Of a stretch of 43,958 nucleotides of DNA, positions 1-43,958 are shown one piece after another. Under the pieces are notes generated by a model. That model had not been told where the DNA came from and searched no databases. It saw nothing but the letters and a program-made list of their open reading frames with translations. The translations under genes were made by a program, and so were the position numbers. Within the stretch, counting starts at the first letter, position 1. Each line of letters opens with the position of its first letter. The stretch spans positions 1 to 43,958 of the forward strand of contig CACHCR010000008.1 of NCBI GenBank assembly GCA_902578385.1. Reading direction: 5' to 3'. This DNA comes from an uncultured Fidelibacterota bacterium. Lineage in GTDB: Bacteria > Fidelibacterota > Marinisomatia > Marinisomatales > Marinisomataceae.

Positions 1-134
1 TAGTTTTTAATGCTGTTAAAGGTATGTTGCCAAAAAATAAACTTGGTAGAGAGATATCTAAACATATTAGGATTTATAAAGATACCAATCATGGTCATGA
101 AGCCCAGCAACCAAAAGAATGGAGCTCTAATTAA
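1..134 (+). CDS. rplM: Ribosomal protein L13, C-terminal end (partial)
   Basis: This is the last 43 codons of an open frame entering from the left edge. The visible residues contain AVKGMLPKNKLGR, the conserved C-terminal block of L13, a structural protein of the large ribosomal subunit. The first complete codon is at position 3, and the stop TAA at 132-134 overlaps the start of rpsI by one base (TAATG). L13-S9 is the usual bacterial gene pair, which supports both calls and suggests translational coupling. The rest of the gene lies outside the window, so its start and length cannot be judged. Confidence 0.93.
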   Translation, partial: VFNAVKGMLPKNKLGREISKHIRIYKDTNHGHEAQQPKEWSSN

Positions 135-532
135 TGAATAAAGAATATTTTAATGGCGTTGGACGAAGAAAGAATTCAACAGCAAGAGTTTATCTTTCAG
201 ATGGAAAAGGGAAGTTTTCTATTAACAACGTTTCAGATGATATAAATACTTATTTAAAAAGAGAGTCCCTAGTTATTCACGCAGTAAAACCACTTGAAGT
301 CCTAAATTTAAAAGATAAATATGACATCAGAATAAATGTTAAAGGCGGTGGATTGACTGGTCAAGCTGGAGCAATCCAATTAGGAATTGCAAGAGCCCTA
401 TTAAAGATTGATGAAGAGTTTAGATCTCAGCTTAAATCTCATGGTTTGTTAACAAGAGATGCTAGAGAAGTTGAAAGAAAAAAATACGGTCAACCAGGAG
501 CTAGAAAGAAGTTCCAATTCTCAAAAAGATAA
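134..532 (+). CDS. rpsI: Ribosomal protein S9
   Basis: A 132-residue protein of normal length for S9, which sits at the P-site side of the 30S head. It opens with [17 protein letters not shown], the family N-terminal block. It has the [19 protein letters not shown] core and ends in the hallmark basic tail FSKR, whose terminal arginine contacts P-site tRNA in characterised ribosomes. The ATG overlaps the rplM stop by one base. rpsB follows after four bases, so L13-S9-S2-EF-Ts-RRF form one translation operon. Confidence 0.97.
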
Positions 533-536
533 AAAT

Positions 537-1271
537 ATGCAAAAAATTACAAAAGAAGATTTACTTAATTCAGGAGCACATTTTGGACATGTTAGTAGTA
601 AAACTGATCCAAATTTTAAAGATTTTGTTATATCTCAAAAAAATGGTATTGATATAATCAATTTAGACGATACTTTAAATGGTCTTGATAAAGCTTTAAA
701 CTTTGTATCAAGTATTGTACAAAGAAATGGCGAAATACTTTTCGTAGGTACTAAGAAGCATGCTAAGGATGTAATTCAGCAAGAAGCTGATAGGTGTGGA
801 ATGTTCTATGTTGTTGAGAGATGGTTGGGTGGCACACTAACTAATTTTTCTACCATTAAAAAAAGTATCAAAAGATTACATTCTTTAGAGAAGGAAGGTT
901 CTTCAATTTTTGAAGATCTTACTAAAAAAGAACTTTTACAATTAAATAGAGAAAAAATTAAGCTTTCAGACCAGCACAGAGGTATTAAAGACATGAAAAA
1001 ACTTCCAAGTGCTATAATTATCGTTGACGGAAAGACTGAATCTATCGCTATCCAAGAAGCAAAGAAACTTGAAATCCCAATTATTTGCATTGTTGATTCA
1101 AATACAGATCCATCTCTTTGCGATTATCCTATTCCTGCAAATGATGACTCAATTAGAACAATTCAATTAATTGTTAATGAGGTAGCTAATACAATTATTT
1201 CTGTCACTAAAAAAGACGACGATAAATCTGAATCTGTTTCAGATGATAAAGAAGTAAAAGAGGATAATTAA
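537..1271 (+). CDS. rpsB: Ribosomal protein S2
   Basis: A 244-residue 30S protein. The start at 537 gives [19 protein letters not shown], matching the canonical S2 N-terminus. The frame is open further upstream to 459, but that part overlaps rpsI and has no S2 resemblance, so it is not used. Visible family blocks are GAHFGH near residue 14, FVGTKKHA near 70, [10 protein letters not shown] near 95 and a PSAIIIVDG segment near 156. The C-terminal tail is acidic and lysine-rich, as in many S2 proteins. No strong ribosome binding site precedes it; it is four bases downstream of rpsI and is probably translationally coupled. tsf follows directly. Confidence 0.97.
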
Positions 1272-1874
1272 ATGAGCGTAGATGCTAAGTTAGTTAAAAC
1301 TCTTAGAGAGAGAACAGGTGCTGGAATGATGGATTGTAAAAAAGCTTTAGTTGAATCTAAAGGCGACCTTGATACTGCGGTAGATCATTTAAGAAAAGCT
1401 GGAATTGCTAAAGCAGAAAAAAAATCATCAAGGGCTGCTAACGAAGGAATAATTTTTTCATATATACATCACGGAAGTAAGCTGGGAGTTCTGGTAGAAC
1501 TTGGTTGTGAAACAGATTTTGTTGCTAAAACAGAAGGATTTAATGACTTGGCTGCATCAATTGCTATGCAAGTAGCTGCATCCAATCCCATTGCTATTGA
1601 TGAATCTGGAATTGCTCAAGATTTATTAGATAAAGAAAAAGAAATTTTCATGGATCAGGCTAAATCTTCTGGAAAACCTGATAATGTTGTTGAGAAAATC
1701 GTTGAAGGAAAGTTAAATAAATTTATTGAAGACAATTGCTTAGTCCATCAGTCATTTGTTAAAAACCCTGATATGACCATTTCTCAATTAGTTCAAGAAG
1801 CAATTGCAAAGCTTGGAGAAAATATTACAATTAATAGATTTGTAAGATTTGCTCTAGGTGAACAGTCAGTCTAA
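1272..1874 (+). CDS. tsf: Elongation factor Ts (short form)
   Basis: A guanine-nucleotide exchange factor for EF-Tu. The N-terminal UBA-like domain carries VKTLRERTGAGMMDCKKAL, the most conserved EF-Ts block. The core has LVELGCETDFVAKTEGF, which includes the TDFV motif that contacts EF-Tu. At 200 residues it is shorter than the roughly 280-residue E. coli form and close to the compact forms known from Thermus-like lineages, so only one core subdomain is probably complete. Its start codon abuts the rpsB stop with no gap. frr, not pyrH, follows two bases later. Confidence 0.96.
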   Translation: MSVDAKLVKTLRERTGAGMMDCKKALVESKGDLDTAVDHLRKAGIAKAEKKSSRAANEGIIFSYIHHGSKLGVLVELGCETDFVAKTEGFNDLAASIAMQVAASNPIAIDESGIAQDLLDKEKEIFMDQAKSSGKPDNVVEKIVEGKLNKFIEDNCLVHQSFVKNPDMTISQLVQEAIAKLGENITINRFVRFALGEQSV

Positions 1875-1876
1875 AA

Positions 1877-2434
1877 ATGTTAAGTCAAAGTATCGATTCT
1901 GCTAAATCAAAAATGGAACAAACAATTTCATTTGTTTCGAGTGAAATAGGCAAAATTAGAACAGGAAGAGCTAATCCCGATATTTTTAATAAAATTCTTG
2001 TTAGTTACTATGATAATGATACCCCTTTAAACCAAGTTGCAAATATTGCTGCATTGGATGCAATTACAATTAGTATTCAACCGTTTGATAAAACTATTAT
2101 TGATGATATTGAAAGAGCAATTCTTGAAGCTGACTTAGGCTTTAATCCTTCAAATAATGGTAATAGTATTATGATAACTTTTCCACCTCTATCTGTTGAA
2201 AGAAGACAAGAGTTGGTTAAAGTAGCTTCAAAAATAATCGAAGATGGTAGAATCTCAATTCGTAATATTAGAAGAGAAATTATTCAGTCTGCTAAAAGAA
2301 TTGAAGATGAGCAAAATATTTCTGAAGATGAGATGAAAAAGTTTATGGATGATATTCAAGAAGTTACTGATTCTTTTATCAATAGACTTAATACTCTTCA
2401 GAAAGATAAAGAAGTAGAAATTTTAGATAGTTAA
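1877..2434 (+). CDS. frr: Ribosome recycling factor
   Basis: A 185-residue protein of standard RRF length; with EF-G it splits post-termination ribosomes. The sequence shows the two long helices of domain I, with GKIRTGRANPDIFNKILV near residue 28 and a C-terminal helix with RQELVKVASKIIEDGRISIRN. The loop containing TPLNQVANI and ISIQPFDK belongs to domain II. It is the last gene of the translation operon and converges on nrdJ with only 11 bases between stop codons. pyrH, which lies between tsf and frr in many bacteria, is absent here. Confidence 0.96.
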   Translation: MLSQSIDSAKSKMEQTISFVSSEIGKIRTGRANPDIFNKILVSYYDNDTPLNQVANIAALDAITISIQPFDKTIIDDIERAILEADLGFNPSNNGNSIMITFPPLSVERRQELVKVASKIIEDGRISIRNIRREIIQSAKRIEDEQNISEDEMKKFMDDIQEVTDSFINRLNTLQKDKEVEILDS

Positions 2435-2450
2435 AATCAACTATTTTATT
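2425..2450. terminator. Weak AT-rich hairpin between convergent frr and nrdJ
   Basis: The arms ATAGTT (2427-2432) and AACTAT (2439-2444) pair around a six-base loop and are followed by TTTATT on the plus strand. The other arm is preceded by an A-rich stretch, so it could act in both directions. It overlaps the end of frr and the nrdJ stop. The stem is short and AT-rich, so function is uncertain. Confidence 0.3.
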
Positions 2451-4830
2451 CGCACTTAGACCAACCACAGTCTTTACAAACTAAGCATCCGCCTTCATTA
2501 ACGATTCCACTTCCATCACATTCACTGCAATGTTGGCCGTATTCTTTAGCTTGGCGAACTTTTGCTGAAGTTTCGTCTGCTATTTCAAATTGACTTTTTT
2601 TTTCCTGGGAAGGAGAATCACCATTAACAAATGTTTCAAGCGCTCTTCCAATTGCATCAGGAGTTGATAAAATGAGCTGACCATCTTCCCATGTTGGATT
2701 TGGTCCACTTATTCCTTTAAGTTGATTAATTATGCTATTAGGATCTACGCCAGAGCGTAATGCTAAGGAGATTAACCTACTTATTGCTTCTGTCTGTGCT
2801 GCAACCGTTCCACCTGCTTTTCCAATTGCGGTAAAGACTTCACAAAGACCATTTTCATCTTCGTTTACGGTTACGTAGAGTGTACCATCACCAGTTCTCA
2901 TTCGTCTTGTTCTTCCTTCTGTAATTGATGGACGGGTACGAGCGGTCTTCATTTCTGCATCTTCGGATGATTTCTCTTCATTTTCAGAAGATTTATCATC
3001 AGTAATTAGAATGCCTTCTCTGGAACCTTCTCTATAGACAGTAATACCTTTTAAATCTGCTTTGTATGCTGTCATATAAATATCTGCAACCGTATCAACA
3101 GTAGTTTCTTCAGCAAGGTTTACTGTAGATGATATAGAACTATCAATATATTTTTGAACAACACCTTGCATTTTAACTCGAAAGTAAGGGTCAACGTTAT
3201 GCGCTGTAACAACATACTGTGGTAGATTTTCATCTGTTCCAAACATTTCTTTTACTACAGGGTGATAAACAGTAAATGTGTCAAACTGTTTTCCTAGACT
3301 ATCATTCTTTTTAACTTTTCTTTTATAAGAAGTTGCAAAAATTGGTTCTACACCAGATGTAACTCTAGCTACAATTGCACCACTTCCTGTTGGAGCAACT
3401 GTTGTTAAAGTACAGTTTCTAATTCCATGATTCTTGATTTTTGTTTGTAATTTTTTTGGAAGATCTTGAACAAATAAACTTTGTGAGTATCCGTCCCAAT
3501 CAAAATTTGGAAATTGCCCCTTCTCTTTTGCTAACGCTGCACTGGTCTCATAAGAAGTATCTCTGTGTATTTCCATGATTTTACCGATTGTTTCTAATGC
3601 TTCATCAGAATCGTACTGTATTCCCATTTTAACAAGCATATCACCAAGACCTAAGATTCCTAATCCAACTCTTCTGTCGTTCATAGCATTTTGTTTTTGT
3701 TCTTCAAGCGCATGACGATCCAGATTATAATCAATTACGTTATCCAGGAATCTGGCTCCGATTGCTGTTGTTTCTTTAAAACCATCAAAATCAAAATTAC
3801 CATCCTGATCTACAAATCTTTCTAGATTCAATGCACCAAGGTTACAACATCCACCATCCGGCAATGGTTGTTCGGCACACGGGTTGGTTGATACTAACGG
3901 ACTGCAATATTCTGCGTTATGATATTTTGTCATTGTATCCCAGAAAAGTAGACCTGGCTCAGCACTTGCATGAGCATGTTCAATAATTTTCATCCAAAGA
4001 TCTTTTGCTTTTACAGTTGTGTAAACTTTTCCACCCCATTGTAAATCAAAATCAGAATCTGATTGAACTGCTTCCATAAATTCGTCAGTCAATAAAACTG
4101 AAATATTTGAGTATTTGACCATATCTATATCACCAGTCTTAATCTCAATAAATTTTTCGATGTCAGGATGATCAACTCGAAGTGTTTGCATATTAGCGCC
4201 TCTTCTACCATGTTGAGCTATTGTGTTGGTATTTTCACTAAAAAGATTCATAAAACCAACAGGGCCACAAGAGTTACCACCAGTTCCAAGGATTTCGTCT
4301 CCACCTGGTCTCAAGATTGATAAATCATGGCCACAACCACCGCCATATTTATATGTCATGGCCTCTTGGATAACACAGTCATATATTGATTTGATTGAAT
4401 CGGTTTTGATACCAACAACATAACAGTTATTTAGAGTAGTTGTGATATCTTCACGACCTGCACCATGCATAATTCTTCCGCCGGGTACAAATTTAAAATT
4501 TCTAAGCGCCTCAAAAAATGAAGCTTCCCATTTTTCTTGTAACTCAGGAGTTTTTTCAACACTTGCCAGTGCTTTGGCCTGACGCTTCCATAAATCCCAT
4601 GGATGTTTTTCTCCTGGTGCTAAATATTTCATTTCAAGAACACTACGACCAAGATCGTCTTCTTTATAATAATTATCTATTGTGTATTCTTCTGGACAAC
4701 TTTCTGAATCTTTATCCGAATCCATTGAATCTTTTACATTAAAACCTAAAATTTGGTTTTTAAGATCCGAATCTATTTTTGGATTTTTATCCGATTCTGT
4801 TGGAAAGTTTATTTCAATTGCTTCCGCCAT
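2446..4830 (-). CDS. nrdJ: Adenosylcobalamin-dependent (class II) ribonucleoside-diphosphate reductase
   Basis: A 794-residue enzyme that makes deoxyribonucleotides using a radical generated from adenosylcobalamin; it needs neither oxygen nor an R2 subunit. The first active-site cysteine is in NNCYVVG near residue 134. The radical motif NPCAEQPLPDGGCCNLGALN lies near residue 312. The C-terminus carries the zinc-ribbon-like cysteine pairs CSECDGSG, CLVCKDC and a final CE, typical of NrdJ tails that pass electrons from thioredoxin. No ATP-cone domain is recognisable, and the first 80 residues are acidic and family-variable. The gene stands alone on this strand behind an unusual hairpin-rich leader. 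It implies a need for B12, made or imported. No other ribonucleotide reductase is visible in the window. Confidence 0.96.
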   Translation of the reverse strand: MAEAIEINFPTESDKNPKIDSDLKNQILGFNVKDSMDSDKDSESCPEEYTIDNYYKEDDLGRSVLEMKYLAPGEKHPWDLWKRQAKALASVEKTPELQEKWEASFFEALRNFKFVPGGRIMHGAGREDITTTLNNCYVVGIKTDSIKSIYDCVIQEAMTYKYGGGCGHDLSILRPGGDEILGTGGNSCGPVGFMNLFSENTNTIAQHGRRGANMQTLRVDHPDIEKFIEIKTGDIDMVKYSNISVLLTDEFMEAVQSDSDFDLQWGGKVYTTVKAKDLWMKIIEHAHASAEPGLLFWDTMTKYHNAEYCSPLVSTNPCAEQPLPDGGCCNLGALNLERFVDQDGNFDFDGFKETTAIGARFLDNVIDYNLDRHALEEQKQNAMNDRRVGLGILGLGDMLVKMGIQYDSDEALETIGKIMEIHRDTSYETSAALAKEKGQFPNFDWDGYSQSLFVQDLPKKLQTKIKNHGIRNCTLTTVAPTGSGAIVARVTSGVEPIFATSYKRKVKKNDSLGKQFDTFTVYHPVVKEMFGTDENLPQYVVTAHNVDPYFRVKMQGVVQKYIDSSISSTVNLAEETTVDTVADIYMTAYKADLKGITVYREGSREGILITDDKSSENEEKSSEDAEMKTARTRPSITEGRTRRMRTGDGTLYVTVNEDENGLCEVFTAIGKAGGTVAAQTEAISRLISLALRSGVDPNSIINQLKGISGPNPTWEDGQLILSTPDAIGRALETFVNGDSPSQEKKSQFEIADETSAKVRQAKEYGQHCSECDGSGIVNEGGCLVCKDCGWSKCE

Positions 4831-4838
4831 AATTCTTT

Positions 4839-4957
4839 ATTCTCTAACCCTTGTTACGTTAATATAGTACGTGTCTCAAGACACAATTCTCTAAAAGAGA
4901 TTATTATTTGTTTTGCAAATACGTAGCTTTCGAAAAGCTAATTGGCTGGCCTTCCAA
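4839..4957 (-). promoter_or_regulatory. Candidate structured mRNA leader of nrdJ
   Basis: The 290 bases between the divergent nrdJ and indolepyruvate oxidoreductase genes hold an array of short perfect inverted repeats on the nrdJ side. These are GTGTCT/AGACAC (4871-4884), TCTCT/AGAGA (4888-4892 and 4896-4900), ATTTG/CAAAT (4906-4910 and 4916-4920), TAGCTTT/AAAGCTA (4924-4930 and 4934-4940) and TTGG/CCAA (4942-4945 and 4954-4957). Two strands are duplicated closer to the start codon. ATTCTCTAA occurs at 4839-4847 and 4886-4894; TACGT occurs at 4855-4859 and 4868-4872, both complementary to ACGTA at 4921-4925. This allows mutually exclusive pairings, as in riboswitches. No B12-box-like GCCACT sequence is present, so it is not a standard cobalamin riboswitch. 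The remaining 4961-5120 is AT-rich with T tracts and shows nothing else. Confidence 0.5.
4871..4884. promoter_or_regulatory. Palindrome 40 nt upstream of nrdJ, shared with the TonB receptor gene
   Basis: GTGTCTCAAGACAC is a 6+6 bp inverted repeat with a two-base centre. It differs at one position from GTGTCTCTAGACAC at 15377-15390. Each copy ends exactly 40 bases before the start codon of a minus-strand gene. It could be an operator for a dimeric regulator or a leader hairpin. There is no following T run, so it is not an intrinsic terminator. Confidence 0.5.
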
Positions 4958-5120
4958 CTTATTTATTTTTTTTTATTTTAGTCAAGTCTAAAAACGTAAA
5001 ATCTAATATTTTTTTAAAAAATGATATTAAAAAATAAAAATATAAGTTTAATAGTCACATAATTTTGCCTACTTGTTTTGCATTTATTTCTGTATTAATA
5101 TTTGGAGCAACTATGCATAT

Positions 5121-8100
5121 ATGACAGAATTAAAATTGAATAATAAATTCACGCTTAACGATAAATATACATTACTTGAAGGTAGAATCATACTCTCAGG
5201 TATTCAAGCCCTTGTACGTCTTTTACTTGATCAGAATAGAGCAGATTTAATCAAAGGTATAAATACTGGTACACTTGTTTCAGGTTATCGTGGTTCACCT
5301 GTTGGAGTTTTGGACATCAATCTTGTACGCAATAAAAAATTACTCGATCAACATAATATTAACTTTATTCCTGGTGTAAATGAAGATCTTGGTGCTACAC
5401 TTATTTATGGTAGTCAAATGGCAGGAATGGTATCAAATGTTAAGTATGATGGCGTTCTTGGAATGTGGTATGGTAAAGCCCCTGGGGTTGATCGATCTGG
5501 AGATATTTTTAGACATGCTAACTTTTTAGGAGTAGGAAAAAATGGGGGAGTCTTGGCTGTTGCTGGAGACGATCCTTCATGTAAATCTTCAACACTCCCA
5601 TCTCAATCTGAACCAGCTTTATTTGATGCAATGATGCCAATTTTTTATCCTGGAAACGTCCAGGAAATTCTAGATTTGGGTAGATACGCTTATGAAATGT
5701 CTAGATATTCAGGTCTTTGGTCGGGCTTTAAAATTGTAACTGATATTGCTGATGCTTTTGGAAGTGCAATTGTACACCCAGAAAGAATAAATATCAATAT
5801 ACCAGATTTTCAATATAATGGAGAACCATGGAAACATACCCAAAATGCTAAATTAGTTGGACATCATAGTTTACCTACTGAAAAAGAAATTCACTTAGGC
5901 AGGATTGAAGCTGCTAAACATTTTTTAGCATCAAATAATATAAATAAAATTACTATCAAATCTGAAAATGACTCAATTGGAATAATTACTGCAGGAAAAA
6001 CATATTATGATCTTGTTGAGGCTTTAGATTCTCTTGGTTGGGACAAAGATTTTTTAAATCAAAAAGGAATAAGAATATTAAAGCTTGGAGCAACCTTCCC
6101 AGTTGATAGTAATATCATTAAAAAGTTCTCCGAAGATTTAAATGAAATTTTTGTTATTGAAGAAAAAAGATCTTTTATAGAAATGTTGATTAAAGAAGAA
6201 GTCTATAATTATCCAAATAAGCCATTAATTGTTGGTAAAAATGATGAAAATAATCAGTCACTTGTTCCAGGGTATGGAGAATTAACTGCAGATGATTTAT
6301 CAAGAATTATTTTTAATAGATATTCTCAAAAAATAGGGGTTGAGTCAGATAATAATAAAATAAAAATTATCTACGAGGTTGATAAAAGGATATATGGTGA
6401 ATCTTTAACATCTAGATCAATGTATTTTTGCTCAGGATGCCCTCATAATACTTCGACAGTTAAATTACCTGAAGGTGATTCAGCATTTGGTGGTATTGGA
6501 TGTCATTTAATGGCCATGTTTGTTGATGATGGTAAAGCTTTTGGAACAACACATATGGGTGGTGAAGGTGCTCAATGGACTGGAATGGAACCTTTCATTG
6601 AAAAAGAACATATGTTTCAAAATATTGGGGATGGAACCTTCTTTCATTCTGGTTCTTTAGCTTTAAGGCAAGCTATAGCTTCAAATTCTCATATTACTTA
6701 TAAAATTTTGTATAACCGTGCTGTTGCAATGACTGGTGCACAAGATCCAGATGGAGGACTAGATTTACCTGAATTAACAAAATATCTTAAATCTCAAGGT
6801 GTGAAAAAAGTTATTATAACTACAGATGATATATCCGCATACAAATCTATTGAGAAATCGCGATGGGATAAAGATATTGAAATTTTGCATAGAGATGAAA
6901 TTGTTGAAGCACAAAAAAAATTAAAAGCAATTAAAGGTGTTACAGTTCTAGTTCATGATCAGTCGTGTGCTGCAAACTTAAGAAGATTGAGAAAAAGAGG
7001 ATTGGTTCACGAACCAAAAAAGAGAATTTTTATTAACGAAGCAGTTTGTGAAGGTTGCGGTGATTGTGGAGTAAAATCAAACTGTTTAAGTGTTCAGCCT
7101 ATTAAAACAGAATATGGAAGAAAAACTCAAATTGATCAACCATCCTGCAACAAAGATTACTCTTGCGTTGAAGGAAATTGTCCATCATTCATTCAAGTAA
7201 TTCCATCTGATAAAGATGATAAGAGAAAATTACCTGAAATAGGGTTTGATCCTTCAATGTTACCAAATCCAAAAAAAATTCAAAAAGACGTTGCTAATAT
7301 TTTTATGCTTGGAATTGGTGGAACCGGAGTTGTGACTGTCAATCAAATCATTTCCACAGCAGCTTTTATCGAAGATAAAAAGGTTATTGCGCTTGATCAA
7401 ACTGGATTAAGCCAAAAGGGTGGTTCTGTAGTTTCACATTTGAAAATCGTTAAAAATGATAAAGAGTTTTCTAGTAGAGTTGCTAATGGAGAATCGGACG
7501 CATATTTAGTTTTTGATCTTTTAACAGGCGTAAATCCAAAGAATATGGCAAAATTGAGTATTAAAAATTCAACTTCAGTTATTTCTACTTCCGAAATTCC
7601 TACTGGAGATATGGTAAGGTCAACAGCAGAAGAATACCCAGAAGCATCATTCATGATAGATTTAATTAAAGAATATTCAAAAAATAATACCTTGCTTAAT
7701 GCAACAGAACTATCAGAACATTTCTTCGGAAGTAATATGCAAGCAAACTTCATTGTTATTGGTGCAGCTTTTCAGTCAGGTTGTATTCCAATTTCAAGTG
7801 AGTCAATTGAAAAGGCGATAGAAATAAATGGAGTTGCTGTTAAGCAAAATACAGATGCATTTAATATTGGAAGAAAAGTTGTTTCAGATCCTCATTGGAC
7901 TGATACTATAGACTTGTATAGATCTGGAAGTTTAGCGTCCAAACCAAATCTTTCATCAGACGCAATTGGTTTAATTGAATCAATATCTCCTGATGAAGAA
8001 TTAAAAAGAATTCTTGAATATCGCACACAAGAACTAATTGATTATCAGAACCTATCTTATGCGAAGGAATATATTTCTTTTGTGGATAACATTTATAAAA

Positions 8101-8642
8101 AAGAAAAAGATTTAAGATCTAGTTCAGAACTTTCTCAAAATGTTGCAAAATATTTATTTAAGTTAATGGCTACAAAAGACGAATATGAAGTGGCCAGACT
8201 TTCATTAAAAGCTGAACTTGATTCTGCTATTAATAAGGAATTTGGAAAGTCTGCAAAAATAAATTATATGCTTCATCCTCCATTTCTAAAAGCAATGGAA
8301 AATATACCTATTTTAAATATGATTCCTGGGGTTAAATCAAAATTAGCACTTGGTTCATGGTTTAAAGTTTTTTACGTCATGCTTAAAAATATGAAGTTCT
8401 TAAGAGGTACTCCATTAGATTTTATGGCATGGTTTAGTAATGACGTCAGAAAAGCTGATTCTAAAGCATTAAATCATTATAAATCTATTCTTATGAATAA
8501 TATAGATGAAATTGGTAATGGTAAGTATCAAGATTTAAAAGACTTTTCTGTATTACCTGATATAATTAGAGGTTACGAGGAAGTAAGATTGGAAACTATG
8601 ACTGAATATTATCAGAAATCAGATAATCTTTTTAAGTCTTAG
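5121..8642 (+). CDS. Indolepyruvate ferredoxin oxidoreductase, fused alpha-beta type
   Basis: A 1173-residue TPP and iron-sulfur enzyme that oxidatively decarboxylates aryl or branched 2-oxo acids from amino-acid transamination to acyl-CoA. Domain order: N-terminal pyrimidine-binding part with SGYRGSPVG (around residue 55); TPP-binding part with CSGCPHNTS near 437 and GGIGCH just after; a ferredoxin-like cysteine cluster at about 640-690 (CEGCGDCGVKSNC, then CNKDYSC and CPS); and a gamma-type domain opening with MLGIGGTGVVTVNQ near 728. The length and fusion match the single-polypeptide family known from proteobacteria rather than separate archaeal IorA and IorB. The start chosen is ATG 5121, with GGAG 13 bases upstream. 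An earlier in-frame ATG at 5073 adds 16 residues that do not look like the family. Divergent from nrdJ. Confidence 0.9.
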   Translation: MTELKLNNKFTLNDKYTLLEGRIILSGIQALVRLLLDQNRADLIKGINTGTLVSGYRGSPVGVLDINLVRNKKLLDQHNINFIPGVNEDLGATLIYGSQMAGMVSNVKYDGVLGMWYGKAPGVDRSGDIFRHANFLGVGKNGGVLAVAGDDPSCKSSTLPSQSEPALFDAMMPIFYPGNVQEILDLGRYAYEMSRYSGLWSGFKIVTDIADAFGSAIVHPERININIPDFQYNGEPWKHTQNAKLVGHHSLPTEKEIHLGRIEAAKHFLASNNINKITIKSENDSIGIITAGKTYYDLVEALDSLGWDKDFLNQKGIRILKLGATFPVDSNIIKKFSEDLNEIFVIEEKRSFIEMLIKEEVYNYPNKPLIVGKNDENNQSLVPGYGELTADDLSRIIFNRYSQKIGVESDNNKIKIIYEVDKRIYGESLTSRSMYFCSGCPHNTSTVKLPEGDSAFGGIGCHLMAMFVDDGKAFGTTHMGGEGAQWTGMEPFIEKEHMFQNIGDGTFFHSGSLALRQAIASNSHITYKILYNRAVAMTGAQDPDGGLDLPELTKYLKSQGVKKVIITTDDISAYKSIEKSRWDKDIEILHRDEIVEAQKKLKAIKGVTVLVHDQSCAANLRRLRKRGLVHEPKKRIFINEAVCEGCGDCGVKSNCLSVQPIKTEYGRKTQIDQPSCNKDYSCVEGNCPSFIQVIPSDKDDKRKLPEIGFDPSMLPNPKKIQKDVANIFMLGIGGTGVVTVNQIISTAAFIEDKKVIALDQTGLSQKGGSVVSHLKIVKNDKEFSSRVANGESDAYLVFDLLTGVNPKNMAKLSIKNSTSVISTSEIPTGDMVRSTAEEYPEASFMIDLIKEYSKNNTLLNATELSEHFFGSNMQANFIVIGAAFQSGCIPISSESIEKAIEINGVAVKQNTDAFNIGRKVVSDPHWTDTIDLYRSGSLASKPNLSSDAIGLIESISPDEELKRILEYRTQELIDYQNLSYAKEYISFVDNIYKKEKDLRSSSELSQNVAKYLFKLMATKDEYEVARLSLKAELDSAINKEFGKSAKINYMLHPPFLKAMENIPILNMIPGVKSKLALGSWFKVFYVMLKNMKFLRGTPLDFMAWFSNDVRKADSKALNHYKSILMNNIDEIGNGKYQDLKDFSVLPDIIRGYEEVRLETMTEYYQKSDNLFKS

Positions 8643-8712
8643 AAATATATTTCTATTTATCCTTATACAATTTATATTTGTTTCTAATAGGACATTAAAA
8701 TAGGAAGCATCA

Positions 8713-11268
8713 ATGTTTAAAAAATTTTTAATATTTTTAGGAATCTTAGGTTTTACTTATGCTCAACATAACCATAATCACGCTATGGATGAAAATGGTT
8801 ATATCAGATGCTTAACAGATGAGCTTGAACAAGAATTGCAACTTATAAACCCTGAGTTTATAGCAGAAAGAGATGCGCAATTAGAAAAAGCCAAACAACT
8901 TTTAAGAGATAATCCTCAATGGAGGACTGATAGTAGTACTCAAACTACAATTTATATTCCTGTTGTTTTTCATGTTCTTTATTTCAATTCTGGAGACAAT
9001 ACTTCAGCTTTTCAAATTGGCGCAAATTTTGATCAAATTAATTTAGATTTTCAAAATCTTAATCCTGATGGTGATGAAATTCCATCAGCCCCAAATCCAA
9101 GTGATGCACCTTATGACCCAGGTATTGATTACAGCCATCAGGCTGTAAGAGGAACTCATAATGTTGTATTTGTTGGAGCAGCAGGAGAAACTGCTGGAAG
9201 TCAATTAATTGAGGGTACTACAATATTAAGATATCAAATCAATTCATCCAGTATAAGTGGTGTTAGTGATGCAAGTAGCACTGCTAGTAGTATTACCCCT
9301 GACCAGAGCTCGTGGCCGGGAGGATCAGGAGGATATAAGAATGGTTATTTAAATATTTATATTGCACCGTTAACTGGTGGATTATTAGGTCAAGCTTATC
9401 TAGGATTCCCAGAATCAGTTGTATTAAATGATAGTGTTGGTTCAGTAGAAAATCCAGGATCGACTTCAGGCTATAATCGTGGACGAACTTTAACTCATGA
9501 GTTAGGTCATAATTTTACTTTTAATCATGTTTTTAACTCCAGTAATTGTGGTGATTTTCTTTGGAATGACATTCCTGCTCAATATGTTAATAATCGAGGA
9601 GCAAATATTTATGAATGGCCTGCGGGAAGTGGAAATTTTTGGGGTAGAGATGGTGAAAATAGTTGTATTTCATCCACTGGTAAAGGTGATCAGTTCATGA
9701 ACTATATGGATTATGTTTACGACGATCAAATGAGAATGTTTTCAGAAGAACAAGCTCTTGATGGGTACGCATGGGCTCAATCGAGAACTTGGGCTCAGGT
9801 TGTAAGTGGTGTTAATACTCAAATTTCATCAAGTGTATCTTATGCAACATCAGATGATGGTTTTACAGTTGATGTTACTTTTGGTGAAGAGGTTTCAGGT
9901 TTTACACAGGATGATTTAGTTTTGACTAATGCAACAGTAACAGCTTTTAATGATGCTGATGGAACAAATTTTAGTTTTGATGTAGAAGCTATAGTTGACG
10001 GTGATGTTAAAGTATCGATTGCAGCAAATAGTTGTGTTGGGGTTGATTCTGGAAATAATAATTTTGAATCAAATGAGATTGTAGTAATAGTAGATAGAGC
10101 TGTACCAATTGCTGGATCTCTATCAATTGATAACATTCAGGATTCACAGTATATAACTAAGGCTCCATCATTAAATCTTTCATTAAATGACTTTACGGAT
10201 GCTACTAGTGGAGTTGGATTATACTACGTTTCAGTGGGACTTTCTCCTCAAGGACAAGAAGTTTTACCGTTTACAGCATTTTCAGATTCTGGAATTAATT
10301 TAAATAATTTAGGTTTACTTGATTATCAGCAATATTATGTAAATGTTTATGCTCAAGACTTAGTTGGTTTAAATTCCTCAACAGTTAGTTCATCATTCTA
10401 TTACTTTGGAACCTTGCTTGGTGATTCTAATAACGATTGGGTAATAGACTTTGAAGACTACGCAAGTTTCATTTCTAATTATCCTGGAGTAGATATTGCA
10501 CCTGTAACTGGAAGTGCACCTTATTTCTTCCCTAATTTTGATGGAATTTCTGATGCAAATGATTTAGCAATGTTTGAATCAATGTGGAATTGGTCAATTG
10601 CTGAAAATGGTAGAACAGTTCCAAATTATACATTGCAGGGTGAAGCTCCATATTTAAGAATACTTAACGGACAATTGATTGTTAGATTCCCTCTAGCTGC
10701 ATCAACGGCCCAGTTTTATTTTGAATATGATACAGAGAAATATTTAATTGATTATTCTCCAAGCAATCTAAACAATAATGTTGTCTTAAGTGCTAATAGT
10801 CAGGAAGATGGAGTTATTCAAGTTGAAGCTGCTGACTATCGAACTGATAGGAACAGTCCTCTTGAAATGGCCTTTAGTTTTCAAAATCTTACTGACACTT
10901 ATGAGTTTATGAGAGTTAGTTATTCTTCATATAGTAAGTCAAATCTTCTTATATCTGAAGGATATAACTTAATTCAAACTGCTCCATCAACATATCGATT
11001 GTCTCAAAGTTATCCTAATCCATTTACGGAAGGTGGAACAACAATTGAATTTGATATGCCTGTCACAGAGCAAATAACCATGGTTATACTTGATATAAGA
11101 GGTAGAGTAGTTAGAACATTGATTAATAATGAGCAACGATTTGGTTATCAATCTGTAGTTTGGGATGCTAAAAATGATGATGGCGATAAAGTTAGTAGTG
11201 GTGTATACTTTTACCAAATACGATCAACAAACTTTAATGCTGTTGGCAAACTTGTATTTGTTAAGTAG
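8713..11268 (+). CDS. Secreted M43-like zinc metalloprotease with T9SS sorting domain
   Basis: An 851-residue exported protein. A signal peptide (FKKFLIFLGILGFTYAQ) is followed by a histidine-rich stretch. The peptidase domain carries HELGHNFTFNH at residues 262-272 and a Met-turn FMNYMDY near 329, the pappalysin-type (M43) arrangement. The usual glycine in HExxHxxGxxH is a threonine here. Next come an Ig-like domain (about 375-470), a segment around 571-640 with GDSNNDWVIDFEDY that resembles a calcium-binding dockerin-like loop, and a final 85 residues with SQSYPNPF, a conserved VWD and GVYFYQI, ending in KLVFVK. That last part is the type A sorting domain of type IX secretion. The protein is probably released or anchored at the cell surface to degrade extracellular protein. 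GGA lies nine bases before the ATG. Confidence 0.9.
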   Translation: MFKKFLIFLGILGFTYAQHNHNHAMDENGYIRCLTDELEQELQLINPEFIAERDAQLEKAKQLLRDNPQWRTDSSTQTTIYIPVVFHVLYFNSGDNTSAFQIGANFDQINLDFQNLNPDGDEIPSAPNPSDAPYDPGIDYSHQAVRGTHNVVFVGAAGETAGSQLIEGTTILRYQINSSSISGVSDASSTASSITPDQSSWPGGSGGYKNGYLNIYIAPLTGGLLGQAYLGFPESVVLNDSVGSVENPGSTSGYNRGRTLTHELGHNFTFNHVFNSSNCGDFLWNDIPAQYVNNRGANIYEWPAGSGNFWGRDGENSCISSTGKGDQFMNYMDYVYDDQMRMFSEEQALDGYAWAQSRTWAQVVSGVNTQISSSVSYATSDDGFTVDVTFGEEVSGFTQDDLVLTNATVTAFNDADGTNFSFDVEAIVDGDVKVSIAANSCVGVDSGNNNFESNEIVVIVDRAVPIAGSLSIDNIQDSQYITKAPSLNLSLNDFTDATSGVGLYYVSVGLSPQGQEVLPFTAFSDSGINLNNLGLLDYQQYYVNVYAQDLVGLNSSTVSSSFYYFGTLLGDSNNDWVIDFEDYASFISNYPGVDIAPVTGSAPYFFPNFDGISDANDLAMFESMWNWSIAENGRTVPNYTLQGEAPYLRILNGQLIVRFPLAASTAQFYFEYDTEKYLIDYSPSNLNNNVVLSANSQEDGVIQVEAADYRTDRNSPLEMAFSFQNLTDTYEFMRVSYSSYSKSNLLISEGYNLIQTAPSTYRLSQSYPNPFTEGGTTIEFDMPVTEQITMVILDIRGRVVRTLINNEQRFGYQSVVWDAKNDDGDKVSSGVYFYQIRSTNFNAVGKLVFVK

Positions 11269-11276
11269 ATTATTAA

Positions 11277-12242
11277 ATGCTAACTCAAAGACCTACCTTA
11301 TCTGACATAAAAGATGCGCGCATTCGAACCGAATCTGTTGTTCGTAATACACCTATTTTAACTTCAGAATACTTCAATGATCTTTTAGGGATGGAACTTT
11401 TCTTTAAATGTGAGAATTTTCAAAAAACTGGATCATTTAAAATTAGAGGAGCATCAAATGCTGTGTTTTCATTAACAAAAGATGAAGCAAAGCAAGGCGT
11501 TGCTTGTCAGTCATCAGGTAATCACGGCGGAGCAATAGCATGTGCTGCTCGTTTGAAGGGCATTCATGCAGATATTGTGATGGCAAAAAGTGTTTCTAAA
11601 GCAAAAATACATAATGTTGAAACTTATAAAGGAAATATGATTTTCTGTGATACTATGGGTGAAAGAGATGATTTATTTTTAAAAACCGTGCAAGAAAATG
11701 ATAGAATATCAATTCATCCTTATGATAATTATGATGTTATGGCAGGGCAGGGCACTATTGCATTAGAAATTCTGGAGCAAGTCCCTGAATTTGATTCTGT
11801 AGTAGTTCCAATTGGAGGAGGCGGATTAATAAGCGGTATTTCAATTGCACTTAAAGATTTAAAACCATCTGTTAAGGTGATTGGATGCGAACCAGAAAGC
11901 GTAGATGATACCTTTCAAATGTATAAAGCTAATAAACGTATTGAAATGACCCACAGAGTGTCTGTAGCGGACGGTTTAATGGCAATTGTAGGTCAATTAA
12001 CTCTACCAATCATTCAAGAGAATGTTGACGATATTGTTTTAGCTACTGAACAAGAGATTATTGATACCACTCGTCTTGTTTGGGAGCGCATGAAAATCGT
12101 AATTGAACCTTCTTGTGCGTTAGCTTTAGCAAGTGTTATAAAAAACAAAGAAAAATTTATAGGACAAAAGGTAGTATTAGTTATTACTGGTGGTAATGTT
12201 GATCTTGTATCTTTGCCTTGGCTCAAAGTCGGAAAAGATTAA
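11277..12242 (+). CDS. PLP-dependent threonine/serine deaminase-like enzyme
   Basis: A 321-residue fold-type II PLP enzyme. GSFKIRGA near residue 57 contains the lysine that forms the Schiff base, SSGNHGGAIA near 80 binds substrate and the GGGGLISG loop near 180 holds the PLP phosphate. There is no C-terminal ACT-like regulatory domain, so it resembles catabolic threonine dehydratase or serine racemase rather than the long biosynthetic IlvA. These cannot be separated by eye. The likely reaction is threonine to 2-oxobutanoate and ammonia, or serine to pyruvate. It starts eight bases after the protease gene and ends at a strong terminator, so it may be cotranscribed with it. Confidence 0.88.
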   Translation: MLTQRPTLSDIKDARIRTESVVRNTPILTSEYFNDLLGMELFFKCENFQKTGSFKIRGASNAVFSLTKDEAKQGVACQSSGNHGGAIACAARLKGIHADIVMAKSVSKAKIHNVETYKGNMIFCDTMGERDDLFLKTVQENDRISIHPYDNYDVMAGQGTIALEILEQVPEFDSVVVPIGGGGLISGISIALKDLKPSVKVIGCEPESVDDTFQMYKANKRIEMTHRVSVADGLMAIVGQLTLPIIQENVDDIVLATEQEIIDTTRLVWERMKIVIEPSCALALASVIKNKEKFIGQKVVLVITGGNVDLVSLPWLKVGKD

Positions 12243-12264
12243 TTTCAAAAAACATTTAGGTAAT

Positions 12265-12294
12265 AAAAAAGCCCTCAAAGATGAGGGCTTTTTT
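12265..12294. terminator. Bidirectional intrinsic terminator
   Basis: A run of six A, GCCCTC, a six-base loop, GAGGGC and six T form a perfect stem with flanking A and T tracts. It sits between the convergent deaminase gene and the TonB receptor gene and should stop transcription from both sides. Confidence 0.93.
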
Positions 12295-12315
12295 ATTTAT
12301 TAGAAACTCTATTTC

Positions 12316-15300
12316 TTACAGATCGTAACCTAAGCTAATAGATGTAAATCTACCCATTTCAGGGCCTAAGAAAGTTTCTCTATGAACAACATCTGTGATG
12401 TTGTCAATTGATAAACCAACTGACATTCCGTCAACCGCTTCTACGTTCCATTTAGCATTTACGCCAACGGTATAAAATCCATCAACATTTCCTGAAGTTC
12501 CTGAGAAACCATCAGCAAAATATGAATCTTGGTAACGTAAACTCATACCGTAAGAAACATCATCACTTGCATACTGCATTCCACCACCAAGTTTAAACTT
12601 AGGAGTGTTCATGTTAACGAACTGCTCAACACCTTGAAAGTCAACAGTAAGTGAGCTATCACTTAACAGAGACATATTCATTGAGAAAGTCCATTCAGCT
12701 GTTGGGAAGTAATTCATGCCTACTTCTAACCCTTGAATATTTAGATCTTCAGTAAGCTGTTTGTAACCAAAAATTAAATTACCACCGTATGGTGATTGTT
12801 CTGGAGCAACCATACCGATAGGAGCTTGAGCTATTTGACCTAATAAAAGACCAGCAAACTCATCCGCACCAGTACCATTGCCATTACCACCAGCAGCAGC
12901 AGCGTCCCAACCGTTAATCCAATTAACAAGGTTAGCATCACCTGCAGTAGCTAGGTAAGTAAGAACGTTTCCAACATAACTTCCACCATCACCTAATACA
13001 GTAACCATACCTGAGATGTTCTGAAGACCAGTTACGTAGTCAGAAATAACCATGTCAAACACATCAACAGATAGTGTCATGTTATCACTTACTTGACCTT
13101 TGTAACCAAACTCAGTTTGTGCCCAAGTTGTTTCCTTAGTTGCTGGGAAGTCTGGATATTGAGTTGTAGGATCAACAACATTAAAGTCTGTGTCAATCAC
13201 AATATTTGAATATGCGCTAGGTGTTACAGTAGAAGCTAAGCCCATTACTGCTTGCGCAGCAGCAGCAGCTTGAGCAGCACCATAAGCAGCAGCACCAGCT
13301 ACGTCACCAGTAGCAGCAGCATAAGCAGCTCCAACTTGCGCAGCAAATGCAGCATTATAGCCTGCACCAGCAGCTGATTGAAGTATAGCACCCATCATAA
13401 CTGGTGACCATACACCAAATGCAGCAGCATTCATTGTATTATTACCCATTGCATAGTTTGTATTAACATCCGCACCAACAGCAGGAGACCAGTTTGAACG
13501 GTATGTAACTAAACCGTTAGCATCTCTGTTGTAAGTCCAACCAGTAGTAGTTGATCCCATCGCTTTAACTTGGATGTCAGGATTAAATGGTAAACCTCCA
13601 AACGCAGGACTTTGGAAATCAATTCCTAGTCCTTGTTTGTATACAAAATCTCTAAATACAGCAATATCTAGATTTTTTGGGAAGTTACCTGGTAGGTCGA
13701 TATTTTCACCGTATGTTAAACGGAAGTTTCCTCTAACATCATCAGGTGACCATACAAAAGCTAGTTTTGGAGCAAATACACCATCTGTTCCAATGTCGCT
13801 TAAGTAATTATTGGTATCAAATCTACCTGTACCAACAAATTTAAATTTGTCACTAAATTTCTTTTCGTAAGAATAGTAAACTCCAAGATTGTTGAAGTTG
13901 TCATCATCTTCGTTCTTACCATTAATAGTACCCTTTGTTTCAGGAGTTCTATCTAATACATCAAGTCCCCAAATTACAGTTTGACCGTTTTTCATAGGAA
14001 CAGTGTGTTGTAATTGGAAAGCACGATTTGATGACTGATCAAATACTACATTACCGTTTACTAAACTGTAAGTAGTTTCTTGGTTATTAATATTTGTAAA
14101 GAAATTCAAATAAAGATCTCCACCTAACACGTCTTGTCTGAAGTAAGCTAGCTGAAATTGCTGTAAATCAACATCATCAGCAAACTGTCTTCCAACACCA
14201 GTCATTTCAATAGCAGATAAATTTGCTATTCTAGTATTGATTGTTAGGTTTGATTTAAGGTCAGGACGAATCTCTGTTTTGGTTTCAAATACAGTTGCTT
14301 CTGGTGAGAAAGGCTCATTAGATGTAGCTGTATTAGGAGCACCTCCAACAGGGTCGTCGTATCCACTAGATGCATAATCAATAAATGGATATGTCGTAGT
14401 TTGTAGACCTCTTCTAATTAAGTCTGGTTCAAAGTAACTATGTCCTTCTGCTTGAGCTTCAGCTAAAGTTCTAGGCATGTTAGATTCCCAGTCGTCAAAA
14501 GATCTATGGCTAAATGATACTCTAGTAGCAGCTCTAGCGCCCCACTGATGAGCAACACGACCATAAATTTTCATGAAATTTCTATCACCAACAGTTAAAG
14601 CAACTCTGTTGCCTTGATTAAATGGTGATTTTGTAAATAGGGAAATTACACCTTGTTGTGTGTCAGGACCATACATCGGAGATGCAGGACCACGCACAAG
14701 CTCTACTCTTTCAACATCAGAATCATCTGGAGAGAAAAATTGAAGTAATTGTGCATTAACAACAGGAGCTCTTGTCCATCTATTATCAACAACAGCGTGA
14801 ATAGCACCTGAAAAAACGCCATTAAATCCTCTTAAAGAAAGATTAGAAGATTCAAGACCAGTTTTCATGTACTCAACACCTGCTTGGTTTCCGATAACAT
14901 CTGTAAGTGTTGTTGCGCCTCTAGCTTCGAGTTCTTCTCCACCAAAAACTGTAACACTGGCAGGTGCTTCAGTAACTAATTCTTTTTTCAAAGATGCAGA
15001 AACTACAACTTGATTAAGTCTAATATCACCTTTATCAAGAGTAAGATTTACACTGCTAGCCTGACCACCACTAATAGTAACAACAGCGCTTGCATCATCA
15101 TATCCAATGTAGGATGCAGTAACGGTGTATGTTCCATCGCTTAGGCCTGAAATACTAAACGATCCATCTTGATTAGATGAAGCACCAGTATCAGTACCTT
15201 CTACTGCTACATTAGCTCCTGCTAGAGCACTACCATCGTCACCGCTAACGGTTCCTGTAATGTTCTGAGCAAAAAGCGTTGCAACAGAAAAAAGTAAGGC

Positions 15301-15336
15301 AAACATATATTGAAAACTTGCTTTATTAAGTTTCAT
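12316..15336 (-). CDS. TonB-dependent outer-membrane receptor with carboxypeptidase-regulatory-like domain
   Basis: A 1006-residue outer-membrane transporter. A signal peptide ends at ATLFAQ, followed by a roughly 85-residue beta-sandwich (GTVSGDDGSALAGANVAVEG, then SISGLSDGTYTV). The plug domain spans about residues 110-240, with VTVFGGEELEARGATTLTDV and the conserved VERVELVRGPASPMYG. A large beta barrel runs to the C-terminal strand FTSISLGYDL. Residues about 650-702 are an alanine-rich low-complexity stretch, probably an extracellular loop insertion. The substrate cannot be read from the sequence; no SusD-like partner is adjacent. The leader carries the palindrome shared with nrdJ, and AGAGG precedes the start. 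It is a single-gene unit bounded by a terminator. Confidence 0.93.
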   Translation of the reverse strand: MKLNKASFQYMFALLFSVATLFAQNITGTVSGDDGSALAGANVAVEGTDTGASSNQDGSFSISGLSDGTYTVTASYIGYDDASAVVTISGGQASSVNLTLDKGDIRLNQVVVSASLKKELVTEAPASVTVFGGEELEARGATTLTDVIGNQAGVEYMKTGLESSNLSLRGFNGVFSGAIHAVVDNRWTRAPVVNAQLLQFFSPDDSDVERVELVRGPASPMYGPDTQQGVISLFTKSPFNQGNRVALTVGDRNFMKIYGRVAHQWGARAATRVSFSHRSFDDWESNMPRTLAEAQAEGHSYFEPDLIRRGLQTTTYPFIDYASSGYDDPVGGAPNTATSNEPFSPEATVFETKTEIRPDLKSNLTINTRIANLSAIEMTGVGRQFADDVDLQQFQLAYFRQDVLGGDLYLNFFTNINNQETTYSLVNGNVVFDQSSNRAFQLQHTVPMKNGQTVIWGLDVLDRTPETKGTINGKNEDDDNFNNLGVYYSYEKKFSDKFKFVGTGRFDTNNYLSDIGTDGVFAPKLAFVWSPDDVRGNFRLTYGENIDLPGNFPKNLDIAVFRDFVYKQGLGIDFQSPAFGGLPFNPDIQVKAMGSTTTGWTYNRDANGLVTYRSNWSPAVGADVNTNYAMGNNTMNAAAFGVWSPVMMGAILQSAAGAGYNAAFAAQVGAAYAAATGDVAGAAAYGAAQAAAAAQAVMGLASTVTPSAYSNIVIDTDFNVVDPTTQYPDFPATKETTWAQTEFGYKGQVSDNMTLSVDVFDMVISDYVTGLQNISGMVTVLGDGGSYVGNVLTYLATAGDANLVNWINGWDAAAAGGNGNGTGADEFAGLLLGQIAQAPIGMVAPEQSPYGGNLIFGYKQLTEDLNIQGLEVGMNYFPTAEWTFSMNMSLLSDSSLTVDFQGVEQFVNMNTPKFKLGGGMQYASDDVSYGMSLRYQDSYFADGFSGTSGNVDGFYTVGVNAKWNVEAVDGMSVGLSIDNITDVVHRETFLGPEMGRFTSISLGYDL

Positions 15337-15374
15337 TATTTATACCTCTTTTTATTATTATCAGTTAGTTTTTT

Positions 15375-15392
15375 CTGTGTCTCTAGACACAG
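15375..15392. promoter_or_regulatory. Palindrome 40 nt upstream of the TonB receptor gene
   Basis: CTGTGTCTCTAGACACAG has 8+8 paired bases. Its 14-bp core (15377-15390) matches the element upstream of nrdJ at 13 of 14 positions and has the same 40-base distance to the start codon. On the transcript it would fold as a tight hairpin with a short loop. It lies between divergent receptor and msrB genes but is placed precisely relative to the receptor start. Confidence 0.5.
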
Positions 15393-15473
15393 ATTTATCA
15401 ATTATTTTCAAGGTATAACTATAAATGAAAAAAACCAAACAAAAAATCTTTACTATTATTAACTTACTTTTCA

Positions 15474-15971
15474 GTGAAAATGCTTAAAAAACTCATATTT
15501 GTACTAATGCTAACTATTAGTATCAATGCTCAAACAATGGAAGAAGTTATGGAAGAAAACAAATCTAAATTAAATGAAATGCAGTATTATGTTACTCAAG
15601 AGTGTGGAACTGAACCTGCTTTTGATAATGAATATTGGGATCATAAAGAGCCTGGAATATACGTAGATGTTGTGTCTGGAGAAGCTTTATTTGCCTCTGT
15701 ACATAAATATGACTCAAATTCAGGATGGCCTTCATTTTTCAAGCCAATTGAAGACAAAAATGTCAAATTCGAGCAAGATTATGAGCTAATTCTTCCTCGA
15801 ACAGAAGTTAAAAGTAAGCAAGGAGATTCGCATTTAGGTCATGTTTTCAATGATGGTCCTAATCCAACTGGTTTACGCTATTGTATCAATTCGGCTGCTC
15901 TAAAGTTCATACCTTTTAAAGAAATGGAAGAAAAAGGGTATAAAAAGTATTTATATCTTTTTGAGACTTAA
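15474..15971 (+). CDS. msrB: Exported peptide-methionine (R)-S-oxide reductase
   Basis: A methionine sulfoxide reductase B of 165 residues that repairs oxidised methionines. An N-terminal signal peptide (LIFVLMLTISINAQ) places it in the periplasm or envelope. MsrB blocks visible are TQECGTEPAFDNEYW, GWPSF near residue 83, GDSHLGHVFNDGP near 121 and the catalytic cysteine in RYCINSAALKF near 141. The two CxxC zinc pairs of many MsrB proteins are absent, so it belongs to the metal-free type. The frame begins with GTG at 15474 and an ATG follows at 15480; either is possible and neither has a clear ribosome site. Its stop overlaps the next start by one base (TAATG). Confidence 0.92.
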   Translation: MKMLKKLIFVLMLTISINAQTMEEVMEENKSKLNEMQYYVTQECGTEPAFDNEYWDHKEPGIYVDVVSGEALFASVHKYDSNSGWPSFFKPIEDKNVKFEQDYELILPRTEVKSKQGDSHLGHVFNDGPNPTGLRYCINSAALKFIPFKEMEEKGYKKYLYLFET

Positions 15972-17332
15972 TGGAAAAAGAGTCTAAACTAAAAGCTTTT
16001 TTAGCTAATCCTTATAAATCTATGTGGACAATGGCTTTGCCAATTATTGCAGGGATGATGGTTCAAACATTGTTTAATGTCGTCGATATTATGTTTATTG
16101 GATGGTTGGGTGCAGATGAAGTAACCGCTGTTGCATTTGTAAGTCCTTTATTTTTTATCATTATTGGACTTGGAGTTGGAATTGGAACTGGAGCAACTGC
16201 TACTATAGCTCAATATATTGGTCAAAAAGACAAGGTAAATGCTGAAAAAACTGCTACACAGACTATTTTAATTGGTTTTTTTAGTACAATAATTTTAACT
16301 GTTCTTGGAGTAGTTTATGGAGAAGAATTACTTTCTATATTAGGGGCTGAAGGTAATATTTTATCAATTTCTTATTCTTATTTAAGAATTTTAACCTTAG
16401 GTCTAGGTTTAGTTATTTTTTCTATGTTTTTTAGAGCGATTCTAGCTGGTGAGGGAGAAACAAAAATACCAATGATTATAGGGTTAATTGGAACAGTATT
16501 AAATCTAATCCTTGATCCAATTCTTATTTTTACTTTTGAGTATGGTGTTCGAGGAGCTGCGTTTGCTACTATAATAAGTCAAATAGTGATGGTTTTATCA
16601 TACTTATTTATAATATTCGTAAAAAAATCTACATTTATATCGTTCAACGTAAAGGATTTGAGCTATGATAGTCATATTATCTCAAAGATTTTTCAAATTG
16701 GTATCCCATCTTCTTTATCTATGTTAATTATTTCATTTGGCCAGGTTGTAATGAATAAAATCCTAATTAATTATTCGACTGAAGCAGTAGCTGCTTATCA
16801 GATTGTTTCACGATTAGACATGTTATTATTTATGCCAATTTTAGGAATTGCAATTAGTTTAACAACGATTGTTGGAATGTTTTATGGTGCAAAAGAATTT
16901 GATAAGCTCTTATCTGTTGTTTATTATGGAATTAATAGAGCAGTTATTATAACTACAATCAGCGTACTATTATTCTTCGTTTTAGCTAATAGTATTTTAC
17001 CAATATTTAGCTCAAATTCATTAGTCGTAGATATTGGTGTAACTTATTTAAAAATTATCATCTTAGCATATCCAGCTGTAGGACTAAGTGTAATCTGCTC
17101 AAGAGTTTGTCAGGCGCTTGGACAGGGTGTACCTTTACTAATTACTACTATAACAAGAGTTATTTTGCTAACAGCACCCATGTCATATTACTTTTATTTA
17201 ATTGGGAAGCCTATTGAGTGGGTATGGTATTCACAAGTTTTTGCAATTTTAATTGCAGCAGCGATATCATATTTTTGGATGAGGTTTTATTTTACAAAGT
17301 TTAATATTGTGAGATCAGAGCTAAAAAGTTAA
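15971..17332 (+). CDS. MATE family efflux transporter
   Basis: A 453-residue inner-membrane protein with about twelve hydrophobic segments and the two-fold repeat of MATE proteins. MTMALPIIAGMMVQTLFNVVD-like sequence opens repeat one (MWTMALPIIAGMMVQ), followed by DIMFIGWLGADEVTAVAF. The second half begins near residue 235 with GIPSSLSMLIISFGQVVMN. These proteins export cationic or aromatic compounds using sodium or proton gradients; the substrate here is unknown. The start overlaps the msrB stop. MsrB plus MATE suggests a stress or detoxification pair, which is inference. Confidence 0.9.
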   Translation: MEKESKLKAFLANPYKSMWTMALPIIAGMMVQTLFNVVDIMFIGWLGADEVTAVAFVSPLFFIIIGLGVGIGTGATATIAQYIGQKDKVNAEKTATQTILIGFFSTIILTVLGVVYGEELLSILGAEGNILSISYSYLRILTLGLGLVIFSMFFRAILAGEGETKIPMIIGLIGTVLNLILDPILIFTFEYGVRGAAFATIISQIVMVLSYLFIIFVKKSTFISFNVKDLSYDSHIISKIFQIGIPSSLSMLIISFGQVVMNKILINYSTEAVAAYQIVSRLDMLLFMPILGIAISLTTIVGMFYGAKEFDKLLSVVYYGINRAVIITTISVLLFFVLANSILPIFSSNSLVVDIGVTYLKIIILAYPAVGLSVICSRVCQALGQGVPLLITTITRVILLTAPMSYYFYLIGKPIEWVWYSQVFAILIAAAISYFWMRFYFTKFNIVRSELKS

Positions 17333-17341
17333 TTTATTATT

Positions 17342-17797
17342 ATGAGAATTTTAGAAAATCTGTCTGAAGCTAAAGAATTAATTGGTCAAGAACTTGGAGT
17401 AAGTGATTGGCAAAGAATAAATCAAAGACAAATATCAAGATTTGGGAAAGTAACAGGAGATGAACAATGGATTCATATGGCTCCTATTAGAGCAAAACTT
17501 TTATCACCGTTTAAAACTACAATTGCACATGGTTTTCTTGTTCTTTCACTACTTCCAAAGTTTCTAGAAAAAACCTACTCAATAAAATCAGCAAAAATGG
17601 GAGTAAACTACGGATTAAATCGAGTTAGATTTACCGCACCTGTTCCTGTTGGAAGCTATGTTAGAGGAAGAGTGTTATTGAAAGATTATCAAGAAATTAA
17701 AAACGGTGCCAAATTGACGGTAGAGGTGACTGTAGAATTAAAAGATAGTGATAAACCTGCTTGTGTTGCTGAGCAGGTTTTTTTGATCTATGAATAG
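17342..17797 (+). CDS. MaoC-like (R)-specific enoyl-CoA hydratase
   Basis: A 151-residue single hot-dog domain. The hydratase motif appears as TGDEQWIHMAP near residue 38, containing the catalytic Asp and His, followed by a downstream IAHGFLVLSLLP block. The length is normal for the R-hydratase family, which adds water to trans-2-enoyl-CoA. It is followed by a histidine phosphatase, an acyl-CoA dehydrogenase and an APH-like kinase on the same strand with gaps of 7-14 bases. It is therefore probably part of a fatty or hydroxy acid breakdown module rather than lipid synthesis. Confidence 0.88.
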   Translation: MRILENLSEAKELIGQELGVSDWQRINQRQISRFGKVTGDEQWIHMAPIRAKLLSPFKTTIAHGFLVLSLLPKFLEKTYSIKSAKMGVNYGLNRVRFTAPVPVGSYVRGRVLLKDYQEIKNGAKLTVEVTVELKDSDKPACVAEQVFLIYE

Positions 17798-17800
17798 TTG

Positions 17801-17814
17801 AGGAGGATCATATT
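17801..17814 (+). promoter_or_regulatory. Strong Shine-Dalgarno and ATT start of the histidine phosphatase gene
   Basis: AGGAGG at 17801-17806 is a perfect anti-16S match, five bases before ATT at 17812. No ATG, GTG or TTG occurs in this frame between the upstream in-frame TGA (17791) and the RHG catalytic motif. The ribosome site therefore points to ATT as the initiator. Confidence 0.6.
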
Positions 17815-18510
17815 TCTAATTTATATTTAATAAGGCATGGCCAAGCTTCTTTTGGTGAAAAGAACTATGACAATTTGAGTAAAAAAGGTGTAAAGCAATC
17901 AATTGTTTTAGGAAAAAAATTATTAAAACAAAAGATTTCATTTGATAAAACTATTATAGGGCCATTAAAAAGACATCAACAAACGTTTGATGGTATTAAT
18001 CAAGGGTATGGTGGAGATTTACATGAACCACTGATTATCGAAGAATTTGCAGAAAATCAGTTAATGGATATTGCTCAACATTTTATTCCAAAAATGTTAA
18101 ATACAGACAAAAATCTTAAAGAAATTTTCAATTCCGTTCCGTTTTGGAAAAGAAAGAGAAAATTTTTAGAATATTTTAACATTATTGCAAAACAATGGAT
18201 TCATAATGAACTTGATTTATCTGAAAAAGGATTTGAGAGCTATGATGAGTTCAGGGAACGAGTAAGAACAGCTATTACAAAAGTCTCCTCAATTATGTCT
18301 GAAAATTCAAATACAATGGTAGTTTCTTCTGGAGGAGCTATTACTGGTGTATATGCTGAGTGTCATCCACTAGCAGTTGAAGAAATAATGGATTTAAATT
18401 TTAAAATTAAGAATGCTTCAATAACATTATTTAAGAAAGAAAATGAAACTTTTACATTAGACTCATTTAATCGTAGTTTAATACCAGGCTACTTAGAAAC
18501 TTATATTTAG
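17812..18510 (+). CDS. Histidine phosphatase family protein (ATT start)
   Basis: A 232-residue phosphoglycerate-mutase-like phosphatase. Read from ATT 17812 it begins (M)ISNLYLIRHGQASFGEKNY. RHG holds the histidine that is phosphorylated during catalysis, and family members commonly begin this way. The first conventional start codon (TTG 17875) would delete the catalytic RHG, so the upstream ATT behind AGGAGG is preferred. Other family features are a GPLKRHQQT block near residue 58 and VVSSGGAI near 186, whose equivalent position usually holds the second catalytic histidine. That residue is not obvious here, where SSGG replaces the usual SHGG. Such phosphatases recur beside ACAD10/11-like dehydrogenases and APH-like kinases, as here; the substrate is unknown. 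Confidence 0.8.
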   Translation: MSNLYLIRHGQASFGEKNYDNLSKKGVKQSIVLGKKLLKQKISFDKTIIGPLKRHQQTFDGINQGYGGDLHEPLIIEEFAENQLMDIAQHFIPKMLNTDKNLKEIFNSVPFWKRKRKFLEYFNIIAKQWIHNELDLSEKGFESYDEFRERVRTAITKVSSIMSENSNTMVVSSGGAITGVYAECHPLAVEEIMDLNFKIKNASITLFKKENETFTLDSFNRSLIPGYLETYI

Positions 18511-18517
18511 GGGAATT

Positions 18518-19714
18518 ATGGCATTACCAAACGAAAAATTTGAAGAAATAAAATCTAAAATTCAAAAATTTGTTGATAAAGAGATGGTTCCTCATGAACA
18601 AGAATTCAGTGTAAATCATAAATTTGCCGATCATTTATCATTTTTGGAAGAAAAGAGAAATCTTGTTAGAAAAATGGGATTATTCACTCCCCAAATTCCA
18701 AAAGAACATGGGGGTTTAGGTTTAAGCCTATATCAACTTGGTCAAATCTATGAAATACTTGGTAAAACTTTTTATGGTTTATACGTATTTAATTGTCAGG
18801 CTCCAGATGCAGGAAATATGGAAATATTAATTGAACATGGAACCGATTATCAAAAAGAAACATTTTTAAAGCCTTTGGTCGATGGAAAGATTAGAAGCTG
18901 TTTTTCTATGACTGAGCCAGATCATGCTGGATCAAACCCTATAATAATGGGTACTACTGCAGTTAAAGATGGCTCAAACTTTGTTATTAACGGTCACAAA
19001 TGGTTTACTTCATCAGCTGATGGAGCTGATTTTGCTATTGTTATGGTAATTACTGATCCTGAAAATGAAAATCCATATATGAGAGCTTCTCAAATTATAG
19101 TTCCAACACGAACCGAAGGATTTAATTTTATTAGAAACATTTCCGTTATGGGAGATGAAGGAGATGGTTGGAATGCACACGCAGAAATTGTTTATGAAAA
19201 TTGTGTTGTACCAGAAGAAAATGTTTTAGGTCCGCTAGGTGCAGGTTTTAAGATTGCTCAAGATAGGCTTGGGCCAGGAAGAATTCATCATTGCATGAGA
19301 TGGATAGGCGAGTGTGAAAAAGCTTTTGATATGATGTGTAATAGGGCAGCTTCAAGGGAATTATCACCCGGGAAACCCCTAGCTTTGAAACAAACTATTC
19401 AAAACTGGATTGCTGAATCCAGAGCTGAAATTAACGCTTCTCGATTAATGGTTTTAGATGCTGCTAAAAAAATTGACAATGAAGGTGCTTATGCAGCTAA
19501 GGTTGAGATTTCAACTATCAAATTTTATGTAGCTCAAGTTCTTCAAAATGTGTTAGACAGAGCAGTACAGGTACATGGAGCATTAGGAATGACTGATGAT
19601 ACTCCTTTAGCCTCGCTGTATAGGCACGAAAGATCTGCTAGAATATATGATGGCGCAGATGAAGTACATAAATCAAGAGTTGCAAAAGAAATAATGAAAC
19701 AATACTTAAAATAG
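18518..19714 (+). CDS. Acyl-CoA dehydrogenase, ACAD10/11-like
   Basis: A 398-residue FAD enzyme with the usual three domains: an N-terminal helical part, a beta domain with CFSMTEPDHAGSNP (near residue 129) and GHKWFTSSADGADFA (near 162), and a C-terminal helical part. The C-terminus has QVHGALGMTDDTPLASLYRH and RIYDGADEVHKS. In standard acyl-CoA dehydrogenases the catalytic base is the Glu of YEGTxQ; here the aligned motif is YDGADEVH, as in the ACAD10/11-like branch. In Pseudomonas levulinate degradation (LvaA/LvaC) and in mammalian ACAD10/11, this branch works with an APH-like kinase to remove a 4-hydroxyl group by phosphorylation and elimination. The next gene encodes such a kinase. GGGG lies five bases before the ATG. 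Confidence 0.88.
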   Translation: MALPNEKFEEIKSKIQKFVDKEMVPHEQEFSVNHKFADHLSFLEEKRNLVRKMGLFTPQIPKEHGGLGLSLYQLGQIYEILGKTFYGLYVFNCQAPDAGNMEILIEHGTDYQKETFLKPLVDGKIRSCFSMTEPDHAGSNPIIMGTTAVKDGSNFVINGHKWFTSSADGADFAIVMVITDPENENPYMRASQIIVPTRTEGFNFIRNISVMGDEGDGWNAHAEIVYENCVVPEENVLGPLGAGFKIAQDRLGPGRIHHCMRWIGECEKAFDMMCNRAASRELSPGKPLALKQTIQNWIAESRAEINASRLMVLDAAKKIDNEGAYAAKVEISTIKFYVAQVLQNVLDRAVQVHGALGMTDDTPLASLYRHERSARIYDGADEVHKSRVAKEIMKQYLK

Positions 19715-19726
19715 GTTTAACAAGTT

Positions 19727-20875
19727 TTGAGAGTTCCTCTAAAGCTTAGATTCTACTATTTTCTTTCATATTTCTTTCAGAAAACAAAAACCTCAAATTT
19801 TTCAATTGATACGCCTAAGAACATTCGAGACGGAGAAGAATTTCCTATTGAAAATCTTGAAATCTTTTTAAAAGAAAATGACTTTGAGATAAATAATTTA
19901 ATTTTCAAACAATTTCCTAGTGGATATTCTAATTTGACGTACTTTTTAAAGTCTTCATCCAAAGAATTTGTCTTAAGAAGACCTCCTTTTGGTGCAAAAA
20001 GCCTTAAAGGTGGTCATGATATGTTACGAGAATACAATGTTTTAAAAAATTTGAAATCTCAATTTAATAAAGTTCCAAAAGTACATCTATATTGCGATAA
20101 TGATGACATAATAGGAGCACCATTTTATATAATGGATAGAGTAGAAGGCTATATCATTAGACCTAACTTGCAAGAACAAGATTCTCCTGGAGAGGAAGTA
20201 ATAAGAAATGTTTCTGATTCTTTAGTTTCTACGCTTGTTGAATTGCATAATGTTGATATCAATGAAGCAAATTTAAATAATCTTGGAAAAATTGATGGAT
20301 ATGTTAAAAGGCAAGTTGAAGGATGGATAAAAAGATATAATCACTCAAAAACTGATATTATAGCTAACATGGATTTTGTGGCAAAATGGCTCAATGATAA
20401 CCAACCGTTAGAAGTTGAAGGATCTATTGTTCATAATGATTTTAAATATGATAATTTGGTTCTTGATAAGAACAATCATTCTAAGATTACTGCTGTTTTA
20501 GATTGGGAAATGGCAACTATAGGAGATCCATTTATGGATCTAGGAACTACGCTTGGATATTGGATGGATAAAAATGATCTTCCTGAACTTAAGCTATTTC
20601 AATTGAGCGCTACAACATTAGATGGAAATCCAACGCGAGAAGGTATTTTGGAGATGTATGAAAGTAAATCTGGAAAAACAATACCTAACCCTGTTTTTTA
20701 TTATGTTTTTGGTTTATTTAAAATAGCAGTAATTGCCCAACAAATTTATTTTAGATATAAAAAAGGTTTTACTAAAGATAGAAGATTTGGTTTGCTTAAT
20801 CTAGCAGTAATGTCTTTGTCAATAATGGCTAAGCAAGCAATAATTAAAAATAGATTAAGTAATCTTTTTGAATAA
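19727..20875 (+). CDS. APH-like kinase, ACAD10/11-associated (TTG start)
   Basis: A 382-residue protein kinase-like fold phosphotransferase. It shows the family glycine loop FPSGYSNLTYFL and FVLRRPPFGAKSLKGGHD near residue 85. The catalytic loop is IVHNDFKYDNLVLD near 236, and the metal-binding aspartate is in VLDWEMATIGDPFMDLG near 260. The HNDFKYDN form is typical of acyl-CoA-linked members rather than antibiotic kinases. Only TTG at 19727 fits a full-length start; an in-frame stop lies at 19718. It directly follows the acyl-CoA dehydrogenase gene, as in the lva-type pathway, so it probably phosphorylates a hydroxyacyl-CoA. It ends at a strong terminator. Confidence 0.86.
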   Translation: MRVPLKLRFYYFLSYFFQKTKTSNFSIDTPKNIRDGEEFPIENLEIFLKENDFEINNLIFKQFPSGYSNLTYFLKSSSKEFVLRRPPFGAKSLKGGHDMLREYNVLKNLKSQFNKVPKVHLYCDNDDIIGAPFYIMDRVEGYIIRPNLQEQDSPGEEVIRNVSDSLVSTLVELHNVDINEANLNNLGKIDGYVKRQVEGWIKRYNHSKTDIIANMDFVAKWLNDNQPLEVEGSIVHNDFKYDNLVLDKNNHSKITAVLDWEMATIGDPFMDLGTTLGYWMDKNDLPELKLFQLSATTLDGNPTREGILEMYESKSGKTIPNPVFYYVFGLFKIAVIAQQIYFRYKKGFTKDRRFGLLNLAVMSLSIMAKQAIIKNRLSNLFE

Positions 20876-20906
20876 AAAAAAGGCCTTCAAAAGAAGGCCT
20901 TTTTTT
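20875..20906. terminator. Bidirectional intrinsic terminator
   Basis: Seven A, GGCCTTC, loop AAAA, GAAGGCC and seven T form a perfect hairpin with both flanking tracts. It sits between the convergent kinase and proteorhodopsin genes. Confidence 0.93.
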
Positions 20907-20922
20907 AAGTAAAATGAATTGA

Positions 20923-21594
20923 TTATTTTGTATCCATCTTAGCAGCAGCATAAACAATCATACCGATAAGAATTTTGTTTACAAAATCAGCTAAATTGTA
21001 TACTTGATTAGTTAGATCCATATCGACACCGCCACCAAAATAACCTAGTGCGTATCCAGCTGGATAAATTAACCATCCAAATGTTACAATTTTCTTCATT
21101 CCGTCGAATGCGTAATGAGCAGCAGCGTTCTTAGAACCTGCGTTAACCTCAGCAGCTTCACCTGACCAGATTTCTCTTAACATTAGTCCCCAGAAGAGCA
21201 TTCCACCTACAAAACCAGTAGTAGAATTAATCCAAGCGCAAGCGCCAGTTTCCCCTAAATAACCAAAAGTTAGCATTAAAGCAGAAAATCCTAAAAGTCT
21301 GTGAAGAACACCTACACTTACAGCTGTTACAGCAGCAAGTACGATGTAAAATTCGACCATTTGAAGAGGAACAGTAATTAACCAATCAATGTATCTAATT
21401 GATACAACATCAGTAGCATCCATGTTACCTCTCATATAATAGTAATGAACAGCAGCAATAAAGCAAACCATACCTGAAACTGACAGTGCAGTTTTCCATT
21501 TAGGGTTTACATTATCTCTTTCTAACCAAAGAAAAAGACCGGCTGCTAGTAAAGCCATATTTGTTACAAAAAATGTAAACGTTGTAAAGTCCAT
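20923..21594 (-). CDS. Proteorhodopsin, blue-absorbing type
   Basis: A 223-residue seven-helix retinal protein and light-driven proton pump of the inner membrane. Key residues are all present: His50 in VHYYYMRG, proton acceptor Asp70 in RYIDWLIT, proton donor Glu81 in QMVEFY, and Lys207 in ADFVNKILIG, which binds retinal. In standard numbering these are H75, D97, E108 and K231. Position 105 (here residue 78) is glutamine, the tuning residue of blue-absorbing forms; green forms have leucine or methionine. No cleavable signal peptide precedes helix A. It is a single-gene unit; no carotenoid or retinal synthesis gene is in the window, so retinal supply is encoded elsewhere or imported. Confidence 0.97.
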   Translation of the reverse strand: MDFTTFTFFVTNMALLAAGLFLWLERDNVNPKWKTALSVSGMVCFIAAVHYYYMRGNMDATDVVSIRYIDWLITVPLQMVEFYIVLAAVTAVSVGVLHRLLGFSALMLTFGYLGETGACAWINSTTGFVGGMLFWGLMLREIWSGEAAEVNAGSKNAAAHYAFDGMKKIVTFGWLIYPAGYALGYFGGGVDMDLTNQVYNLADFVNKILIGMIVYAAAKMDTK

Positions 21595-21673
21595 GTATTA
21601 TACCTCATTATTATTGTTAAATTCTGGTAAATATAAAGCAAAAATTATTTAAAACTCAATTTATTTTAAAATT

Positions 21674-22270
21674 ATGTTAAATAAAGAATTTCAAGAAATA
21701 TACAAAAATATTGAACTTATGATGGATGAAGCTTTGAAAAATTCTGCACATCCTTACAGAACGTTTTCTTTGGCATCTCTCGAGGGCAAATCTCCAAATT
21801 TAAGAACAGTTGTTTTAAGAGAATTTTCGTTTGAAAACTGCTTTATTGATTGTCACTCAGATATAAGGAGTCCTAAAATAAATGAATTTAGAAAAAATGA
21901 CAAATTTTCAGCTTTGTTCTATTCAAGCGAAGAAAAGATTCAATTAAGATTTAAAGGTAGGGTAGAAATTTTTCACAAAAATAATGTTACAAAAGAAAGA
22001 TGGAAATCAGTAACTCCATCTTCAAAAAGATGTTATCTAGGACCTTATAGCCCTTCCGAACAACTAGAAAAATACCATCCAAATATTCCTGAAAATGTTA
22101 AATTTAAAAATCCTTCGGAAGATGACTCTAATGTAGGATATGATAATTTTGTAATTATTCGATGTCATTTTAATGAACTGGATTATTTAAAATTAAAGTA
22201 TAGTGGTCATCTTAGGTGTAAACTAGTTTTTGAAAAGAAGAATATTAATGCATTTTGGTTGGCTCCATAG
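21674..22270 (+). CDS. Pyridoxamine 5'-phosphate oxidase-like FMN-binding protein
   Basis: A 198-residue split-barrel protein. LRTVVLREF near residue 39 and a KIQLRFKGRVEIF strand near 89 match the FMN-binding core of PNPOx-like proteins. The length and a C-terminal CKLVFEKKN block without the PdxH C-terminal dimer domain point to the Alr4036-type branch rather than true PdxH. The reaction is unknown. It is divergent from proteorhodopsin with 79 bases between starts and begins a chain of nine tightly packed plus-strand genes. Confidence 0.78.
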   Translation: MLNKEFQEIYKNIELMMDEALKNSAHPYRTFSLASLEGKSPNLRTVVLREFSFENCFIDCHSDIRSPKINEFRKNDKFSALFYSSEEKIQLRFKGRVEIFHKNNVTKERWKSVTPSSKRCYLGPYSPSEQLEKYHPNIPENVKFKNPSEDDSNVGYDNFVIIRCHFNELDYLKLKYSGHLRCKLVFEKKNINAFWLAP

Positions 22271-22272
22271 AT

Positions 22273-22380
22273 ATGAAAGGAACAATAATTTTAATGACCT
22301 TATTTGTTATTCTAGGGACCGTTTTTAATTTTTTAACAATAAAGCGATATCTAAGGAAAAGAAAAGATGAAGAAAATTAA
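22273..22380 (+). CDS. Tiny single-span membrane protein (35 aa)
   Basis: An ORF of 35 residues starting two bases after the preceding stop and overlapping the rhodanese gene by 14 bases. It begins MKGTIILMTLFVILGTVFNF, a plausible transmembrane helix, and ends in a strongly charged tail (KRYLRKRKDEEN), consistent with an inner-membrane protein with a cytoplasmic C-terminus by the positive-inside rule. I do not recognise a family. Support comes from the position, the overlap and the hydrophobic-then-basic layout. There is no clear ribosome site, so it would depend on coupling. Confidence 0.5.
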   Translation: MKGTIILMTLFVILGTVFNFLTIKRYLRKRKDEEN

Positions 22381-22747
22381 ATCAATCCTAATGTTTTTAG
22401 TATTAACTTTTTCTATGAGTTTTTGTTCAAAAAATGTAGATGTTATTTCAATGCAAGAATTTCAAAATAATATCTTAAATGATAAATCAATTGTTCTTGA
22501 TGTAAGAACAGAAGAAGAGTACTTTGGTCCTCTTGGACACATAAATGGTGCTATTTTAATTCCAATAGATCAATTAGAAAATAGGTTAAGTGAGCTAGAA
22601 ATTTATAAGAATGATACTATTTATGTTGTTTGTAGAAGTGGTAATAGATCTAATTTTGGAAAAGATATTTTGAATGCTAATAATTTTAAAGCAATAAATG
22701 TTGATGGTGGGATGTTAGCATGGAAAGCAGATACTGATGAGAGATAG
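22367..22747 (+). CDS. Exported rhodanese-domain protein
   Basis: A 126-residue protein with an N-terminal hydrophobic export signal (ILMFLVLTFSMSFC) and one rhodanese domain. LDVRTEEEYFGPLGHINGA near residue 45 and the active-site loop VVCRSGNRS near 84 hold the catalytic cysteine; DGGMLAWK closes the domain. The cysteine after the signal could be a lipidation site, but phenylalanine at -1 is a poor lipobox. It probably carries sulfane sulfur in the envelope. An AAGGA-like ribosome site lies inside the preceding tiny ORF. The 3' end overlaps the next tiny ORF by 11 bases. Confidence 0.88.
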   Translation: MKKIKSILMFLVLTFSMSFCSKNVDVISMQEFQNNILNDKSIVLDVRTEEEYFGPLGHINGAILIPIDQLENRLSELEIYKNDTIYVVCRSGNRSNFGKDILNANNFKAINVDGGMLAWKADTDER

Positions 22748-22841
22748 GAAAGAAATAGTTTTCTTTTACAGAAAATCATTCATAACAATTTTAATTATTT
22801 TAATAATTCTTTTAATACCATTCTTTTTTTATGCGAATTAA
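22737..22841 (+). CDS. Tiny single-span membrane protein (34 aa)
   Basis: An ORF of 34 residues overlapping the end of the rhodanese gene by 11 bases and the start of the DUF1295-like gene by 11 bases. A basic N-terminus (MRDRKEIVFFYRKSF) is followed by a very hydrophobic run of isoleucine and leucine, typical of a single membrane helix. No family is recognised. Without it, the downstream gene has no ribosome site (only a T run precedes its ATG), so translation through this ORF may be needed to initiate that gene. It could also be only a coupling leader. Confidence 0.45.
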   Translation: MRDRKEIVFFYRKSFITILIILIILLIPFFFYAN

Positions 22842-23466
22842 GCAAAAATATATTATTGATTTTGCCAAAGGTGTTACTTGGCTTTTGGTTCTTTATCTGA
22901 TTTTTCTATATGATCAAATCGATAATTTTACTGCATGGGTATATTTTTGTTTACATGGATCTTATGGAGTAATGTGGGTTTCAAAAAGTTATATTTTTCC
23001 AGATAAAACCTGGGAAAGCAAAGTTGGCATTCCATATGCATCATTGATATTATTTGGATTAATATTATATTGGGCCCCAGCTTTTATAATTACTTTAACA
23101 TCCCATCAAGCTTCGCTTGAAATGATTGTTTTAGCAATTTGTACATTTTCAATAGGTGTTTTTTATCATTTTGCTTCAGATATGCAAAAATTTATTTTTT
23201 TAAAATATCAATCAGGATTAATTACGGATGGATTTTGGAAACAATGCAGACACCCTAATTATTTTGGAGAACTATTAATCTATTTGAGTTTCATAGTGCT
23301 TGTTATGGAATCGAGCCTATGGTGGGTCCCAACTGCGATTCTTATTTTATTTATTGTTGCTGTTTGGATACCTAATATGATTGCAATAGAAAGATCTCTT
23401 TCAAGATTCGAAGAACATGAATCTTACAAAAAGAAGACTGCATTTATAATCCCTTATATTTTATAA
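22831..23466 (+). CDS. DUF1295-like integral membrane protein (steroid 5-alpha-reductase/ICMT-type fold)
   Basis: A 211-residue protein with about six hydrophobic segments. The C-terminal half contains GFWKQCRHPNYFGELLIYLS, then IPNMIAIERSLSRFEEHESY. That is the HPNYxGE and following E-R block of the DUF1295/steroid reductase-like family, related to isoprenylcysteine methyltransferases. Members reduce or methylate lipid-like substrates; the substrate here is unknown. The ATG lies inside the preceding tiny ORF. The stop overlaps the next start by one base. Confidence 0.78.
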   Translation: MRIKQKYIIDFAKGVTWLLVLYLIFLYDQIDNFTAWVYFCLHGSYGVMWVSKSYIFPDKTWESKVGIPYASLILFGLILYWAPAFIITLTSHQASLEMIVLAICTFSIGVFYHFASDMQKFIFLKYQSGLITDGFWKQCRHPNYFGELLIYLSFIVLVMESSLWWVPTAILILFIVAVWIPNMIAIERSLSRFEEHESYKKKTAFIIPYIL

Positions 23467-23852
23467 TGAAATCTGAGATTATTATTTTTTACGACGGTAT
23501 TTGTATTTTGTGTTCAAATGCAATGAATTTCATTCAAAGGAATGATAAGAAAAACTCATTCTTATTAAGTCCGCTTCAATCAAGCTATGCACAAAGAACT
23601 ATTGACCCAAAATTCGTTAGAGACATGGATACTGTTATAGTGATGAAAGATGGAGAGTTGTTTACAAAATCAAAAGCTGCTTTTGTTGTGTTAGACACAT
23701 TAAACCATCCATTGAAATATCTAAAATTTATATTACCTACTGTTATTGCAGATATTCTCTACAAATTCATAGCAAAAAGAAGATATAACTGGTTTGGAAA
23801 AAAAGAAGAATGTATTTTTCCAATAGACAATCCAAAATTTTTAATTGATTAA
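23466..23852 (+). CDS. DCC-family (DUF393) thiol-disulfide-like protein
   Basis: A 128-residue protein opening with IIFYDGICILCSNAMNFI. The DGxCxLC motif near residue 10 defines the DCC (DUF393) family, which has a thioredoxin-like fold and a presumed redox-active cysteine pair. A FGKKEECIFP block lies near the C-terminus. It is probably a cytoplasmic thiol redox protein of unknown target. It overlaps both neighbours by one base (TAATG on each side), so it is tightly coupled to the DUF1295-like protein and the thioesterase. Confidence 0.85.
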   Translation: MKSEIIIFYDGICILCSNAMNFIQRNDKKNSFLLSPLQSSYAQRTIDPKFVRDMDTVIVMKDGELFTKSKAAFVVLDTLNHPLKYLKFILPTVIADILYKFIAKRRYNWFGKKEECIFPIDNPKFLID

Positions 23853-24262
23853 TGAAAAAAAAGCAATTTTCTAGATTTTATGATATGGAAACCAGGTGGT
23901 ATGATGAGGACATGCTTGGTCATATCAATCACGGCACAGCAGTGGCATATTTTGAAGATGCAAGAGTAAGACATGCACATGATATTGGTCTTTTTCCTTA
24001 CGATAATGATAAATTCCCATTCATTGTGGCATCAATGACATTCAATTTTTTGAAACAAATTAAACATCCAAAGAATGTTACAGTTGGATTAAGAGTTTCA
24101 AGAGTTGGTGGTAAAAGTTTTGATTATGAATATGGACTTTTTATGGAAAATGATGATGAATGTGCAATCTCATGTCAAATGACAATGGTATGTTTTGATT
24201 TTGTAAATCAACAAAGCGTAAAGGTTTTTGAAGAGGTAAAAAAAGAATTTAATGGGGGATAA
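23852..24262 (+). CDS. Acyl-CoA thioesterase, 4HBT hot-dog family
   Basis: A 136-residue hot-dog protein. RWYDEDMLGHINHGTAVAYF near residue 14 matches the 4-hydroxybenzoyl-CoA thioesterase motif, with an aspartate and an HxNH-like segment (YDEDMLGHINHG). The rest, including FLKQIKHPKNVTVGLRV, fits the family. It probably hydrolyses an acyl-CoA; the chain type is unknown. It lies directly before an enoyl-CoA hydratase-family gene with two bases between, suggesting a shared acyl-CoA role. Confidence 0.84.
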   Translation: MKKKQFSRFYDMETRWYDEDMLGHINHGTAVAYFEDARVRHAHDIGLFPYDNDKFPFIVASMTFNFLKQIKHPKNVTVGLRVSRVGGKSFDYEYGLFMENDDECAISCQMTMVCFDFVNQQSVKVFEEVKKEFNGG

Positions 24263-24264
24263 AA

Positions 24265-25008
24265 ATGCAAGTAAATATTGAAAATGAAATCAAAACTATT
24301 CATATGGGCGACAAAGGTCCTAATCTTTTAAGTGTTGAAAGGGCTAATGAAATAATTTCAGAACTTAATAAAAACGATTGTAAGGCTGTTATAATATTAG
24401 GAAATGAGAAAGTATTTAGTGCTGGATTAAATCTTAAACATCTTCAAAATGCTAAAGAGGAAAGTGAAGTATCTTTGATTTTTAAAACTTTAAGAGAACT
24501 TTTAGTAGCATCAAGAAATTTTCCAGGTCCAGTAATTAGTATTGTTTCAGGACATGCAATTGCGGGAGGTTGCCTTTTAGCTCTTGCTTCAGATTACAGA
24601 TATGGTGTTCATGGAATGCATAGAATGGGTCTTAATGAAATGGCAATTGGTATTGATCTTCCACCAGATATGTTGTCAATAATTTCACATACTATAAATA
24701 AAAATTATTTATTTGAAGTTGCTACTCAATGTAGAATGTATTCACCTACAGAAGCTTTAAAAAAAGGTCTTATAAACGAAATTGTAGGCTATAGATTTAC
24801 AAGTAAAAAGAAAGCAACTTTAAAGGCTTTAGATAAGGCAAAAAAACTTGCAAAATTTTACATAGACGCTGGTGAACCTTTTGTAAGATTGAAGCAATCT
24901 CTTATGCATGATACAGATTTTGATTATCAAATTTTAATTGATAACTGGTTTAGTTCAGAAACTCAAAATAAAATCAATGCAGTGATGTCTTCCTTAAACA
25001 AAAAATGA
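24265..25008 (+). CDS. Enoyl-CoA hydratase/isomerase family protein
   Basis: A 247-residue crotonase-fold protein. The oxyanion-hole segments are VFSAGLNLKHL near residue 51 and SGHAIAGGCLLALASDYRYG near 94. LNEMAIGIDLP near 127 carries a glutamate where many isomerases and hydratases place an active-site acid. Overall similarity looks closer to the delta3,delta2-enoyl-CoA isomerase-like branch than to FadB-type hydratase, but this is uncertain by eye. AATGGGGG precedes the ATG. The end overlaps the next gene by four bases (ATGA). Confidence 0.84.
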   Translation: MQVNIENEIKTIHMGDKGPNLLSVERANEIISELNKNDCKAVIILGNEKVFSAGLNLKHLQNAKEESEVSLIFKTLRELLVASRNFPGPVISIVSGHAIAGGCLLALASDYRYGVHGMHRMGLNEMAIGIDLPPDMLSIISHTINKNYLFEVATQCRMYSPTEALKKGLINEIVGYRFTSKKKATLKALDKAKKLAKFYIDAGEPFVRLKQSLMHDTDFDYQILIDNWFSSETQNKINAVMSSLNKK

Positions 25009-25907
25009 ATATTTTAGTCGCAGGCGGTACAGGTTTTATAGGAAAGAAAATTGTTAAATCTTTGGCCAATGAAGGTTATAAGGTTTTCGTTTTAACAAGA
25101 GATATTATAAATCATCAAAATACATTCACTAAAGATATTCAACTAATAGATTGGTCTTCAAAAAATCCTTCTAAACTAAAAGAAATTAGTGTTTTAATAA
25201 AATTAAATGGCGAAAAAGTAGATCAATTATGGACAAAGTCTGCAAAAGATAAAATTATTAATAGTAGGATAGCTACATCTAAAATGCTTTTTGATTTTTG
25301 TCTTAATAATGAAATTGTTCCAGAAAAATTAATAAATGCTTCTGCAGTCGGTATTTATGCACTAAATAGTGCCCAATATAATTCATCTGTTGATGAAAAT
25401 TCTCAAAATGGAGATACATTTTTATCAAAAGTTTGTATTGAAAATGAACAAAGTACTAAATTTTTTAATGTTTTTGAAAACATTGAAATAATTCAATTAA
25501 GAATTGGTGTTGTTTTGAGAAAAAAAATAATTTCATTATTATCAATTAATTTATTTTTATCTATTCCAATTCCAGGAAACAAAAGTAGTTATTTTCCTTG
25601 GGTACATGTTGATGATATTGTTGGATTTATTCATCATTCAATTAATAACAGTATTGAAGGAGTATTTAATTTAGTTGGTCCCGAATTAACATCTCATAAA
25701 ATATTTTTCAAAACAATTTTGAATAATAAAAAAAGCTTTATTTCATGGGTTATTTTTCTACCAAATTTTCTAACAAAATTAATTTTTGGAGATATGAGTG
25801 AAATGCTTCTTTATGGTCCAAAAACAAAACCTAATAGAACACTTGAAAGTGGGTATAAGTTTAAATATACAACTCTGTCAGATGCTTTATCTAATTTGTC
25901 TGAATAA
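25005..25907 (+). CDS. TIGR01777-type NAD(P)-dependent epimerase-like protein
   Basis: A 300-residue extended short-chain dehydrogenase-like protein. The N-terminal Rossmann motif is VAGGTGFIGKKIV at residue 5. A LIKLNGEKV block and NASAVGIYA near 112 match the YfcH/SulA branch. The C-terminus (PNRTLESGYKFKYTTLSDAL) is the DUF1731 tail that defines TIGR01777. Function in this branch is poorly known. It is the last gene of the packed run that begins with the FMN protein; the next gene, the sigma factor, starts 78 bases on. Confidence 0.86.
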   Translation: MNILVAGGTGFIGKKIVKSLANEGYKVFVLTRDIINHQNTFTKDIQLIDWSSKNPSKLKEISVLIKLNGEKVDQLWTKSAKDKIINSRIATSKMLFDFCLNNEIVPEKLINASAVGIYALNSAQYNSSVDENSQNGDTFLSKVCIENEQSTKFFNVFENIEIIQLRIGVVLRKKIISLLSINLFLSIPIPGNKSSYFPWVHVDDIVGFIHHSINNSIEGVFNLVGPELTSHKIFFKTILNNKKSFISWVIFLPNFLTKLIFGDMSEMLLYGPKTKPNRTLESGYKFKYTTLSDALSNLSE

Positions 25908-25985
25908 ATAGCTTGGAAAATTTTTAAAATTTGGTAAATTTTGTGCTGTGCAATACTTTAATATTTTATCAAAAGGATTATTCAA

Positions 25986-26978
25986 TTGACTGCTAAAAAA
26001 GTCTCAAAAAAACTTTCAAAAGAACTTCAGAATCTAGAATCTATGGGCCCAGACGCTCATGCCATTGAAGTTCAAAAAGAATTAGATGCTGAAGAAAAAA
26101 GAAAAAATGCTCTTGGTAGAGCAGATGAAAGAATCAAAAGATCTAAGGTTTCTAGCGGTACAATTAGTATGTATTTGTCTGAGATATCTCAATATGAACC
26201 ATTATCTCCAGATAAAGAAGTTGAACTTGCTGTGTTGATTGCTAAAGGCGATAAAGATGCAATGAAAGAATTAGTGGAAGCTAATCTAAGATTCGTAGTA
26301 TCTGTTGCTAAAAAATATCAAGGAAATGGACTTTCACTATCTGACATAATTAACGAGGGAAATTTAGGCTTGATAAAAGCTGCTAAGAGGTTTGATCCTT
26401 CAAGAGGATTCAAATTCATTTCTTATGCTGTATGGTGGATTAGACAGGCTATTCTTCAAGCATTAGCTGAGCAGGGAAGACTTATAAGATTACCTTTAAA
26501 TAGGGTTGGTACAATTACCAAAATCACTAAGGCAGCTGAAAAATTAGAAGCCGAGATGGGTCGTCCTCCAAAAGTTGAAGAGATTAGTCACCAGCTAGAT
26601 GTAAAGTCTGAAGAAGTATTTAATGCTCTACAATATTCAAGAAGACATAGTTCGCTTGATGCACCATTCGCAGAAGGAGAAGATAGTTCTCTTATCAATG
26701 TTATTGAAGATGAACAAGAAAAAGATCCAGATAATAAAGTTATGGATACTTCTATGAAAGAAGAAATTGCTTCTGCATTAAGTACCTTAACGGAAAGAGA
26801 GCGTTCAGTAATAGAAATGTATTTTGGAATTAATAGAGATAGATCTTTTACATTAAATGAAATTGGTGAACAATTTAGTTTGACTAGAGAGCGTGTAAGA
26901 CAAATTAAAGAAAAAGCTATTCGAAGATTAGCTCACAAAACAAGAAGTGAACCTTTAAGGGTTTATCTTGGACAGTAG
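25986..26978 (+). CDS. rpoD: Primary RNA polymerase sigma factor (sigma-70, RpoD/SigA type)
   Basis: A 330-residue sigma factor. Region 1.2 is around GTISMYLSEISQYEPLS (near residue 58). Region 2 contains RFVVSVAKKYQGNGLSLSDI and the -10 recognition and melting helix KFISYAVWWIRQAI. Region 3 begins with RLPLNRV, and region 4 ends in SLTRERVRQIKEKAIRRL, the -35 helix-turn-helix. Region 1.1 is absent, as in short primary sigmas. The start is TTG 25986, supported by AAAGGA eight bases upstream; the next in-frame ATG would still keep region 1.2. The combination of full regions 2-4 argues for the housekeeping sigma, though a close paralog elsewhere cannot be excluded. Confidence 0.92.
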   Translation: MTAKKVSKKLSKELQNLESMGPDAHAIEVQKELDAEEKRKNALGRADERIKRSKVSSGTISMYLSEISQYEPLSPDKEVELAVLIAKGDKDAMKELVEANLRFVVSVAKKYQGNGLSLSDIINEGNLGLIKAAKRFDPSRGFKFISYAVWWIRQAILQALAEQGRLIRLPLNRVGTITKITKAAEKLEAEMGRPPKVEEISHQLDVKSEEVFNALQYSRRHSSLDAPFAEGEDSSLINVIEDEQEKDPDNKVMDTSMKEEIASALSTLTERERSVIEMYFGINRDRSFTLNEIGEQFSLTRERVRQIKEKAIRRLAHKTRSEPLRVYLGQ

Positions 26979-27402
26979 TTTAAATCCTGTCTTTATTTTA
27001 TTTCCTATTTTTCCAATCATATTGATTATGCATATCCATACTGCAGTCAATGCATTTCAAATTAGAAAGTCTTTGATGAGTAAAGAGCTTGATTATAGAT
27101 GGCTTAAATACATGCCAGGATGGCAAGAAATACCTTTAAATATTCAAGCTTCAAGAGAGCTTTATAAAAATCTTTTTGAAGCTCCTGTGCCGTTTCTAGT
27201 ATATTGTTTATTTGCATATACCGTAAGTCATGTGACAATATTAAATCTCTCTCTTGCGTGGCTATATGTTGCTTTTAGAGTTTGGCATTATTTTGTTCGA
27301 ATGTCTAATCCAAAAATTTCAAAAAGAAGAACTCCTTTTCAATATTCTTTGGTTGTTACTCTAATTCTTTGGACTGAATTATTCATTTTTCTAGTTAAAT
27401 AA
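26968..27402 (+). CDS. MAPEG-family membrane protein
   Basis: A 144-residue protein with four hydrophobic segments. NIQASRELYKNLFEAPVPFL near residue 58 and AWLYVAFRVWHYFVR near 97 match the conserved helices of the MAPEG superfamily (membrane proteins of eicosanoid and glutathione metabolism). In bacteria the role is mostly unknown. The frame opens at TTG 26968, inside the end of rpoD (11-base overlap); ATG at 27028 is an alternative that would shorten the first membrane helix. The overlap suggests coupling to rpoD. Confidence 0.82.
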   Translation: MDSSLNPVFILFPIFPIILIMHIHTAVNAFQIRKSLMSKELDYRWLKYMPGWQEIPLNIQASRELYKNLFEAPVPFLVYCLFAYTVSHVTILNLSLAWLYVAFRVWHYFVRMSNPKISKRRTPFQYSLVVTLILWTELFIFLVK

Positions 27403-27430
27403 TTATATAGCAGAACAGTTTTCGAAGTTG

Positions 27431-27436
27431 TATAAT
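27431..27436 (+). promoter_or_regulatory. Possible -10 element of a leaderless der transcript
   Basis: TATAAT matches the sigma-70 -10 consensus and ends eight bases before the der ATG. A transcript initiated about seven bases downstream would begin at or next to the start codon. No Shine-Dalgarno is visible in the gap. No convincing -35 hexamer is seen, so support is modest. Confidence 0.3.
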
Positions 27437-27444
27437 CTTCTGAA

Positions 27445-28761
27445 ATGGCAAAAAAACCAAAAATCGCAATTGTTGGAAGACCTAATGTAGGAAAATCTAC
27501 GCTTTTTAATAAGCTTTCTGGAAAAAGAACATCTATTGTTGATCAAATGGAAGGTGTAACTAGAGATAGAGTTTATTCATCAGCCGAATGGTTATCTCAA
27601 GAGTTTAATATTATTGATACTGGAGGATATGTTAGTTCAAATGAAGATGTCTTTAATGAAAAAATTAAAGAACAGATTTCTGCGGCATTAAATGAGTGTG
27701 ACGGAATTATTTTTCTTGTAGATGGAAAAGATGGGCTAAATCCTAATGATCAATTTTTATCCAAGTTTGTAAGAAAATCTGGAAAAAAATTTGTCATGGG
27801 AGTAAATAAATGTGATACTCCAGAACATCATTCAAGAAAAGATCAATTTTTTGATATTGGTTTTGAAAATCCAATTCCAATATCAGCTTTAAATGGTGCA
27901 GGTGTTGGAGATATGCTTGATAATCTTTTTGAATCAATTGATTTTAACAAAATAGCACAATCTAGTGATAATACAGATTGTTCAATCACAATAGTTGGAA
28001 TGCCTAATGTTGGTAAATCTTCATTATTGAATGCTTTAATTCAAAGAGATCAGGCTATTGTATCTGATATTGCAGGTACAACTAGAGATTCTGTGGATAC
28101 AATCATTAAATGGCATGGAAAAGATATTAAAATTGTTGATACTGCTGGACTAAGAAAGAAGAGCAAGGTTGATTCAGATATAGAGTTTTATAGCTCTTTA
28201 AGAGCTATGGATTCTCTACTAAGATCAGACCTTGTCTTATTAGTAGTTGATGCGGAGAAAGGATTTACAAAACAAGAAAAAACCATAGCTAAGGAAGTTA
28301 TTAAAAAAGGTAAAAGAATGGCAATTCTTGTTAATAAGTGGGATTTAGCTTCAGGTAAAGATGTGTCTGCAGAATTATATAAGGAAGATATGTATATGGA
28401 ATTCAAGGATTTACAACATTACCCAATTTTATTTGTATCCGCATTGACAAAAAGGAGAGTTTCTAATATTCTTGAAGTTGCATGGGAAGTTTTTACTAAA
28501 CAAAGAGAAAAATTATCCACAAAAGAATTAAATATATGGATTGAAAAAGCAGTAAGAAATTACCCTCCACCAGCTGCGCAGGGAAAATCAATAAAAATAA
28601 AATTTGTAGAACAAGTACAGCAATCTCCACCAATTTTTGCACTTTTTAGTAACTATCCAAAATTAATTTCTATTCAATATTTGAGATATCTACATAACCA
28701 ACTTAGGGAATCATTTGATTTAAATGGTATTACTATTAAGTTTTCTTTAAGAAAAGGCTAA
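27445..28761 (+). CDS. der: Ribosome biogenesis GTPase Der (EngA)
   Basis: A 438-residue protein with two GTPase domains in tandem and a KH-like C-terminal domain, needed for 50S assembly. The first G domain has GRPNVGKSTLFNKL (residue 11), DTGG near 57 and NKCD near 120. The second has GMPNVGKSSLLNAL near 186, DTAGLR near 233 and NKWD near 298. The C-terminus includes YPPPAAQGKSIKIKF and ends in FSLRKG. The length matches Der. Its stop overlaps the next start by one base. Confidence 0.97.
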   Translation: MAKKPKIAIVGRPNVGKSTLFNKLSGKRTSIVDQMEGVTRDRVYSSAEWLSQEFNIIDTGGYVSSNEDVFNEKIKEQISAALNECDGIIFLVDGKDGLNPNDQFLSKFVRKSGKKFVMGVNKCDTPEHHSRKDQFFDIGFENPIPISALNGAGVGDMLDNLFESIDFNKIAQSSDNTDCSITIVGMPNVGKSSLLNALIQRDQAIVSDIAGTTRDSVDTIIKWHGKDIKIVDTAGLRKKSKVDSDIEFYSSLRAMDSLLRSDLVLLVVDAEKGFTKQEKTIAKEVIKKGKRMAILVNKWDLASGKDVSAELYKEDMYMEFKDLQHYPILFVSALTKRRVSNILEVAWEVFTKQREKLSTKELNIWIEKAVRNYPPPAAQGKSIKIKFVEQVQQSPPIFALFSNYPKLISIQYLRYLHNQLRESFDLNGITIKFSLRKG

Positions 28762-30047
28762 TGAATAAAAAACAAATTTATAGTTGGGCTTTATATGATT
28801 GGGCAAACTCTGCGTTTGCTACCACAGTTATGGCTGGGTTCTTCCCAATTTTTTTCTCTCAATACTGGTCAAATCCAGATAATTTATCTATAAGCACATT
28901 CTATTTAGGATTAGGAAATTCCATTGCTTCATTAATTGTTGCTTTGTTAGCTCCAATTTTGGGTGCAATTGCTGATCGTGGAAGTTTTAAGAAAAAATTT
29001 CTTATCTTTTTTGCCTTTTTAGGCATTGTTATGACCTTAAGTTTAGGATTTATAGCTCAAGGTATGTGGCCTATTGCTCTTTTAGTTTATATTTTTTCTA
29101 CAATTGGATTTTCTGGAGCAAATATTTTTTATGATTCTTTACTTCCATCTGTTTCTGATGAAAAGAGCGTTGATTATGTTTCTGCCCTAGGTTTTTCATT
29201 AGGGTATTTAGGGGGTGGAATTCTAATAATAATTAATTTTTTAATGATTTCTTATCCTTCTGCTTTCGGACTGTTAGATGCAATTGAAGCAACAAAATAT
29301 GCATTTATATCAGTAGGAGTTTGGTGGTCAATATTTTCAATTCCACTTATTCTCTTTGTAGAAGAGCCTAAGTTTCACCAGACTGAAAGCATTTCTGAAT
29401 CTGTAATTAATGGTTTAATTCAGTTCAGAAACACTTTTAATGATTTGAAAAAGCTTAAAGTAGTTGCCACCTTTTTATTGGCATATTGGTTATATATTGA
29501 TGGAGTAGATACAGTTGTTAGAATGGCAGCAAACTTTGCTTTTACATTAGGATTTGATCAAGCAGCTATAATGGGTGCTCTTGTATTAATTCAGCTTGTA
29601 GCTTTTTTTGCAACTCTAGTTTATATAAAAATTGCAAACTACATTGGATTAAAGAATGGAATATATTTAGGAATTATAGGTTACTGTATTATTCTATTTG
29701 CAGGTTACTTTGTTGAAAGTATTACTCATTTCTATATAGTTGCATTACTAATTGGTTGTTTTCAAGGAGGAATTCAGTCAATAAGTAGAAGTTTATATTC
29801 AAGAATAATCCCTAAAAAGAAAGCTGCAGAATTTTATGGATTTTATAATATGTTAGGAAAATTTGCTGCAGTATTTGGTCCTGTTCTTATGGGTACAGTT
29901 ACACTAGTTCTGAGTAATGTTGTTGACGATGAAATAAAAGCAGCAAGATTTGGATTATTATCTATAATGATCTTATTTATTTTAGGTGCGTATGTTTTCT
30001 CAAAAGTCGATATATCTGAAGGTGAATCGATGGCTAAAAATCTCTGA
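28761..30047 (+). CDS. MFS transporter, UMF1 (Atg22-like) family
   Basis: A 428-residue major-facilitator protein with about twelve hydrophobic segments. It opens with YSWALYDWANSAFATTVMAG, the hallmark of the UMF1/Atg22-like branch, and has the intracellular loop APILGAIADRGSFKKKF near residue 67 (MFS motif A-like). GGIQSISRSLYSRIIPKKKA near 337 is also typical. The substrate in bacteria is unknown; yeast Atg22 exports amino acids from the vacuole. It overlaps der by one base. Confidence 0.88.
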   Translation: MNKKQIYSWALYDWANSAFATTVMAGFFPIFFSQYWSNPDNLSISTFYLGLGNSIASLIVALLAPILGAIADRGSFKKKFLIFFAFLGIVMTLSLGFIAQGMWPIALLVYIFSTIGFSGANIFYDSLLPSVSDEKSVDYVSALGFSLGYLGGGILIIINFLMISYPSAFGLLDAIEATKYAFISVGVWWSIFSIPLILFVEEPKFHQTESISESVINGLIQFRNTFNDLKKLKVVATFLLAYWLYIDGVDTVVRMAANFAFTLGFDQAAIMGALVLIQLVAFFATLVYIKIANYIGLKNGIYLGIIGYCIILFAGYFVESITHFYIVALLIGCFQGGIQSISRSLYSRIIPKKKAAEFYGFYNMLGKFAAVFGPVLMGTVTLVLSNVVDDEIKAARFGLLSIMILFILGAYVFSKVDISEGESMAKNL

Positions 30048-30098
30048 ATTTAAAATTGAAATTCTTTCTAAATTTTACTAGGTTAAAGTTTTAATTTT

Positions 30099-30117
30099 AG
30101 GGGGGGAAATTAACATT
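30099..30117 (+). promoter_or_regulatory. G-rich Shine-Dalgarno and ATT start of malate synthase
   Basis: A followed by seven G (30099-30106) forms a strong purine ribosome site, eight bases before ATT at 30115. A second ATT in frame lies at 30109. No ATG, GTG or TTG exists in frame between the upstream stop (30079) and TTG 30226, which would remove about 37 residues of the expected N-terminus. The seven-G run could also hide a sequencing error. Confidence 0.5.
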
Positions 30118-31686
30118 TTAAATTTTTCGAAAGAGATTTCCAGTTCAGGATCTGAAATATTCTCTGAAAATTCTTTAAATTTTCTAGAAAAAGTTCATAT
30201 TAAATTCAATGATAAAATTGATGTTTTGCTTCAAGAACGTAAGGAATATCAATCATCAGTTGATTCTGGTATATTACCATCTTTTGATCCAAAAACGGAG
30301 GAAATTAGAGAATCTGATTGGTCCGTTAGGGAAGTCCCTAATAGTTTAAGGGATAGAAGAGTCGAAATTACAGGTCCCGTCGATAGAAAAATGATTATTA
30401 ATGCTCTTAATGCAAATGTAAATGTTTTTATGGCTGATTTTGAAGATTCTTTGTCTCCAACTTGGGAAAATATTCAGAATGGCTTAGTAAACATGCGAGA
30501 TGCAGCTCATAGGACAATTTCTTTTCAGCATAGAGTAACTTTAAAAAAATATAGTCTGCGTTCTAATCCAGCTATCCTTATGTGCAGGGTTCGTGGATTG
30601 CACTTAAAAGAAAAACATATTACATATAATAATACTCAACTTTATGGTGCTTTAGTTGATTTTGTAATGTATTTATATCACAATCATAAAGCACTCGATA
30701 GATTTGGTTCTGGTCCATACTTTTATATTCCAAAACTTCAATCTTATAAAGAAGCAAAGCTATGGAATGATATTATTTGTTTTTGTGAAGATGAATTAAA
30801 TCTTGATAGAGGCACTGTAAGAGTTACCTGTCTTATTGAAACACTTCCTGCAGTATTTCAAATGGAAGAAATATTATATTATTTAAAAGATCATATTATC
30901 GGTCTTAACTGCGGAAGATGGGATTATATTTTTAGTTTTATTAAAACTCTTCAATCATTTCCAGAAAAACTTTTACCCGATAGAAATATTATTACGATGA
31001 ATCAACCTTTTTTAACAGCTTATTCAACTCTATTAGTCAATACTTGTCATAAAAGAGGAGCATTTGCAATGGGAGGGATGGCAGCATTTGTTCCCTCAAA
31101 AAATCATGATGAAAACAGAAAAATCTTACAAAAGGTTCGAGATGATAAGTTATTTGAAATAAATAATGGACATGATGGAACCTGGATAGCTCATCCTGGT
31201 TTAGCAGATTATGTAAATGAGATTTTCAAAGATAAGTTTAGTACTTTTCAAACCAATCAATTGGATAGCATATCAGATGTTCAAATTTCATCTGAACAAT
31301 TATTGCAAGGATGTAACGGAGTAAGTTCAGAAGAGTGTCTGAGATCGAATATCAGAATTTCTTTAAAATATATTGAGGCATGGATATCAGGCCTAGGTTG
31401 CGTAGCTATCTATGGATTAATGGAAGATGCTGCAACAGCTGAAATTTCAAGAACATCAATCTGGCAATGGATAAAACACAAAAATAAACTTGATAATGGT
31501 AGCATTGTTGATGAGAGATTATTCAAAACATTGTTACAAGAAGAGCTATCAAATGTTAAGAATGAAGTTGGAATTGAAGCATTTGAAAATGGAAAATTTG
31601 ATTTAGCAAAATCTATTTTTGAAGAAATAACTTTATCAGATAATGTAGAAGAATTTTTAACAACTAAAGCGTACGAGGAACTATAA
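30115..31686 (+). CDS. aceB: Malate synthase A (apparent ATT start)
   Basis: It condenses glyoxylate with acetyl-CoA to malate, the second glyoxylate-shunt step. From ATT 30115 it has 523 residues, close to the usual 530 of type A. Visible blocks are [19 protein letters not shown] near residue 83, [15 protein letters not shown] near 107 and [13 protein letters not shown] near 250 with its ligand-binding acid. [13 protein letters not shown] and [14 protein letters not shown] follow, and [11 protein letters not shown]-like [13 protein letters not shown] lies near 440. The first conventional codon, TTG 30226, would lose the N-terminal helix that type A enzymes have. Its stop overlaps the isocitrate lyase start, so the shunt enzymes are one operon. 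Confidence 0.92.
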
Positions 31687-32963
31687 TGAGTTTAAATGAG
31701 CAGGTATTACAATTAAAAAATGATTGGGAAATGAATGAAAGATGGGCATATGTAGAAAGACCATATACCGCTGAAGAAGTAGTGAAATTAAGAGGATCTT
31801 TACAGCCTGAGTATACACTGGCAAGAATTGGTGCAGAAAAATTATGGAACATGCTACACAAAGAGGATTATGTTAATTGTTTAGGAACTTTAACAGGAGG
31901 ACAAGCTGTTCAAGGTGTTAAAGCTGGAGCAAAGGCAATTTATGTTTCAGGTTGGCAAGTTGCAGCTGATAATAATAGCGCTGAAGCAATGTATCCCGAT
32001 CAGTCATTGTATCCTGTTGACTCAGTTCCATCTTTAGTTAAAAGAATAAATAGTTCATTTAAAAGAGCAGATCAAATTGAATGGATGACATCAAATGGTA
32101 ATCCAAAATTTGATTTTTTTACTCCTATAGTTGCCGATGCTGAAGCAGGTTTTGGAGGTGTTCTAAACGCTTTTGAATTGATGAAAGCAATGATAAAAGC
32201 CGGTGCAGCTGGAGTACACTTTGAAGATCAATTAGCAAGTGTTAAAAAGTGTGGACATATGGGTGGAAAAGTTTTAGTTCCAACCCAAGAAGCAATAAAT
32301 AAGTTAGTAGCAGCAAGACTTGCAGCTGATGTATCAAATGTTCCAACTTTATTAGTTGCTAGAACAGATGCAAATGCAGCTGACCTTTTAACTTCAGATA
32401 TTGATGAAAGAGATTCTGAATTTGTTACTGGAGAAAGAACTTCAGAAGGTTTTTATAGGGTTAAGGCAGGAATTAAACAGGCAATTTCAAGAGGCCTTTC
32501 CTATGCTCCATATTCGGACTTATTATGGTGCGAAACCGGTAAACCAAACTTAGAAGAAGCAAAATTATTTGCTGAATCAATTAAAAAAGATCATCCGGAG
32601 CTAATGCTTGCATACAATTGCTCTCCGTCATTTAATTGGAGAAAAAACTTAGATGATGCAACTATTGCAAAGTTCCAAAGAGAACTTGGAGCAATGGGAT
32701 ATAAATTCCAATTTATTACACTTGCAGGAATCCATTCTATGTGGCACGGAATGTTTGATTTAACAAAAAAATATGTTAAATCAGGTATGACTGCATACGT
32801 TGAATTACAAGAAAAAGAATTTGCAGATCATGATAAAGGATATACATTTTCTGCTCATCAACAAGAGGTAGGAACTGGTTATTTCGATGCTGTAAATAAT
32901 TGTATTGTTGGAGATCCTTCAACTAGTGCAATGGATGGTTCAACAGAAGAAGAACAGTTTTAA
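31686..32963 (+). CDS. aceA: Isocitrate lyase
   Basis: It splits isocitrate into succinate and glyoxylate. The catalytic signature [14 protein letters not shown] is near residue 195, containing the active-site cysteine. Further family blocks are [17 protein letters not shown] near 74, [12 protein letters not shown] near 150 and [13 protein letters not shown] near 310. The 425-residue length is typical of the bacterial class. It directly follows malate synthase with a one-base overlap (TAATG), giving a complete glyoxylate bypass for growth on acetate or fatty acids. Confidence 0.97.
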
Positions 32964-33016
32964 AATTTTTTGAAATAAAGTACTAATTAAGTCACAATTT
33001 TTTATAAATTATCCTC

Positions 33017-33409
33017 GTGAACAAAGTTTCAGAATTTTCAGAATTAGTACAGCCTACTCATATTAATACTGCAGGTACACTTTTTGGTGGATATATGCTT
33101 TCATGGCTTGACTTGGCTGCTGCTAAAGCAGCATCTGAATTTCTTGAAGAAACCGATGCTTGGGGCTCTGTGACAAGAGCTTTAGATAAGGTCGAATTTA
33201 AAGAACCTGTTTATCTTGGTGATTGGGTAAAATGTAAGTCAACAATTATTGATGCTGGAAATACATCGGTTAAAGTTCAAGTTAAAGCATTTGCAGAAAG
33301 TAAAGATCACGGAAAAAGACTAGCATGTACAGCTGATATAACATTTGTTGCAGTTATTAAAGATGAAAATGGTAAGCTAGTAAGTTTTAAACATAATTTA
33401 AGTTTATAA
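33017..33409 (+). CDS. Acyl-CoA thioesterase, YciA-like
   Basis: A 130-residue hot-dog domain. HINTAGTLFGGYMLSWLD near residue 16 is the YciA/BACH-type motif with the conserved Asn and Asp and GGxxLxW, and VEFKEPVYLGDWVKCKS near 59 forms the central strands. It hydrolyses acyl-CoAs to release free acids. The start is GTG 33017. TATAAA at 33003-33008 stands eight bases upstream, the same spacing as the TATAAT before der. The aminopeptidase gene begins nine bases after the stop. Confidence 0.88.
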   Translation: MNKVSEFSELVQPTHINTAGTLFGGYMLSWLDLAAAKAASEFLEETDAWGSVTRALDKVEFKEPVYLGDWVKCKSTIIDAGNTSVKVQVKAFAESKDHGKRLACTADITFVAVIKDENGKLVSFKHNLSL

Positions 33410-33418
33410 GGAAAAAAA

Positions 33419-34858
33419 ATGGCACACATAAAGAAATTAAATTTTTTAAAAAATCATAAAGATTTAGTAGATGAAAATTATGGTATGGTTGCTGTACCAA
33501 CATTTTCAGATAAGATGGATAAAGATTTAGCTGAACTATTTAAATCTCAAAACAAAACAGGAAAAGTTGGAGATCTTGTTTTTGAAATCGATAATAATTC
33601 GAGAATAGTTTATTACGGATTAGGTGATTCGTCTGATAAAGCAGCAGAAAATTTTAGAAGAGCAGCTGGTGAAGTTGTTGGCTATGCTCTACAGCATAAA
33701 TATAGCGATATCGCAGTTGAGTGTCCTGTTACAGATGAAGGTGAATATTTTTGTCAAGCATTTGCAGAAGGTTTAATTCTTTCAAGTTATAGATTCTTAG
33801 ACTATTTCACTGATGAAAGAGGAGAATATCATTTAAAGAGCATTACTATGGTTGATGCTTGTAATCAAGATGCAGCAAAAAAAGGTGCAATTATTGCAAG
33901 TGCTGTATGTGATTCAAGAGATCTTGGAAATCATCCCGGAAATGTGACTACTCCAACAAGGTTAGCAAATTTTGCAAAAAAAGTTGGCAAAAAAGGAAGT
34001 ATGAAAGTTACTGTTTTTGATAGAGAAGAATTTACAAAGATGGGTATGGGCTCATTTGCAGGAGTTGCTCAAGGCACGAATGAACCTCCAAAGTTTATTA
34101 TTATGGAATATTTCGGAGGAAAGAAAAGTGAAAAACCAGTATTGCTTGTAGGAAAAGGTTTAACCTTTGATACAGGAGGAGTTTCATTGAAACCTGGGTT
34201 AAATATGGACCAAATGAAATTTGATATGTGCGGCTCAGCGGTTGTTTTTGGGGTGATGAACGCTATAGCTGAATTACAACCTAAGATGAATGTTGTAGCT
34301 ATTGTTCCTTCAACGCACAACATGTTAGGTGGTTCAGCTTATAAACCAGGAGATATTCTTACTGCATATAATGGAAAAACTATCGAAGTCTTAAATACTG
34401 ATGCAGAGGGTAGATTAATTCTTGCTGATGCTTTAGCATATGCAAGTAAAAACTATGATCCTGAGTATATGCTAGATTTTGCAACATTAACTGGTGCTGT
34501 TGTTATTACTCTTGGTCATATAGCCACAGGTATAATGAGCAATAATGAAACATTAGTAGAAAATATTAAAGTTTCTTCTGATAATACCGGAGAACATGTA
34601 TGGCAACTACCATTGTGGGATGAGTATTGCGATCAAGTCAAATCTGAAGTTGCTGATGTAAAAAATTTAGGATCTCCAGGTCAAGCAGGAACTATTGCTG
34701 GCGGTGCATTTCTTAAAGCATTCGTTGGAAAAGACATTCCATGGGCTCATTTCGACGTTGCAGGAACTTCGTATCATGTAGAAAACAGAAGCTATATTCA
34801 AAAAAATAGCGCTTCTGGGCAAGTGATTAGATTAGTGCTCGATATGCTCGGCGCCTAA
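33419..34858 (+). CDS. pepA: Leucyl aminopeptidase (M17)
   Basis: A 479-residue cytoplasmic metallo-aminopeptidase. The M17 metal ligands are visible. GKGLTFDTGGVSLKPG near residue 245 contains the Lys and Asp, MKFDMCGSAVV near 265 contains another Asp, and NTDAEGRLILADAL near 322 is the family signature with Asp and Glu. The N-terminal domain is divergent, as usual. It trims N-terminal residues from peptides and fits the peptide-degrading character of the window. AAGGAAAAAAA precedes the ATG. It overlaps the next gene by one base. Confidence 0.95.
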   Translation: MAHIKKLNFLKNHKDLVDENYGMVAVPTFSDKMDKDLAELFKSQNKTGKVGDLVFEIDNNSRIVYYGLGDSSDKAAENFRRAAGEVVGYALQHKYSDIAVECPVTDEGEYFCQAFAEGLILSSYRFLDYFTDERGEYHLKSITMVDACNQDAAKKGAIIASAVCDSRDLGNHPGNVTTPTRLANFAKKVGKKGSMKVTVFDREEFTKMGMGSFAGVAQGTNEPPKFIIMEYFGGKKSEKPVLLVGKGLTFDTGGVSLKPGLNMDQMKFDMCGSAVVFGVMNAIAELQPKMNVVAIVPSTHNMLGGSAYKPGDILTAYNGKTIEVLNTDAEGRLILADALAYASKNYDPEYMLDFATLTGAVVITLGHIATGIMSNNETLVENIKVSSDNTGEHVWQLPLWDEYCDQVKSEVADVKNLGSPGQAGTIAGGAFLKAFVGKDIPWAHFDVAGTSYHVENRSYIQKNSASGQVIRLVLDMLGA

Positions 34859-35082
34859 TGAATAAGCTTAAAGCGATTAATTCAGTTCAGTTTTCAATTC
34901 AGTTGATAACTGCATTGCTTCTTTTATACTTTACATTAAAATCTGATACTCCTAATCGTGCTATAATTCCAGTTTTATTGCTTTTTGGGTGGTCGCTTGG
35001 TTTTTATCAGAGAAGAGTTACTCGAAGAAGAGTTAACAAGCTTCGAGGTTCTAAAAATAAAGATGTTTTACATGAAGGTTAA
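34858..35082 (+). CDS. Small two-helix membrane protein, unknown function
   Basis: A 74-residue protein with two hydrophobic segments (about residues 12-28 and 34-50) followed by a strongly basic stretch (YQRRVTRRRVNKLRGSK), suggesting an inner-membrane hairpin with a cytoplasmic basic tail. No family is recognised. It is joined to pepA by TAATG and precedes the nuclease gene by two bases. Confidence 0.65.
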   Translation: MNKLKAINSVQFSIQLITALLLLYFTLKSDTPNRAIIPVLLLFGWSLGFYQRRVTRRRVNKLRGSKNKDVLHEG

Positions 35083-35084
35083 TA

Positions 35085-35801
35085 ATGAATGAATTGTTCA
35101 AAAATGATATTACTTTAGATCAAGAAAATCATAAATACATTCTTGATAGTAGTCCTGAATTTAAATTTGCAAGTGTTACTGAGTTTATCCATTTCTTCTT
35201 TGAAAAGTTTGATCAAGAAAAAGTAGCCACCAAGTTAATAAATACTAATCCTAAGTATAGCGGTAAAACCTTAAATGAAGTACTTAAAGAGTGGGGAAAA
35301 GGTGCAGAAAGAGGTACGATAGTTCATAATGAATTAGAGATGTTTGTAAAAGAGAATGTTGTTCCTAAGCATCAAATGTCAATTACAGGCGCTAGATGGT
35401 TAAAAGAAAAACAAAAAAATGAACATAATACTTTCTATTCTGAAGTAATAGTATATACCAAAGAGCTGGGTATCGCTGGAACCATTGATTTGTTAGTTTA
35501 TAATAGTGAGCAAAATATGTATCATTTAGTTGACTGGAAAACTAATAAGCGAATTGACAAAAATTCATTTAGAAATAAAAAAGGCATCCTTCCTTCATCT
35601 CAGCATCTAGATGATTGTAATTTCACTCACTACTCATTGCAACTCTCATTTTATAGATATATTCTTGAGCGTTATTATGGTTTAGAAATTGGTAGTCAAA
35701 CTTTGTTTCATTTAAAAGAAGATGATAGTTATGAAATTTATAATGTAGAATATCAAAGCGAAGATTTAATTAATATGCTCAGAGAAAAAGATCTAATCTA
35801 G
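35085..35801 (+). CDS. PD-(D/E)XK superfamily nuclease
   Basis: A 238-residue protein. Motifs of the RecB/Cas4-like branch are present in order: GTIVHNELE near residue 80, GIAGTIDLLVY near 128 (first acid), VDWKTNK near 149 (the D-x-K core) and SLQLSFYRYIL near 185 (the Q motif). Such single-domain nucleases occur in phage recombination modules and as stand-alone cellular genes. No four-cysteine iron-sulfur cluster of Cas4 or AddB type is visible. GAAGG lies before the ATG. It converges with the ICMT-like gene, overlapping by nine bases. Confidence 0.78.
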   Translation: MNELFKNDITLDQENHKYILDSSPEFKFASVTEFIHFFFEKFDQEKVATKLINTNPKYSGKTLNEVLKEWGKGAERGTIVHNELEMFVKENVVPKHQMSITGARWLKEKQKNEHNTFYSEVIVYTKELGIAGTIDLLVYNSEQNMYHLVDWKTNKRIDKNSFRNKKGILPSSQHLDDCNFTHYSLQLSFYRYILERYYGLEIGSQTLFHLKEDDSYEIYNVEYQSEDLINMLREKDLI

Positions 35802-36383
35802 TAAGAAATAAATAATATCTATTACTGTATATAAAAATAAATAACCAATCACTTCCAAAAGAACACCGTTTATCCTACTTATCTTTACTAATACTTTTTC
35901 ACCTTTTTCTGGTTTCTTGTATTTAAAGATATTTGGAAGTAGTCTTGGAGTAGATTTCATATAATTTTCAAATTTTTCTCCATGATTATTTCTTAGTTTT
36001 CTTTCTTCATTAGCAATAGTTGGTACATGAAATAATACAAAAATTAAAAGGAGAGCTAAAGGAAGATAAATAGCCTTAAGTGCCAAGCTAAAGCCCAATA
36101 ACATTATTAAGCTAAAAAAGTATAATGGATTTCTCACCATAGAAAAAGGCCCAGCAGTAATAAGATTTTTTGTTTTATTTCCTTCAATATATAGTGAAGC
36201 CCAAATTCTACCAAATGAACCAAATACAACCATTATAAAGCCTAAAATGCTCATTTGTAAGGATTCTATGGTGGTTATTTCAAGTGTATAGGCTCTGAAT
36301 TCATTGTTTGTAACTGATAAAACTATAAGAAGTAAAATAGAGACTCTTAAAAAATACATCCTATATTTTGCTAAAAATTTCAT
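35793..36383 (-). CDS. ICMT/PEMT-like isoprenylcysteine carboxyl methyltransferase family protein
   Basis: A 196-residue membrane protein with about five hydrophobic segments. The catalytic C-terminal half has AGPFSMVRNPLYFFSLIML near residue 77 and FHVPTIANEERKLRNNHGEKF near 120, the RNPLY and EE-L signatures of the family. In bacteria these proteins methylate small molecules or lipids using SAM; the substrate is unknown. It is last in a minus-strand run after the Gp157-like gene (six bases between) and ends inside the convergent nuclease gene. Confidence 0.8.
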   Translation of the reverse strand: MKFLAKYRMYFLRVSILLLIVLSVTNNEFRAYTLEITTIESLQMSILGFIMVVFGSFGRIWASLYIEGNKTKNLITAGPFSMVRNPLYFFSLIMLLGFSLALKAIYLPLALLLIFVLFHVPTIANEERKLRNNHGEKFENYMKSTPRLLPNIFKYKKPEKGEKVLVKISRINGVLLEVIGYLFLYTVIDIIYFLLD

Positions 36384-36389
36384 AATAAT

Positions 36390-36881
36390 TTATTTAATAC
36401 TAATTCTCTTTTCTTGAATTAGCTCGCATCCTGGAATATCATCTCCATTCCTGAGCGATTCTTTTATTTTATCTTTGTTCAGTAATTTAGTTTCTTTTAT
36501 CTGAAAGAACTCTTCAGGAATTTTTTCTTCATCAACAATGTGTACTTTCGCAGGATTTTTATATATAGCAATAACTATATCATCACTTTCAATTTTTTCT
36601 GTATTAGTTTTTTCAAAATTAATTCGAAGATAATCTTTTAATCTTGCAATTTTCTTTTCCAAAGAATTTCTACGATCTCTTTGACTTCTTTCTATCTCTT
36701 TAATACCTTGAGCCAAATGTTCAAGGTTTCTAATATATTTAGCTACATTAGCTGATTTTGATTTGAACTCACCCTCAATTGATTCTATTTCTTTGATTAA
36801 GTCTGAATCATCATGATCTAGTAAGCTATCTAAAGATTTTTCAAATTCATTTGCGATATCATAGAGAGTTGATTTTGACAT
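36390..36881 (-). CDS. Siphovirus Gp157-like protein
   Basis: A 163-residue protein with a coiled-coil N-terminal half and a compact C-terminal domain. It matches the phage Gp157 layout: TLYDIANEFEKSL at the start; a heptad-like stretch with NVAKYIRNLEHLAQGIKEIE and RRNSLEKKIARLKDYLR; then DIVIAIYKNPAKVHIVDEE, IPEEFFQIKE, a KIKESLRNGDDIPGCEL segment and a basic end. In phages this gene lies in single-strand annealing and recombination modules and has been linked to resistance of Streptococcus thermophilus to phage Sfi21. Here it sits 31 bases downstream of pntB in a host metabolic run, with a PD-(D/E)XK nuclease nearby. No other phage gene is visible. Confidence 0.82.
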   Translation of the reverse strand: MSKSTLYDIANEFEKSLDSLLDHDDSDLIKEIESIEGEFKSKSANVAKYIRNLEHLAQGIKEIERSQRDRRNSLEKKIARLKDYLRINFEKTNTEKIESDDIVIAIYKNPAKVHIVDEEKIPEEFFQIKETKLLNKDKIKESLRNGDDIPGCELIQEKRISIK

Positions 36882-36912
36882 GATTTAATATAGAAAAAAA
36901 AATAAAAGAAGT

Positions 36913-38265
36913 TTATAATTCTTTTACTTCTTTAAGTAAGTCATTTAGCATATCTTTTGCATCACCAAAAACCATAATAGAATTATCATATCCAAATAAT
37001 TCATTTTGTACTCCAGCAAAACCTGGATTCATACTTCTTTTGTTTATAATTACAGTTCTTGACTTGTCTACATTCAAAATAGGCATACCATAAATTGGAC
37101 TGGATTGGTCATGTCTAGCTGCGGGATTTACAACATCATTTGCACCAAGAATCAGCGCAACATCACAATCTTCAAACTCAGGATTGATTTCATCTAAATC
37201 TTTTAGAACATCATAAGAAACATTTGCTTCAGCTAATAGAACATTCATGTGACCAGGCATTCTACCTGCAACAGGGTGAATAGCATATAAAACTTTTTTA
37301 CCTTGAGCTTCAAGAGTGTCTGCTACTTCTCTAGCAACATGTTGTGCTTGGGCTACAGCTAATCCGTAACCAGGTACAATAATAATTTTTTCTGCAGCAT
37401 CAAGAATCATTGCAGCCTCAGTAGTAGAATAGCTTTTAATATTCATTTCTTTTCCATCAGAGCTTCCACCGCTGGATGATTCAGCTCCAACAGCTCCAAA
37501 TATGACATTAGCTAATGATCTATTCATACCCTTACACATTATATTTGTGAGGATTAATCCTGATGCTCCTACAAGTGATCCACTAATAATCAATGCCTGA
37601 TTATTAATCAAAAAACCAGTTGCAGCAGCAGCTATTCCAGAATAAGAATTTAACAAAGAAATAACAACAGGCATATCTGCTCCTCCAATAGGAATTGTAA
37701 GACCTATACCAAGTAAAAGTGCTAATAAAACAATTACATAAAAAATTGTTGAATCTGGAAGTATACCTAATTGCTGAACAGAACCTAAAGCAACGATAGA
37801 AGCAAACATTAATGCATTAAGAATTTGCTGACCGCTGAATGTAATTGCTCTCCCTGAGATGATTCCTTGTAATTTTCCAAATGCAATAAAACTTCCAGAA
37901 AATGTTAAAGTACCAATAAATACACTAATACAGATAATAATACCTAGATCATTTACTTTAAAAAACTCTGAAGAGGCAACAAATGCAGAGGCTGCTCCTC
38001 CTAAACCATTAAATATAGCAACCATCTGAGGCATTTCTGTCATCTGAACTCTAGTTGCAAATAGTAGACCAATCACAGAACCAATTCCAACTCCAATTGC
38101 AATTAATTTCAAATCTAATACATTAGAAGATGCCAATGTTGCAGCAATAGCAATGAGCATTCCAAGAGCTGCTAGAAAGTTTCCGCTTCTCGCAGTTTTT
38201 GGATGCGATAAACGTTTTAATCCCAGGATAAAACAAATGGCTGATATGAGATAAAATAAGTTCAT
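36913..38265 (-). CDS. pntB: NAD(P) transhydrogenase beta subunit
   Basis: A 450-residue subunit of the proton-driven transhydrogenase that makes NADPH from NADH. The N-terminal part has about nine membrane segments with many Gly/Ala (VAIFNGLGGAASAFVASSEF near residue 82). The C-terminal domain III binds NADP: VPGYGLAVAQAQHVAREVAD near 278, AIHPVAGRMPGHMNVLLAEA near 322 and ILGANDVVNPAA near 372. It overlaps pntAB by four bases. Confidence 0.97.
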   Translation of the reverse strand: MNLFYLISAICFILGLKRLSHPKTARSGNFLAALGMLIAIAATLASSNVLDLKLIAIGVGIGSVIGLLFATRVQMTEMPQMVAIFNGLGGAASAFVASSEFFKVNDLGIIICISVFIGTLTFSGSFIAFGKLQGIISGRAITFSGQQILNALMFASIVALGSVQQLGILPDSTIFYVIVLLALLLGIGLTIPIGGADMPVVISLLNSYSGIAAAATGFLINNQALIISGSLVGASGLILTNIMCKGMNRSLANVIFGAVGAESSSGGSSDGKEMNIKSYSTTEAAMILDAAEKIIIVPGYGLAVAQAQHVAREVADTLEAQGKKVLYAIHPVAGRMPGHMNVLLAEANVSYDVLKDLDEINPEFEDCDVALILGANDVVNPAARHDQSSPIYGMPILNVDKSRTVIINKRSMNPGFAGVQNELFGYDNSIMVFGDAKDMLNDLLKEVKEL

Positions 38266-38531
38266 TTTTTCTTAAACATTTTTAACATTCTGTCAGTTAC
38301 TAAGAATCCACCTACAACATTAATTGTTGCGCAAATCAATGCAGCTAATCCAAGATAAGTACTAATTTCTCCATCAGTACTAATTGCCAATAAAGCACCG
38401 ACAATTGCAATACCTGATATAGCATTTGAACCAGACATTAAAGGAGTATGAAGAGTAGGAGGTACTTTATTAATAATTTCATTACCTACAAATATCGCTA
38501 AAATGAATATGGTTATTAAATTAACATCCAT
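38262..38531 (-). CDS. pntAB: NAD(P) transhydrogenase alpha subunit, membrane part
   Basis: An 89-residue membrane component corresponding to the C-terminal helices of PntA in species where alpha is split. NKVPPTLHTPLMSGSNAISG near residue 22 is the strongly conserved block. The helices and the basic tail MLKMFKKK fit. It lies between pntAA and pntB with one- and four-base overlaps, showing the three-gene form of the enzyme. Confidence 0.95.
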   Translation of the reverse strand: MDVNLITIFILAIFVGNEIINKVPPTLHTPLMSGSNAISGIAIVGALLAISTDGEISTYLGLAALICATINVVGGFLVTDRMLKMFKKK

Positions 38532-39652
38532 TACATAGCCTCTTTTGTTGCTTGATTTCTTACTTCACCATTTTCAATAAATAGCATTCCATCAATAATT
38601 TCATCTTCTTTATCAAGTTTAAAACCATCCTCTGTATGACAATGATCTATAATTGCTTCTATATTTTTTGAAAAAAGTTGACTAGAGTGGTAAGCCATAG
38701 TGCTTGGTAAATTTGAATTGCCATCAATTAAAACACCATCATGATTTACGATTTCATTTTCTCTTGTTAGTTCACAATTTCCACCATTTTCAGCAGCTAA
38801 ATCCATAATAACAGATCCTGGAGCCATAGTTTCAACCATGCTTTTAGGAATTAACATTGGTGCAGGTCTATTAGGAATTAATGCAGTGGTAATAACAATA
38901 TCTGATTTACTAACTCTTTCTTTCATCAATTCTTGTTGCTTTGCTTTATAATCATCACTTGTTTCAGAAGCATATCCTCCAGATCCAACTCCGTCATCAG
39001 AACCGCTTTCAACTTCTACAAATTTTGCTCCAAGACTTTCAACTTGTTCTTTTACTTCAGGTCTTACATCAAAAGCTTCAACTTGAGCACCAAGTCTTTT
39101 AGCTGTTGCGATGGCCTGTAATCCAGCAACCCCAGCTCCAATAACTAGCGTTCTTGATGGAGAAATTGTTCCAGCTGCAGTCATTAATAGCGGCATATAT
39201 TTACCAATATGATTTGCTCCAATTAATACTGCTTTATAACCAGCAATATTAGCTTGAGAGCTTAATACATCCATTTTTTGTGCAAGAGTAGTTCTTGGTA
39301 ATAGATTTAGTGAAAAAGCAGATATTTTTTTATCAACTAATTTTTTAACACATTCAATTTCTTTAATTGTCTGTAGTAATGAGATGAAAAGAGTACCTGC
39401 ATTTAAAGATGATATTTCTTCATCAGTTGGTGAATTAACTTTACAAACTAATTCGCAATTAAATATTTCATTTTTTTCAACAATTTTAGCACCTGCTTTT
39501 GAATAATTTTCATTAGAATAATTAGATTCTAAACCAGCATCAGATTCGATAAAAAATTCATATCCTTTTTTGGATAAAGCAGAAATAGTAGATGGAACAA
39601 TTGCCACCCTTTTTTCGCCAGATTTGTGTTCTTTTAAAATTCCAATTTTCAT
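38531..39652 (-). CDS. pntAA: NAD(P) transhydrogenase alpha subunit, NAD-binding part
   Basis: A 373-residue soluble domain I that binds NAD(H). KIGILKEHKSGEKRVAIVPS opens the protein in family style. The Rossmann segment is LVIGAGVAGLQAIATAKRLGA near residue 168, preceded by MPLLMTAAGT, and VIMDLAAENGGNCELT lies near 280. The C-terminal linker ends shortly after IDGMLFIENGEV. With pntAB and pntB it forms the split, proton-translocating enzyme. It is divergent from the proline iminopeptidase gene. Confidence 0.97.
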   Translation of the reverse strand: MKIGILKEHKSGEKRVAIVPSTISALSKKGYEFFIESDAGLESNYSNENYSKAGAKIVEKNEIFNCELVCKVNSPTDEEISSLNAGTLFISLLQTIKEIECVKKLVDKKISAFSLNLLPRTTLAQKMDVLSSQANIAGYKAVLIGANHIGKYMPLLMTAAGTISPSRTLVIGAGVAGLQAIATAKRLGAQVEAFDVRPEVKEQVESLGAKFVEVESGSDDGVGSGGYASETSDDYKAKQQELMKERVSKSDIVITTALIPNRPAPMLIPKSMVETMAPGSVIMDLAAENGGNCELTRENEIVNHDGVLIDGNSNLPSTMAYHSSQLFSKNIEAIIDHCHTEDGFKLDKEDEIIDGMLFIENGEVRNQATKEAM

Positions 39653-39741
39653 AACAGTAAAATCGAGGTAAAATTACGCATTTTAGAATATTCATCAAGA
39701 ACTTTATTCATATTAAATTTTTTTTTTATTTAAATTGAATT

Positions 39742-40686
39742 ATGGAACTGTATCCAAAAGCAAAAGTTTTTAATTCTTTTAATCTAAAAGTATCTGAATT
39801 GCATTCAATTTTTGTTGAAGAGTCTGGAAATCAAAATGGAAAACCAGTTATTTTTCTTCATGGTGGTCCAGGAGGAGGAATTAGTTCAACTTATAGACAA
39901 TATTTTAATCCTGAAAAATGGAGAATAATAATGTTTGATCAAAGAGGCTGCGGTAAAAGTACACCTTTTGCAGAGCTTAACGAAAATACTACATGGGATT
40001 TAGTAAATGATATTGAAAAAATTAGAAACCATTTAAATATAGATCAGTGGGTCGTTTTTGGCGGAAGTTGGGGAAGCACTTTATCATTAGCATATAGTCA
40101 AAAACATCCTAATGCATGTAAAGGGTTAATTTTAAGAGGTATTTTTTTAGTTCGTAAAAAAGAAATAGATTGGTTTTATCAATATGGTGCTAGCAATGTT
40201 TTTCCAGATAGATGGGAATCTTTTTTAGCTCCTATTCCTGAAAGCAAACGAAATAATTTATTAAGTGCTTATTATGAAATTTTGACTGGAGATGATCAAG
40301 AAAAGAAAATTGAAGCAGCAAAAGCTTGGAGTACGTGGGAAGGAAGTTCAGTCAGACTGATTTTAGATGACGAGTTTATATCTGATTTTGGTGATGCAAA
40401 ATTTGCTGAAGCTTTTGCAAGAATTGAATGCCATTATTTTATGAACAATTGTTGGCTTCCAACCGAAAATTATTTAATCGAAAATGTTGATAAAATAAGA
40501 CATATTCCTGCAGTTATAGTTCATGGTAGATATGATATAATTTGTCCTGTAGTTCAAGCTTGGGATTTGCATAAAGCTTGGCCTGAATCTGATTTACACA
40601 TTATTCCAGATGCAGGTCATTCTATTTATGAAGAAGGTATTAAGAATAAATTGTTAGAGTACACTGAAAAATTTTTAAAACTATAA
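39742..40686 (+). CDS. pip: Proline iminopeptidase
   Basis: A 314-residue alpha/beta hydrolase of family S33 that removes N-terminal proline from peptides. HGGPGGG near residue 40 forms the oxyanion hole and FDQRGCGKSTP follows. GGSWGSTLSLAY near 108 holds the nucleophilic serine, HGRYDIICPV near 260 the aspartate and DAGHSIYEEG near 289 the histidine. Size and motifs match the proteobacterial Pip type. It fits with PepA and the secreted protease in peptide use. It converges on the next gene with a single base between stops. Confidence 0.94.
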   Translation: MELYPKAKVFNSFNLKVSELHSIFVEESGNQNGKPVIFLHGGPGGGISSTYRQYFNPEKWRIIMFDQRGCGKSTPFAELNENTTWDLVNDIEKIRNHLNIDQWVVFGGSWGSTLSLAYSQKHPNACKGLILRGIFLVRKKEIDWFYQYGASNVFPDRWESFLAPIPESKRNNLLSAYYEILTGDDQEKKIEAAKAWSTWEGSSVRLILDDEFISDFGDAKFAEAFARIECHYFMNNCWLPTENYLIENVDKIRHIPAVIVHGRYDIICPVVQAWDLHKAWPESDLHIIPDAGHSIYEEGIKNKLLEYTEKFLKL

Positions 40687-40687
40687 A

Positions 40688-41290
40688 TTATAGGAAAATC
40701 CCAATTATACCAATCAATGCTCCTGCAGCAAATGATGCTGAATTTGTAATATCTACTGCCGAAACAACAATTCCTCCTAAAATAATTAATACATTGTTTA
40801 CGTTTGGTTTTTGTTCATTTTTATAAACAATCTCATTTTCTGATTGATTAAATTTTTCTTCTTCGAAATCATTAATATTTTTTTCAATTGAGATACTATT
40901 TTTAGCATTGGATTGACTATTTCTGAGAAAAAATTGTAATGTTTTTCTTTTGGGTGAATCTATTTCAAAAGATTCAATTTCAGATAATAATTGAACAGCA
41001 ATTTGAGTTGATTCATCGCTATTGGAAACCTCCACGCTTTTTAAAGATTCGTTTTCATAGTTAGTTAAGGATAGGCTATCAGCATTTGCTCCATAAATAG
41101 TCATATAAAACCATTCAGAGGAATACCAGGCAGTAACATCTTCAAGATTTACTTTTTTATTTGAATCAAGCTGAATTACAGTACCATTATTTTTTGAATC
41201 AACTTCTATGTTCTTTATCATAATATCTTGAGATAAAAGAAAAGAGCATGAAAACAAAAATAAAATAGTTACTAATAGATTATTTCTCAT
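40688..41290 (-). CDS. Exported protein of unknown function with C-terminal hydrophobic anchor
   Basis: A 200-residue protein I do not recognise. It has a signal peptide ([18 protein letters not shown]) and a domain of alternating hydrophobic strands at about residues 20-115 that is loosely like an AMIN-type beta domain ([34 protein letters not shown]). A polar, glutamate-rich linker (about 125-162) follows, then a hydrophobic glycine-containing end ([17 protein letters not shown] to GIIGIFL) that could insert in a membrane. An envelope protein with a tail anchor is likely. It lies between convergent pip and divergent alaS. Confidence 0.65.
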
Positions 41291-41337
41291 CCATTGAATA
41301 TATTATTTGTTTAGATTCATATGAAACAATTTTATCG

Positions 41338-43894
41338 ATGAAAAGTTCACAAATTAGAGAATCGTTTATTAGCTTTTTTGAAAGCAAAAGTCACTCTCGA
41401 GTCCAGAGTGCTCCAGTTCTTCCAATTGGAGATAAGTCTTTGCTTTTTACAAATGCTGGTATGAATCAGTTTAAAGCTATTTTTTTAAACTCGGAAAAAC
41501 CTAAAAACCTGAGAGTCGTAAATAGTCAAAAATGTATTAGGGTTAGTGGAAAGCACAATGACTTGGAAGAGGTTGGTAGAGATGGATTTCACCATACATT
41601 TTTTGAGATGCTTGGTAATTGGTCTTTCGGTGATTATTATAAAAAAGAAGCTATTAAATGGTCTTGGGAGTTATTTACAGAAGTTTGGAATCTTGACAAA
41701 TCTAGATTATGGGTAACTGTTTTTGAAGAAGATGATGAAGCTTTTGATTTATGGAAAAATCAAACAGATATAGATCCAAATCGAATCATTCGTTCTGGCG
41801 CTAAAGATAATTTTTGGGAAATGGCTGAAACAGGACCTTGTGGACCATGCTCTGAAATTCATTACTATGTTGGGGATACTCCAGAGGATCAAAAATCCGA
41901 AATGGTCAATAATTCTTCAGAATATTGGGAATTATGGAATCTTGTATTCATTCAATTTAATCGTCTCAAAGATGGAACAATGGAAGATTTACCAAAAAAA
42001 ACATGTAGATACTGGTGCAGGACTTGAAAGAATTTGTTCAGTATTACAAAACAAAGATTCAAATTATAAGACCGATTTGTTTGCAAAAACGATTGAAGAT
42101 TTAGAAAATTTTTCGAACACAAAATATCAAGATTTTGAGGTTCCATATAATGTTATTTGTGATCACATAAGAATGCTGTCATTTGCAATTGCTGATGGAG
42201 TTATTCCGTCAAACGATGGTAGAGGTTATGTAGTTAGAAGAGTTTTGAGAAGAGGATCAAAATTTGCTATGAATTTAGAAATTAAAGAACCTATTTTATT
42301 CAAGTTAGTTGATTCAGTAGTTTCAACAATGTCTTCTCATTATCCAGAACTTAAAGAGAAACAAAAATACATTGAGCAAACTATACTTTCCGAAGAGCAA
42401 TCATTTTTAAGAACCCTAGAAAATGGAGTTGTTCAATTTGAAAAAATTGTGGGCAGCACATCTGGATCTCAAATAAATGGGAAAGATGCATTTAAGCTTT
42501 ATGATACTTTTGGTTTTCCACTTGATTTAACTCAGCTCATGGCTGAAGAAAGAGAGATGACAGTTGATGTTGATGGCTTTGATATTGAAATGAAAAAGCA
42601 AAAAGAGTTAGCTAAAACTGGTCAAAAATTTGAAATGGATAATGTTGATTTAAAATGGAATTTAGAAACTAATAGTAGTCATTCGATTTTTGTAGGATAT
42701 GAAAATGAAAGCATTTCTTCAAAGATAATAAATCATGCTGATAGAGAAGATGGATTAATTATTGTATTAGAAAATACTCCATTTTATTCAGAGTCTGGAG
42801 GTCAAATAGGTGACACAGGTATAATTATGAATAATGATTTTTCAGCTAAGGTAAATGATACTCAAAAAAATGGGGATTATATTTTACACATATGCAAATT
42901 AACGAAAGGATCTATAGGCAATAATCTCTCAGTAGATTGTATTGTAGACTCTGATAGAAGAAATAGTATAATGGTGAATCATACAGCTACACACTTACTT
43001 CATCAATCATTAAAAGATGTTTTAGGTAGCCATGTTAATCAAGCAGGATCTTTAGTTCATCCTGAATATTTAAGGTTTGATATTACTCATCCAAATAAAA
43101 TTTCCTCAACAGAATTAGATGATATAGAACTAATTGTAAATCAGAAAATTGGTGAAGATATTACAGTTAAAACAAGCATTAAAAGCTTGGAGGAGGCTAA
43201 AAAAGAGGGTGCTACTGCTTTATTTGGAGAGAAATATGGTGATAAAGTCAGAGTTGTTACAATAGGTGAATACTCTAAAGAATTATGTGGTGGAACCCAT
43301 GTTTCAAGTACAGGTAAAGTAAGTAAATTTAAAATTAAGCACGACAAAGCAATTTCATCTGGAATTCGAAGAATTCATGCTATTACTAGCAATCATGTTG
43401 ATTTGTATTTGAAGGAAAAATTAGATGAAATAGGATTGCTAAAAGAAGCTGAACAGAAAAAAGAAGAAGAAAAGCAAAGTCAATCAATTTTACTTAATAG
43501 CGTGGATATTGATTCAATAATTAAATATCCAATAATGGATTTTGATGGAATTGAGTTACTGTTTAGCAAAGTTGAGCTTGGAGTTGCTTCAGATTTAAAG
43601 ATTCTAAGCAAAAAAATTAAAAATAAAACAGATTCAGCAATAATATTTTTGTTTACTGAAATTGACAAAAAAATAACAATTTCAGTCGCAATTACTGATG
43701 ATCTCATTGCCAAATCTTTCCATGCAGGAGAATTAGTTAAATTTCTTGCTTCTGAACTCAAAGGTCGAGGTGGGGGGAAAGAAGATTTCGGAATGGCTGG
43801 GATACCTTACATCCATCCAGAAGAAATTAATCTTGTTGCTTGGCAACTTGTTAAAAGATTTTTAGAAAAAAAGCATGAGGATTCGTTTAAATGA
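41338..43894 (+). CDS. alaS: Alanyl-tRNA synthetase, reading frame interrupted at an A8 run
   Basis: It charges tRNA-Ala and edits mischarged Ser. The first part (41338 to about 41999) has [33 protein letters not shown] and [12 protein letters not shown]. The frame then runs into a stop at 42025-42027. The downstream frame resumes with [13 protein letters not shown], then the editing motifs HTATHLLHQ near residue 548 and CGGTHV near 650, and the C-Ala part [10 protein letters not shown]. The expected PKKHVDTG is spelled by CC plus seven A then CATGTA, but eight A are present. Removing one A gives an intact protein of about 851 residues, near the usual 875. It may be a sequencing error or rescued by slippage. 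The gene is essential in bacteria, so true loss is unlikely unless another copy exists. Confidence 0.93.
41994..42001 (+). other. A8 homopolymer at the alaS frameshift
   Basis: Eight consecutive A follow CC. Conservation of the PKKHVDTG motif predicts seven. Ribosomes would need a +1 shift, or RNA polymerase would have to drop one A, to stay in frame. Confidence 0.85.
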
Positions 43895-43958
43895 TTGAGT
43901 CAAAAAAAATAAATGATTTTCTTAATTCATGGATAGATGGAATAATTAGAATAGGTAA
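43891..43958 (+). CDS. Start of an unidentified gene (partial)
   Basis: An open frame starting at ATG 43891 and overlapping the alaS stop by four bases (ATGA), then running off the window edge. The visible residues are [18 protein letters not shown] followed by IRIG. The pattern of a short helix with W and GI resembles the N-terminal helix of NTF2/SnoaL-like small proteins, but 22 residues are too few for an assignment. Confidence 0.5.
   Translation, partial: MIESKKINDFLNSWIDGIIRIG

Follow-up and report, generated by a model that had tools for sequence, protein, structure and literature searches.

A probable trans-encoded antisense RNA beside ssrA with co-varying complementarity to the nrdJ leader of marine Marinimicrobia

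Introduction

Ribonucleotide reductase sets the supply of DNA precursors, and its control is usually ascribed to NrdR, allostery, and cobalamin riboswitches. In a small, A/T-rich genome of Marinimicrobia (SAR406; 946 kb in 14 contigs), whose relatives are mostly labeled Candidatus Marinimicrobia/Neomarinimicrobiota in public records, the leader of nrdJ raises the question of what its repeated and mutually complementary words pair with. A first-pass annotation of the stretch of DNA analyzed here (43,958 nucleotides in full; the window) had read this leader as a two-state riboregulator, in which duplicated strands have an alternative pairing partner within the leader itself. By comparison of the leader within the genus and the order, we found that a second partner for the leader blocks does exist, not in cis but in trans, in a predicted small RNA (sRNA) encoded beside ssrA. 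From the comparative evidence given below, the nrdJ leader is very likely the target of this trans-encoded antisense sRNA, which would form a dedicated family.

Results

The nrdJ leader and its conserved hairpins

The gene downstream of the leader was confirmed as nrdJ by a profile match above the cut-off (Table 1), and its start codon is the same in the full-length orthologues of the genus and order. The words on which the earlier reading was built also lie where it had placed them, that is, ATTCTCTAA at 4839-4847 and again at 4886-4894, AGAGA at 4896-4900, TACGT at 4855-4859 and 4868-4872, and ACGTA at 4921-4925. A promoter was assigned to nrdJ as a prediction from conservation and inspection. 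The position of its -10 region is kept in most genus and order leaders, with TATATTTG-like boxes at this position in the order relatives. The consensus scans, which are of the E. coli type, detected neither a promoter nor a short-loop terminator at the nrdJ leader or at the sRNA gene, and the TTGACT box gave no match in the sigma-70 consensus scan. In order relatives (e.g., L063 and L069), a conserved word CCACATACC abuts the 5' side of the AAGGA ribosome-binding site across many leaders, and no explanation was found for it.

Table 1 Coordinates of nrdJ and of the observed and predicted leader features in the window
Feature	Position	Strand	Basis
nrdJ coding sequence, 794 aa, class II adenosylcobalamin-dependent ribonucleotide reductase	2446..4830	-	NCBIfam TIGR02504 NrdJ_Z, E 8e-164, above cut-off
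Putative -35 box TTGACT, nrdJ promoter	4980..4985	-	predicted from a block conserved in the genus alignment
Putative -10 region ATAAGTT, 17 nt from the -35 box	4956..4962	-	predicted from a position conserved 5-7 nt before GCCARCC
Site A, GCCAGCC, predicted mRNA 5' end	4944..4950	-	GCCARCC conserved in genus and order; pairs with sRNA loop GGUUGGC
P1 hairpin UAGCUUUUCGAAAGCUA; loop side UUUUCGA at 4930-4936	4924..4940	-	genus covariation; duplex with sRNA
Site B core GUAUUUGC, complementary to GCAAAUAC	4915..4922	-	compensatory change in G020/G021; order-level counts
AAUAAUCU block, complementary to sRNA AGAUUAUU (genus only)	4898..4905	-	duplex and comparison
P2 hairpin UCUCU-UUU-AGAGA	4888..4900	-	genus covariation
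P3 hairpin GUGUC-UUGA-GACAC; two pairs changed on both sides	4871..4884	-	genus covariation
Probable ribosome-binding site AAGGG, ~17 nt before the start codon	4848..4852	-	predicted from a conserved G-rich run in genus leaders

When folded as a single sequence, the window leader (-29.7 kcal/mol, z -1.65) was marginally above chance, 11 of 200 shuffled sequences being equally good. For the comparison, nrdJ leaders were taken from the genus and order, and the hairpins were tested on 11 close relatives. As the first-pass annotation had proposed to check, covariation of the stems in related leaders was found for P1, P2, and P3: 98.3% of the cells are paired, three pairs are changed on both sides, and the covariation score was attained by 0 of 500 shuffles. 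In the deeper genus members, the P1 stem is preserved through several sequence changes, and AGUCU/AGACU and AGCCU/AGGCU replace UCUCU/AGAGA in P2. The UAUUUG-CAAAACAAAUA hairpin needs bases that few genomes other than the window genome possess. The first-pass annotation was right in that the leader has conserved hairpins and looks regulatory. The covariation indicates that part of the leader secondary structure is real. Three records titled Legionellales, Thaumarchaeota, and Polaribacter (L039, L100, and L103, respectively) carry a Marinimicrobia-type nrdJ and leader, probably through mislabelling or contamination of the MAGs.

Conservation within the leader is strongest in single-stranded blocks at the predicted start of the mRNA, namely GCCARCC, UUUUCGA, GUAUUUGC, and AAUAAUCU. 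In the genus, the -10-like box is followed after ~5-7 nt by GCCARCC, P1 with UUUUCGA, GUAUUUGC, and AAUAAUCU, in this order. Leaders from other families in the order open with GCCAACC, and their counterpart of site B is UUUCAYUUGYCARCC, at nt 24-38 (alignment A3). A divergent branch of the genus (L021/L046 and L111, from G009 and G003) keeps a P1-like hairpin, UAUGCAAAUU/AAUUUGUGUA, without GCCARCC.

In the two-state model of the first-pass annotation, the leader by itself would either form local hairpins or pair over a longer range so as to conceal the start region. The conservation of P1-P3 with covariation is in line with this model, as are a few compensatory cells for the long-range UACGU/ACGUA pairing; however, the mutually exclusive pairings in cis are not conserved in the relatives. 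The swap of AGAGA with the start-codon-proximal TTAGAGAAT is paired in 71.7% of cells as compared with 73.0% after shuffling, and on most measures the TACGT/ACGTA alternatives, which overlap P1, stand out little from shuffles. Because the model moreover leaves unexplained the co-varying complementary RNA beside ssrA described below, we consider a riboregulator acting in cis to be improbable.

A putative small RNA gene beside ssrA

When R1, a model of the order motif built from sequence only, was searched over 101 genomes, all the matches with E < 1e-3 proved to be either the nrdJ leader or, in several genomes, the antisense strand of a putative sRNA next to ssrA, and this ssrA-side element was also found in the window's own genus. 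R1 gave no significant match to the genus leaders, and the homology of the target between genus and order is therefore based on its position, on GCCARCC, and on the sRNA that both have. In the window genome, the unannotated sRNA gene of ~80 nt (G000:C1 ~128301-128381, + strand) is located just upstream of ssrA, with the tmRNA start at 128423; nrdJ is on G000:C8, and the two are thus separate loci, as is the case for trans-encoded RNAs. The element matched no Rfam family, and the Rfam matches there were the flanking tmRNA and tRNA-Lys alone.

Read on the ssrA strand, the element resembles a short RNA gene, in which a promoter-like block is followed by a 5' region and by a GC stem whose loop contains GGUUGGC. 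A U-rich tail comes next, separated from the tmRNA by some tens of bases or more. The promoter-like block is conserved, as TTGACC-N17-TTAGTTTG in the genus and as TTGC...TATATT or TATTTTTG in family f9, and the terminator-like stem in f9 (alignment A6) is 100% paired with two pairs changed on both sides. On the basis of this conservation and inspection, they are designated the putative promoter and terminator. An alternative reading, on the strand opposite to ssrA, would make the element a sense copy of the motif in the leader; it was dropped, since the G.U/A.C asymmetry (see below), the U-tail, and the promoter-like position favor the ssrA strand.

A covariance model of the f9 RNA (R2) gave matches at E <= 0.05 in 70 of the 101 genomes, in families f1, f6, f7, and f9-f15; a lone weak match in f8 was left out as evidence. 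As expected under the pairing hypothesis, a few of the weak R2 matches lay opposite the nrdJ leader, on its antisense strand. Most of the genus sRNAs matched the order-level model weakly (E about 1e-3). Alignment A5, in which the genus and f9 stems are misregistered, was excluded from model building. The sRNA gene is directly followed by ssrA in the genus and in f6, f7, f9, and f12-f14, and in these latter six families the two share a strand. The sRNA would not be of the Hfq-dependent class, as Hfq (PF17209) was found in none of 41 relatives by a search that was positive in 5 of 14 control genomes.

Complementarity of the sRNA to the nrdJ leader

The sRNA matches the leader in four blocks arranged in antiparallel order: GGUUGGC with GCCARCC, UCGAAAA with UUUUCGA on the loop side of P1, GCAAAUAC with GUAUUUGC, and AGAUUAUU with AAUAAUCU. 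GGUUGGC, the loop of the terminator-like hairpin, matches the first 7 nt of the predicted nrdJ mRNA, and GCAAAUAC is also placed in a hairpin loop. Duplexes of the sRNA with the first 70 nt of its own leader were calculated at -46 to -56 kcal/mol (z -4.6 to -8.3), a strength reached by 0 of 200 shuffles in 28 of 28 genomes. Comparable results were obtained with site B alone, for which 0 of 100 shuffles were as strong in 45 of 54 genomes of nine families (median z -5.1). Moreover, the f9 leader gave duplex energies of about -44 to -52 with its own sRNA versus mostly -18 to -28 with the genus sRNA, and the genus leader gave about -44 to -51 with its own versus -29 to -37 with the f9 sRNA. Own-clade pairs were generally stronger than cross-clade pairs, with exceptions among close clades.

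Energy by itself, however, is not specific in an A/T-rich genome. Against a background of 0.44 Mb of the window genome, the sRNA of this genome, whose gene lies outside the window, ranked the nrdJ leader first among 407 upstream regions but just eighth among 8838 arbitrary 130-nt tiles; thus, energy alone is not proof, and the case rests on the co-variation described below. The full duplex in the genus would require opening of P1 and of the stable terminator, and the gain of co-folding over the separate folds was 6.4 kcal/mol for the window pair versus 18-20 kcal/mol in four other genomes tried. No pairing between sRNA and leader was found in family f2, and f8 was not judged, no ssrA having been found there.

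The motif search of 101 genomes revealed no other conserved target with the bipartite site. This result bears on the converse reading, that the nrdJ leader or a fragment derived from it serves as a sponge titrating the sRNA away from other targets. Such a role would be compatible with the pairing, which is symmetrical and would suit either sign of regulation; with no other such target found, and hence no known regulon to protect, it is nevertheless hardly probable.

Co-variation of the sRNA and the leader

For the quantitative comparison, site B was defined as 14 bp at nt 25-38 of the leader, located by the target-only motif in f10, f13, and f15, and the count omitted six genomes with shifted or inserted sites, which pair with gaps, and one row identical to another. 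Among the 22 genomes of eight families thus included, 93.5% of the cells are paired, as compared with 84.1% after shuffling and 25-43% in slid registers. Changes on both sides were observed at 8 of the 14 pairs and amounted to 32 cells versus 9.2 in the shuffled sets (attained by 0 of 500). The compensatory pair GUAUUUGU / ACAAAUAC is seen at site B in G020 and G021, and the target UUUUUCAUCC is faced by the sRNA GGAUGAAAAA in G083 and the target CAUUUGUUAUUC by the sRNA GAAUAACAAAUG in G074. In families f3 and f5, most of the target sequence is altered, and complementarity to the RNA upstream of ssrA is nevertheless retained (z about -4, two N bases in the f5 record being set to A for the energy), with matches at 17 of 18 and 19 of 21 positions, respectively, by inspection. 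In G003, both the leader site and the sRNA are absent, i.e., they are co-lost. By these comparisons, the complementarity is conserved with compensatory changes, in the manner of a trans-encoded sRNA and its target, and the sRNA and the leader appear to have changed in step across the whole order of these marine bacteria.

The non-Watson-Crick cells are biased as well. At site B, 25 cells are G.U and 7 are A.C (19:6 at the family level, p 0.015); the corresponding numbers are 19 and 0 at site A and 13 and 0 in the terminator stem when the ssrA strand is read. An excess of G.U over A.C is as expected for RNA pairing. This bias sets pairing of RNAs apart from a shared DNA operator, that is, sites of one transcription factor that drift together at both loci and look complementary through their opposite orientation. 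The target blocks lie at the predicted transcription start, and the spacing of 31 nt from GCCAACC to GYCARCC is fixed in many order members, as would suit an operator. However, an operator would give no preference for G.U over A.C, which is seen at both sites; P1, in the middle, shows the covariation of an RNA hairpin within the genus; site A in the sRNA is the loop of a stem with compensatory or G.U changes on one strand; and the match persists through the near-complete change of the site in f3 and f5. We thus regard an operator as very improbable.

The first-pass annotation had also noted that no B12 box is visible, and no match to a cobalamin riboswitch was obtained with the Rfam covariance models, which it had proposed to run and which matched no family, cobalamin and RF03034 included, in the window or in 20 related loci. 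The nrdJ RNA motif (RF03034), which comes from a 2017 paper, was found in 0 of 41 genomes (the window genome and 40 relatives) at E <= 1 in a search whose control was weak, one control genome matching below the cut-off. Rfam scans at gathering and relaxed thresholds returned only RT-17 and a CRISPR-repeat model, both far below the cut-off and judged to be chance matches in A/T-rich sequence. A riboswitch of a new class sensing adenosylcobalamin or a deoxynucleotide is extremely improbable: although the leader precedes a B12-dependent enzyme and its unpaired blocks are conserved, no Rfam family matches, the trans partner already accounts for the conserved blocks, and the blocks vary in sequence from family to family with a freedom not expected of a ligand pocket.

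Proposed mechanism

In the proposed antisense mechanism, the terminator loop GGUUGGC of the sRNA would capture the 5' terminus of the nrdJ mRNA (the first seven nucleotides, GCCARCC), and the 5' region of the sRNA would pair with a second site beyond P1, consisting of GUAUUUGC and its neighbors in the genus and of UUUCAYUUGYCARCC in the wider order, so that the sRNA would grip the leader on either side of P1. In the genus, the sRNA loop AGCAAA within UUGUA-AGCAAA-UACAA faces GUAUUUGC and could initiate the pairing. Because the paired site occupies the very start of the mRNA, far from the probable ribosome-binding site AAGGG that lies tens of nucleotides further downstream, an action through mRNA lifetime or leader folding is likelier than masking of the start codon. 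Between the two possible signs, we lean slightly toward decay triggered by the duplex, i.e., repression, for which the chances seem a little better than even, and give protection of the 5' end a somewhat smaller share. Transcription of the sRNA, its start and end points, the pairing in vivo, and the sign and trigger of regulation are what we infer here from genome comparison. Presumably, and with fair confidence, the sRNA represents a dedicated family that is conserved over the depth of the order, occurs in Hfq-less marine bacteria beside the tmRNA gene, and uses a bipartite grip to control the class II ribonucleotide reductase.

Discussion

The antisense RNAs CopA/CopT and RNAI/RNAII nucleate pairing at loops, show extended complementarity, do not need Hfq, and are encoded in cis on the strand opposite to the target. 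The proposed nrdJ sRNA would share with them the capacity of hairpin loops to nucleate pairing with a leader RNA and the dispensability of Hfq, and differs in being encoded far from its target and in being complementary to it only in part. As a functional analogue, FasX of Streptococcus pyogenes, which is reported to lengthen the half-life of ska mRNA (PMC7509114, PMC3675131), is likewise a trans-encoded sRNA that pairs with the 5' end of one mRNA; it has no sequence relation to the present RNA, belongs to another phylum, and has another target, and the bipartite grip flanking a hairpin and using a terminator loop is that of the nrdJ sRNA.

Among links of sRNA or Hfq to ribonucleotide reductase, HrrF of nontypeable Haemophilus influenzae is reported to raise nrdB mRNA and to have Hfq-independent stability (PMC4144887). 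It is a small RNA that affects a ribonucleotide reductase gene, as proposed for the nrdJ sRNA; however, it is regulated by Fur and has several targets, the enzyme is of class Ia, no pairing site on nrdB is given in the part considered, and the two RNAs are not homologous. In S. meliloti, NrdJ falls in an hfq mutant (PMC3484140). Neither of these two links, HrrF and the S. meliloti hfq effect, resembles the nrdJ sRNA. The RF03034 motif, reported upstream of nrdJ in Streptomyces (PMC8079986), shares this location with the leader examined here, and differs in being a cis motif of 80 positions. A search of one literature library found no paper joining Marinimicrobia with small RNA and sRNA. The RNA would thus be a new sRNA family of the trans-encoded antisense type, with an unusual bipartite grip that uses its terminator loop.

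If this is true, an RNA-only layer of control acts on the supply of DNA precursors in an abundant uncultured phylum of the ocean. It would also be a case in which genomes suffice to establish an sRNA and its target across great divergence, yielding exact predictions that are testable in a reporter system.

Upstream region and another gene of the window

In order relatives (L052, L063, L069, L053, and others), pairs of DnaA-box-like words, TGTGGATAA...TGTGGATAA, occur ~150-260 nt upstream of nrdJ, and in many relatives with larger genomes they are found together with a TTTCTCGACGAG-like palindrome ahead of the nrdJ promoter. These pairs could reflect replication-linked control of nrdJ; the words are not visible in the window genus. 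A stretch of 39 nt at G000:C5:62876-62914 shares 82% identity with the A/T-rich sequence ahead of the nrdJ promoter, probably by chance. Elsewhere in the window, positions 8713-11268 (+ strand) encode a large protein whose C-terminus carries a T9SS type A sorting domain, which hints at type IX secretion in this streamlined genome.
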